Origin: Bacteroidales bacterium
GTDB lineage: Bacteria > Bacteroidota > Bacteroidia > Bacteroidales > VadinHA17
DNA length: 49,117 nt
NCBI GenBank assembly: GCA_030596125.1
Contig: JAUVKT010000008.1
Coordinates: 1 to 49,117, forward strand
Direction: 5' to 3'
Shown here: piece by piece, positions 1 through 49,117 of the stretch
Layout: the number at the start of each line of letters is the position of its first letter
Numbering within the stretch: the stretch's first letter is position 1
Program-made: the position numbers and the translations under genes
Notes under the pieces: generated by a model
Database searches by the model: none
Seen by the model: the letters and a program-made list of their open reading frames with translations, nothing else
Told to the model about the DNA's origin: nothing

Positions 1-225
1 TTTCATGAAATATGACTAAAATCATGTGTAAAAAATGATGCAAAAGTTGAATTATCATCAATGAATTTGATTAATTTCGCAGGGTAGATAAAGCAATTCT
101 AAAGGTATCGATATAAACGAAATCTTAGTATAGCAAATCCAAAAATGCATATGAAAACAGACCGGTTTTTGTATGCATTTATTTTTAGAGAGGAGTATCT
201 GGGAGGCTTTAATTAATATAGTATT

Positions 226-2070
226 ATGCGCAATAGTGACAATGTTATTGAAAGGGAAGAAATGGTAATCAGGTTTTCCGGTGATTCCGGTGACGGAATG
301 CAGCTTACCGGAACGCTTTTTTCAAATACATCAGCTTTGTTTGGGAATGATATTTCTACATTTCCTGATTATCCGGCCGAGATCCGTGCTCCGCAGGGAA
401 CAGTAGGTGGTATTTCGGGATTTCAGGTTCATGTTGGTCACTCGGAGATATTTACTCCCGGTGATCTTGCTGATGTACTTGTTGCTATGAACCCGGCTGC
501 TATTAAAGCTAACTCAAAATTAATAAGACAGGGTGGAACAATTATTATTGACGAGGATAATTTTACCGAAAAGAACATTACAAAAGCCGGATATACTTCA
601 GACCCTGTCAAGGAGGATAAACTTGAAGATTATAATATAATTGCTGCTCCAATTTCAACTCTTGTAAAGGAAGCTCTTAAAGATTTTGGACTCGATCCCA
701 AGACAGTAATGCGAACAAAAAACATGTTTGCTCTTGGGATAGTTTACTGGTTGTTCGACAGGGAACTCAAATATACCCGGTCATTTATTGAGAAAAAATT
801 CAGTTTACGTCCCGAGATTATCAGGGCAAATATGGAAGTGCTCAATGCAGGGTATAATTATGGTGAGACCATTGAAGCTTTAACACCCACCTATAGGGTT
901 AGTCCTGCCAAAATAGATAAGGGAACTTACCGGAATATCAACGGAAATACATCCACCGCCTGGGGTCTGCTTGCTGCAGCAGAAAAGGCTAACCTTGAGC
1001 TTTTTATCGGTTCCTATCCGATTACTCCCGCTACAGGAATCCTTGAGGAACTTGCTGCCAGGAAAGACCTTGGCGTTAAGAGTTTTCAGGCAGAGGATGA
1101 GATAGCCGGTATCTGTACAGCGATTGGCGCCAGCTTTGCCGGGAGACTGGCTGTTACGACTACTTCGGGTCCCGGGCTTGCTCTTAAAGCTGAGGCACTG
1201 GGATTGGCTGTCATGACTGAACTTCCACTTGTAGTTATTAATGTACAGAGGGGTGGCCCTTCTACCGGACTCCCAACTAAAACAGAACAGTCTGACCTGA
1301 TGCAGGCACTTTATGGCAGGAACGGGGAGAGCCCGGTAGTGGTGATTGCTGCCAGCACCCCCTCCAACTGTTTCAAATTTGCCTTTGAGGCTGCAAGAAT
1401 AGCTGTGGAGCATATGGTGCCGGTTATACTTCTTACTGACGGTTTTCTGGCAAACGGAACAGAACCATGGAGGATTCCTTCCATGGCTGATCTGCCCGAT
1501 ATTAATCCTCCCCTTGCTATTGAAGGAGATACAGATTATATTCCGTATAAAAGAGATGAAAAACTGCTAAACCGCAAATGGGCAATACCGGGAACCAGAG
1601 GGTTTGAACACAGGATAGGCGGACTCGAAAAAACAATAAATGGAACCGTATCGTATGTTCCTGAGAACCATGAATATATGGTAAAGATCAGAGCTGAAAA
1701 AGTGGCAAGGGTGGTTACAAAAGTTCCTGATATGAAGGTCTATGGTGCCGGTGAGGGGGATATTCTCGTTATTGGCTGGGGAGGTACTTACGGTCACCTG
1801 CTTACTGCAGTAAGAGAGATTATTGATGACGGTCTTATAGAGGTGGGTTTTGCTCATTTTAATTATATCAACCCGTTACCATCCAATACAGCAAAAGTTT
1901 TTAGTTGTTTTAAAATGCTTCTGGTTGCAGAACTCAATTCCGGGCAGTTTGTAAACTACCTCAGGATGAACTTCCAGGAGTTCAACTTCCAGCAAATAAA
2001 TAAGGTGCAGGGATTACCTTTTACTGTTGCAGAAATCAAGGATAAATGTTATAAAATAGTGGAGATTTAG
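226..2070 (+). CDS. korA: 2-oxoacid (2-oxoglutarate):ferredoxin oxidoreductase, fused gamma-alpha subunit
   Basis: Complete ORF with ATG; N-terminal gamma domain (FSGDSGDGMQLTG), alpha pyrimidine-binding region (GSYPITPATGILEELA, QAEDEIAG, TTTSGPGLALKAEALGLA); followed immediately by the beta subunit. Confidence 0.93.
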   Translation: MRNSDNVIEREEMVIRFSGDSGDGMQLTGTLFSNTSALFGNDISTFPDYPAEIRAPQGTVGGISGFQVHVGHSEIFTPGDLADVLVAMNPAAIKANSKLIRQGGTIIIDEDNFTEKNITKAGYTSDPVKEDKLEDYNIIAAPISTLVKEALKDFGLDPKTVMRTKNMFALGIVYWLFDRELKYTRSFIEKKFSLRPEIIRANMEVLNAGYNYGETIEALTPTYRVSPAKIDKGTYRNINGNTSTAWGLLAAAEKANLELFIGSYPITPATGILEELAARKDLGVKSFQAEDEIAGICTAIGASFAGRLAVTTTSGPGLALKAEALGLAVMTELPLVVINVQRGGPSTGLPTKTEQSDLMQALYGRNGESPVVVIAASTPSNCFKFAFEAARIAVEHMVPVILLTDGFLANGTEPWRIPSMADLPDINPPLAIEGDTDYIPYKRDEKLLNRKWAIPGTRGFEHRIGGLEKTINGTVSYVPENHEYMVKIRAEKVARVVTKVPDMKVYGAGEGDILVIGWGGTYGHLLTAVREIIDDGLIEVGFAHFNYINPLPSNTAKVFSCFKMLLVAELNSGQFVNYLRMNFQEFNFQQINKVQGLPFTVAEIKDKCYKIVEI

Positions 2071-2072
2071 TT

Positions 2073-3089
2073 ATGGTAGAAATAGAAACGCTTCATAGTC
2101 CAAAAGATTTTAAAAGTGATCAGGAGGTCAGGTGGTGCCCGGGTTGTGGTGACCATGCAATACTTAGCTCTATAATGAGAGCCCTTTCAGCATTGAATAT
2201 CCCGAAAGAGAAATTCGCATTTATCTCAGGGATAGGATGTTCATCCCGCTTCCCTTACTATATCGATACTTACGGTTTTCACAGTATTCACGGACGTGCA
2301 GCAGCTATTGCTTCCGGTGTTAAGGTGGCAAATCCTGACCTGAGTGTATGGGAGATAACTGGTGACGGTGATGCTTTGGCTATTGGAGGAAATCATTTTA
2401 TTCACGCAGTAAGAAGAAATATTGATATTAATATAATCCTTTTTAATAATGAAATTTACGGCCTCACAAAGGGCCAGTATTCTCCAACATCCGCAAAAGG
2501 TTTGGTAACTAAAACTTCACCTTATGGTACAATTGAGGAACCTTTTCAGCCGGGAGAACTCGTTGTTGGTGCAAAGGGCAAATTTTTTGCAAGGACACTG
2601 GATTCCAATATTAAGTTATCTACGGAGATCTACATGGAAGCTGCCAGGCATGACGGAACTTCTGTTGTTGAGGTGCTTCAGAATTGTATTATTTTTAATG
2701 ATGGAATTCATGCTGCAATAAGTGACAAAGCTCACCGTGATGACCGTACAATAATTCTTCGCCAGGGTGAACCTATGATGTTTGGAAAGAACAGCGATAA
2801 GGGGCTTGTGCTTGACGGATTAAAACTTAAGGTAGTTAAACTGGCTAACGGTATTTCTGAAAAAGATTTACTGGTTCATGATGCCGAGGAGAATAATCCG
2901 GGAATGCATACTATGCTTGCCAATATGAGATATCCCGGATTCCCGGTGGCTCTTGGTGTTATCAGAGCAGTAAGTGCTCCTACTTACGATATGGCTGTAT
3001 CAGGGCAAATAGCCAAGGTGAAGAAGAGTTCTGAGATAAAGTGCGTTGATGATCTTCTGCGCAGTGGCTCTACGTGGGAGGCAAAATAA
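2073..3089 (+). CDS. korB: 2-oxoacid (2-oxoglutarate):ferredoxin oxidoreductase, beta subunit
   Basis: WCPGCGDHAIL, GIGCSSRFPYY, HGRAAAIASG, GDGDALAIGGNH (TPP binding); 2 bp downstream of korA. Confidence 0.93.
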   Translation: MVEIETLHSPKDFKSDQEVRWCPGCGDHAILSSIMRALSALNIPKEKFAFISGIGCSSRFPYYIDTYGFHSIHGRAAAIASGVKVANPDLSVWEITGDGDALAIGGNHFIHAVRRNIDINIILFNNEIYGLTKGQYSPTSAKGLVTKTSPYGTIEEPFQPGELVVGAKGKFFARTLDSNIKLSTEIYMEAARHDGTSVVEVLQNCIIFNDGIHAAISDKAHRDDRTIILRQGEPMMFGKNSDKGLVLDGLKLKVVKLANGISEKDLLVHDAEENNPGMHTMLANMRYPGFPVALGVIRAVSAPTYDMAVSGQIAKVKKSSEIKCVDDLLRSGSTWEAK

Positions 3090-3303
3090 AGTCAATTTTG
3101 AATGGGTGTTCGTAAATCAAACGGCTTCTTTCCTCTGACCTCAACAATATTAAAATAGCCTTGTAACTATTTGATATTCAATAAGGGGTTTTCTAATTTG
3201 GGTGCTGCATTACGGAAAACATATGATATAATAATTGGTAACTATTCAGTGTCTTAAGTTTGAATTGCTTAAAATGGCAAATCTCATTATTCTTTACATC
3301 TTT

Positions 3304-3338
3304 AAGTCGGCAATCTTCAGTCGGCAGTCGGCAGTCAC
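3304..3338. repeat. Degenerate heptamer tandem array (AAGTCGG CAATCTT CAGTCGG CAGTCGG CAGTCAC)
   Basis: Direct reading; 5 units in exact 7-bp register. Confidence 0.8.
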
Positions 3339-3367
3339 GAAAAAACAGAAGGCTATATACACTTTTC

Positions 3368-3387
3368 AGTCCCGATTTATCGGGACT
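3368..3387. repeat. Inverted repeat / hairpin AGTCCCGAT-TT-ATCGGGACT
   Basis: 9-bp perfect stem with 2-nt centre, intergenic. Confidence 0.8.
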
Positions 3388-3513
3388 ATGATTAATCAAT
3401 CGTCTGATTCCTTCAGATCGTTTATTAAAATCATCAAAACTTTCTTTTATATACAGTTAAGTTCCTAAATTCAATTGCCATTGTATTTTAATTATTTGAT
3501 TGTTATTTGCTTT

Positions 3514-3548
3514 TTTGCCGATTGTGGACTGTGGACTGCCGACTGATT
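3514..3548. repeat. Degenerate heptamer tandem array (TTTGCCG ATTGTGG ACTGTGG ACTGCCG ACTGATT), opposite orientation to 3304-3338
   Basis: Direct reading; 7-bp register; CCGACTG is the reverse complement of CAGTCGG. Confidence 0.8.
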
Positions 3549-3674
3549 AGTTACAATAATTGTAATATATGTGGTGTGTATCAATTTAGATAGCACCCCT
3601 TTTTTTTATTTATAATGAATAGTTAACAAAACAATTTATTAATTTTAGAATCTTGTACCATTAATGGTATTTTA

Positions 3675-6600
3675 ATGAGTGAAACTAAGAAAAAAGAGGG
3701 TAGGCTTGAACGATTGCTGCATGATCAACAGGAGAGATTAAAAGAGCTGGCCTGTATTAACCGGACTACGGTAATACTTAAGGAGAGTAAAACCATTGAG
3801 GAGTCGTTACAGAAAATTGTTCTGTCGCTGCCTATAGCATGCCAGTACCCCGATTATACTACTGCCAGGATAAAGTATAATGATAAAATTTTTATGACCA
3901 GTGACTTTGAGGAGACCAAATGGGTTCTGAAGCAGGAGTTTATAACAATTAATAATAAGACAGGGTCTATAGAGATATTTTATACACGTGAATTTAAACC
4001 GGAGGATGAGGGTCCCTTTCTTACAGAGGAGAGAGATCTCATTGTTAACCTGTCGAGTCTTATTACAGGTTCGATCAACAGCCACCTGGCAAAAGAATTT
4101 ATCAAGGTTCCTGAAGTTACAGTACAAGATGAAGATGATAAAGGTAAAAGTTCCAGTCGTAAATTATTACAGAAATTCCTCGATAGACATAATGCCGAGC
4201 GAGATGCTTTTCACGACCTGATGCCCTTTAAAGTAAAGGAGATACTGTTGGTTGCAAATTTGTATGATGCTTATTCTATTGAGGGTGAAGGCCGGTTTAC
4301 AGACCATATCCTCGGTGAATACCACCAGTTGAACCTATCGAATGTGCCCAGGGTAACAGGAGTGTCAGGCGAAGATGAAGTCATCCGAAAACTTAAAGCC
4401 AGGCATTATGATATGATAATCATAATGATTGGTGTTGACAAAGAGAACCCGGTTCGCCTTTGTGAAAAGGTAAAACAAAAATATCCCTATATTCCTACTT
4501 TTCTTCTTCTTAATAGTCCGTCAGATCTTCCATTTATTATGCGTAAGAGAGAGAAAGGACTCACTTTCGACGGGTATTTTGTCTGGACAGGTGAGTCGAA
4601 GGTGTTTTTTGCCATGGTTAAGATGCTGGAAGACAGGGTAAATGCAGAAAATGATACTCAGATCGGACTTACCCGGATAATATTGCTTGTTGAAGATTCT
4701 GCTGAATATTATTCAAGCTATCTGCCAATGCTCTATACACTTGTAATGGAGCAGACAAAAAGCATGATTGAAGATGTAAGTTCTGATGAACTCTACAAGA
4801 TACTTAAGATGAGAGCTCGACCCAAGATATTGCTTGCAACAACTTATGAGGAGGCTATAAGTATATACAGACAGTATAAGGATTACCTGTTGTGTGTAAT
4901 ATCAGATATGAGATTTTCAAAGGATGGTCAGTTGAATGAGAAGGCTGGTTTCGACCTTATACAATATGTTAAAAGTGAACTGCCCAATATTCCAACTGTT
5001 CTTCAATCATCAGACCCCGGAAACTCCAAATATGCACATGCCCTGAAGTCGAGTTTTATCAATAAAAATTCGGAAAGCCTGCTTCAGGATCTGAAATCAT
5101 TTATCAATTACTACCTTGGGTTCGGACATTTTGTTTACCGCGATGATCAGGGGAGACAGATAGCAGTGGCCAAGTCTATGAAGGAGTTCGAACAATATCT
5201 TAAAACAATACCTGAAAACAGCCTTGCGTACCATGCCATGAAGAATCATTTTTCATTGTGGCTTACTGCGAGGGGAGAGGTTAATATTGCAAAGATAATT
5301 ACTCCCATGCGAATTAGTGATTTCACGAACCTGTCTGAACTCAGAAATTTTCTCCTGCAACTGATAAAAAAGAGACGCCATGAAATGGATAAGGGTAAGG
5401 TGATTAATTTTGATGAATCGGCAGCAATAGACGAGACAAATGTGGTTAGTCTTGCAGGAGGATCACTCGGCGGTAAAGGAAGAGGACTGGCTTTTGTTAA
5501 TACTTTAATATATAGTTTTGGGGTAGGTAAGTTAATCCCTGGAATAAATATCAAATCGCCGGTTACCATGATTATCGGAACTGATGAGTTTGATATGTTT
5601 ATCGAGAGTAATAAGTTAAGGAATAAAATTACAGAGGAGAAAGATTACGAAGTATTAAAGGTTGAGTTTTTAAGGGGAAATTTGTCATACACATTGGAAA
5701 AGAAATTAAAATCTTTCCTGAAGTTAATGGATAAGCCGATTGCCATCAGATCATCGAGCCTCTTCGAAGATTCTATCAATCAGCCTTTCTCAGGAATATT
5801 TGGCACATACCTGCTGCCAAATAATCAACCCGGTTTTGAGATAAGGATGAAGCTTGTCACGGATGCAATAAAGCTCGTTTTTGCATCAATATTCTCTAAA
5901 AGTGCACGTACCTACTTTGAAGCAATAAATTATAAAATTGAGCAGGAGAAGATGGCCATAGTATTACAGGAGGTGGTAGGGAACAGGTATGAAGATACAT
6001 TTTATCCACATATAAGTGGTACGGCCCAATCATACAACTTCTATCCCGTTGCTCATATGAAACCTGAAGAGGGTTTTGCTGTTTCGGCAGTTGGCCTGGG
6101 ACAATATGTTGTAGAGGGTGAAAGCGCATACCGGTTTTCACCTGTTTATCCGACCCTTGATATAGTTTCTCAGAAAGATATTTCAAAGAACTCTCAGGTA
6201 AGTTTCTATGCTGTTGATATGAACAAGGATCATATTAACCTGCTTGATGGAGAGAATGCCGGACTTGTAAGGCTTGATATCTCCGATTCGGAGCGACACG
6301 GCACACTCAGGCATTGTGCTTCTGTCTATAATCCCAATAATGATTCTATAGTACCCGGATTAGACAGCTATGGCCCCAGGGTTGTGAACTTCGCAAATAT
6401 TCTGAAATATGATTATATCCCGCTGGCCTCTGCTTTAAGTACTATACTTGATGTTGTTAAGGAGGCTTTTGGAACACCGGTTGAGATAGAGTATGCCGTA
6501 GATCTTACAAAGGATTCGAATGGAATGACCAGTTTCTACCTGTTGCAGGTTAAACCTCTTGTCGGGAGTGGTGCCGGATATAATATAAGAACATCATCTA

Positions 6601-7124
6601 TTAACAGAGATAAGTGCTTACTGATTACAACCAGGAGTATGGGTAATGGTAAGATTGATGACATTCATGATGTTGTATATCTCGATCCTGGTATGTTCGA
6701 CAATACAAAAACAGAGGAGATGGCCAGAGAGATAGAGGCTGTGAATGATGAGATGCTGAAGCAGGGAAGAAAATATATTCTTATTGGTCCTGGTCGCTGG
6801 GGAACACGTGATAAATATATAGGTGTCCCGGTTGTATGGCCTCAAATATCACAGGCTAAGGTTATTGTAGAGGTTAGCCTGCCTGATTTTCCTCTTGATG
6901 CATCACTTGGCTCACATTTTTTTCATAATGTCATCTCTATGAATGTAGGATATTTCTCAATAGACCATACATCACCTGATGAACTTATTGACTGGGAGAG
7001 ATTATCCGGACAAAAGGTTGTAAAGAGAGGTAAATATTTTAATCATATCTCTTTCGATAAAAACCTTACCATCAGGATGGATGGCAAGAAACGAATGGCT
7101 GTTATTGAATGTGCGGAATGTTAA
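3675..7124 (+). CDS. PEP/pyruvate-binding (PPDK_N ATP-grasp) protein with N-terminal GAF-like region and two receiver-like domains
   Basis: LLVEDS...VISDMRF...FINKN receiver motifs; GGSLGGKGRGLAFVN, IAIRSSSLFEDSINQPFSGIFGTYLLPN, EIEYAVDL...FYLLQVKPLV typical of the PPDK N-terminal nucleotide-binding domain; unassigned C-terminal region with GPGRWGTRDKYIG. Confidence 0.8.
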   Translation: MSETKKKEGRLERLLHDQQERLKELACINRTTVILKESKTIEESLQKIVLSLPIACQYPDYTTARIKYNDKIFMTSDFEETKWVLKQEFITINNKTGSIEIFYTREFKPEDEGPFLTEERDLIVNLSSLITGSINSHLAKEFIKVPEVTVQDEDDKGKSSSRKLLQKFLDRHNAERDAFHDLMPFKVKEILLVANLYDAYSIEGEGRFTDHILGEYHQLNLSNVPRVTGVSGEDEVIRKLKARHYDMIIIMIGVDKENPVRLCEKVKQKYPYIPTFLLLNSPSDLPFIMRKREKGLTFDGYFVWTGESKVFFAMVKMLEDRVNAENDTQIGLTRIILLVEDSAEYYSSYLPMLYTLVMEQTKSMIEDVSSDELYKILKMRARPKILLATTYEEAISIYRQYKDYLLCVISDMRFSKDGQLNEKAGFDLIQYVKSELPNIPTVLQSSDPGNSKYAHALKSSFINKNSESLLQDLKSFINYYLGFGHFVYRDDQGRQIAVAKSMKEFEQYLKTIPENSLAYHAMKNHFSLWLTARGEVNIAKIITPMRISDFTNLSELRNFLLQLIKKRRHEMDKGKVINFDESAAIDETNVVSLAGGSLGGKGRGLAFVNTLIYSFGVGKLIPGINIKSPVTMIIGTDEFDMFIESNKLRNKITEEKDYEVLKVEFLRGNLSYTLEKKLKSFLKLMDKPIAIRSSSLFEDSINQPFSGIFGTYLLPNNQPGFEIRMKLVTDAIKLVFASIFSKSARTYFEAINYKIEQEKMAIVLQEVVGNRYEDTFYPHISGTAQSYNFYPVAHMKPEEGFAVSAVGLGQYVVEGESAYRFSPVYPTLDIVSQKDISKNSQVSFYAVDMNKDHINLLDGENAGLVRLDISDSERHGTLRHCASVYNPNNDSIVPGLDSYGPRVVNFANILKYDYIPLASALSTILDVVKEAFGTPVEIEYAVDLTKDSNGMTSFYLLQVKPLVGSGAGYNIRTSSINRDKCLLITTRSMGNGKIDDIHDVVYLDPGMFDNTKTEEMAREIEAVNDEMLKQGRKYILIGPGRWGTRDKYIGVPVVWPQISQAKVIVEVSLPDFPLDASLGSHFFHNVISMNVGYFSIDHTSPDELIDWERLSGQKVVKRGKYFNHISFDKNLTIRMDGKKRMAVIECAEC

Positions 7125-7134
7125 ACTGTAAATT

Positions 7135-10119
7135 ATGGCTCTGATAGATGGAATAATGGAACTTCAGAAGTATGACTTTAGTGATACTTCGTTTAATCTT
7201 CTGATGCAGAGGCGTATTCATAAAGTGTTGCTGATTTGCAGCAACTATGATAACTATATGCTTGAAGAGGATGGCCGGATAGATGAACAGATCTTCAACG
7301 AGTATGTTTCTCTGAACCTAAGGTATCCTCCCATTTTTGTTCAGGCAGATAGCCAGGAAGAGGCTTTGAAAATTCTTGATACTGAAAAGATAGACCTTGT
7401 TATAGAAATGTTCAATCTCAGGGGAGTCAATATGTTTGATCTTGCAAAGCAGATCAAGGAAAAGTATCATGGAATACCGGTTGTTGCCCTTACATACTTC
7501 TCCAGAGAAACATCTCTGGTAATTGAAAAGGCGGATATGAGTGCAATAGATTATGTCTTCTCCTGGCTTGGTGATGCAAGCCTGTTGCTGGCAATAATTA
7601 AACTGCTCGAAGATCGTTTGAATGCTGAATATGATGTTGAAGTTGTTGGTGTACAAACAATTATACTTGTTGAGGACTCGATAAGATACATTTCATCATA
7701 TCTGCCTAACCTTTATAAGATTATCCTGAAGCAATCGAGAGATTTTCAACAGGAGGCTCTTAACCCTCACCAGAAGACCCTTAGAATGAGAGGCAGGCCC
7801 AAAATACTTCTTGCTACAAATTTCGAGGAAGCACTCTCACTTTATAAGAAATATAAGCATAATGTCCTGGGTGTCATTTCAGATATCAGGTATGAGCGTA
7901 ACGGAGAACTTGACCCCAAAGCCGGAATAGAGTTGTGCCGGATAATTCAGGAAGATGACAAAAATATGCCATTGTTGTTGCAATCTTCCAATATCGAGAT
8001 GAAAGATCTTGCCGATAAAATGGGGTTAGGGTTTATTAATAAATACTCCAAGAGTCTCTCGATAGAACTTAGAAACTTTATTATTCAGAATCTTGCTTTT
8101 GGTCCGTTTGTTTTTCGTGATCACAAAACAAAAGAGGCGATTGGAGTTGCAACCGACCTTCAGAATTTCCAGCAAAAACTGCTTACCCTCCCGGTAGAGA
8201 GCCTTGTTTACCATGCTGAAAGGGATCATTTCTCTAAATGGCTGAATGCCAGGGCTTTGTTTCCGGTTGCCCAGATGTTTAAGTATATCCAGAAGGAAGA
8301 CTTCGATTCCATTGAAGAGATGAGGAGGTTTATATATGTTGCCATATCGAGCTTCAGGCTTGGGAAGGGCAGGGGAGTGATTGCCAAATTTGACAGAACC
8401 ACTTTTGATGAATATCAGATATTCAGCCGGATAGGAGATGGTTCTATTGGAGGGAAGGCACGCGGACTGGCATTTATAAACTCGATAATCAAGAGATACA
8501 GCCTTTTCAATAAGTTCGATGATGTACTTATTACAATCCCGCGGACAGTTGTATTGAGCACTGATGTTTTCGATGAGTTCATGGAACGTAATAATTTGTA
8601 CGAAATAGGGTTGAGTGATCAGCCTGATGCAAAAATTCTTGAAAAGTTTGTTGAATCTGAATTGCCCGGATGGGTATACCAGGATTTGTATGCTTACCTC
8701 TCGGTATCAAGCCAGTATCCAATCGCTGTACGTTCTTCGAGTAAGCTTGAAGATTCACATTATCAACCTTTTGCCGGGATATATTCTACATATATGATTC
8801 CGAGGATATCTGATAACAGGTTGATGGTAAAGATGATATCTGATGCAATTAAGGAGGTTTATGCTTCGGTTTACTATAAGAGCAGTAAGGCATACATGAC
8901 TGCTACAGCAAATGTTATCGATGAAGAGAAGATGGGCATCGTTCTGCAGGAAGTGTGCGGAAACATACATGGTGATATATATTACCCGACCCTGTCAGGG
9001 GTTGCCAGGTCAATTAATTTTTATCCGATCGGATCAGAAAAGGCTGAGGATGGGATCGTAAATATAGCAATGGGACTTGGTAAGTTAATTGTGGAGGGTG
9101 GCAGGTCACTCAGGTTTTCACCTAAACATCCAAAGAAGATCTTACAGCTTTCTTCTCCTGAAACTTCTCTGCGTGAGACTCAAAAGGAGTTCTATGCCCT
9201 CGACTTAAACATTGATAGTTTCGTTCCGAGTGTTGATGACGGGGTTAATATCCTTAAAAAACGAATTTCTGAAGCAGAGAGTAATAGTACTCTTAAGGTA
9301 GCGGCTTCGACTTACGACTTGCAGAGCAATATTATCAGGCCGGGTATAACACACCCTGGTAAGAGAGTTATTACTTTTGATAATGTTTTAAAGCATAATA
9401 TTTTTCCGCTTGCTTCTATTTTGAAGGAACTTCTTGATCTTGGGCAGAGAGAGATGGGTAATCCTATCGAGATTGAATTTGCTGCAAATCTGGAGACAAA
9501 AAAGGGAATTCCGATGATCTTTAATTTCCTACAGATCAGACCTATTGTAGATAATGACCAGTCACAGATAATTGACATCGAATCTGTTAAGGAGAAGCAA
9601 ACAATTATTACCTCATGTTCGGCACTCGGTAATGGCCTTGTTAAAGGAATTAAGGATATTATCTATGTGAAACCCGAATCATTTAAGCCGGCAAATAATG
9701 AAAAGATAGTGGAGATCCTGGAAAATCTGAATAGCACATTTATTAATGACTGCAAGTATTATGTGTTGGTTGGCCCTGGCAGATGGGGCTCTACAGATAA
9801 ATGGCTTGGAATACCAATTAAATGGCCACAGATATCTCAGGCCAGGATTATTGTGGAATCAGGTCTGCCGAAATACCGCATAGATCCGAGCCAGGGAACA
9901 CACTTCTTCCAGAATATTACATCATTCAGAATTGGTTATTTTACTATCAATCCATTTATAAATGATGGATCGTATGATGTTGAATATCTGAACAGCCTGG
10001 AACCAGTTTACCAGGATGACTTTATCCGTCATATAAGGTTTGATTGTCCACTAAAAATAATGATTGATGGCAGGATTCATAAAGGTGTGATACTGAAGCC
10101 TGAAGTGGCGAATGAATAG
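7135..10119 (+). CDS. PEP/pyruvate-binding (PPDK_N ATP-grasp) protein with two receiver-like domains; paralog of the upstream ORF
   Basis: Collinear similarity to 3675-7124 (GDGSIGGKARGLAFIN, IAVRSSSKLEDSHYQPFAGIYSTYMIP, EIEFAANL...NFLQIRPIV, GPGRWGSTDKWLGIPIKWPQISQARIIVE, GTHFFQN); 10-bp gap from upstream ORF. Confidence 0.8.
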   Translation: MALIDGIMELQKYDFSDTSFNLLMQRRIHKVLLICSNYDNYMLEEDGRIDEQIFNEYVSLNLRYPPIFVQADSQEEALKILDTEKIDLVIEMFNLRGVNMFDLAKQIKEKYHGIPVVALTYFSRETSLVIEKADMSAIDYVFSWLGDASLLLAIIKLLEDRLNAEYDVEVVGVQTIILVEDSIRYISSYLPNLYKIILKQSRDFQQEALNPHQKTLRMRGRPKILLATNFEEALSLYKKYKHNVLGVISDIRYERNGELDPKAGIELCRIIQEDDKNMPLLLQSSNIEMKDLADKMGLGFINKYSKSLSIELRNFIIQNLAFGPFVFRDHKTKEAIGVATDLQNFQQKLLTLPVESLVYHAERDHFSKWLNARALFPVAQMFKYIQKEDFDSIEEMRRFIYVAISSFRLGKGRGVIAKFDRTTFDEYQIFSRIGDGSIGGKARGLAFINSIIKRYSLFNKFDDVLITIPRTVVLSTDVFDEFMERNNLYEIGLSDQPDAKILEKFVESELPGWVYQDLYAYLSVSSQYPIAVRSSSKLEDSHYQPFAGIYSTYMIPRISDNRLMVKMISDAIKEVYASVYYKSSKAYMTATANVIDEEKMGIVLQEVCGNIHGDIYYPTLSGVARSINFYPIGSEKAEDGIVNIAMGLGKLIVEGGRSLRFSPKHPKKILQLSSPETSLRETQKEFYALDLNIDSFVPSVDDGVNILKKRISEAESNSTLKVAASTYDLQSNIIRPGITHPGKRVITFDNVLKHNIFPLASILKELLDLGQREMGNPIEIEFAANLETKKGIPMIFNFLQIRPIVDNDQSQIIDIESVKEKQTIITSCSALGNGLVKGIKDIIYVKPESFKPANNEKIVEILENLNSTFINDCKYYVLVGPGRWGSTDKWLGIPIKWPQISQARIIVESGLPKYRIDPSQGTHFFQNITSFRIGYFTINPFINDGSYDVEYLNSLEPVYQDDFIRHIRFDCPLKIMIDGRIHKGVILKPEVANE

Positions 10120-10235
10120 AGATATTCACACAATCCATTCCTGCTTTCTTTCAATTTAAAGGATCTGATCAGTTCCTTTGGACTGCACAGAAACCTTCCT
10201 CGTAAACCAATTTTATAATGTGTTTGAAGAGTAAT

Positions 10236-11876
10236 TTAACTCTTCAGTACCTTAAGAGCTTCTTCATTTTTAGCATCTGTCATAAATGCAAGGCCGGTTA
10301 CTTCTTCTGTTTCCCTATTAGCAGCAACCAGGTCATCCCGGGATAATTCATCTATCTTAAACTTACGGGCACCTGCCATAAATTGTTGAAGGCCACCGGC
10401 CAGTTTATCTATATAAGCATACATGGCAATAGCACCGAACGGGATATTTTTCATTTCATCCTTTCCGACCTTTTCCTGTACCGGTTCCCATCCTGCAAAA
10501 ATCTGTTCAGGTTCCTTCCCGAACTCTTTGACTGCAGGAGGAAGTGATTCCCAGTGACCATAAAGTTCAGCTCTCTTTCTCGGTTTGAACACACCTTCAA
10601 TGTTGCTCCCCAGGAACCCGGGAATCATCGGAGCCCTACCCATGCAGACCATTTTGGAATATGGAGCTCCAAGGGCAATGGCTTTAAATATATGATCTTC
10701 TCGTGCAAATCCTCCGGCAAAGGAGATATCCGGAACTTTTATACCCCGATCATCAAGAATCCTACAGTATTCATATGCTTTTGAATGCAATGCCAACGAA
10801 GGAATGCCCCAATGCTGCATCATGTTCCAGGGGCTCATTCCAGTTCCCCCACCCGATCCGTCAATGGTTAACAGATCAAGTTCCGCATCAGCAGAAAACC
10901 GGATGGCCATTGCCAGTGCTTCCATATCATAAGCACCTGTCTTCAGTGTAATCCGGCTAAATCCCAGTTTTCTTAAGTGAGCCACATCATTCATAAAAGA
11001 TTCCCTAACTTCCTCAGGAGAGGATAAGTCAGTGCCACCGAGTCGGCTGTGCCTTGCAAATGAACTGATTGCCTTGGCATTAAAAGCTGATTCTACAATA
11101 GGACTATAGGGATCCGGATCGACCAGGTAGGCGCGATCTTTCAGGAATTTTGCAAATTCGATGCTGCTCACTTGTATCTCACCGCCAATGTTCTTGGCGC
11201 CCTGCCCCCACTTCAGTTCCATGATCACCTTGTTACCATACTTATTCATAATATATTCTGCTACACCATTCCTTGTATCTTCCACATTCATTTGCACAAT
11301 TATGGCACCATAACCATCGAAATATCTGAAGAATGTTTCAATCCGGCGATCCAGCTCAGGGGCTTTTTCAATTTTTCCTTTCTTTATGATTGAAAGTTTA
11401 TCCACTCCAACCACATTTTCTCCAACAACTATTGGGATGCCACTCAGAGCTGCTCCCACGGCAAACGACTCCCAGTAATTTCTCGCTACAAAAGTAGATC
11501 CAAGTGCGCCGGTCATGACCGGAATCCGACATTTAATTTTCTCCTTATTTCCAAGTTCAGTCGTAATATCTGCGTTGGTAAACAGACAATCATCTGCATT
11601 CCTGGTCAATGGAGGTTCAATGCCTTTCGCACCGTAAGCGTAACCCTGAATTCTTATGGAATGGTAACCTACGCCCATTGTTGAAATGTGCGATGATCCT
11701 GATGTCGTTCGCCCAAAATTCCTGGGATAGAGAAGTTTTCTTCCCTTGAGGGAGGAAAGCCATGTTTCACATTTTCCTTTGCAGGCTGAATCACAAAGGG
11801 TACAGAGACCCGACTCACAAGGAACGCCCCGGTTCACAGTTCCGATTGCATCATTATTTTTAAACCATTGTATCAT
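10236..11876 (-). CDS. Standalone FMN-binding glutamate synthase family protein (GltB central/synthase domain) with N-terminal Cys-rich segment
   Basis: ELKWGQGAKNIGGEI, LLTIDGSGGGTGMSPWNMMQHWGIPS, FAGGFAREDHIFKAIALGAPYSKMVCMGRAPM. Confidence 0.85.
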   Translation of the reverse strand: MIQWFKNNDAIGTVNRGVPCESGLCTLCDSACKGKCETWLSSLKGRKLLYPRNFGRTTSGSSHISTMGVGYHSIRIQGYAYGAKGIEPPLTRNADDCLFTNADITTELGNKEKIKCRIPVMTGALGSTFVARNYWESFAVGAALSGIPIVVGENVVGVDKLSIIKKGKIEKAPELDRRIETFFRYFDGYGAIIVQMNVEDTRNGVAEYIMNKYGNKVIMELKWGQGAKNIGGEIQVSSIEFAKFLKDRAYLVDPDPYSPIVESAFNAKAISSFARHSRLGGTDLSSPEEVRESFMNDVAHLRKLGFSRITLKTGAYDMEALAMAIRFSADAELDLLTIDGSGGGTGMSPWNMMQHWGIPSLALHSKAYEYCRILDDRGIKVPDISFAGGFAREDHIFKAIALGAPYSKMVCMGRAPMIPGFLGSNIEGVFKPRKRAELYGHWESLPPAVKEFGKEPEQIFAGWEPVQEKVGKDEMKNIPFGAIAMYAYIDKLAGGLQQFMAGARKFKIDELSRDDLVAANRETEEVTGLAFMTDAKNEEALKVLKS

Positions 11877-12194
11877 ATTATTTACTATTTGGTTGCCTTT
11901 GCTATCATATTATTGTATTATCAGGTATAAATATAAATAATATTTATTAAATATTTGTATTTTTCTATATTTATTAAGTTGCAGGTGTTTCCGCTATGAA
12001 AATCCATTAAAATTTGTGATTTGATGACATCATATTTTAATCTGTTAAGTCAGTATTCACTGCATAAATAAGGAAGCGGCAAAAAGATAATAGTCCGGTT
12101 TTCCGCCACTAATCATATTGACAAATAGTATTAAATATTTGAGAATTATTAGTTCAAAAAGGAGATAGATGGCTTAATGAATGAAGGCTATCTG

Positions 12195-13088
12195 TTACAA
12201 AGCAAGTAAAGCCTGACCGCTTTGAACCACACTGCTTTTATCTGTTTTTTTGATTAGTCCCTGAAGAACATTACCAGGGCCGATCTCAGTAAAGAGAGAT
12301 GCCCCGTCACTGATCATATTAAGTACACTCTGTGTCCATCTTACCGGTGATGTAAGCTGAGCGACCAGATTATTCTTAATTGCACCGGGATCGGTTGAGG
12401 GAACTGCATCTACATTCTGGTAAACAGGGCATAATGGTTCTATAAAGATTGTTTCATTAATTGCCTTTTCGAGTTCAATACGGGCAGGTTCCATCAGTGG
12501 TGAATGAAATGCTCCTCCAACTGCAAGTTTAAGTGTACGGCGGGCTCCCTTTTCATTAAGGAGTTCGATGGCTCGTTCTATCCCTTCAATTGACCCTGAT
12601 ATAACTATTTGTCCGTTAGTGTTATAGTTTGCCGGGATCACAATCTCATCAATACTCACACACACCTCCTCGACAACTTTATCTTCAAGTCCGATTATGG
12701 CAGCCATGGTAGAGGGTTCTGCTTCACAGGCCTTCTGCATGGCAACTGCCCTTTTCGAAACCAGTATTAATCCTTCTTCGAAAGAGAATGAGTTATTGGC
12801 AACAAGGGCGCAAAATTCACCAAGTGAATGTCCGGCCACCATGTCTGGTTTAAAACTATCGCCCAGCGCTACAGCCATTATTGTTGAATGCAAAAAGATA
12901 GCCGGCTGAGTTACACGTGTCTGTTTCAGGTTATCTACAGTTCCCTCAAACATAATGTCTGTGATCCTGAAACCGAGGATATCATTTGCTTCTTCGAACA
13001 TTTCCCTGCAATTAGGAAAATTATCGTATAAATCTCTGCCCATTCCTGGGTATTGGGCACCCTGCCCGGGAAATATATATGCTTTCAT
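12195..13088 (-). CDS. fabD: Malonyl-CoA:ACP S-malonyltransferase
   Basis: FPGQGAQYPGMGRDLY, VAGHSLGEFCALV (GHSLGE nucleophile), GGAFHSPLM. Confidence 0.95.
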   Translation of the reverse strand: MKAYIFPGQGAQYPGMGRDLYDNFPNCREMFEEANDILGFRITDIMFEGTVDNLKQTRVTQPAIFLHSTIMAVALGDSFKPDMVAGHSLGEFCALVANNSFSFEEGLILVSKRAVAMQKACEAEPSTMAAIIGLEDKVVEEVCVSIDEIVIPANYNTNGQIVISGSIEGIERAIELLNEKGARRTLKLAVGGAFHSPLMEPARIELEKAINETIFIEPLCPVYQNVDAVPSTDPGAIKNNLVAQLTSPVRWTQSVLNMISDGASLFTEIGPGNVLQGLIKKTDKSSVVQSGQALLAL

Positions 13089-13090
13089 TT

Positions 13091-13729
13091 CTAATGCAGG
13101 TATTTTCCTATCAGGTGAATAAATTCTTCCCTTGTTTGTATGTTATTCAGGAAGCATCCTGTAAAAGCAGATGTTGTAGTTACGGAGTTTTGCTTTTGAA
13201 CACCCCTGATCTGCATACACATATGCTGTGCTTCTATTACTACTGCTACCCCAAGAGGATTAAGTGTATCCTGAATACAGTCGCGAATTTGTACAGTTAG
13301 CCTTTCCTGTACCTGTAACCTCCTTGCAAATGCCTCTGCTACTCGTGCAATCTTACTTAATCCGGTAATATACCCGTCGGGGATATATGCAATATGAGCC
13401 TTCCCGAAAAAAGGTAACATATGGTGTTCGCATAAAGAGTATATGTCAATATCCTTTACTATAACCATCTGTTTATAGTCTTCCCTGAATTTGGCAGAAT
13501 TTAAGATCTCTTCAGGGTCATGGTTATATCCCTGGGTGAGGAATTGCATAGCCTTTGCAACCCTCAGGGGAGTATCTTTAAGTCCTTCTCTCTCGGGATC
13601 TTCACCCAATTGCTTAAGAATATCATGATAGTGTTCAGTCATCTTTAAGGTTTTTTTATCATCCCAACTCTCAATCTTGTTGTATCCGGCATCATCTCTG
13701 TAACCTGAACCATTGTTCACAATGTCCAT
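13091..13729 (-). CDS. folE: GTP cyclohydrolase I
   Basis: [64 protein letters not shown]. Confidence 0.95.
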
Positions 13730-13795
13730 AACTGTTTTGTTTATTAATTTCCGGGTGAATTCCCGGGATGATAAATAAGTTTTTATGACAGATAT

Positions 13796-14245
13796 CTATC
13801 CGCCAAAATATTCAATAAAGTTATTCTCTGTTTCGGCAATCTTAACACAATGTAATTCGGCTCCTTCGTTTCTGATATGTCCTTCCAGCTCTTTCCATAT
13901 AGCTATCGCAATATTCTCTGTTGATGCCAGCTTATCTTCCATAAAACTCACCTGTGTGTTGATATTCTTATGGTCTATGTGATCAATAACATATTTCTGA
14001 ATAATCTCCTTAAGCCTTTTTATGTTGATAAGATAACCGAGTTTGGGGTTGACTTCTCCCTTAATGGTCACATATAAAATATAATTATGTCCATGCCATT
14101 CGGGGTTGGAACACTGACCGTAAAAATCTAAATTTTGTTCGTCACTGAAATCTTCCCTGAACATCCTGTGAGCCGAACTGAATCTCTCTCTCCTTGTTAA
14201 ATAGATCATATTGTGTCTGATTCTGACAAAATTGTCAAAATCCAA
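13796..14245 (-). CDS. queD: 6-carboxy-5,6,7,8-tetrahydropterin synthase / 6-pyruvoyl-tetrahydropterin synthase family
   Basis: FSSAHRM, NPEWHGHNYILYVTIKG, IDHKNIN; pterin synthase zinc/His motif. Confidence 0.85.
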   Translation of the reverse strand: MDFDNFVRIRHNMIYLTRRERFSSAHRMFREDFSDEQNLDFYGQCSNPEWHGHNYILYVTIKGEVNPKLGYLINIKRLKEIIQKYVIDHIDHKNINTQVSFMEDKLASTENIAIAIWKELEGHIRNEGAELHCVKIAETENNFIEYFGG

Positions 14246-14321
14246 ATTTGGACTTTTTTATCGGGAAAAACAATATCTTTAACAAATTGTTTCTTCAAAA
14301 AAACTGATTTGCTTTACTGCC

Positions 14322-15008
14322 ATGCAGCCACAAATTCTTATAACGGCAGCTACCCGGACAGAATTAAGATGCCTTGATAAACTTGAAGGTATATCGGGTG
14401 GTGAAAGCAGTTACAGTTACCCTGGTGCAGAACTGTCGACTCTCGTAACGGGGGTAGGGTCAGTATTTACCGTATGGTCATTAATGAATTATTTTCGCAA
14501 TAACAGTCAGAAGCCTGATTACCTGATAAATATAGGTATTGCAGGAAGTTTTAAGGATGTATATCCTGTGCGGAGAGTTGTTGCTGCTGCTACTGATTGT
14601 TTCGCTGACCTGGGAGTGGAGGATGGTGATAATTTACTCTCTGTTTGGGATTTGGGGTTAGCTGATCCGTCAGAGTTCCCTTTTGAGAATGGTATTTTAA
14701 AGGGAGATGCCGGCCTTCTCTCTTTGGCAGAGAATCTTTTTCCGGTTGTTAAAGGTGTTACCGTTAACAGAACTTCCGGATGTGAAAAAACAATAAATAT
14801 GCTTACGGCAAAGTATAATCCTGATATTGAAACGATGGAAGGTGCTGCGATATATTTTACCGGGCTTACAGAGGATATACCATCACTTGTTGTTCGTTCG
14901 GTTTCAAATATGGTGGAACAGAGAGATCGTGAAGCATGGGATATTTCAGGGTCTTTAGCTACACTTGGAGAGGCTATCGGCAATCTGCTTGTAAAATTAT
15001 TATCATGA
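14322..15008 (+). CDS. mqnB: Futalosine hydrolase
   Basis: Nucleoside phosphorylase-type fold motifs (LVTGVGSVFTVWSL, NIGIAGSF, ETMEGAAIYF, VVRSVSN); 4-bp overlap with mqnD. Confidence 0.85.
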   Translation: MQPQILITAATRTELRCLDKLEGISGGESSYSYPGAELSTLVTGVGSVFTVWSLMNYFRNNSQKPDYLINIGIAGSFKDVYPVRRVVAAATDCFADLGVEDGDNLLSVWDLGLADPSEFPFENGILKGDAGLLSLAENLFPVVKGVTVNRTSGCEKTINMLTAKYNPDIETMEGAAIYFTGLTEDIPSLVVRSVSNMVEQRDREAWDISGSLATLGEAIGNLLVKLLS

Positions 15009-15835
15009 AACTAACCCTGGGTTTTTCAACCTGTCCGAACGATACCTTTATTTTCGATGCCATGGTGAACAATAAGATCGATACACATGGACTGGTGTTT
15101 GAGTCTCATCTGGCTGATGTGGAGGAGCTGAACAGAACTGCTTTTAATGCTGTGGCAGATATAACCAAGATAAGCTATCATGCTTTTGCTTTCATTGCTG
15201 ATAATTACCTTCTCCTGACTGCCGGTAGTGCACTTGGTTTTAATAACGGGCCTCTGCTTGTCAGCAGTAAAAAGATTTACCCTGATGAGGTAAATGATAT
15301 AAGTATAGCCATACCCGGAAAATTCACAACCGCAAACCTGTTGATGAGTATTGCATGGCCCGGTGCGCAAAACAGGCACGAATATCTTTTCTCCGATATT
15401 GAAGATGTTGTGCTTGATGGTGAGATGGATGCAGGTTTAATAATACATGAGAACAGGTTCACATACGAAGACAGAGGCTTAAAAAAAATTTCAGACCTGG
15501 GGGAATACTGGACTGAGTTAACCGGAGAAGCTATACCACTTGGAGGAATTGCAATAAGAAGGGATATTCCCAAAGAGATCGCACTTAAAGTGAACAGGCT
15601 GCTCCAAAAGAGCATCGGGTATGCTCTCCAGAATCCTGAATCATCATATGATTATGTTAAAAAATATGCAGTTACAATGGAGAGAGAGGTTATGAAAAAG
15701 CATATTGCTCTTTATGTAAACGATTATACTCTTGATCTTGGTGAACGGGGAAAGGCTGCAATCAACAGGTTATATGATGAGGCATCTGAGAGAGCGGTTA
15801 TTCCGGAATTACCTGAACAGGTATTCATCACCTGA
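15005..15835 (+). CDS. mqnD: 1,4-dihydroxy-6-naphthoate synthase
   Basis: MKLTLGFSTCPNDTFIFDAMV N-terminus; ORF-track start at 14936 is upstream of this ATG; ATGA overlap with mqnB. Confidence 0.9.
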   Translation: MKLTLGFSTCPNDTFIFDAMVNNKIDTHGLVFESHLADVEELNRTAFNAVADITKISYHAFAFIADNYLLLTAGSALGFNNGPLLVSSKKIYPDEVNDISIAIPGKFTTANLLMSIAWPGAQNRHEYLFSDIEDVVLDGEMDAGLIIHENRFTYEDRGLKKISDLGEYWTELTGEAIPLGGIAIRRDIPKEIALKVNRLLQKSIGYALQNPESSYDYVKKYAVTMEREVMKKHIALYVNDYTLDLGERGKAAINRLYDEASERAVIPELPEQVFIT

Positions 15836-15886
15836 CTGCTACTTGACTCAGTTTAAACCTTAATAAATCCAAACTCATTTTTTTAA

Positions 15887-15912
15887 CTTTAGTCACTTTA
15901 GTCACTTCGAAG
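15887..15912. repeat. Short direct repeat CTTTAGTCA CTTTAGTCA CTTCGAAG (9-bp unit)
   Basis: Direct reading of the intergenic region. Confidence 0.6.
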
Positions 15913-16005
15913 TACTGATTATTTATATTTTGTTTTTAGTTGAACATTTACGATCTTAATAATGTTTAAAACAATAGGAAGAGTTAATAACTAAAATATA
16001 TAATT

Positions 16006-16581
16006 ATGATTTACGAATTACCAAAACTGAACTATAAACCGGATGCACTTAAGCCTTACATTAGCGAGGAAACTCTTGATTTTCATTATGGTAAGCATCA
16101 TCAGACATATGTAAATAATCTTAACAAACTGATTGAGGGTTCCGGTTTAGAAGGTTCAGACCTTGAGACACTTATTAAAAAGGCCGATGGCGGTATTTTT
16201 AATAATGCTGCACAGGTATGGAATCACACCTTCTATTTTGATACTTTCTCTCCTGATGGCAGACGCGCAGCTGCCGGAACAATTGCTGACGCAATAATTG
16301 AATCATTTGGCTCATTTGATAATATGAAAGATGAGTTTAGCAAAGCCGCTGCCACACTGTTTGGAGCGGGTTGGACCTGGCTTGTTCAGAAAAATGACGG
16401 AAAACTTGCAATTATGCAGGAATCAAATGCCGGGAACCCGTTAAGAAGTGGATATAAGCCACTTATGACTTGCGACGTATGGGAGCATGCCTATTATATT
16501 GATTACAGAAACAGGCGTCCCGACTATCTTAAGTCATTTTGGGAGATACTCGATTGGGATATTGTTGGATCACGTTTTTAG
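16006..16581 (+). CDS. sodB: Superoxide dismutase (Fe/Mn family)
   Basis: LDFHYGKHHQTYVNNLN, WNHTFYFDTFSP, GAGWTWLV, DVWEHAYYIDYRNRRPDYL. Confidence 0.95.
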   Translation: MIYELPKLNYKPDALKPYISEETLDFHYGKHHQTYVNNLNKLIEGSGLEGSDLETLIKKADGGIFNNAAQVWNHTFYFDTFSPDGRRAAAGTIADAIIESFGSFDNMKDEFSKAAATLFGAGWTWLVQKNDGKLAIMQESNAGNPLRSGYKPLMTCDVWEHAYYIDYRNRRPDYLKSFWEILDWDIVGSRF

Positions 16582-16624
16582 TTAAAAGTAAAGGGCCTTA
16601 CAGGGTCTGATAATACTTTATTGG

Positions 16625-16676
16625 CTCCCGCATAATAAATGACGAGATCATTTATTGCGGGAGTTCTGTTTTTTCC
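16625..16676 (+). terminator. Rho-independent terminator downstream of sodB
   Basis: CTCCCGCATAATAAATGA - CGAGA - TCATTTATTGCGGGAG stem (2-nt bulge) followed by TTCTGTTTTTT. Confidence 0.8.
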
Positions 16677-16708
16677 CTTATTTTTACGTATCACAAAAAT
16701 ATCTGCTA

Positions 16709-17281
16709 ATGGACCTTTACGATCTTATAAGAAAGAATAGAAGCTACAGGCGTTTCGACCAGGAGGTGAAGATTGCCAGAGAACAACTTTTGGGTTTTGT
16801 TGAACTGGCGAGATTGTCTGCCTCAGCTTCAAACCGGCAACCACTTAAGTTTATGATAGTAGATGATGATAAAGGGTGCTCAAGAGTATTCCCATCTCTC
16901 AGGTGGGCAGGTTATCTGAAGGATTGGGATGGCCCCACTGCCGGGGAGCAGCCTTCTGCCTATATAATTATACTTGGTGACAAGAGTATAGTAACCGATT
17001 ATTGGGTCGATCATGGTATAGCAGCACAATCGATCCTTCTCGGGGCTACAGAAGAAGGCTATGGCGGCTGTATTATTGCTTCTGTTGACCGTGAAAAGTT
17101 AAGAGAGGAGATCTCACTGGATGAACACCTTGAGATACTTCTGGTACTGGCTCTGGGTAAACCCGGAGAAAAAGTGGTTATTGATCCGGTAAAGAATGAT
17201 GATATTAAATACTGGCGCGATAATAAGAGTATTCATCATGTCCCGAAAAGAGATATTGACGATATCGTACTATTCATATAA
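16709..17281 (+). CDS. Nitroreductase family protein
   Basis: MDLYDLIRKNRSYRRFDQ, ARLSASASNRQPLKFMIV, HGIAAQSILLGATEEGYGGCII; ATG at 16709 preferred because the 16655 start falls inside the sodB terminator hairpin. Confidence 0.85.
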   Translation: MDLYDLIRKNRSYRRFDQEVKIAREQLLGFVELARLSASASNRQPLKFMIVDDDKGCSRVFPSLRWAGYLKDWDGPTAGEQPSAYIIILGDKSIVTDYWVDHGIAAQSILLGATEEGYGGCIIASVDREKLREEISLDEHLEILLVLALGKPGEKVVIDPVKNDDIKYWRDNKSIHHVPKRDIDDIVLFI

Positions 17282-17287
17282 AGATTT

Positions 17288-18019
17288 ATGTTATCAAATC
17301 TTATAAAGAATATCGTTATTATAATTGCCCTGCTTTGTGCCGGGATACCGGTTGTAGCACAGAGTATTAACCCCGATGACCCTGTTTTGCTTCATGGTAT
17401 TGTAATGGATGCATCATCTCTGCAGGCTCTTCCCAATGTTCATTATATTGTAAATAGTGGTTATGGTGGTGTTTCAGGAACTGACGGTAAATTTTCCATG
17501 TTTCTCGAAAGAATGGATACAGTTGTTTTTTCCTACCTGGGCTATCAAAATGTTACTTTCATCCTTTCTGATACTCTCAGGGGTAAAAAGTTCGTAGCCG
17601 GAATTTTTTTGAAGACAGATACTCTTGCGGTTGGGGAGGTTATAGTTTTTCCCCGGCTCGGAGACTTGAGGTCAGAGTTTCGTTCAACATCCGGACAGGT
17701 ATCACAGGAACTCATAAATGCCCAACATAATCTTGAAGTATCAACCTATCAGGGCCTGAATAACAGTGCCACGCTGGGTGATCCGCAGGCAAATTATGAT
17801 CTTATTAAGCGAGAACAGATAATAAATGCCTATGAAAAGGGGGCCATACCATCTGATAAAATGTTAGGATTGAATTTTATTAGTATTATTCCAGCCGGGA
17901 TATATCTGCTTGCAAATGGCTTGCCGGAGAAACCCGAACCTCCCAGGCCCAGGGTGTCTGATAGCGAAATCGAGAAAATGAAACGTTTATATCTGAGAAG
18001 GCTTATTAGAGAGAAGTAA
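17288..18019 (+). CDS. Carboxypeptidase-like regulatory (CarboxypepD_reg-like) domain secreted protein
   Basis: N-terminal signal peptide; HGIVMDASSLQALPNVHYIVNSGYGGVSGTDGKFSMFLERMDTVVFSYLGYQ pattern. Confidence 0.75.
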   Translation: MLSNLIKNIVIIIALLCAGIPVVAQSINPDDPVLLHGIVMDASSLQALPNVHYIVNSGYGGVSGTDGKFSMFLERMDTVVFSYLGYQNVTFILSDTLRGKKFVAGIFLKTDTLAVGEVIVFPRLGDLRSEFRSTSGQVSQELINAQHNLEVSTYQGLNNSATLGDPQANYDLIKREQIINAYEKGAIPSDKMLGLNFISIIPAGIYLLANGLPEKPEPPRPRVSDSEIEKMKRLYLRRLIREK

Positions 18020-18087
18020 CCTGCCGGGAAGTTTTCAGTCGGCCCTCCTTCGCTCTCCACTTCGTTTCAAGCTTCGAAAGGGCAAAG

Positions 18088-18108
18088 CAGTCGGCAGTCT
18101 TCCAGTCT
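18088..18108. repeat. Short heptamer array CAGTCGG CAGTCTT CCAGTCT
   Basis: Direct reading; shares the CAGTCGG unit with 3304-3338. Confidence 0.6.
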
Positions 18109-19019
18109 TATCCTTTGTAAAAAATGGCCTTAACAATATGGGATGCCATCTTGGGATTTTCCTTCAGGCGTCTGGTTGAATAGCCAAACCATTCCTTCCC
18201 GAACGGGACATAAACCCTCATTGTATGTCCATCTTCAACAATCTTTTGACGCAGTTTAGGAGTTACACCATACAGCACCTGAAATTCATACATCTCCTTA
18301 GGAACATTGTATTTTTCAATTAACCGGTAGGCACCCTTAACAAGTGTCTTGTCGTGTGTGGCAATACCCGGAAAAATCTTGTTTTGGAACATAAATTCAA
18401 GATCTTCCAGAAGATGGTGGTTAATCTCTTCATATTTTTTAAATGCAATCTTCTCTGGCTCAATATATATCCCTTTGCACAGCCTGTAGTTCAAAGGTGT
18501 CTCTTCCGAATTCATGTCAAGCATAGTCTTGAGATCATTATATGTACGTCTCATATATGCCTGTAAAACCAATCCTACATTTTTCGGGAACTCAGATTTT
18601 AGTTTTCTGAAAAGTTCTATCTCAAGGTCAACACAGGGTGAATCTTCCATATCAATCCTTACAAAGTTATTGTACCCGGCAGCTTTTGCAACAATCTCCC
18701 TGATATGTGTGTAGCATACCTCTTTATCAATAAGCAGCCCGAAACTTGTAGGCTTAACAGAATAATTACCGTCAATTTTGTTTTTCTCACTCAGCTCTAT
18801 TAGCTCAAGATATTCTTTCTTGTTGGCTTCTGCTTCCGACAGGTTACTGATAAATTCGCCAAGGACGTCAAGGGTTACCTTAATGCCCTTACTATTAAGT
18901 TCTTTAGAAACAGTTATAGCATCTTCTATTGTCTCTCCCGAGATATATGGTTTGGAAAAGATCCATACAAATTTCTTTGGGAAATAGGGTAAAATTGCAG
19001 CTATTAATTTATTGAACAT
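18108..19019 (-). CDS. Proline dehydrogenase
   Basis: VRIDMEDSPCVDLEIELFRKL, VLQAYMRRTYND, YRLCKGIYIEPEKIAFK, GIATHDKTLV, YEFQVLYGVTPKLRQ, VRVYVPFGKEWFGYSTRRLKENP-like C-terminus. Confidence 0.92.
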   Translation of the reverse strand: MFNKLIAAILPYFPKKFVWIFSKPYISGETIEDAITVSKELNSKGIKVTLDVLGEFISNLSEAEANKKEYLELIELSEKNKIDGNYSVKPTSFGLLIDKEVCYTHIREIVAKAAGYNNFVRIDMEDSPCVDLEIELFRKLKSEFPKNVGLVLQAYMRRTYNDLKTMLDMNSEETPLNYRLCKGIYIEPEKIAFKKYEEINHHLLEDLEFMFQNKIFPGIATHDKTLVKGAYRLIEKYNVPKEMYEFQVLYGVTPKLRQKIVEDGHTMRVYVPFGKEWFGYSTRRLKENPKMASHIVKAIFYKG

Positions 19020-19186
19020 CTCTACAGTTTTTTATGTTGATGATTTTAAATGCAAATATACGCTATTGATTATTTCAGTATATGACGTTTATCATAACTA
19101 TGAAAATACAGGAAATTTGTCATGACTATTTGATACTTTATTGGATTTCAGAAAAAAACGGATAATTTTATCATCAATTAAATTCG

Positions 19187-19217
19187 TGTGCAACCATTTG
19201 CCTCCAACCGGGGTCTA
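19187..19217 (+). promoter_or_regulatory. Candidate ECF-type promoter (TGTGCAACC ... GGTCTA)
   Basis: AAC -35-like and GGTCTA -10-like element just upstream of the sigma gene; similar element at 21177-21206. Confidence 0.35.
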
Positions 19218-19233
19218 AAAAGTGGTCTGGGTA

Positions 19234-19764
19234 ATGATAAGCGACCAACAAATACTGAAAGGATGTCTGAAACATGACAGGCTGGCCCAGAAGGGCCTCT
19301 TTGAACGCTATTCGGGACTGTTAATGGGTATTTGTATAAGGTATGCTACAGATATACCTGAGGCTGAAGATATTCTTCAGGAAAGTCTTATTAAGATATA
19401 TATGAATATCGGGGATTATTCCGGAGAAGGTTCTTTTACAGGATGGATGCGTAAGATTGTGATTAATACGGCAATTACCTATTATCATAAGAATCTCAAG
19501 CATAAACATTATGTTGAGATTGAGGAGGTTTTTACAAGCGAGATAGGAAAAGATGTTCCGGATAATGAATTTACCTCTGAGGAGTTGAAGATGATACTGG
19601 ATGAATTACCACCTGGGTATAAAGCTGTATTTAATCTATATGCTATCGAGGGTTATAAACATAAGGAGATAGCTGAGATGCTTGAAATAGATGTTAATAC
19701 TTCAAAATCACAATACTCAAGAGCGCGGACATTTATTCAAAAGAGATTAAAGAAATTAAAATAG
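19234..19764 (+). CDS. ECF-family RNA polymerase sigma-70 factor
   Basis: LFERYSGLLMGICIRYATDIPEAEDILQESLIKIY (sigma2), LDELPPGYKAVFNLYAIEGYKHKEIAEMLEIDVNTSKSQYSRARTFIQKRL (sigma4). Confidence 0.92.
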   Translation: MISDQQILKGCLKHDRLAQKGLFERYSGLLMGICIRYATDIPEAEDILQESLIKIYMNIGDYSGEGSFTGWMRKIVINTAITYYHKNLKHKHYVEIEEVFTSEIGKDVPDNEFTSEELKMILDELPPGYKAVFNLYAIEGYKHKEIAEMLEIDVNTSKSQYSRARTFIQKRLKKLK

Positions 19765-19783
19765 ACAGATTAGTACAAAAGAA

Positions 19784-21103
19784 TTGAAACGGAGAAGCAA
19801 AAATAGGAGTATAGAGAACCTCTTCAGAGGACAGTTCGACAATTATGAAGTGAAGCCTTCCGGAGATTTCTGGCCGCGGTTTGAGAAAAAGCTTCGTGTC
19901 AGGGAGTTTCTGAGGTTTAATCCGGCTAGATTCAATATTGTTTATCTTGGGATCGCTATCGCCGTCGGTGTTGTTGCAACAGTTCTTCTTACCAGTGGAA
20001 ACAAGAAGCTCAATGAAACAACTCCTTCCGTTGTCATTGAAGACAAAATAGCGGCCGTATTAAACGAAAATCCTGCTTCTGTATCTTTATCCTCTGATAA
20101 GTTGATTAGTACTGAGTACCAGGATGAGGTAAAGAAAACAAGCGTTGAAAATTCAGACAATAAGATTGACAATCCTGTCTATGTGGATAGCAAAGAGAGA
20201 CTGGATGAGAAAGAGGCTCCACAGGTTGTTAAAGAAAAACTGGGAGTAGAAATAATTGATCCTGTTGTTGATATGAAGATTGTTGATCTTGTAAAATCTT
20301 TGCCCAAAGCCGGTTTCGATCTTGATATGAATAGCGGATGTACCCCTTTACAGGTTAGATTCGATAATCTTTCTCTCAATTTTGATTCGTGTATATGGGA
20401 ATTTGGAGATGGTGGCTACTCAATTGCTATAGATCCGGTATGGGTGTTTGATGAACCGGGTAATTATGAAGTTAGTCTGATAGTTTTCGGAAGTGATAAC
20501 AGCAGGGCGGTATTTAAAAAATCAGTTACTGCACATTCTTCTCCTGTTGCAAGATTTGAAGTGAGTTCAGTTAATCCTGTATTACCTGAGGAAGAGGTTA
20601 TGTTCTATAACTATTCGGAGGGTTCTGTAGCATGGAAATGGGAATTTGGTGACGGAAAGACAAGCAATGAGTATGAGCCGGCTCACTTTTATAGTAAATA
20701 TGGTACTTATAGTGTTAAGCTGACAGCGTATTCAGAGTATGGTTGTGCAGACTCAATGGTAATTGTCAATGCCTTTGGCGATAACAGTTGTTACGTGATA
20801 TTTCCTAATGTATTTATTCCCAATGAGGGTGGCCCGACAGGAGGGTATTATTCACACAGAAGTGATGAACAGTCAGAAGTATTTCATCCTGTCTGCTCTG
20901 GCGTGACACAGTACCAGCTACGTATTTATAGCAGGCAGGGGATCCTTGTTTTTGAATCAAATGATATATCTATCGGATGGGATGGTTACTACAAGGGGCA
21001 AAAGGCTGAACCAGGAGTGTATATATGGAAAGTCAGAGGCCTTTTTACGAATGGAGATCCATTTGTTAAGGGAGGTGATGTTACTCTTATCCCTAAACGG
21101 TAA
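19784..21103 (+). CDS. PKD-domain protein with cytoplasmic N-terminal segment, one TM helix and gliding-motility/T9SS type B-like C-terminal domain
   Basis: Charged N-terminus + TM (FNIVYLGIAIAVGVVATVLLT), two PKD-like repeats (WEFGDGGYSIAIDPVWVFDEPGNYEVSL; WKWEFGDGKTSNEYEPAHFYSKYGTYSVKLTA), CTD (YQLRIYSRQGILVFESNDISIGWDGYYKGQKAEPGVYIWKV). Confidence 0.85.
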   Translation: MKRRSKNRSIENLFRGQFDNYEVKPSGDFWPRFEKKLRVREFLRFNPARFNIVYLGIAIAVGVVATVLLTSGNKKLNETTPSVVIEDKIAAVLNENPASVSLSSDKLISTEYQDEVKKTSVENSDNKIDNPVYVDSKERLDEKEAPQVVKEKLGVEIIDPVVDMKIVDLVKSLPKAGFDLDMNSGCTPLQVRFDNLSLNFDSCIWEFGDGGYSIAIDPVWVFDEPGNYEVSLIVFGSDNSRAVFKKSVTAHSSPVARFEVSSVNPVLPEEEVMFYNYSEGSVAWKWEFGDGKTSNEYEPAHFYSKYGTYSVKLTAYSEYGCADSMVIVNAFGDNSCYVIFPNVFIPNEGGPTGGYYSHRSDEQSEVFHPVCSGVTQYQLRIYSRQGILVFESNDISIGWDGYYKGQKAEPGVYIWKVRGLFTNGDPFVKGGDVTLIPKR

Positions 21104-21176
21104 TAATTTTCTGCCGTTAGTCAATTTTTTTAAAATTTCATCATCATTTATTTATCATTCAACAAATTATTGGGTT

Positions 21177-21206
21177 TGTGTAACCTTTAGGGGGGTAAAA
21201 AACGTA
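21177..21206 (+). promoter_or_regulatory. Candidate ECF-type promoter (TGTGTAACC ... CGTA)
   Basis: TGTGTAACCTTTAGGGGGGTAAAAAACGTA; resembles the element at 19187-19217. Confidence 0.35.
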
Positions 21207-21272
21207 TGATATGGTAGGTAATTCAGAACAAATAACTATTTTCGTACTTAAAGAAGGCTTAACCTGACAGAC

Positions 21273-22277
21273 TTGCAATCTATTTTAAAATATATATTTA
21301 TTGTTCTTATTTGTGGGCTCCCCCTGAAAAATCTATATGGTCAGGATCCTCATTTTTCCCAGTTTTATTCCAATGCTCTTTACCTGGCTCCGTCATTCGC
21401 GGGGGCTATAGAAGAGAATAGGGTGTCATTAAATTACCGGAATCAATGGCCTGCCATACCAGGTGTTTTTCATACTTATAGCTTTTCCTATGACAGGTAT
21501 ATGCCCAATTTCAAGTCAGGAGTAGGTGTGCTGGCAACTTACGATGTTGCAGGGTCAGGTGATCTCAGCTCAACTAATATAGGGCTTATCTATTCCTATG
21601 ATATACAGATAAACCAGGATTGGCACGTTCGTCCGGGTATAAATTTTAAGTTTACTTATCTGGGACTGAATTATGGTAAACTGATATGGAACCATATGAT
21701 TACCACAGGAGGAACAACTCCCTCTGTAACTCCTCCTCCTTTTGAGAGTGTGGCTGATGTCGATTTTGCAACCTCTGTACTGGCTTATAATGACAGGATA
21801 TGGGGAGGTTTTACTCTGGATCACCTGCTGGCACCACGACAATCATTTTATGGTGACTGGGATACAAAAGTACCGATAAAATTAAACCTGTTTGGCGGTT
21901 TCCAGATTACCAGGCGGGGAAGGTTGATAAGGAGCAGCAAATACTCAGAGGTGCTAAGTGTGGCAGCAAATATAATGTACCAGGACAGATTTATTCAGTC
22001 TGATGTGGGACTTTATTATTATCGTGATCCAATTATCTTCGGTCTGTGGTACAGAGGGATACCGTTTATTACCAGCCAGGCTGGTGATGCGGTAATAGCC
22101 CTGGTTGGAATTAAAACAAAAGACCTGCATATTGGGTACAGCTATGATTTTACAATTTCAAACCTGATAGCATCAACAGGAGGCGCTCATGAAATCTCAC
22201 TTATTTATGAGTTTATTACAACTAGTATAGGTGCCCGCAAAAGGCAATTCCATGCTGTGCCATGTCCTGAGTTTTAG
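21273..22277 (+). CDS. Type IX secretion system membrane protein, PorP/SprF family
   Basis: DPHFSQFYSNALYLAPSFAGAIEENRVSLNYRNQWPAIPG N-terminal signature; beta-barrel-like; TTG start. Confidence 0.92.
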   Translation: MQSILKYIFIVLICGLPLKNLYGQDPHFSQFYSNALYLAPSFAGAIEENRVSLNYRNQWPAIPGVFHTYSFSYDRYMPNFKSGVGVLATYDVAGSGDLSSTNIGLIYSYDIQINQDWHVRPGINFKFTYLGLNYGKLIWNHMITTGGTTPSVTPPPFESVADVDFATSVLAYNDRIWGGFTLDHLLAPRQSFYGDWDTKVPIKLNLFGGFQITRRGRLIRSSKYSEVLSVAANIMYQDRFIQSDVGLYYYRDPIIFGLWYRGIPFITSQAGDAVIALVGIKTKDLHIGYSYDFTISNLIASTGGAHEISLIYEFITTSIGARKRQFHAVPCPEF

Positions 22278-22371
22278 AGATTAAGATATAAAAGTTGCGG
22301 GTCGAAGATTCTGACATCCGGCTGTGCAGGATCGTCAGGGTTGCAGGCTCCAGGCGCAGACTCTTTTTCAC

Positions 22372-22420
22372 ATTTGACATTTGCCATTTGACATCTGCCA
22401 TTTGCCATTTGACATTTGAC
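22372..22420. repeat. Heptamer tandem array, 7 copies of ATTTG(A/C)C (one with ATCTGCC)
   Basis: ATTTGAC ATTTGCC ATTTGAC ATCTGCC ATTTGCC ATTTGAC ATTTGAC read directly. Confidence 0.9.
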
Positions 22421-22508
22421 ATAACGAGTGTATCTTAAGTACTAATTTCTTACGATTTATTTATTTATATTTGTGACCTATTTTCGTTTAACCAATTAAC
22501 AATTAGAA

Positions 22509-23102
22509 ATGAAGAAGTTGCCATTAATATTTAGCGGTGTAGCATTAGCAGCAGTAGTTCTGTTATTCGTTCTTGAATTTACAGATAAAGATGAAATCAG
22601 TGAAAACAGAGGTGTTGTCGGATCAGTAGCGACTGGTGGAATAGCATATGTAAATATTGACTCTATCATCTATAATTTTGATATGTATTTTGAGCTGCGT
22701 GATGAGCTTATTAAGAAGCAGGAGGGAGCAGAGGCAGAACTCAATTCAGGAGGATCCAGGTATGAGACTCAGGCAAAAGATTATGAAGAAAAAGTCCGTA
22801 AAGGACTTGTAACAAGAGCTACAGCAGCTCAAATGGAGCAGGATCTTATTCAGCAGCAACAGCAACTTGTTAACCTGAGAGACCAGCTACAGTACGATCT
22901 GATGGAAGAGGAGCAGGTTATGAATAGAAGGATACTGGAATATATCTATGAATTCCTGGAGGCATATACCGAAGATAATAATTATGAATATATCCTTGGC
23001 AAAAGCTTTGGAGGCCCGGTATTGTATTCAAAGAGCAGCCTGGATATTACTGCTGATGTGCTTCAGGGTATCAATAAGTATTACGTCGAAAAAAAGAAGT
23101 AG
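22509..23102 (+). CDS. OmpH/Skp family periplasmic chaperone-like protein
   Basis: N-terminal membrane segment, IAYVNIDSIIYNFDMYFELRDELIKKQ, Gln/Glu-rich coiled coil, TEDNNYEYILGKSFGGPVLYSKSSLDIT. Confidence 0.85.
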   Translation: MKKLPLIFSGVALAAVVLLFVLEFTDKDEISENRGVVGSVATGGIAYVNIDSIIYNFDMYFELRDELIKKQEGAEAELNSGGSRYETQAKDYEEKVRKGLVTRATAAQMEQDLIQQQQQLVNLRDQLQYDLMEEEQVMNRRILEYIYEFLEAYTEDNNYEYILGKSFGGPVLYSKSSLDITADVLQGINKYYVEKKK

Positions 23103-23108
23103 ATTGTA

Positions 23109-24380
23109 ATGGGTTTTGCCTCAGAATACCTGCAAAACAGGGTTCTGTTTAACCCTCTTTCTACTGATCATCCCAATGACCGGACAAGAATAATTATTGT
23201 AATCCCGGCATTTGACGAGCCGGGGATCACAGATACGCTGAATTCACTCAATAATTGTATCGTACCCCGTTGTAAAACAGAAGTTCTTATTCTTGTAAAT
23301 GCGCCATGGAATGCAACTCCGGAGCAGATTAAAAGTAACGAAAAAAGTCTGAACAATATTGAAAGCTGGAAGAGATCGAATAGTGATGCTCTCTTCCGGC
23401 TCTCTTTTTTTAATATCGGCCGACAGGAGAACAGAGAGTGGGGTGCTGGGTCAGCCCGTAAAGTAATTATGGATGAGGCCCTTTACAGGTTCAATATACT
23501 AAACAGGCCTGATGGAATAATCGTATCACTTGATGCCGATTGTACTGTCTCGGAGAATTACCTTCAGTCATTATGCGAAAATTTCTATTATTGTCATAAA
23601 CGCAGGGCTTGCTCCCTCTATTTTGAACATCCCATTGAAGGAGATCAGTTTGCAGACAGGGTGTATGATGCAATTGTAAAGTATGAATTGCATCTCAGAT
23701 ACTATTATCATTCTCTGAAGTTCGCCGGTTTCCCTTATGTTTATCATACCGTCGGATCATCATTAGCCGTCAGAGCAGATGCATATATGAAGGTAGGCGG
23801 GATGAGCAGAAAACAGGCAGGTGAAGATTTCTATTTTGTTCAGAAAGTAATCCCGTCAGGAGGCTATTTTTATCTGAATGATGTTGTAGTGCAACCATCA
23901 CCCAGACTATCCGGCAGGGTGCCATTTGGTACGGGTCCTGCCTTGAAGGGTATCCTTACCGATGTGAATAATAATCTTTTTACCTATAACCCTGATGCTT
24001 TTATCTCGGTACGTGAACTTTTCATGAATGTTGAAAAATTTTACCGGTCCGGTAATAAAACCCTAAGCGGGATAATTAACAATCTTGATAAGGATGTGGC
24101 GACTTTCATGGAGATAAACGGATGGAGACAAAAAGTTGAAGAGGTAAACCTGAATACTTCTAATCCTGATTCATTTAAAAAGAGATTTTTCAGCTGGTTT
24201 AATATGTTTAAGATGGTGAAGTATCTTAACTGGATACATAGCGAGGGATCTCTTGTAAAAACGCCGGTTTTAGATGCGTCGGTGAGAATGCTTGAAATGA
24301 CAGGATTTAATATTGGTGATAAAAATGAACGGGATATACTAACTAAATACAGATCTATCGAACGCGAGTCTGCTTTCTGA
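23109..24380 (+). CDS. Glycosyltransferase family 2-like protein
   Basis: IIVIPAFDEPGITDTLNSL, DGIIVSLDADCTVSENYLQSL, GSSLAVRADAYMKVGGMSRKQAGEDFYF. Confidence 0.75.
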   Translation: MGFASEYLQNRVLFNPLSTDHPNDRTRIIIVIPAFDEPGITDTLNSLNNCIVPRCKTEVLILVNAPWNATPEQIKSNEKSLNNIESWKRSNSDALFRLSFFNIGRQENREWGAGSARKVIMDEALYRFNILNRPDGIIVSLDADCTVSENYLQSLCENFYYCHKRRACSLYFEHPIEGDQFADRVYDAIVKYELHLRYYYHSLKFAGFPYVYHTVGSSLAVRADAYMKVGGMSRKQAGEDFYFVQKVIPSGGYFYLNDVVVQPSPRLSGRVPFGTGPALKGILTDVNNNLFTYNPDAFISVRELFMNVEKFYRSGNKTLSGIINNLDKDVATFMEINGWRQKVEEVNLNTSNPDSFKKRFFSWFNMFKMVKYLNWIHSEGSLVKTPVLDASVRMLEMTGFNIGDKNERDILTKYRSIERESAF

Positions 24381-24726
24381 CTCTCTCATCCTCTTTTTTC
24401 TCCTCTTTTTCCTGTTTTTCAGTGACTATTATAAATATATCTTCATCATCCTTTTTCATATGATACTGCTCCCTGGCAAATTTCTCCAGGTTCTCATCAT
24501 CTGTTTTAAGTTCATGCAGCTTCCTCTTATCTTCCTCAATCCTTTCCATATAATAGACTTTGTCTTTTTCAAGCTGATGAAGACTTTTTAGATCGTGATG
24601 CCTGTCAATCAGGTTATTGTTATCGAAAAGTAATATCCAGACAAGGAAAACGATTAAGGTTAAAAGATATTTATTTCTCAGAATCGGGGGAAGTTTATAG
24701 TAATAATCAGACAGGAACCTGTTCAT
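24355..24726 (-). CDS. Septum formation initiator family protein (FtsB/DivIC-like)
   Basis: Single TM helix followed by coiled coil; EKDKVYYMERIEEDKRKLHELKTDDENLEKFAREQYHMKKDDEDIFII. Confidence 0.85.
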   Translation of the reverse strand: MNRFLSDYYYKLPPILRNKYLLTLIVFLVWILLFDNNNLIDRHHDLKSLHQLEKDKVYYMERIEEDKRKLHELKTDDENLEKFAREQYHMKKDDEDIFIIVTEKQEKEEKKEDERVRKQTRVR

Positions 24727-24780
24727 GATACAAACCTAAACCAAAAATGGGTCTGATCAAAAATATTATCAGACTCTTTA

Positions 24781-24984
24781 TCAACCACCGCTCATCAGGT
24801 AAAGCATCTGGACATTATCCCCTTCCCTGATAACAGAGCTGCTGTATTGCTCTTTCTTTATTAAAACGCCGTTAATTTTTACAATTCTCATTTTAAAGGA
24901 GAATTTTTTTATTTTCAGCATCTTGTCAACAGTCATCTCGTTCAATTCAAACTTCTCTGGCCTGTTATTAAGCGTTATCTTCAT
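24781..24984 (-). CDS. Small ThiS/MoaD-like sulfur carrier protein ending in GG
   Basis: 67 aa beta-grasp-like; VKINGVLIKKEQYSSSVIREGDNVQMLYLMSGG C-terminal GG. Confidence 0.85.
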   Translation of the reverse strand: MKITLNNRPEKFELNEMTVDKMLKIKKFSFKMRIVKINGVLIKKEQYSSSVIREGDNVQMLYLMSGG

Positions 24985-24986
24985 AT

Positions 24987-25613
24987 TTATTTTTTTTCAT
25001 AGCCTGTTCCGATTTTTCCCTGGGCCCGGTTCATATTCATTAACAGATCAACAACCAGATTGGCCTGCATGTTCGCGACAATCCCAACTCTTGGCGCCAT
25101 TGGTGGATTTTCTTCGGAAACCTCCCTGGTTTCATCCCCGCATACATAAAGATTCTCTCCCAGGTCTCTCTGCTTTAGCTCATTATTGTTTCCAAATCCT
25201 GCTATGCCAGAACCAACAATAAGTGGTCTCCCCGGCCATGCCTCAAGAGCTGTTTCAATAAACATCTGTTTCTCTGATGCCTCGTCAAATGCCTCAACCA
25301 GTATATCGCAACTATCATAGACTTCCTTTATCAAAGATGGAACAAGTCTTTTATTATATACAGTAACCTTTATTGATGGATTTATGCCGTTTAAATTATA
25401 TTTCAGTGCATCTACTTTAACCATCCCTACCTGGTTGCCAAAAAAGTACTGACGGTTAAGGTTGGTTTCACTTACTATATCAAAGTCTGTAATCACCAGG
25501 TGTCCGACCCCCGAGCGGGCGAGGGAAACGGCACAATTTGAACCTAACCCGCCGGCACCACCTATCCCAACACAAAACCTGCTTAGGTGATCTGATATGT
25601 TGCTGAAATTCAT
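24987..25613 (-). CDS. ThiF/MoeB-type E1-like adenylyltransferase
   Basis: VGIGGAGGLGSNCAVSLARSGVGHLVITDFDIVSETNLNRQYFF; 2 bp from the ThiS-like gene. Confidence 0.9.
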   Translation of the reverse strand: MNFSNISDHLSRFCVGIGGAGGLGSNCAVSLARSGVGHLVITDFDIVSETNLNRQYFFGNQVGMVKVDALKYNLNGINPSIKVTVYNKRLVPSLIKEVYDSCDILVEAFDEASEKQMFIETALEAWPGRPLIVGSGIAGFGNNNELKQRDLGENLYVCGDETREVSEENPPMAPRVGIVANMQANLVVDLLMNMNRAQGKIGTGYEKK

Positions 25614-26321
25614 CTAATTAATATCCCTTGTTATGTAAACTTTTTTTAGGTTATCAATAAATCCCCTTGTTCCCTTTCCTGCCCTTATCTTATCAAATAG
25701 CTGTCTGTCTCCGGGTTCAAACAGAGATCCGAAAACCACTTTTACGTTCTTGTATTTAAACATCTCTTCAGACAGAATGTTAGACGGACCAAGTAAAAAA
25801 ATATTTGCTTCTCCGGATGACTTTCCTATTACATCAAGGAAAGTATTATTGAAAATTGTTGTGCCGGACAGAATAATAGTGTTTGCCTCAAAAAGTGACT
25901 TTTCAAACTTGTTTAACCCTGTCAGAATATTGCTCTCCTTCTGAATGTCAAAAACTTCAAGATCTATAGAACATCGCCTGAACTTTTCATAAAGGCTTTC
26001 GAAATACCCAACCATAACGATTTTCCCCTGTTTTGTGAAATCGATACTGTCGAAGATATCGATAATATCATCATAGCTTTGTCTGTAATTACAAACAGAA
26101 TTAAACCATGCATTTAGTATTATCCTGTGCGACGGGTTGGTTGTGTCGGGTTTGTTCCCGGAAAGAAGATCATCCCTGACATCAGTGCCCAAAGTTGCAC
26201 ACACACCAATGTGCCCGCTGCGGTGCATTATGCCGACATACTTCTCTCCTATAACCCAATCTCTTATCTCATCCCTGTTAAAACCCTCTTTATTAAGAAA
26301 ATATCTTATCGGTTCATCCAT
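25614..26321 (-). CDS. DUF364/DUF4213 putative heavy-metal chelation family protein
   Basis: LFEANTIILSGTTIFNNTFLDVI, NIFLLGPSNILSEEMFKY, VVFGSLFEPGDRQLFDKIRAGKGT; directly abuts the ThiF-like gene. Confidence 0.8.
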   Translation of the reverse strand: MDEPIRYFLNKEGFNRDEIRDWVIGEKYVGIMHRSGHIGVCATLGTDVRDDLLSGNKPDTTNPSHRIILNAWFNSVCNYRQSYDDIIDIFDSIDFTKQGKIVMVGYFESLYEKFRRCSIDLEVFDIQKESNILTGLNKFEKSLFEANTIILSGTTIFNNTFLDVIGKSSGEANIFLLGPSNILSEEMFKYKNVKVVFGSLFEPGDRQLFDKIRAGKGTRGFIDNLKKVYITRDIN

Positions 26322-26535
26322 ATTATCTTATAATAACTAACCCTGCAATTAACCGGATCCTGTTTCTTTCATAAAAGTAATCTATTTATTATTAACCCGA
26401 AACCTGCCTGTCTGGAACATCTCGTTATGTAATAAATATCATATTGATATATGTCATTTTATGATCTATATTTGATGTCTATTTTTAAAATTGATATTAA
26501 GAATCTATTTAACAATCGAAATAAACTGGTAAAGC

Positions 26536-28689
26536 ATGGATACACGGGAAGTTAAGGATAATCGTAAAGTATTGAAAGAGTGGTCATATGACTGGACACC
26601 CCTGGATAAGGGTTACACAGACAAAACACTATATATAAATGTAGGTACAAAAGAGATTAAGGAAAAAAATGTGCCTCTTGAGATGAAAGAGAAGTTTATC
26701 GGAGGGAAGGGTTATGGACTAAGATTATTATGGGATGCTACTGATCCACATACAAAGTGGAACGATCCTGAGAATGAGATTATTATTGCACCCGGACCGA
26801 TCGGCGGTATTACCCAGTATTCGGGGTCAGGAAAGTCACTGGTCGTGACAATTTCACCACAGACCGATTCAATTATTGACAGTAATGCAGGTGGATATTT
26901 CGGACCGTTTCTCAAGTTTGCAGGTTTTGATGCTCTTGAGATTCAGGGGAAATCCGATGAAGATATCGTTATATTTCTTGATGGAATAAACCATAAGATT
27001 GAGATATTCAGTGCCCCGTTCAAATCACACGATAGTCATATACTTGCCGCTCAGCTAACAGATATGTTTGCTGATGAGGAGAGAGAAAAGAAGAATATAT
27101 CGATTGTGTCAGCAGGAAGTGCTGCTGACAATTCACTTATCGGAATGCTCAATTTTAGTTTTTACGATCCTAAACGCAAAGAGGTGAGGCTTAAGCAGGC
27201 TGGCCGGGGTGGTATTGGAACTGTTTTCAGGGATAAGAAAATAGTAGCACTCGTATGCAAATGTCCGGGAGTAAAGGGTAACCTGAATAATGTAGTTGAC
27301 CTTCAGGTGATACAGGAGAGAGGTAAAAAGTTTAACAGGGAGATGCGTGAGCTTGACGACAGCCAGGCACAAATGAAGCAGGTTGGAACAGCTCATCTTA
27401 TGGAGATAATGAATGACCACGATCTCTTACCTGTTCATAATTACAAATTTGGCAGTCATCCCGATATCGTTAAGATCGATTCTGCCGAATGGAAAAGAAG
27501 ATTTACCCAGGGGGTTCCCGATGGATGCTGGATAGGGTGTAATATGTCGTGCTCAAAGGCAGTTGATAACTATGTAGTCAGAACAGGTCCGTATGCCGGC
27601 CAGACTGTTATTGTTGACGGACCGGAATATGAAAATGCAGGCGGACTGGGATCTAATTGCGGAATTTTTGATTCTGATTATATTATTGAAGCTAACTTCT
27701 ACTGTGATACCTATGGCATCTGCACAATAACATGGGGCACCCTTCTTGCATTTTTAATGGAGTGCTTTGAGAATGGCATTCTTAATGAAGAGCGCACAGG
27801 TGGTTTAAAACTGACTTTTGGAAATTCCGATGCTGCAATGGAACTTTTACATATGCTCAGCCGGGGTGAGGGGTTCGGAAAGATTGCCGGAACAGGTACC
27901 AGAAGAATGAAAAAGCTTTTTGCTGAAAATGGCTGGGGAGATCCCGGTTTCCTTAATGATATTGGCATGGAGAATAAAGGACTCGAGTATTCAGAATATA
28001 TTTCAAAAGAGTCTCTTGCCCAACAGGGAGGATTTGCACTTACAAATAAAGGTCCGCAGCACGATGAAGCATGGCTGATCTTTATGGATATGGTCAATAA
28101 CCAGATACCTACTTTCGAAGATAAAGCCGAGGCGCTACACTATTTCCCGATGTTCAGAACATGGTTCGGACTGGTTGGCTTATGTAAACTTCCATGGAAT
28201 GATGTTGAACCCGAAAATAATGCTGAGGCTGATGAACCGGCTAAGGTGCCTGAGCATGTTGATAATTATGTTACTATTTATAAGGCCGTTACAGGCAGGG
28301 AGTTTGATAATAAGAGACTTATCGAAGATTCAGAGCGGGTTTATAACTTTCAGCGTGTTTTTAACCTGAGAAGAGGATATGGTACACGAGAGCATGACAG
28401 ACAACCTTATCGTGCTGCCGGTCCTGTAACAGTTGAGGAATACGAATCAAGAGCAGAGCGCTACGATACCCAGATGAAAGAGCTGATCGGAATCAACCCT
28501 GAAGGTAAAAACACCGTGGAGAAGGTAAAAATTACCCGTAAGTACAGGGAAGAACAATACGAGAAGCTTGTTGATGCCGTGTATAAAAGAAGAGGCTGGA
28601 ATAACAATGGTGTTCCTAAAATTGAGTTTCTTAAGAAAATTGGAATGGATCTGCCCGAAGTAATCGAGGTAGTTAAGAGTAAACAGTAA
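26536..28689 (+). CDS. aor: Tungsten-dependent aldehyde ferredoxin oxidoreductase family protein
   Basis: KFIGGKGYGLRLLWD, NEIIIAPGPIGGI, SNAGGYFGPFLKFAGFDALEIQGKS, GRGGIGTVFRDKKIVAL, CWIGCNMSC, VDGPEYENAGGLGSNCGI, MENKGLEYSEY, GLCKLPW. Confidence 0.93.
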   Translation: MDTREVKDNRKVLKEWSYDWTPLDKGYTDKTLYINVGTKEIKEKNVPLEMKEKFIGGKGYGLRLLWDATDPHTKWNDPENEIIIAPGPIGGITQYSGSGKSLVVTISPQTDSIIDSNAGGYFGPFLKFAGFDALEIQGKSDEDIVIFLDGINHKIEIFSAPFKSHDSHILAAQLTDMFADEEREKKNISIVSAGSAADNSLIGMLNFSFYDPKRKEVRLKQAGRGGIGTVFRDKKIVALVCKCPGVKGNLNNVVDLQVIQERGKKFNREMRELDDSQAQMKQVGTAHLMEIMNDHDLLPVHNYKFGSHPDIVKIDSAEWKRRFTQGVPDGCWIGCNMSCSKAVDNYVVRTGPYAGQTVIVDGPEYENAGGLGSNCGIFDSDYIIEANFYCDTYGICTITWGTLLAFLMECFENGILNEERTGGLKLTFGNSDAAMELLHMLSRGEGFGKIAGTGTRRMKKLFAENGWGDPGFLNDIGMENKGLEYSEYISKESLAQQGGFALTNKGPQHDEAWLIFMDMVNNQIPTFEDKAEALHYFPMFRTWFGLVGLCKLPWNDVEPENNAEADEPAKVPEHVDNYVTIYKAVTGREFDNKRLIEDSERVYNFQRVFNLRRGYGTREHDRQPYRAAGPVTVEEYESRAERYDTQMKELIGINPEGKNTVEKVKITRKYREEQYEKLVDAVYKRRGWNNNGVPKIEFLKKIGMDLPEVIEVVKSKQ

Positions 28690-28859
28690 CCTTCAACCCA
28701 CAATCTATACTTAACATATTTTCCTGTCTTCTTGCAACCGATATGCAAAAGATGTAAATTTGCCTCGTCCGCCATCCGCGTGTCGCCGAATCTGGCGTAG
28801 CCGGAGGAGGATCAAACTCTTTTGGGAGTGTTCTGTTATTAAACTTAAATCATAAAATA

Positions 28860-29141
28860 ATGATAAAAGTAAATGAGTATTTCGACGGTAAGGTAAAATC
28901 ACTTGCTCTTGAAAACAAAGAGGGCCTTGTTACTGTAGGTGTTATGGAACACGGCGAATATGAATTCGGGACATCAACAGTTGAATATATGACTGTTATA
29001 TCCGGCGGGTTAACAGTATTACTACCCGAAAAATCTGAGTGGAAGGATTATGGTCCGTTTGAAACCTTTATTGTTGATAAGGATACTAAGTTTAAGGTGA
29101 AAGTGGACGGGCAAACTGCCTATAAATGTGTTTATAAGTAA
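28860..29141 (+). CDS. ppnP: Pyrimidine/purine nucleoside phosphorylase (DUF1255)
   Basis: VNEYFDGKVKSLAL, TVGVMEHGEYEFGTSTVEYMTVISGGLTVLLP; 93 aa cupin. Confidence 0.92.
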   Translation: MIKVNEYFDGKVKSLALENKEGLVTVGVMEHGEYEFGTSTVEYMTVISGGLTVLLPEKSEWKDYGPFETFIVDKDTKFKVKVDGQTAYKCVYK

Positions 29142-29161
29142 AGACCTTGCATGCAAGGTCT
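29142..29161. promoter_or_regulatory. Perfect 20-bp palindrome AGACCTTGCATGCAAGGTCT
   Basis: Sequence equals its own reverse complement; lies between the ppnP stop and the ModE-like gene. Confidence 0.5.
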
Positions 29162-29200
29162 CTATGCGTGATTTTCTTTAATCATTCTATTAATATAAAT

Positions 29201-29578
29201 ATGGCTGGATCACAAGGATCAAAGTATTATAATGTATTTCTTCGCTATCAACTTAATCTTGAGGATAATGATGATAAAAATATATTCAACTGCGAAGGTT
29301 TTGAACTTTTATTGACAATTGACCGGTTACAATCAATTGTTGCTGCTGCGGAAGCTATGAATATCAGTTACCGGAAAGCCTGGGGAATAATAAGTAAAGT
29401 TGAAAAAAAACTCGGGTTTCCGCTTGTAATTAAGCAACGGGGTGGTTCTGATGGTGGTTTTACTACGCTTTCGACAGAAGGACATGAACTGTTGGAGGGT
29501 TATAAGGAACTGATTATTCATTTCGATAAGTCGATAAGTGATATTACAAAAAAGTTTTTTCATAAGATAAATATGTAG
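29201..29578 (+). CDS. ModE-like winged-helix regulator (HTH domain only)
   Basis: TIDRLQSIVAAAEAMNISYRKAWGIISKVEKKLGFPLVIKQRGGSDGGFTTLSTEGHELLEGYKEL; start moved from 29147 to the ATG at 29201. Confidence 0.85.
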   Translation: MAGSQGSKYYNVFLRYQLNLEDNDDKNIFNCEGFELLLTIDRLQSIVAAAEAMNISYRKAWGIISKVEKKLGFPLVIKQRGGSDGGFTTLSTEGHELLEGYKELIIHFDKSISDITKKFFHKINM

Positions 29579-29579
29579 A

Positions 29580-30542
29580 ATGAGAAAGTTTTTAAATATT
29601 TCATTACCGGTTTTATTGATGTTCTTATCGGGTTGTTTGGGTAATTCATCAGATAAAACAAAGGTTATTATCTTTCATGCAGGTAGCTTATCTGTACCCA
29701 TAAAGGAAATTGCAAACCGATACGAAGAGATGAACCCTGATGTAAAGGTACAGCTTGAAGGAGCAGGAAGCGTAAACTGCGCCAGGAAGATTACAGAACT
29801 TAAGCGGCAATGTGATATTATGATATCGGCTGATTATAAGATAATCAACGAAATGTTAATACCGGAGTATGCATCATGGAATGCGATTTTTGCATCGAAC
29901 TCTATGGTAGTTGCTTATAATGACAGATCATACAGGGCCGAAGAGATCGATGAAAATAACTGGTATGAGATACTTCTCGATGAAAGAAGTATTTATGCCA
30001 GGGCTGATCCTAATGCAGACCCATGCGGCTATCGTACATTGCTTACATTTAAACTTGCCGGGATTTTTTACGATAAACCGGGCATCGCTGATGATCTTGC
30101 AGTAAAGGATGTTAATATGATAAGGCCTAAAGGTGTTGATCTTGTCGCACTGCTTGAGACTAATGCGGTTGATTATATAATGGAGTATAAATCGGTTGTA
30201 GCTCAGCATAAATTGAAATATCTTGAGTTACCACCTGAGATAAATCTGTCGGATCAGAGATTTGAAAACCTGTATGAATCTGTGTCAGTATCAATAAGAG
30301 GATCAAAGCCGGATGAAACTATTGAAATTTCAGGTGGTACGGTTGCTTATGGAATTACTCTTCTTAATAAGGCACCTCAAAAGGAGGAGGCGATTAAATT
30401 TCTCAATTTTTATCTGAGCGATATAGGGCTGGGTATTATTGTAAAAAGCGGGCAGACAATTATTAAGCCTGCAGAGATATTTGGGCCGGATCATATCCCT
30501 GGGGTTCTTTATGATTTATTGATGGAGGGAAAAAAGGAATGA
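29580..30542 (+). CDS. wtpA: Tungstate/molybdate ABC transporter substrate-binding lipoprotein (WtpA type)
   Basis: Lipobox LSGC; IIFHAGSLSVPIKEIANRYE, EGAGSVNCARKITELKRQCDIMISADY, FASNSMVVAY, DPNADPCGYRTLLTFKLA. Confidence 0.92.
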   Translation: MRKFLNISLPVLLMFLSGCLGNSSDKTKVIIFHAGSLSVPIKEIANRYEEMNPDVKVQLEGAGSVNCARKITELKRQCDIMISADYKIINEMLIPEYASWNAIFASNSMVVAYNDRSYRAEEIDENNWYEILLDERSIYARADPNADPCGYRTLLTFKLAGIFYDKPGIADDLAVKDVNMIRPKGVDLVALLETNAVDYIMEYKSVVAQHKLKYLELPPEINLSDQRFENLYESVSVSIRGSKPDETIEISGGTVAYGITLLNKAPQKEEAIKFLNFYLSDIGLGIIVKSGQTIIKPAEIFGPDHIPGVLYDLLMEGKKE

Positions 30543-31357
30543 ATTTTAAAAGCCCGTTTCACTGGGTATTAATGATCTTATCCTCATTGGTGCTGTTGTT
30601 TGTGCTTGCACCACTGGTGGGGATGGTATTGCATACTTCAGTTGGAGATCTGTTTGAAACAGTAAAGGACCAGGAAGTTCAGGATAGTATCTGGCTTACA
30701 CTGTCGGTGGCATTTATTACCACACTGTTTTTTGCTGTGGGAGCAGTCCCGCTGGCATGGGTGATGGCCCGGCACCAATTTCCGGGTAAGAGAATTGTTC
30801 AGGGCCTTATAGATTTGCCCATTGTTTTGCCTCACTCAGCTGCTGGTATAGCTATGCTCGGGTTTATTTCGAGGGATGGGTTTCTTGGCAAAGTTGCATC
30901 CTCTGTTGGATTAAATCTTGTTGGTAATCCCGGAGGGATAGCCCTGGCAATGGCTTTTGTTAGTCTGTCTTTTATGATAAACTCGGCTCGTGATGGTTTC
31001 GCTGCAGTTCCTGAACGTCTGGAGAAGGCTGCGCTTAACATGGGAGCCAGCCCGTTTAAGATGTTTCTTACTATTTCAATACCTCTTTCCTGGAGAAGTA
31101 TTGCATCAGGTTTTATTATGATGTTTGCCAGAGGCATGAGCGAATTTGGTGCTATTGTGATCGTAGCATACCATCCGATGACAGCTCCCGTATTGATTTA
31201 TGAGAGGTTTAATCAGTTTGGATTGAGTTATGCAAGACCTGTATCTGTTATCTTTATTCTTGCAGCACTGGCTGTTTTTGTTCTATTAAGGATGATCTCT
31301 GTTGGTCGCCGGAGCGAAAGAAGTTCATTAGTTAAATCTGATAGTAATAATGCTTGA
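30539..31357 (+). CDS. wtpB: Tungstate/molybdate ABC transporter permease
   Basis: Hydrophobic permease; VPLAWVMARHQFPGKRIVQGLIDLPIVLPHSAAGIAML, LEKAALNMGASPFKMFLTISIPLSWRSIASGFIMMFARGMSEFGAIVI. Confidence 0.9.
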   Translation: MNFKSPFHWVLMILSSLVLLFVLAPLVGMVLHTSVGDLFETVKDQEVQDSIWLTLSVAFITTLFFAVGAVPLAWVMARHQFPGKRIVQGLIDLPIVLPHSAAGIAMLGFISRDGFLGKVASSVGLNLVGNPGGIALAMAFVSLSFMINSARDGFAAVPERLEKAALNMGASPFKMFLTISIPLSWRSIASGFIMMFARGMSEFGAIVIVAYHPMTAPVLIYERFNQFGLSYARPVSVIFILAALAVFVLLRMISVGRRSERSSLVKSDSNNA

Positions 31358-32393
31358 ACTAAAGAGCATAACCAGAAGATTCGGCAGCTTTGCCCTTGAC
31401 GATCTGAGTTTTAAGGTCAACAGGGGAGAATATTTTATTCTGCTTGGCAGATCAGGTTCCGGTAAATCTCTTACACTTGAACTTATAGCCGGGATCAGGA
31501 AGCCTGAAAAGGGACAGGTTATTCTTAATGGAACAGATATTACTTTACTTAAAATGCAGAAGAGAAAGACCGGCCTTGTTTTTCAGGATTTTGCCCTCTT
31601 TCCTCATCTAACCGTTTATGATAATATTGCCTATCCTCTTAAGATGAAGCGAACTCTGAAGCAGGACATCTATAAAATGATAGATAAGATTGCTGCGGAG
31701 GTAAATATAAAGCATCTGCTGGAAAGAAAGCCCGATTCACTATCGGGAGGAGAAAAGCAGAGAGTTGCCGTTGCACGTACACTTGTAACATCACCTGATA
31801 TAATTCTTCTCGATGAACCAATGGCATCTATTGATACCCCGCTTCGTGATGATATTAGAAGATTATTACGTAGAATTAACGATGGAGGAATGACCATTCT
31901 GCATGTTACCCATGATTACAGAGAGGCAATAAGACTTGCCGACAGGGTAGGTGTTATTCATAACGGACGGATTATCCAGGTTGGTAAACCCGATGAAGTG
32001 TTTGCTAATCCTGTTAACAGGTTTGTCGCAAGATTTGCCGGGATACGGAATTTTTTTAAGGTAAAAATTGATGTAAAGGACTCAGAAAATATTGCAACAG
32101 GCCGGAACGATTTCAGGTTTTTACTTCCTCCGGGTGATTATCCTCAGGATGCGATTATTATGATACATAGTGATAAAATTACATTGTCGCAGGAACCTTT
32201 GAAGGCAAAGTATAACTCTGCCTGGGGTGAAATAACAGAGATAAACAGGTCGGAGTTCGGATACGAAGCATTTATAAACGCTGATGAGATATTTTATGTA
32301 ACCTTTTCGGAACAATTGCTTAATGACCTGAGTTTGGAGACAGGCAAGATGATTGGTCTTAGTTTTAACCCGGATGCACTTAAAGTGATTTAA
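31350..32393 (+). CDS. wtpC: Tungstate/molybdate ABC transporter ATP-binding protein
   Basis: GRSGSGKS Walker A, LSGGEKQRVAVARTL signature, IILLDEPMASID Walker B, C-terminal TOBE-like region. Confidence 0.9.
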   Translation: MLELKSITRRFGSFALDDLSFKVNRGEYFILLGRSGSGKSLTLELIAGIRKPEKGQVILNGTDITLLKMQKRKTGLVFQDFALFPHLTVYDNIAYPLKMKRTLKQDIYKMIDKIAAEVNIKHLLERKPDSLSGGEKQRVAVARTLVTSPDIILLDEPMASIDTPLRDDIRRLLRRINDGGMTILHVTHDYREAIRLADRVGVIHNGRIIQVGKPDEVFANPVNRFVARFAGIRNFFKVKIDVKDSENIATGRNDFRFLLPPGDYPQDAIIMIHSDKITLSQEPLKAKYNSAWGEITEINRSEFGYEAFINADEIFYVTFSEQLLNDLSLETGKMIGLSFNPDALKVI

Positions 32394-32402
32394 TTTTGAG
32401 AT

Positions 32403-33575
32403 ATGATAACATACGAAGAAGCACAAGAGATAGTTAGCAGATACAATCTCTATATTGATACAGAAACAATCCCATTTACAGATTCTCTGGGAAGGGTTCT
32501 GGCTGCTGATATTAAGAGTGATATGGATATGCCTCCTTTCGACAAAACAGCGGTTGACGGTTATGCCTGTCGTAAGGTTGATTTAGATAAAGAATTGGTA
32601 ATAAATGAAGTAATTCCTGCAGGTGTAGTTGCCGCAATGAATGTTAATCCGGGGCAATGTGCCAAAATAATGACGGGTGCAGCTATCCCTGATGGAGCCG
32701 ACTGGGTATTTATGGTTGAAGATGCTGTTGAAAAAAGCGGAAAAGTAAGGTTTACAGGTACTGTCAAAAAAGATAATATCTCCAAAAAAGCTGAGGACAT
32801 AGTAACAGGTGACGTTGTTCTTAAAAAAGGGAGGGTAATTCGTCCGCAAGACATAGCTGTGATGGCTACGGTAGGAGCGACTGAAGTAGAAGTAAGTAAA
32901 AAGGTGAAAGTGGGTGTTATTAGTACTGGCAGTGAACTTGCCGAACCCCATCTTAAGCCTGAAAAAGGACAAATCAGAAACAGCAATGCTTATCAGCTAA
33001 TTGCCCAGGTAATACGATCGGGTGCCGATGCAATCTATTATGGGATCGCTCTGGATACAGAAGAAGATACCATGGATAAGATATCAAGGGCTCTGAATGA
33101 ATGCAATATCGTGCTCCTCACGGGAGGTGTATCAATGGGAGATTTCGATTTTGTACCTAAGGTGCTGAAAGAGGCAGGAGTTAAGATAATCTTCGACAGA
33201 GTCGCAGTTCAACCCGGGAAACCAACAACTTTTTGTGTCTATGATAAAGGCTTTGTTTTTGGATTGCCGGGTAATCCTGTTTCATCATTTGTGCAGTTTG
33301 AGTTGTTTGTAAGACCATTTATCCATCGTTCGATGAAATCTGACTGGACTCCTGATATTATTTCTGTTCCCCTGGCAAGTGATTATACCAGGAAAAGGGC
33401 AGAAAGAATGGCTTGGGTTCCGGTGATCAAAAATGAGCGTAGCGAAGCACAACCGGTAGATTATCACGGATCAGCACATATTAATGCACTACCGGATGCA
33501 TGGGGATTAATGTCAATCGGATTGGGAGTGAAGGAGCTAAAAAAAGGAGAAATAGTTGATGTACGACAGATTTAA
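32403..33575 (+). CDS. moeA: Molybdopterin molybdotransferase
   Basis: DMDMPPFDKTAVDGYACR, MTGAAIPDGADWVFMVED, GVISTGSELAEP, LTGGVSMGDFDFV, VFGLPGNPVSSFVQFELF. Confidence 0.95.
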   Translation: MITYEEAQEIVSRYNLYIDTETIPFTDSLGRVLAADIKSDMDMPPFDKTAVDGYACRKVDLDKELVINEVIPAGVVAAMNVNPGQCAKIMTGAAIPDGADWVFMVEDAVEKSGKVRFTGTVKKDNISKKAEDIVTGDVVLKKGRVIRPQDIAVMATVGATEVEVSKKVKVGVISTGSELAEPHLKPEKGQIRNSNAYQLIAQVIRSGADAIYYGIALDTEEDTMDKISRALNECNIVLLTGGVSMGDFDFVPKVLKEAGVKIIFDRVAVQPGKPTTFCVYDKGFVFGLPGNPVSSFVQFELFVRPFIHRSMKSDWTPDIISVPLASDYTRKRAERMAWVPVIKNERSEAQPVDYHGSAHINALPDAWGLMSIGLGVKELKKGEIVDVRQI

Positions 33576-34359
33576 CCGTAAAATTAATTACCTGCGAATT
33601 TCAGTTACTGATCGTTGTAACCTGAGGTGCCGGTACTGTATGCCCGAGGAGGGAGTCATCCTGCAACCGCACAGCAGCATCCTGACATTTGATGAAATTG
33701 TATCATTTGTAAAAGTGGCTGTCAGCATGGGTATTGATAAGGTGAGGATAACCGGTGGTGAACCATTAGTCAGAAAAGGTATTGTTGATCTTGTTGCAAT
33801 GATTTCAGCTATTGACGGAATAAAAGATCTTGCAATGACAACCAACGCAACCTATTTGCGGAAATATGCATTTGAACTGGTCAATGCAGGATTACAAAGG
33901 GTGAATATTAGTCTGGATACCCTCGATCCTGAAAAGTACAGGCAGATTACAAGGGGAGGAGATATTGAGGAGACACTGGACGGTATCGATGCTGCTTTTG
34001 AGGCTGGCTTAAGACCTGTAAAGCTTAATTGTGTTATCAGGGATAATCATAACGAATCTGATGCAAGGACTGTTACCGAATATGGTAAAACTATTGGCGC
34101 TGAAGTACGTTATATCAGGGAGATGAACCTGTCATCAGGACAGTTTAGTATTGTTGAAGGCGGGGACGGAGGTAATTGTTCCATCTGCAACAGGCTTAGA
34201 CTTACAGCAACAGGAAAGATTAAACCATGCCTTTTTAATGATATGGAATTTGATGTACGGGAACTGGGAAATGAGGAGGCAATCAGACAGGCCCTCGATA
34301 AAAAACCTGCCTGTGGGTCGTATAATAATACAGGAGACTTTTATAACCTGGGGGGATGA
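33559..34359 (+). CDS. moaA: GTP 3',8-cyclase (shortened form)
   Basis: LRISVTDRCNLRCRYCMPEEG, MGIDKVRITGGEPLVRKGI, LNCVIRDNHN, CSICNRLRLTATGKIKPCLF, C-terminal GG. Confidence 0.92.
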   Translation: MYDRFNRKINYLRISVTDRCNLRCRYCMPEEGVILQPHSSILTFDEIVSFVKVAVSMGIDKVRITGGEPLVRKGIVDLVAMISAIDGIKDLAMTTNATYLRKYAFELVNAGLQRVNISLDTLDPEKYRQITRGGDIEETLDGIDAAFEAGLRPVKLNCVIRDNHNESDARTVTEYGKTIGAEVRYIREMNLSSGQFSIVEGGDGGNCSICNRLRLTATGKIKPCLFNDMEFDVRELGNEEAIRQALDKKPACGSYNNTGDFYNLGG

Positions 34360-34360
34360 G

Positions 34361-34400
34361 AAGGAAGGCGAAAGGCAAAGGGCGTAAGGCGTAAGGGAAG
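34361..34400. repeat. Degenerate heptamer-like array (AAGGCGA AAGGCAA AGGGCGT AAGGCGT AAGGGAA)
   Basis: Direct reading between moaA and moaC. Confidence 0.6.
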
Positions 34401-34443
34401 ACAAAGACAGTTAAGAGTTGAAAGTTAAAATAGATAAATAATT

Positions 34444-34902
34444 ATGAATAAATTGACACATATTAATGAAGAGGGTAAAGCCCGGATGGTTGATGTAGGA
34501 GGTAAACCCGATCAGGTCAGGGTTGCGAAAGCCATTGGTCATATATCCCTTGCTGCTGAAACTATTTCTCTTATCAGGAATAATGAGATGAAAAAGGGAG
34601 ATGTTCTTACAGTTGCAGAAGTGGCGGGGGTACAGGCTGCCAAGCGTACATATGAACTTATTCCGTTATGCCATAACATCCTTATCGACAAGGTAACTGT
34701 TAAGGCAGAACCCGATAGTAATGGCGTTACAGTTGAAGCGGTGAGTCAGTCTACGGGTAAGACTGGTGTTGAGATGGAGGCACTGACGGCTGTTTCTATA
34801 TCTTTACTGACAGTTTATGATATGTGCAAGGCAGTGGATAAAGACATGATAATTGATAATATTAAGTTAATAGAAAAGAGTAAATATGATCTTGCCAGAT
34901 AA
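34444..34902 (+). CDS. moaC: Cyclic pyranopterin monophosphate synthase
   Basis: LTHINEEGKARMVDVGGKPDQVRVAKA, KRTYELIPLCHNILIDKV, GKTGVEMEALTAVSISLLTVYDMCKAVDKDM. Confidence 0.95.
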   Translation: MNKLTHINEEGKARMVDVGGKPDQVRVAKAIGHISLAAETISLIRNNEMKKGDVLTVAEVAGVQAAKRTYELIPLCHNILIDKVTVKAEPDSNGVTVEAVSQSTGKTGVEMEALTAVSISLLTVYDMCKAVDKDMIIDNIKLIEKSKYDLAR

Positions 34903-35398
34903 ATATAAAGTATTAGTTGTAACACTTAGCGACAGGGCCTATAGGGGTGAGTATGAAGATTTAAGCGGACCAGTGATAAGAGAAATGCTTGATGACTATT
35001 TTAAGGAGATCGGATGGGAGATGGAGTCGGAAACAATGATTATCCCGGATGATGTATCTATGCTGCGGCAGCTTTTAAATGAATCATCTCAGAGTTTCAA
35101 TGTGATAGTTACAACCGGGGGAACAGGAATTGGACCAAGGGATATTACAGTTGATGTAGTAACCGGACTTCTCGATAAGGAGATCCCCGGAATAATGGAA
35201 CTGATACGCGTTAAATTTGGTATGGAAAAGCCAAATGCTCTTCTGAGCAGGGGCATAGCAGGGATAAAAAATGTTAGTCTGATATACACATTGCCAGGAT
35301 CGGTAAAGGCTGTAAAGGATTATATGGGTGAGATACTTAAATCATTGCAGCATGCTATCTATATGCAGTATGGAGTGGATGTCCATAAAAAACACTGA
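34886..35398 (+). CDS. mog: Molybdopterin adenylyltransferase family (MogA/MoaB)
   Basis: VVTLSDRAYRGEYEDLSGP, IVTTGGTGIGPRDITVDVV, LSRGIAGI, TLPGSVKAVKDYM. Confidence 0.9.
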   Translation: MILPDKYKVLVVTLSDRAYRGEYEDLSGPVIREMLDDYFKEIGWEMESETMIIPDDVSMLRQLLNESSQSFNVIVTTGGTGIGPRDITVDVVTGLLDKEIPGIMELIRVKFGMEKPNALLSRGIAGIKNVSLIYTLPGSVKAVKDYMGEILKSLQHAIYMQYGVDVHKKH

Positions 35399-35428
35399 AA
35401 AATCTACCGCCCGGGTTTTGTATATAAT

Positions 35429-36802
35429 ATGGAAAAGATCAGAAAAGCTATTAATGATTCATCTGCCCTTCGTTGGGGCATATTAGTGCTGGTAGGTTTT
35501 GTTCTGTCGGTTAACTATTATTTCTATGATGCATTCTCGACACTTAAAGATCTGCTAAAAGCGGAATTTGCTTTTACAAATACCGATTACGGTCTTTTTG
35601 TCTCATTTTATTCAGTGCCCAATACTTTTTTACTGATGGCAGTTATAGGGGGCATTATACTTGATAAAACAGGCATAAGGCGCACGGGTTTTATATTTGT
35701 CTTTTTTATGGCACTGGGTGCTTTTATCACCGCTTATGGGGCTTCAGATTATTACAGGGCAGATGGTTTTGGGTATGGTTTTTTCAGTTCATTCTGGACA
35801 GGTAAATCACCTGAACTGAAGATGATGTTACTGGGAAGGTTTTTATTCGGGCTTGGTGCTGAAACAAGTATAGTGGTTGTAAGTAAAATACTTGTGAAGT
35901 GGTTTAAAGGGAAGGATCTTGCTCTTGCATTTGGTCTGAAAATAGGTTTTGGACGGCTCGGTACATTTGCTGCCCTGCAACTGTCACCGGTTTTGGCAAA
36001 TGATGGTGCTAACCTGACTGGCGCGATATGGCTTGCTGCTATTCTGGTTTTTACCGGACTCCTGGCATTTATTATCTATATGCTCTTTGATGCTAAGCTC
36101 GACCGTCAGGTGGTATCAATACAAAAAGAAGATTCAATTCCGGCTGAAAAGAATAAATTTCTTTTTAGCGATGTATTCAGGTTGCTGGGTAACAGGGCAT
36201 ATCTTTTAATTGCCCTTCTTTGCGTCACCTTTTATTCGGCTGTATTCCCGTTTCTTGCTTATGCCCCGGATTTCTTCGCTGATAAGTTTGCGTTAACCGA
36301 TGTGCAGAGCGGACGAATAACATCAATATTACCTCTTGGAACCTTAATATTCACTCCAATTTTCGGATTATTGATCGATCGTAAGGGCCGGAGTGCTACA
36401 GCAATGATTTTTGGTTCTCTTATACTGCTAATAGTTCACCTGCTTTTCAGTCTGACTAACATAATGCCATACGTTCCTATGCTGATGCTGGGCATTGCCT
36501 TTTCACTGGTGCCTGCTGCTATGTGGCCAAGTATGGTAAAGCTGGTTCCTGAGAAACAGATAGGTACAGCATACGGGCTGATGTATTCAATACAGAATCT
36601 TGGATTATGGGGATTTCCACTGATTGCCGGTATTATCCTTGACAAGACTAACCCCGGTAATCCCGAGGTTGCTGATTACAGTGCGACAATACTTATGTTT
36701 TCTTTGCTTGGATTGATAGGACTCTTTCTCGCATTGATGTTGAAGAGAGAGGATAAAAGAGGTAACTTCGGAATAGAGTTACCACTGAATAAGAAACTCT
36801 GA
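35429..36802 (+). CDS. MFS transporter (MFSD1-like)
   Basis: About 12 TM segments; GGIILDKTGIRRTG, LGRFLFGLGAETSIVVVSKILVKWFKGKDLALAFGLKIGFGRLGTF. Confidence 0.8.
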   Translation: MEKIRKAINDSSALRWGILVLVGFVLSVNYYFYDAFSTLKDLLKAEFAFTNTDYGLFVSFYSVPNTFLLMAVIGGIILDKTGIRRTGFIFVFFMALGAFITAYGASDYYRADGFGYGFFSSFWTGKSPELKMMLLGRFLFGLGAETSIVVVSKILVKWFKGKDLALAFGLKIGFGRLGTFAALQLSPVLANDGANLTGAIWLAAILVFTGLLAFIIYMLFDAKLDRQVVSIQKEDSIPAEKNKFLFSDVFRLLGNRAYLLIALLCVTFYSAVFPFLAYAPDFFADKFALTDVQSGRITSILPLGTLIFTPIFGLLIDRKGRSATAMIFGSLILLIVHLLFSLTNIMPYVPMLMLGIAFSLVPAAMWPSMVKLVPEKQIGTAYGLMYSIQNLGLWGFPLIAGIILDKTNPGNPEVADYSATILMFSLLGLIGLFLALMLKREDKRGNFGIELPLNKKL

Positions 36803-36807
36803 AAAAT

Positions 36808-38082
36808 CTACCGGTAAATCGTATTAACCACCTTATGACTTATAAGCCTGTCGTACCTCTCCATCGGGTCACGATAATAACAGAGGATCAAATAATCATT
36901 TTCGGTCTCGTAATGATTACCTTCAAATTCTGCTAAAGACGCTACAGATCCGTCTCCGGACTTTACAACATAAAGAAAGTTGTACCATCCCTGTTTTAAA
37001 AGAAGACTGCCTTCATAAGTATGTGTTTCAGGATTATAAAACATCCGGTTATCACTGTTAAACTTCCACCTGCTTAACTCCCCGAAAATATATACATCTC
37101 CGTTCAGAACAGGAAAATTACTTGGTAATGTGAAATATACCCAGACATAATCGGCATCACTATTCGGATCTACACCTTCCTGGTGAGCAATATAATACTT
37201 CCCGTTAAAATCCTGATTGTAGAAATACTGTCGTGATCCCCTGCTTTTTGAAGGGTAAAGGTTAACGTGCCCATAACCATACCTGTGTTCAATATTCTTT
37301 ACATATTCGCTCAGATACCGTAAGCTTTTAATATCGAAGTAACGGAATTCACTTCCCCCCGGAAAAATATTATTCGCTGAAAGATCATTGTATTCAAGGG
37401 TGAAGTTCCCTGTGAAATCAGCTGTTAAGTTCATCCTGGCATTATCCCACCTTCCATTTTGAAGAAGGGAGCAAAATATATTGTTATAAGGGTTTTGTAA
37501 TTCCATCGAAGAGTGATCAATGATAAAATCTATCTGCTGACCGGTCAGGTATGAGTCAGCAAGTTTCGATCTCATTGGTGTGGCACTTATATGAGAATTA
37601 TTTTCACTGATCATAAATCGTTTCACCAATACAGGGTTATCAGTATCACCATATGGATATACCTTTACCAGGTAATTGCCTGATATTTTGAATGAGACAT
37701 ATTCGTTGGGGAATGTAACCGAGTAATGTATATAGTTAACTGTAGTGTTAAATGATAACTCATAATTCTCTATCCGGTTCTCAGAAAAGCCATCAAGATA
37801 ATCGGTGTCAAAAATCTGACTCTGATTCCAGTCCTTGTCGCAGTGAATAAATGTGTAATAAAAGGTCTCTGTTTTGTCATCTAACAGATCAAAATGGAGC
37901 AGAAGTTTATCGTTTGAATTAAGGTCAATCACAGGATAGGAGAGATTCCATTCCTCCCTGTGAATTCTTGCACTTTTTATCTCGCCTGTTATATTCCCCT
38001 GTTCAATGTACCCTGATACCTGGCCTGACAAAACAAAACCTGAAAAAAAATACAAAAATACCGATAGAATATGCTTCCTCAT
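36808..38082 (-). CDS. DUF5103 / type IX secretion system plug-like protein
   Basis: Signal peptide; DDKTETFYYTFIHCDKDWNQSQIFDTDYLDGFSENRIENYELSFNTTVNYIHYSVTFPNE typical of DUF5103. Confidence 0.85.
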   Translation of the reverse strand: MRKHILSVFLYFFSGFVLSGQVSGYIEQGNITGEIKSARIHREEWNLSYPVIDLNSNDKLLLHFDLLDDKTETFYYTFIHCDKDWNQSQIFDTDYLDGFSENRIENYELSFNTTVNYIHYSVTFPNEYVSFKISGNYLVKVYPYGDTDNPVLVKRFMISENNSHISATPMRSKLADSYLTGQQIDFIIDHSSMELQNPYNNIFCSLLQNGRWDNARMNLTADFTGNFTLEYNDLSANNIFPGGSEFRYFDIKSLRYLSEYVKNIEHRYGYGHVNLYPSKSRGSRQYFYNQDFNGKYYIAHQEGVDPNSDADYVWVYFTLPSNFPVLNGDVYIFGELSRWKFNSDNRMFYNPETHTYEGSLLLKQGWYNFLYVVKSGDGSVASLAEFEGNHYETENDYLILCYYRDPMERYDRLISHKVVNTIYR

Positions 38083-38269
38083 TATCACATTGATCAAATC
38101 ATTTTAAAAGTAACGAAAAATAAACTGACCTATTATAGTAAAATTCATTATAATCATAATTCTATACTATGCTGCTGTAGTTTCAAATGAACTTTTATAA
38201 ATTGCAGCCTGTTATTCTATTTTATCAGGTACATCGTAATGTTCCTGGAGTAGGTTTCCCTGGTCTGTT

Positions 38270-38962
38270 ATGAATATTATTGAAGTTGAGAATATAAAAA
38301 TTGAGGTTTTAAGGAAACCTATCAGGAATATGTATTTACGGATTTACCCTCCTGATGGGAAGGTCGTAATATCAGCGCCGCATTTTATCACAGTAAAAGC
38401 TATCAGGTCATTTGCCGAACGAAAGGTTGGTTGGATTAAGAAACAACAGCAGAGGAGTAAAAATTCTATTCGTTATGTTCCGAAAAACTTTTTATCAGGA
38501 GAGGTACATACTGTTTTTGGTAAAGAGGCGATACTTGATGTTAATCTTTCCGATAAAAGGCGAGGTGTAATTTACAAAGACGGTGTAATACATCTATACA
38601 CAGGATTTAACTCCTCTGCAGATCAGAGAGAAAAATTGGTGAATGATTGGTACAGAAATATCCTGAAAGATTCTATCCCTCAGTATATAATAAAATGGGA
38701 GACTGAAATGAAGGTTAGTGTGGCTGATTTCAGGATTAAAAAGATGAAAACAAGATGGGGTACCTGTAATAACAGGGATAAACGAATTTGGATAAATACC
38801 GAACTTGCTAAAATGCCACCTTATCTGCTGGAATATATTGTTGTTCATGAAATGACCCACCTTATCGAACCATCACATAATAAGCGCTTCAGGTCTTTGA
38901 TGGATCAGTTTCTTCCGAATTGGAGAAGCCTGCGAAAAGAGCTTAGAGATAAATCGATATAA
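38270..38962 (+). CDS. YgjP-like/M48-type metallopeptidase (DUF45)
   Basis: RMKTRWGTCNNRDKRIWINTELAKMPPYLLEYIVVHEMTHLIEPSHNKRF (HExxH). Confidence 0.9.
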   Translation: MNIIEVENIKIEVLRKPIRNMYLRIYPPDGKVVISAPHFITVKAIRSFAERKVGWIKKQQQRSKNSIRYVPKNFLSGEVHTVFGKEAILDVNLSDKRRGVIYKDGVIHLYTGFNSSADQREKLVNDWYRNILKDSIPQYIIKWETEMKVSVADFRIKKMKTRWGTCNNRDKRIWINTELAKMPPYLLEYIVVHEMTHLIEPSHNKRFRSLMDQFLPNWRSLRKELRDKSI

Positions 38963-39035
38963 TTTTTTGATATTTTTTTACTTTTTATTTGCATTATGAA
39001 CATATGTGCATTATATTTGTAGTAAAATAGTTTAT

Positions 39036-39506
39036 ATGCCAAGACCTCAGAATAACAGGATTGTAAATGAGCCTCCTCTTTTCACCGAGTTTAAACCGGT
39101 AGGAGTGAACAGGCCTGATCTCGACCAGGTGCTGTTATCACTTGATGAACTGGAGGCTTTCAGACTGGCTGATAAACTAGGGTTTTCCCATGCTAATGCA
39201 GCTGATGAGATGGAGATATCAAGATCTACTTTCACCAGGCTTATCGAAAAGGCAAGAGAGAAGGTTGCCGATTTTATTATAAATGGAAAGATGCTGACAG
39301 TAGAGGGCGGAAACATCCATTTCAGAAAAAATATTATTCGTTGCAATAAATGTGGGTATATGTTTAAAATAAATATTAATAATATGATAACTGAGTGTCC
39401 GGCATGTCATTCACATGACCTGATAAACCTGGCCGGTGGCTTTGGTCATGGGAAATGCTGTAACAACAGGTATCGAAAAAGAGGAGGTAATTATGCCAAG
39501 AAATGA
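39036..39506 (+). CDS. DUF134 domain protein (HTH)
   Basis: MPRPQNNRIVNEPPLFTEFKPVG, LDELEAFRLADKLGFSHANAADEMEISRSTFTRLIEKAREKVADFIINGKML; CxxC...CxxC near C-terminus. Confidence 0.9.
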   Translation: MPRPQNNRIVNEPPLFTEFKPVGVNRPDLDQVLLSLDELEAFRLADKLGFSHANAADEMEISRSTFTRLIEKAREKVADFIINGKMLTVEGGNIHFRKNIIRCNKCGYMFKININNMITECPACHSHDLINLAGGFGHGKCCNNRYRKRGGNYAKK

Positions 39507-39801
39507 CAAAACCGGACCTATGGGATTAGGTCCGTTAACCGGAAGACGCATGGGAGTATGCGTCGGAGACGAAGGTTCTGTTTCAGGCAATAGTGTCTGG
39601 TTCGGCCGTGGATTCGGTCGCGGATTTGGCCGTGGATTTGGCGGTGGAAGAGGCCGTGGATTTGGAAGAGGATATGGTTATGGAGCCGGAGTGCCCGCTG
39701 CATATCCTTCAGATGAGAAAATATTAAAGAGTGAGATCGATATCCTGAAGGAACAAATATCACTCCTTGAGAAGAGATTGTCTGATCAGAAAAAAGATTA
39801 A
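39493..39801 (+). CDS. DUF5320-like Gly/Phe/Arg-rich protein
   Basis: MPRNDKTGPMGLGPLTGRRMGVC N-terminus, GFGRGFGRGFGGGRGRGFGRG repeats, C-terminal coiled coil; start at 39493. Confidence 0.85.
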   Translation: MPRNDKTGPMGLGPLTGRRMGVCVGDEGSVSGNSVWFGRGFGRGFGRGFGGGRGRGFGRGYGYGAGVPAAYPSDEKILKSEIDILKEQISLLEKRLSDQKKD

Positions 39802-39910
39802 CTATAGGATTAGAAACATAATCCTGATAGAATTTTATTAACTAATGATGCGGATCGTTTTGGATCAGTTAAGGTTTAAAATGATCCGCTTAAACTAAAA
39901 TAATATACTA

Positions 39911-40135
39911 ATGGAAGACAGATCAAAATTTGGAAACTCCGGTGCACCAGGACGTGGTCTTGGAAGAGGAGGAGGTAAAGGGCGAAACAGTGGTGGTGGT
40001 TTTGGAACCGGAGGCTACTGCGTTTGTGCAAAGTGCGGTGAGAAAGTTGCCCATCAGCAGGGAGTGAAATGTACTAATATCAAGTGCCCTTCATGTGGTA
40101 AAACAATGATAAGAGAAGAATTATTAGCGAAATAA
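39911..40135 (+). CDS. Small Gly-rich zinc-ribbon/rubredoxin-like protein
   Basis: CVCAKCGEKVAHQQGVKCTNIKCPSCGKTMIRE. Confidence 0.75.
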   Translation: MEDRSKFGNSGAPGRGLGRGGGKGRNSGGGFGTGGYCVCAKCGEKVAHQQGVKCTNIKCPSCGKTMIREELLAK

Positions 40136-40156
40136 ATATTGAGTATGATTAAAAAA

Positions 40157-40489
40157 ATGAAATTTGCAATACCTACTGTAAACGGGAAAATAACTGCTCA
40201 TTTCGGGCATTGCGACAGTTTTGCAGTAGTTGATGTTGAAGATAATAAAATTGTAAAAGAAGATTCTTTACAGCCTCCTGTGCATCAGCCGGGTGTTTAC
40301 CCAAAGTTTCTGGCTGATCAGGGTGTTAATGTAATTATCGCAGGGGGTATGGGACAGAAGGCACAGGATCTTTTTCATCAAAATAATATAGAGGTGCATA
40401 TGGGTGTGCAGATGGGAGATCCTGCTGACCTGGTAAATGATTACCTTTCAAACAGTCTCGGTACCGGTGATAACCTGTGTGATCATTAA
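40157..40489 (+). CDS. NifX/NifB-like dinitrogenase iron-molybdenum cofactor-binding protein
   Basis: KFAIPTVNGKITAHFGHCDSFAVVDVEDNKI, DQGVNVIIAGGMGQKAQDLFHQNNIEVHMGVQ; exact start uncertain (40139, 40145 or 40157). Confidence 0.88.
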   Translation: MKFAIPTVNGKITAHFGHCDSFAVVDVEDNKIVKEDSLQPPVHQPGVYPKFLADQGVNVIIAGGMGQKAQDLFHQNNIEVHMGVQMGDPADLVNDYLSNSLGTGDNLCDH

Positions 40490-40502
40490 TACATAGTCAT
40501 TG

Positions 40503-41366
40503 ATGAAGATAGCTATTGCCAGTGGCAAAGGAGGAACCGGTAAAACAACTCTGGCGACAAATCTTTCTGCTTTCCTGTCAGAGAGCGAGAAGGTTGTTCT
40601 TGCTGATCTGGATGTTGAAGAACCCAATTCCGGGCTGTTCCTAAAGGGAGATCTTGTTTTGGAAGAGGTCAGGTATAAGATGATCCCGAAGTGGAATGAA
40701 GATACCTGTACATTAAGTGGTAAATGCAGGGAGGTGTGTAACTTTAATGCGATTGTACAACTGGGACCCCGGATCTTGGTTCTACCCGAACTGTGTCATA
40801 GTTGTTATGCCTGCTCAGAGTTATGTCCTTCATCTTCACTGCCAATGACACCTCAGCGGATGGGTGTACTGAAGGAGTATAAGATAAATGATAACCTTAC
40901 TTTTGTCGAAAGCCGGCTTGATATTGGTCAGGAGCAGGCTGTACCGCTGATTATGCAGACTAATGATTTTATCGATCTTAATTTTGATAATACAACCATA
41001 AAGCTGTTTGATTCACCTCCCGGCGCTTCCTGTCCGGTTATTGAAGTAACAAAAGATGTTGATAAAGTAATTTTAATTACTGAACCTACACCCTTCGGTC
41101 TGCATGATCTTATAATTATTGTTGAAACCATGCGGGAACTGAAAAAGGATTTCGGAGTGGTAATTAATCGTTATGGTGTGGGTAATGATGATGTTATAGA
41201 CTATTGTAACCGTGAAGGTATTGATATAATTGCAAAAATATCCAATGACCGGCATATTGCTGAATTATACTCCGGTGGCGACCTGATATATGATAAGGTG
41301 CCAGCTGTCAGAGATGAACTGGAGAGAGTAAAAAGCTATATTTTTTCAGAAGGGGAGGGAATGTAA
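40503..41366 (+). CDS. MinD/Mrp-type P-loop ATPase with inserted ferredoxin domain (first copy)
   Basis: IASGKGGTGKTTLATNLSAFL, CTLSGKCREVCNF ... CHSCYACSELCPS, LFDSPPGASCPVIEV. Confidence 0.9.
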   Translation: MKIAIASGKGGTGKTTLATNLSAFLSESEKVVLADLDVEEPNSGLFLKGDLVLEEVRYKMIPKWNEDTCTLSGKCREVCNFNAIVQLGPRILVLPELCHSCYACSELCPSSSLPMTPQRMGVLKEYKINDNLTFVESRLDIGQEQAVPLIMQTNDFIDLNFDNTTIKLFDSPPGASCPVIEVTKDVDKVILITEPTPFGLHDLIIIVETMRELKKDFGVVINRYGVGNDDVIDYCNREGIDIIAKISNDRHIAELYSGGDLIYDKVPAVRDELERVKSYIFSEGEGM

Positions 41367-41367
41367 T

Positions 41368-42255
41368 ATGAAAGAGATAGTAGTAATATCCGGTAAGGGC
41401 GGTACAGGCAAAACATCAATAACAGCCTCGTTTGCTTACCTTGAAGGAGAGAATATTGTTGTGGCCGATTGTGATGTTGATGCGGCTGATATGCATTTAC
41501 TTTTGCAACCTGATTTCAAAATTGCTAAGGATTTTTATAGCGGAGAGTTGGCCGTAATAGATCAGGATGCATGTATTTATTGCGGTGAGTGTAAAACAGT
41601 ATGCCGGTTTGATGCTATACCTGTGGAAAATGGGATATATACGGTCGATCCGATAAGTTGTGAGGGATGTGGGTATTGTTCAAGAGTTTGTCCGGTCGAT
41701 GCCATAACCAATATTGATCTTCTGGTTGGTGAGTACTATATTTCTACAATAAAGACAAAGGCCACAATGGTTCATGCAAGGCTGGGTATTGCAGCTGATA
41801 ATTCAGGCAAACTGGTTGCCCAGGTAAAGAACAGTGCCCGTGAAGTTGCTGAAAAAGAGAAGAAAGAGCTGATTATTGTTGATGGTTCTCCCGGAATTGG
41901 ATGCCCGGTTGTTTCATCACTTACCGGTGCGCATTATGTTGTGCTGGTAGCAGAGCCTTCACTGTCCGGTTTACATGACCTTAAGAGAGTTAATGAGCTT
42001 GTAAAGATCTTTAAGATAGGAGTCGGTTGTATAATTAATAAGTCTGATATAAATCCGGGAATAACAGAGGATATTAAAACATTCCTGAAAGATGAAGATA
42101 TTACATTTATCTCCTCTCTTCCTTATGATGAGAGTTTCACGGAATCAATGACAAATGGAAAAGTAATTGTGGAGAACGGGAACGAAAATATTAAAGAGAT
42201 ATTAAAGAACAGTTGGGAAAAAATTAAAGAGTTAACTAATAATAAATCTGAATAA
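41368..42255 (+). CDS. MinD/Mrp-type P-loop ATPase with inserted ferredoxin domain (second copy)
   Basis: VISGKGGTGKTSITASFAYL, CIYCGECKTVCRFDAI ... CEGCGYCSRVCPVDAI, IVDGSPGIGCPVVSSL. Confidence 0.92.
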   Translation: MKEIVVISGKGGTGKTSITASFAYLEGENIVVADCDVDAADMHLLLQPDFKIAKDFYSGELAVIDQDACIYCGECKTVCRFDAIPVENGIYTVDPISCEGCGYCSRVCPVDAITNIDLLVGEYYISTIKTKATMVHARLGIAADNSGKLVAQVKNSAREVAEKEKKELIIVDGSPGIGCPVVSSLTGAHYVVLVAEPSLSGLHDLKRVNELVKIFKIGVGCIINKSDINPGITEDIKTFLKDEDITFISSLPYDESFTESMTNGKVIVENGNENIKEILKNSWEKIKELTNNKSE

Positions 42256-42256
42256 A

Positions 42257-42595
42257 ATGAGAATTGTATTTACGGCAAAAGGAACAGAGTGGGATTCAGA
42301 TATGGATCCCAGGTTTGGAAGAACTCAATACCTGTTAATATATGATGATAAAACCGATGATCTGGTTTCATTTGATAACAGGGAAATAGATAAAGAGGCT
42401 CACGGAGCAGGAACGAAAACGTCCCAGAGACTGTTTGATCTTAATCCTGATGTATTAATTACCGGCAACGGACCGGGAGGTAATGCACAGTCGATACTTG
42501 AGAGAACAAAGGTTGAGATTTATACAGGAGCTGGTGAAATGACTGTCAGGGAAGCATATGAAGCTTTTAAAAACAGTAAGTTACCAAAATATTGA
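42257..42595 (+). CDS. NifX/NifB-like dinitrogenase iron-molybdenum cofactor-binding protein
   Basis: MDPRFGRTQYLLIYDDKTDDLVSFDN, DLNPDVLITGNGPGGNAQSIL. Confidence 0.88.
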   Translation: MRIVFTAKGTEWDSDMDPRFGRTQYLLIYDDKTDDLVSFDNREIDKEAHGAGTKTSQRLFDLNPDVLITGNGPGGNAQSILERTKVEIYTGAGEMTVREAYEAFKNSKLPKY

Positions 42596-43047
42596 TTATG
42601 AAGGATTCAACCAGGATCGGGATTATTATCTGCGACCGGTACCGTGATTGTGCAGGAGGAAAATGTTTTCGTTCAATGAAAAACCGTGAGGGGGCATTCA
42701 ATATCTACGGAAAGGATCAGGAACTGGAGCTTGTTGGATATACTACCTGTCGTGGTTGTCCTGGAGGAAATATTGAGCATGCACCAGAGGAGATGATTAA
42801 GAATGGTGTCGATGTGATCCATTTTGCAACAGGCATGGTGGTAGGATATCCTCCATGCCCGTATATAAATCATTTTAAAAATTTTATTGAGGAGAAATGG
42901 GGTGTGAAAGTAGTAGTTGGAACGCATCCGATACCTGAAAAATATTATAAAACTCATACCAACCTTAAAACATGGGAGGGTCTTGAATGGGAAGATATTC
43001 TTAAGCCGGCCTTAGCAACTGAAGAGATAAGATTGGCTTATGATTAG
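42592..43047 (+). CDS. CGGC domain-containing protein
   Basis: IGIIICDRYRDCAGGKCFRSM, ELVGYTTCRGCPGGNIEHAPEEMIKNGVDVIHFATGMVVGYPPCPYINHF; ORF-track start 42592, later ATG at 42598 possible. Confidence 0.85.
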   Translation: MIMKDSTRIGIIICDRYRDCAGGKCFRSMKNREGAFNIYGKDQELELVGYTTCRGCPGGNIEHAPEEMIKNGVDVIHFATGMVVGYPPCPYINHFKNFIEEKWGVKVVVGTHPIPEKYYKTHTNLKTWEGLEWEDILKPALATEEIRLAYD

Positions 43048-43082
43048 CAGGTAGTAGGAGCCTGTTTGAGTTTAGTTGTGTA

Positions 43083-43132
43083 AGCTGCCGGGTTATAAAA
43101 TTGATTTTTGACCTGGCAGCTTTTTCTTTTTT
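43083..43132 (+). terminator. Rho-independent terminator closing the ORP-like gene cluster
   Basis: AGCTGCCGGGT ... ACCTGGCAGCT stem followed by TTTTTCTTTTTT. Confidence 0.8.
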
Positions 43133-43307
43133 CACTCATAGGGTAAGCGTAAAAAATGTGTTGTATAGTATATAAAAAAATAGTAACCAATGATTTTTGG
43201 AGCATCAATGAAAATTGTGATATTTGTGATAATTTTGTGTTAAGAAAATAACATCTCTCTATGTCTATTAAGTTTCAATACGTTTTTCTAATTATTAATA
43301 ACTCTGT

Positions 43308-44657
43308 ATGTCTAAACAAATCAAGTTAAGAAAAGGGTTGGATATCAGACTTGAAGGCAAGGCCGATAAAATTCTGATACCCGAGGAGAAGCCTGGCAGG
43401 TATGCTGTTAAGCCGGTCGATTTTCCCGGGTTGATCCCTAAAATGTGTATCAAGCCGGGAGAAACGGTGAAGGCAGGCACACCTCTGTTTTTTGATAAGC
43501 AGAAACCTGATATTAAGTACACATCACCGGTAAGTGGAACCCTCACCGATGTAGTAAGAGGAGAAAGAAGAAAAATAATGGAGGTGGTAATTGAAGCAAA
43601 TGGTGATGAATATGTCGATTTTGGGAAAGCAGATATTGAGACTCTGAACAGGGATAAAATTGTATCCAAAATCCTTGAATCGGGATTGTGGCCTGCAATA
43701 AGACAGAGACCGTATCATGTGGTTGCCAACCCAACTGAAACGCCCAAATCTGTTTTTGTGAGCGGGTTTGATACAGCACCCCTGTCAGCCGACTTTGATT
43801 TTATTATCGATCACCTTTCTGAAGATCTTTACAGAGCAGGGATAACAGTACTTAATAAACTAACTGACGGACCTGTTCACCTGGGTCTGGGAGCTAACAC
43901 AACCTCTAATATTCTTAAGAATACACCGGGAGTTGAGACTCATTATTTTAAAGGTCCGCACCCCGCTGGTAATATTGGAATACAGATACATCATATTGAT
44001 CCGGTAAATAAAGGAGAGGTGGTCTGGTATGTAAATCTTCAGGATGTAGTTAACCTCGGACGGCTTTTTGCTGAAGGAGTATATGCCCCTGAAAAAATTG
44101 TTGCCTTATCCGGCCCGGAAGTTGATAAACCAAGATACCATCGCACCAGAACGGGGGCATTAATCTCTACTATTATCACGAATAATATTACATCTGATAA
44201 TGTAAGATATATAAGTGGAAATGTATTGACAGGCTCTAAAATTGAATCAGGTGGTTTTATTGGATTCTATGATTCTTCCATCACTGTTATCCCGGAAGGC
44301 AACCATCATGAGTTCTTTGGCTGGATAATGCCGGGTCTTAACAAATTCAGTATTTCACGCACATTTCTTACATGGCTGATGGTCAATAAAAACTATAAGC
44401 TTGACACTAACTTTCATGGTGGGGAGAGAGCTTTTGTGATGACCGGACAATATGAGAAGGTGCTTCCAATGGACATTCACCCGATGCAATTGCTTAAATC
44501 CATACTGGTTGAAGATATTGATCGTATGGAGCAGCTGGGGATTTATGAGATAGCAGAGGAAGATTTTGCTCTTTGTGAATTTATCTGTTCTTCCAAGATA
44601 GAAATTCAGTCGATTGTTCGTACAGGACTCGACCTGATGGTTAGGGAGATGAGTTAG
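43308..44657 (+). CDS. nqrA: Na+-translocating NADH:quinone reductase subunit A
   Basis: KQIKLRKGLDIRLEGKADK, CIKPGETVKAGTPLFFDKQKPDIKYTSPVSGTLTDVVRGERRKIMEVVIE; first gene of nqrA-F. Confidence 0.96.
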   Translation: MSKQIKLRKGLDIRLEGKADKILIPEEKPGRYAVKPVDFPGLIPKMCIKPGETVKAGTPLFFDKQKPDIKYTSPVSGTLTDVVRGERRKIMEVVIEANGDEYVDFGKADIETLNRDKIVSKILESGLWPAIRQRPYHVVANPTETPKSVFVSGFDTAPLSADFDFIIDHLSEDLYRAGITVLNKLTDGPVHLGLGANTTSNILKNTPGVETHYFKGPHPAGNIGIQIHHIDPVNKGEVVWYVNLQDVVNLGRLFAEGVYAPEKIVALSGPEVDKPRYHRTRTGALISTIITNNITSDNVRYISGNVLTGSKIESGGFIGFYDSSITVIPEGNHHEFFGWIMPGLNKFSISRTFLTWLMVNKNYKLDTNFHGGERAFVMTGQYEKVLPMDIHPMQLLKSILVEDIDRMEQLGIYEIAEEDFALCEFICSSKIEIQSIVRTGLDLMVREMS

Positions 44658-44679
44658 TAATTAAAGTATTGCCTAAGTA

Positions 44680-45837
44680 ATGAAAGCATTAAGAAAACAA
44701 ATAGATAAGATCAAGCCCCACTTTGAGAAGGGAGGGAAACTTTCAATGTTTCACTCATTCTTTGATGCGGTGGAGGCTCTGATATTTGTTCCTGACACTG
44801 TTACAACCAGAGGCTCTCATATTCGCGATGGAGCGGATTTGAAGAGAGTCATGATAACCGTATGGATAGCACTGGTTCCGGCAGTTCTTTTTGGGATCTA
44901 TAATATCGGATTACAACACAGCCTTTCCATAGGCATTGAACCGGTCTTCTGGGATATGATATGGTTCGGCTTTCTTAAATTTCTTCCACTTGCCCTTGTT
45001 AGCTATGCCGTAGGGTTGGGAGTGGAAATATATTTTGCCCAGATAAAAGGTCATGAGGTGAACGAAGGGTTCTTTGTTACAGGTTTACTGATCCCTCTTA
45101 TTGTACCTGTTGATGTGCCACTATGGCAACTTGCATTAGCTGTATTGTTTTCAGTGATAATTGGTAAGGAGGTTTTTGGTGGAACAGGGATGAATATTCT
45201 TAACCCTGCACTTGTCACCAGGGCTTTTCTCTTTTTCAGCTATCCGAAATGGATGTCAGGTGATTCGGTATGGGTATCCGGCATGGTTAAAGGAGAAAGT
45301 ATAGTTGATGGTTTTTCCGGGGCAACACCCCTGGCACAGGCAGCTGCTCATCAGGTAGAGTCAATGCCTTCCGCTCTGGAGATGATAATAGGTACTATAC
45401 CCGGATCAATCGGTGAAACATCTTTTATTGCCATTATGATCGGTGCTGCGATTTTGGTTTTTACCGGAGTGGGAAGCTGGAAGATTATTGTTAGTGTATT
45501 TGCCGGCGGAATGGGTATGGGATTATTACTGAATACATTTGCTACTAATCCCTATATGGAACTTCCGGCATATTATCACCTGATAATGGGTGGATTTGCA
45601 TTTGGTGCAGTATTTATGGCTACAGATCCGGTGACTGCAACACAAACTGAAACGGGGAAGTGGATATACGGTCTCTTAACAGGTATTCTTGCAGTACTTA
45701 TCCGGGTATTAAACCCGGCATTTCCCGAAGGGATGATGCTGGCTATACTGTTTATGAATGTCTTTGCTCCACTTATTGATCATTATGTTGTGGAAGCAAA
45801 TATTAAAAGAAGATTAAAACGTGCAATAAGCAAATAA
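44680..45837 (+). CDS. nqrB: Na+-translocating NADH:quinone reductase subunit B
   Basis: Membrane protein; TTRGSHIRDGADLKRVMITVWIALVPA, FSGATPLAQA flavinylation motif. Confidence 0.96.
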   Translation: MKALRKQIDKIKPHFEKGGKLSMFHSFFDAVEALIFVPDTVTTRGSHIRDGADLKRVMITVWIALVPAVLFGIYNIGLQHSLSIGIEPVFWDMIWFGFLKFLPLALVSYAVGLGVEIYFAQIKGHEVNEGFFVTGLLIPLIVPVDVPLWQLALAVLFSVIIGKEVFGGTGMNILNPALVTRAFLFFSYPKWMSGDSVWVSGMVKGESIVDGFSGATPLAQAAAHQVESMPSALEMIIGTIPGSIGETSFIAIMIGAAILVFTGVGSWKIIVSVFAGGMGMGLLLNTFATNPYMELPAYYHLIMGGFAFGAVFMATDPVTATQTETGKWIYGLLTGILAVLIRVLNPAFPEGMMLAILFMNVFAPLIDHYVVEANIKRRLKRAISK

Positions 45838-45848
45838 ATGATTTCGCT

Positions 45849-46550
45849 ATGAGACAATTTAGTAACAGATATATTTTTATGTTCGCGACAGTCATGGTTG
45901 CTATAGTCGCACTGGTGCTATCCTCAGCAGCACTGCTCCTTCAGCCACGGCAGGAACGTAATGCGGAAATTGAGAAAAAGCGTAATATCCTTGCTTCAGT
46001 AGGTGTGGAGACTATAAGTACTGATACCGAGGAACTGTATGCAAAGTATATTACAGGCAGCTTCGTTATCAATTATAAAGCTGAAAAGGTTGACGGAATA
46101 GACCCATTTGAGGTTGAGGTGAAGAAAGAACAGAGGAAACCAATTGAAGAGCAGGTATTTCCGGTTTTCATGGCTACACTCGATAATGGTAAAAACAGTG
46201 TTATTATGCCTCTTGAGGGAAAAGGGCTGTGGGGACCATTATACGGATATATTTCACTTAACGATGATAACAGGTCCATTTATGGTGTTACATTCGATCA
46301 TAAAGCTGAGACACCCGGGCTGGGGGCAGAAATAAATACCTCATGGTTTGAAGATATGTTTGCCAATAAATTTCTCTTTGATGGAGATGAATTTGTTGGA
46401 ATACTGGTACAAAAGGGTGGAGCTGACCCCGGGGATATTCATGCTGTAGATGCAATTTCGGGTGGAACGATAACAAGTAAAGCACTCGAGAAGATGGTTT
46501 ATGACTGTATGATTAACTATGTTGAATATTTGAAAAATAACAGTAAGTAA
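45849..46550 (+). CDS. nqrC: Na+-translocating NADH:quinone reductase subunit C
   Basis: KGLWGPLYGYISL, AETPGLGAEI, VDAISGGTITSKAL flavinylation-site region. Confidence 0.95.
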   Translation: MRQFSNRYIFMFATVMVAIVALVLSSAALLLQPRQERNAEIEKKRNILASVGVETISTDTEELYAKYITGSFVINYKAEKVDGIDPFEVEVKKEQRKPIEEQVFPVFMATLDNGKNSVIMPLEGKGLWGPLYGYISLNDDNRSIYGVTFDHKAETPGLGAEINTSWFEDMFANKFLFDGDEFVGILVQKGGADPGDIHAVDAISGGTITSKALEKMVYDCMINYVEYLKNNSK

Positions 46551-46553
46551 GAT

Positions 46554-47210
46554 ATGAGCAATCTAAGTGAAAGAGAACCTCTGTTCTCATCAAAAAATAT
46601 GAAATTGCTGACAAGTCCCCTTGGGGAGAATAATCCAATAACCGTTCAGGTTTTGGGGATATGCTCAGCCCTGGCAGTGACTGTCAAGCTTCAGCCTGCA
46701 TTTGTGATGGCAATATCTGTGGTAGTTGTACTGGCTGTTTCAAATGTAATTGTATCCCTTTTCAGGAACCTCGTTCCTCCAAGGATCAGGATTATTTTTC
46801 AGTTAGTGGTTATAGCAATGATGGTTATCCTTGTCGATCAGGTACTTAAGGCTTACGCATTTGAGATTAGCAAGCAGCTGTCTGTATTTGTAGGCCTGAT
46901 CATTACCAACTGCATAATAATGGGACGCCTCGAAGCATTTGCTCTTGCAAACAAACCATGGGCTGCTTTCCTTGATGGTGTCGGTAATGCAGCCGGGTAC
47001 GGTCTTATACTTGTAATCGTAGCTTTCTTCAGAGAATTTCTCGGATCAGGAACCGTTTTCGGATACCCGGTAATGGAAAAAATTGGAATTTATTCAATCG
47101 GTTATGAAGATAACGGGTTTATGATACTTCCCCCGATGGCGCTTATTACCATTGGTATTATTATCTGGATTCACAGAAGCAGGAATAAGGATCTTGTTGA
47201 AAAAAACTAA
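46554..47210 (+). CDS. nqrD: Na+-translocating NADH:quinone reductase subunit D
   Basis: NNPITVQVLGICSALAVTVKLQPAFVMAISVVVV, ITNCIIMGRLEAFAL. Confidence 0.95.
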   Translation: MSNLSEREPLFSSKNMKLLTSPLGENNPITVQVLGICSALAVTVKLQPAFVMAISVVVVLAVSNVIVSLFRNLVPPRIRIIFQLVVIAMMVILVDQVLKAYAFEISKQLSVFVGLIITNCIIMGRLEAFALANKPWAAFLDGVGNAAGYGLILVIVAFFREFLGSGTVFGYPVMEKIGIYSIGYEDNGFMILPPMALITIGIIIWIHRSRNKDLVEKN

Positions 47211-47222
47211 TACACCGGGAAA

Positions 47223-47840
47223 ATGGAAAATCTAGTAAATATATTTGTTAAGTCTGTCTTTATTGACAATATGGTCTTCGCATATTTCCTGGGTATGTGC
47301 TCATACCTGGCTGTATCGAAGACAGTTAAAACATCCGTTGGTCTGGGTATTGCGGTTGTCTTTGTTCTTGTTATTACTGTACCTGTAAACTACCTGATCC
47401 AGAAATTTCTTTTAGAAGAGGGCGCTCTGGTCTGGGTAAGCGAAAAGCTTGGTGATGTTGATCTCAGCTTTCTTTCATTTATTATGTTTATAGCTGTAAT
47501 AGCTTCAATGGTACAGTTGGTGGAGATGATTATCGAAAAATTCAGTCCTGCCCTTTATTCTTCACTTGGTATATTCCTTCCCCTGATAGCTGTAAACTGT
47601 GCAATCCTGGGAGGATCACTTTTTATGGTTGAACGTGAATATGCAAATATAGCTGAAGTCACTGTATTCGGATTAGGTTCTGGTGTCGGGTTCTTACTTG
47701 CCATAGCAGGAATAGCTGCAATCAGGGAAAAGATAAGATATTCAAATATTCCGGATCCGCTAAAAGGACTTGGAATCACTTTTATTATAACCGGTCTCAT
47801 GGGAATTGCGTTTATGAGTTTCATGGGTATTAAACTGTAA
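47223..47840 (+). CDS. nqrE: Na+-translocating NADH:quinone reductase subunit E
   Basis: [38 protein letters not shown]. Confidence 0.95.
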
Positions 47841-47852
47841 AAATATAGAATC

Positions 47853-49106
47853 ATGATATTAGCTACATCTGCAATTGGTGTTATATTAATCAGTATCCTG
47901 ATTTTCCTGACAGTAATTTTACTGTTGGTAATCGTACTGTTATATGCACGCAAAAAGTTGATACCCCAGGGTGATGTGCAACTAAAGATCAACGATCGTG
48001 AGTTAACCGTATCACCGGGGAACAATGTGATGGCAACCATGTCTGAAAATGGAATTTTCCTTCCTTCGGCCTGTGGCGGCGGAGGTACATGTGGTCAGTG
48101 TAAATGCCAGATTCTTGAAGGCGGTGGTTCTATTTTACCTACAGAAACAGGTTTCTTTACCCGCAGGGAGCAACTGGACAACTGGCGGTTAGGTTGCCAG
48201 GTGAAAGTGCGTGAAAATATGACCATTAAAATTCCTGAAGCAATACTTGGTGTTAAAAAGTGGGAATGCGAAGTTATATCAAACAGAAACGTTGCAACCT
48301 TTATCAAGGAGTTTATGGTCAGACTACCCGAAGGGGAGACACTCGATTTTCAGTCGGGTGGCTATATCCAGATCGATGTTCCGAAATATGATATAAGTTT
48401 CAGGGATATGGATATCGATGAAGAGTTTCGTGATGAGTGGGACAAATTTAATATGTGGGATCTTAAAACCAGGAACACCGAGGAGACCATAAGGGCCTAT
48501 TCAATGGCTAACCATCCTGCCGAGGGGAATATCATTATGCTTAATATCCGTATTGCTACACCACCGTGGGACAGGAAGAAAAACCGGTTTATGAATGTTC
48601 CTCCCGGGTTATGCTCTTCATATGTTTTTACAAGGAAGCCGGGTGACAAGGTGATGATCTCCGGCGCCTATGGTGATTTTCATGTTAAACCAACTGATAA
48701 TGAGATGGTTTATATTGGTGGTGGTGCAGGCATGGCACCTCTGAGGTCACATATATTCCACCTTTTCCATACACTGAAAACAGGTCGTCAGGTATCTTAC
48801 TGGTATGGTGCCAGATCAAAGAAAGAGATCTTCTATGAGGAAGAGTTTATGGCGATTGAAAAGAACTTTCCAAATTTCAAATTTAACCTTGCTCTCTCCG
48901 AACCTTTACCTGAAGATAACTGGAATGGCTTAACAGGTTTTATTCACCAGGTACTTTATGATCAATATCTGAGCAAGCATGAAGAACCCGAAGATATCGA
49001 ATACTACCTCTGCGGACCTCCGCTGATGAATGATGCAGTTCTTAAACTACTGTATGACCTGGGGATTCCCGATGAATCAATTGCATTCGACGATTTCGGC
49101 GGATAA
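47853..49106 (+). CDS. nqrF: Na+-translocating NADH:quinone reductase subunit F
   Basis: CGGGGTCGQCKC 2Fe-2S motif, RAYSMANHP FAD motif, YIGGGAGMAPLRSHIFHL, EYYLCGPPLMNDAVLKLLYDLG. Confidence 0.96.
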   Translation: MILATSAIGVILISILIFLTVILLLVIVLLYARKKLIPQGDVQLKINDRELTVSPGNNVMATMSENGIFLPSACGGGGTCGQCKCQILEGGGSILPTETGFFTRREQLDNWRLGCQVKVRENMTIKIPEAILGVKKWECEVISNRNVATFIKEFMVRLPEGETLDFQSGGYIQIDVPKYDISFRDMDIDEEFRDEWDKFNMWDLKTRNTEETIRAYSMANHPAEGNIIMLNIRIATPPWDRKKNRFMNVPPGLCSSYVFTRKPGDKVMISGAYGDFHVKPTDNEMVYIGGGAGMAPLRSHIFHLFHTLKTGRQVSYWYGARSKKEIFYEEEFMAIEKNFPNFKFNLALSEPLPEDNWNGLTGFIHQVLYDQYLSKHEEPEDIEYYLCGPPLMNDAVLKLLYDLGIPDESIAFDDFGG

Positions 49107-49117
49107 AGGGTACCTAT

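Follow-up and report, generated by a model that had tools for sequence, protein, structure and literature searches.

The closest described relatives of the two proteins analyzed here, P1 and P2, are enzymes built around an ATP-grasp domain. PEP synthase and PPDK combine PF01326 with PF00391 and a PEP barrel, and have the PPDK_N ATP-grasp domain and its catalytic residues in common with P1 and P2. The two proteins differ from these enzymes in the lack of the swivelling His domain and the PEP barrel, a different C-terminal domain, receivers in front, and a gene context of glutamate dehydrogenase (GDH). Rifampin phosphotransferase (5hv3) shows a likeness in the ATP-grasp domain, but P1 and P2 carry neither a RIF-binding nor a His domain and similarity across the whole protein is weak. 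The ligases PigC (prodigiosin) and RedH (undecylprodigiosin) give weak NCBIfam matches, which cover the ATP-grasp only and fall far below the family cut-offs. Control of the GlnE/GlnD type is similar in outline, as there too an enzyme of ammonia assimilation is governed by a protein dedicated to it, and one subfamily of the proteins discussed here (subfamily C) carries NTP_transf_2. Unlike GlnE/GlnD, P1 and P2 encode no nucleotidyltransferase, are built on a PPDK-type ATP-grasp core and have GDH as their proposed target. Searches of the literature found no characterized homologue with this architecture, and no description of the architecture, of DUF5752 or of a link to GDH. The P1/P2 family is undescribed, and its ATP-grasp part belongs to a known family.

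The window, the whole stretch of 49,117 nucleotides from a Bacteroidales bacterium, encodes P1 (3675-7124, 1149 aa) and P2 (7135-10119, 994 aa) in tandem on the plus strand with a spacing of 10 bp. Both are complete and genuine open reading frames. Their identity of 37% across 982 aligned residues supports the claim of tandem paralogues made in an earlier, sequence-only reading of the locus. P2 consists of a degenerate receiver, an intact receiver, a DUF5752-like linker, the PPDK_N ATP-grasp and the C-terminal domain. P1 has the same order preceded by a GAF-like N-terminus. The earlier reading overlooked the helical linker (Pfam DUF5752 match at P1 residues 499-573), the GAF-like N-terminus of P1 and the conserved C-terminal domain. 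An AlphaFold2 model of P2 based on 60 homologues (pLDDT 88.1) contains two receiver folds and the ATP-grasp. A role in anti-phage defence was considered and dropped, as PADLOC models gave no match to the family. The 585-bp gap before P1 (3090-3674) is AT-rich and contains short repeated motifs (gtcggcagtc..., actgtggactgccgactg).

The PPDK_N ATP-grasp spans 5463-6563 in P1 and 8443-9567 in P2, both on the plus strand, with Pfam E-values of 2e-36 and 2.4e-34. The proposed PPDK/PEP-synthase nucleotide-binding domain is thus present in both frames, and the ATP-grasp motifs quoted for it are strongly conserved among 60 homologues. GGK, R533, S534-S535, E539, E781 and Q800 show little or no variation in this set, and K441 is likewise among the catalytic residues retained in homologues across phyla. 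The residues align with the catalytic residues of genuine PEP synthase. P2 keeps K441, R533, E781, Q800 and R802, and P1 has a Lys in place of the catalytic Arg of LQxRP (R802 position). Foldseek identified rifampin phosphotransferase of Listeria (5hv3) as the top match of the P2 ATP-grasp and also recovered PPDK.

The ATP-grasp had been described as an orphan, which does not hold because a conserved C-terminal domain accompanies it as part of the core. This domain of ~180 residues follows PPDK_N in every family member and is located at 6582-7115 in P1 and 9568-10104 in P2 (plus strand). In P2, it carries the pattern GxGRWGSxD..LG...SxG(T/S)HFF, with little or no variation among the 60 homologues at G880, R883, G885, G892, E908, H923, F924 and F925. 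H923 (9901-9903) is invariant in all 60 sequences and corresponds to the invariant His1081 of P1 (6915-6917). The GRWGS...G(T/S)HFF motif is kept in remote subfamilies too. Matches of a C-terminal-domain profile in the genomes searched fall in long open frames, and those long frames inspected also carry the ATP-grasp RSS motif.

The N-terminal halves suggest a signal input. P2 opens with a receiver-like domain (7216-7569, plus strand), which adopts a receiver fold in the model and by alignment lacks the acidic pair and the phospho-acceptor Asp. The second receiver (7651-8094, plus strand) contains Glu180-Asp181, Asp250 (7882-7884), Ser284 and Lys303, all conserved in 60 homologues from many phyla. 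E180, D250 and K303 do not vary among them and D181 and S284 hardly do, so that receiver 2 is predicted to be phosphorylatable. In P1, the second receiver lies at 4662-5144 (plus strand) with the putative phospho-acceptor Asp411 at 4905-4907. Pfam Response_reg matches P2 at 8.4e-12 and P1 weakly (0.0039), and Foldseek matched the P2 N-terminus to PleD and other receivers. The fusion of response-regulator-like modules to the ATP-grasp is therefore real and comprises two receiver folds, but only receiver 2 retains the residues for phosphorylation. P1 additionally starts with a sensor-type domain (approximately 3732-4094, plus strand) recognized by sequence comparison. It has no Pfam match, so we infer the GAF label. 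A domain of this type is also found at the N-terminus of subfamily C. P1 versions of 1550 aa (L039:9439-14112 and L043:3714-8363) carry additional GAF-like repeats resembling the N-terminal domain of P1, and the repeat has no Pfam family. An interpretation of this N-terminal extension as a GDH fusion was rejected, as it consists of these repeated domains.

A single core of ATP-grasp and C-terminal domain occurs in four architectures. Type A combines receivers, DUF5752 and the core as in P1 and P2, type B is the bare core (about 580 aa), type C joins a GAF-like domain, the core and a nucleotidyltransferase (about 1060 aa), and type D (757-895 aa) has no receivers. Type A was found in 102 of 118 genomes of the order Bacteroidales, and beyond the order in FCB bacteria, Acidobacteriota, Gemmatimonadota, Desulfobacterales and others. 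The member in Parabacteroides distasonis has the RefSeq name 'PEP/pyruvate-binding domain-containing protein' and gdhA as its divergent neighbour. Subfamily C (L044:4507-7689, L239, L242, L256), with its GAF-like domain and PPDK_N core, lies in an operon with GDH. The L044 member ends in an NTP_transf_2 domain with a GS...DxD motif. Members of subfamily C are often near a calcineurin-like phosphoesterase gene, and the two could possibly form a pair for nucleotidylylation and its removal.

The best lead to the function of the family is its genomic neighbourhood. GDH is the immediate neighbour in 44 of 80 homologous loci, which were fetched from genome contigs by sequence alone without considering GDH. 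By our own estimate, which assumes about 2 GDH genes per 3000, chance would produce ~0.1 such cases in 80, and adjacency far exceeds this across subfamilies. The phyla involved include Bacteroidota, Ignavibacteriota, Acidobacteriota, Gemmatimonadota, Zixiibacteriota, Desulfobacterales and others. The distance is usually 15-400 bp, and GDH may be upstream, downstream, convergent or divergent. Among 60 further Bacteroidales loci, GDH adjoins the P gene in 23, and the next most common neighbour family, korA/korB, in 5. Subfamilies B and C form operons with a second GDH type, either in the order GDH, B, C (L239, L044, L047, L242) or as GDH-C pairs (L256-L258). The receiver-free type D has GDH adjacent in 8 of 11 loci. 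About half of the loci have no adjacent GDH and many of these are cut by contig ends. In two Bacteroidales families, most sampled members have no GDH within 1.5 kb. Adjacency is underestimated because genomes are often fragmented. Instead of GDH, the surroundings of P2 at L107 and L108 contain a gene resembling cytidylate kinase and a pair of paralogous genes of 620 aa.

Signalling genes and genes of ammonia assimilation recur at these loci. GDH, the P gene, a histidine kinase and an NtrC regulator form a row at L248-L250, and a PAS kinase and a NarL-type regulator adjoin the P gene at L072, L073 and L078. At these loci, the input that the receivers give P1 and P2 is present as separate genes. 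One locus (L244:1-7453) has the order gltB, gltD, a gene with a KaiC-like start and PPDK_N core, and glnA, which connects type D with GS-GOGAT. P1 and P2 themselves have no adjacent GDH gene in the window. Their neighbours there, conserved in relatives of the window, are korA (226-2070, plus strand) and korB (2073-3089, plus strand), encoding the alpha and beta subunits of a 2-oxoacid:acceptor oxidoreductase. Beside P2 lies a gene for an FMN-binding glutamate-synthase-like protein (10236-11876, minus strand), of which a homologue (L063:9037-10659) matches Glu_synthase. Homologues of this gene are also found beside family members at L063, L124, L129, L248 and L252, including Ignavibacteria and Desulfobacterales. 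Together, the korAB and glutamate-synthase-like neighbours represent the 2-oxoglutarate/glutamate node. The focus of the sequence-only reading on pyruvate/PEP chemistry is not supported, because the gene context directs attention to GDH and the assimilation of ammonia.

The two paralogues appear to be linked to distinct GDH isozymes. P1-linked GDHs are mostly 446-469 aa in length and P2-linked GDHs mostly 444-447 aa. In a quick GDH tree with many open forks, the P1- and P2-linked GDHs separate with 2 label changes, against single-group means of 12.9 and 18.2 after shuffling. The two changes among P1/P2 rows stem from L039, with a single GDH flanked by P1 and P2, and from a Delongbacteria locus. 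Exceptions to the pairing are L039 and L113/L239. The genome of the window encodes two GDHs on another contig, one in each tree group. On this basis, we predict that P2 pairs with the GDH at L167:4766-6100 and P1 with the one at L167:7464-8921.

We suggest that P1 and P2 are signal-gated, ATP-dependent accessory proteins that control or activate GDH, each dedicated to one isozyme, and assign this reading a probability of about 0.6. Such a dedicated role is probable because these genes sit beside GDH across many phyla. A more specific version is that the phosphorylation-gated PPDK-family ATP-grasp, together with the invariant His of the new domain, modifies GDH covalently and reversibly, with one modifier per isozyme in many phyla; we put this forward tentatively, as somewhat less than an even chance. 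The proposed steps draw on established knowledge of receivers and ATP-grasp enzymes. A histidine kinase would phosphorylate the Asp of receiver 2, which would open or close the ATP-grasp and thereby free it. The core would then split ATP, and the C-terminal domain, perhaps via His923, would pass a group to GDH or alter its conformation. GDH thus modified or loaded would be switched in activity. Two-component signalling, together with the ATP state, would in this way determine the flux through ammonia, 2-oxoglutarate and glutamate post-translationally.

Alternatively, the proteins might be metabolic enzymes whose ATP-grasp phosphorylates or ligates a small molecule from the node of glutamate, 2-oxoglutarate and ammonia, with GDH simply belonging to the same pathway. 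The retained catalytic residues would be expected of such an enzyme, and small molecules are the substrates of related proteins such as the PigC/RedH ligases and rifampin phosphotransferase. The occurrence of korAB and of genes for glutamate synthase and glutamine synthetase as neighbours, besides GDH, would also be explained. However, the presence of one paralogue per GDH isozyme looks regulatory, as do the fusions to receivers, GAF-like domains and nucleotidyltransferases. The proteins also have no additional substrate domain comparable to the RIF or PEP domains. We consider a purely metabolic role unlikely.

The proteins might also act on GDH without any catalysis. The ATP-grasp and receiver would then sense ATP/AMP and phosphorylation, and the protein would associate with GDH, either as an allosteric subunit or to assist assembly, with no group transfer. 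Gene linkage to GDH is compatible with such a partner, as is the wording 'activity affected in trans' in the title of an earlier report on Bacteroides GDH discussed below. The Lys of P1 at the R802 position points in the same direction. Yet the (near-)invariance over phyla of K441, R533, E539, E781, Q800 and the C-terminal His goes beyond what nucleotide sensing needs, which makes a non-catalytic role improbable.

A cryptic PEP synthase or PPDK, in which a swivelling His domain has diverged into the C-terminal domain and passes phosphate to pyruvate or another acceptor, is very improbable. To the eye, the domain resembles the swivel in the succession of its strands and helices and in having an invariant His where a helix begins. 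However, hhalign of the domain against two PEP-utilizers alignments gave Prob 0.2 and 0.6 (positive control 100), and neither Pfam nor a PDB profile search recovered a relative. The isolated domain is modelled with confidence (AlphaFold pLDDT 92.5), and no PDB entry scored below E=0.04 in Foldseek, whose 50 listed matches include no PPDK-type chain. We therefore rejected GTHFF as a disguised TSHAA swivel. The C-terminal domain is new and undescribed. For P1 and P2 as a whole, Pfam matches to PEP-utilizers (PF00391) and to the PEP-barrel family were absent at E<=1, and the secondary structure of the P2 model includes no barrel. The model thus reveals neither a cryptic His-swivel nor a PEP barrel. 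As the sequence-only reading proposed, both parts are missing, so that neither protein is a complete PEP synthase or PPDK. The genome moreover has its own PPDK. Of its three PPDK_N genes, P1 and P2 are joined by a separate 910-aa gene, which also carries PEP-utilizers and is an ordinary intact PPDK. Finally, P genes and GDH could be no more than old neighbours, consistent with much conserved gene order within the window's family, but we discount this since adjacency survives changes of order and orientation across phyla, subfamilies A to D and two GDH types.

The proposed GDH control may relate to an early observation in Bacteroides. According to its title (reference list of PMC4539542), Baggio and Morrison (1996) reported that GDH activity of Bacteroides thetaiotaomicron is affected in trans by gene(s) downstream of gdhA. 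No identification of this factor was found in the literature. Reportedly, gdhA showed activity in E. coli only when a downstream segment of 3 kb was provided as well. A trans-acting segment of ~3 kb is the size of a P gene. At L294, malic enzyme, gdh and a convergent 3-kb P gene follow each other, which places the P gene just downstream of gdh. The encoded protein is closest among those sampled to the P protein of Phocaeicola massiliensis (80%). In B. thetaiotaomicron, BT1969 is malic enzyme (PMC8865466) and BT1971 is catalase; a search of locus numbers around BT1969-BT1973 did not reveal the P homologue. These observations are suggestive, and the P family may be the trans-acting factor of 1996.

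If true, control of GDH by P1 and P2 would represent a new kind of post-translational control in central nitrogen metabolism. In gut Bacteroidales and many anaerobes, GDH is one of the main routes by which ammonia enters biomass. A near-universal Bacteroidales protein annotated as 'PEP/pyruvate-binding' (102 of 118 genomes) would become a candidate GDH controller, and the PPDK ATP-grasp superfamily would gain a new role and a new domain. The 1996 report of trans-acting genes for Bacteroides GDH activity would thereby become directly testable.
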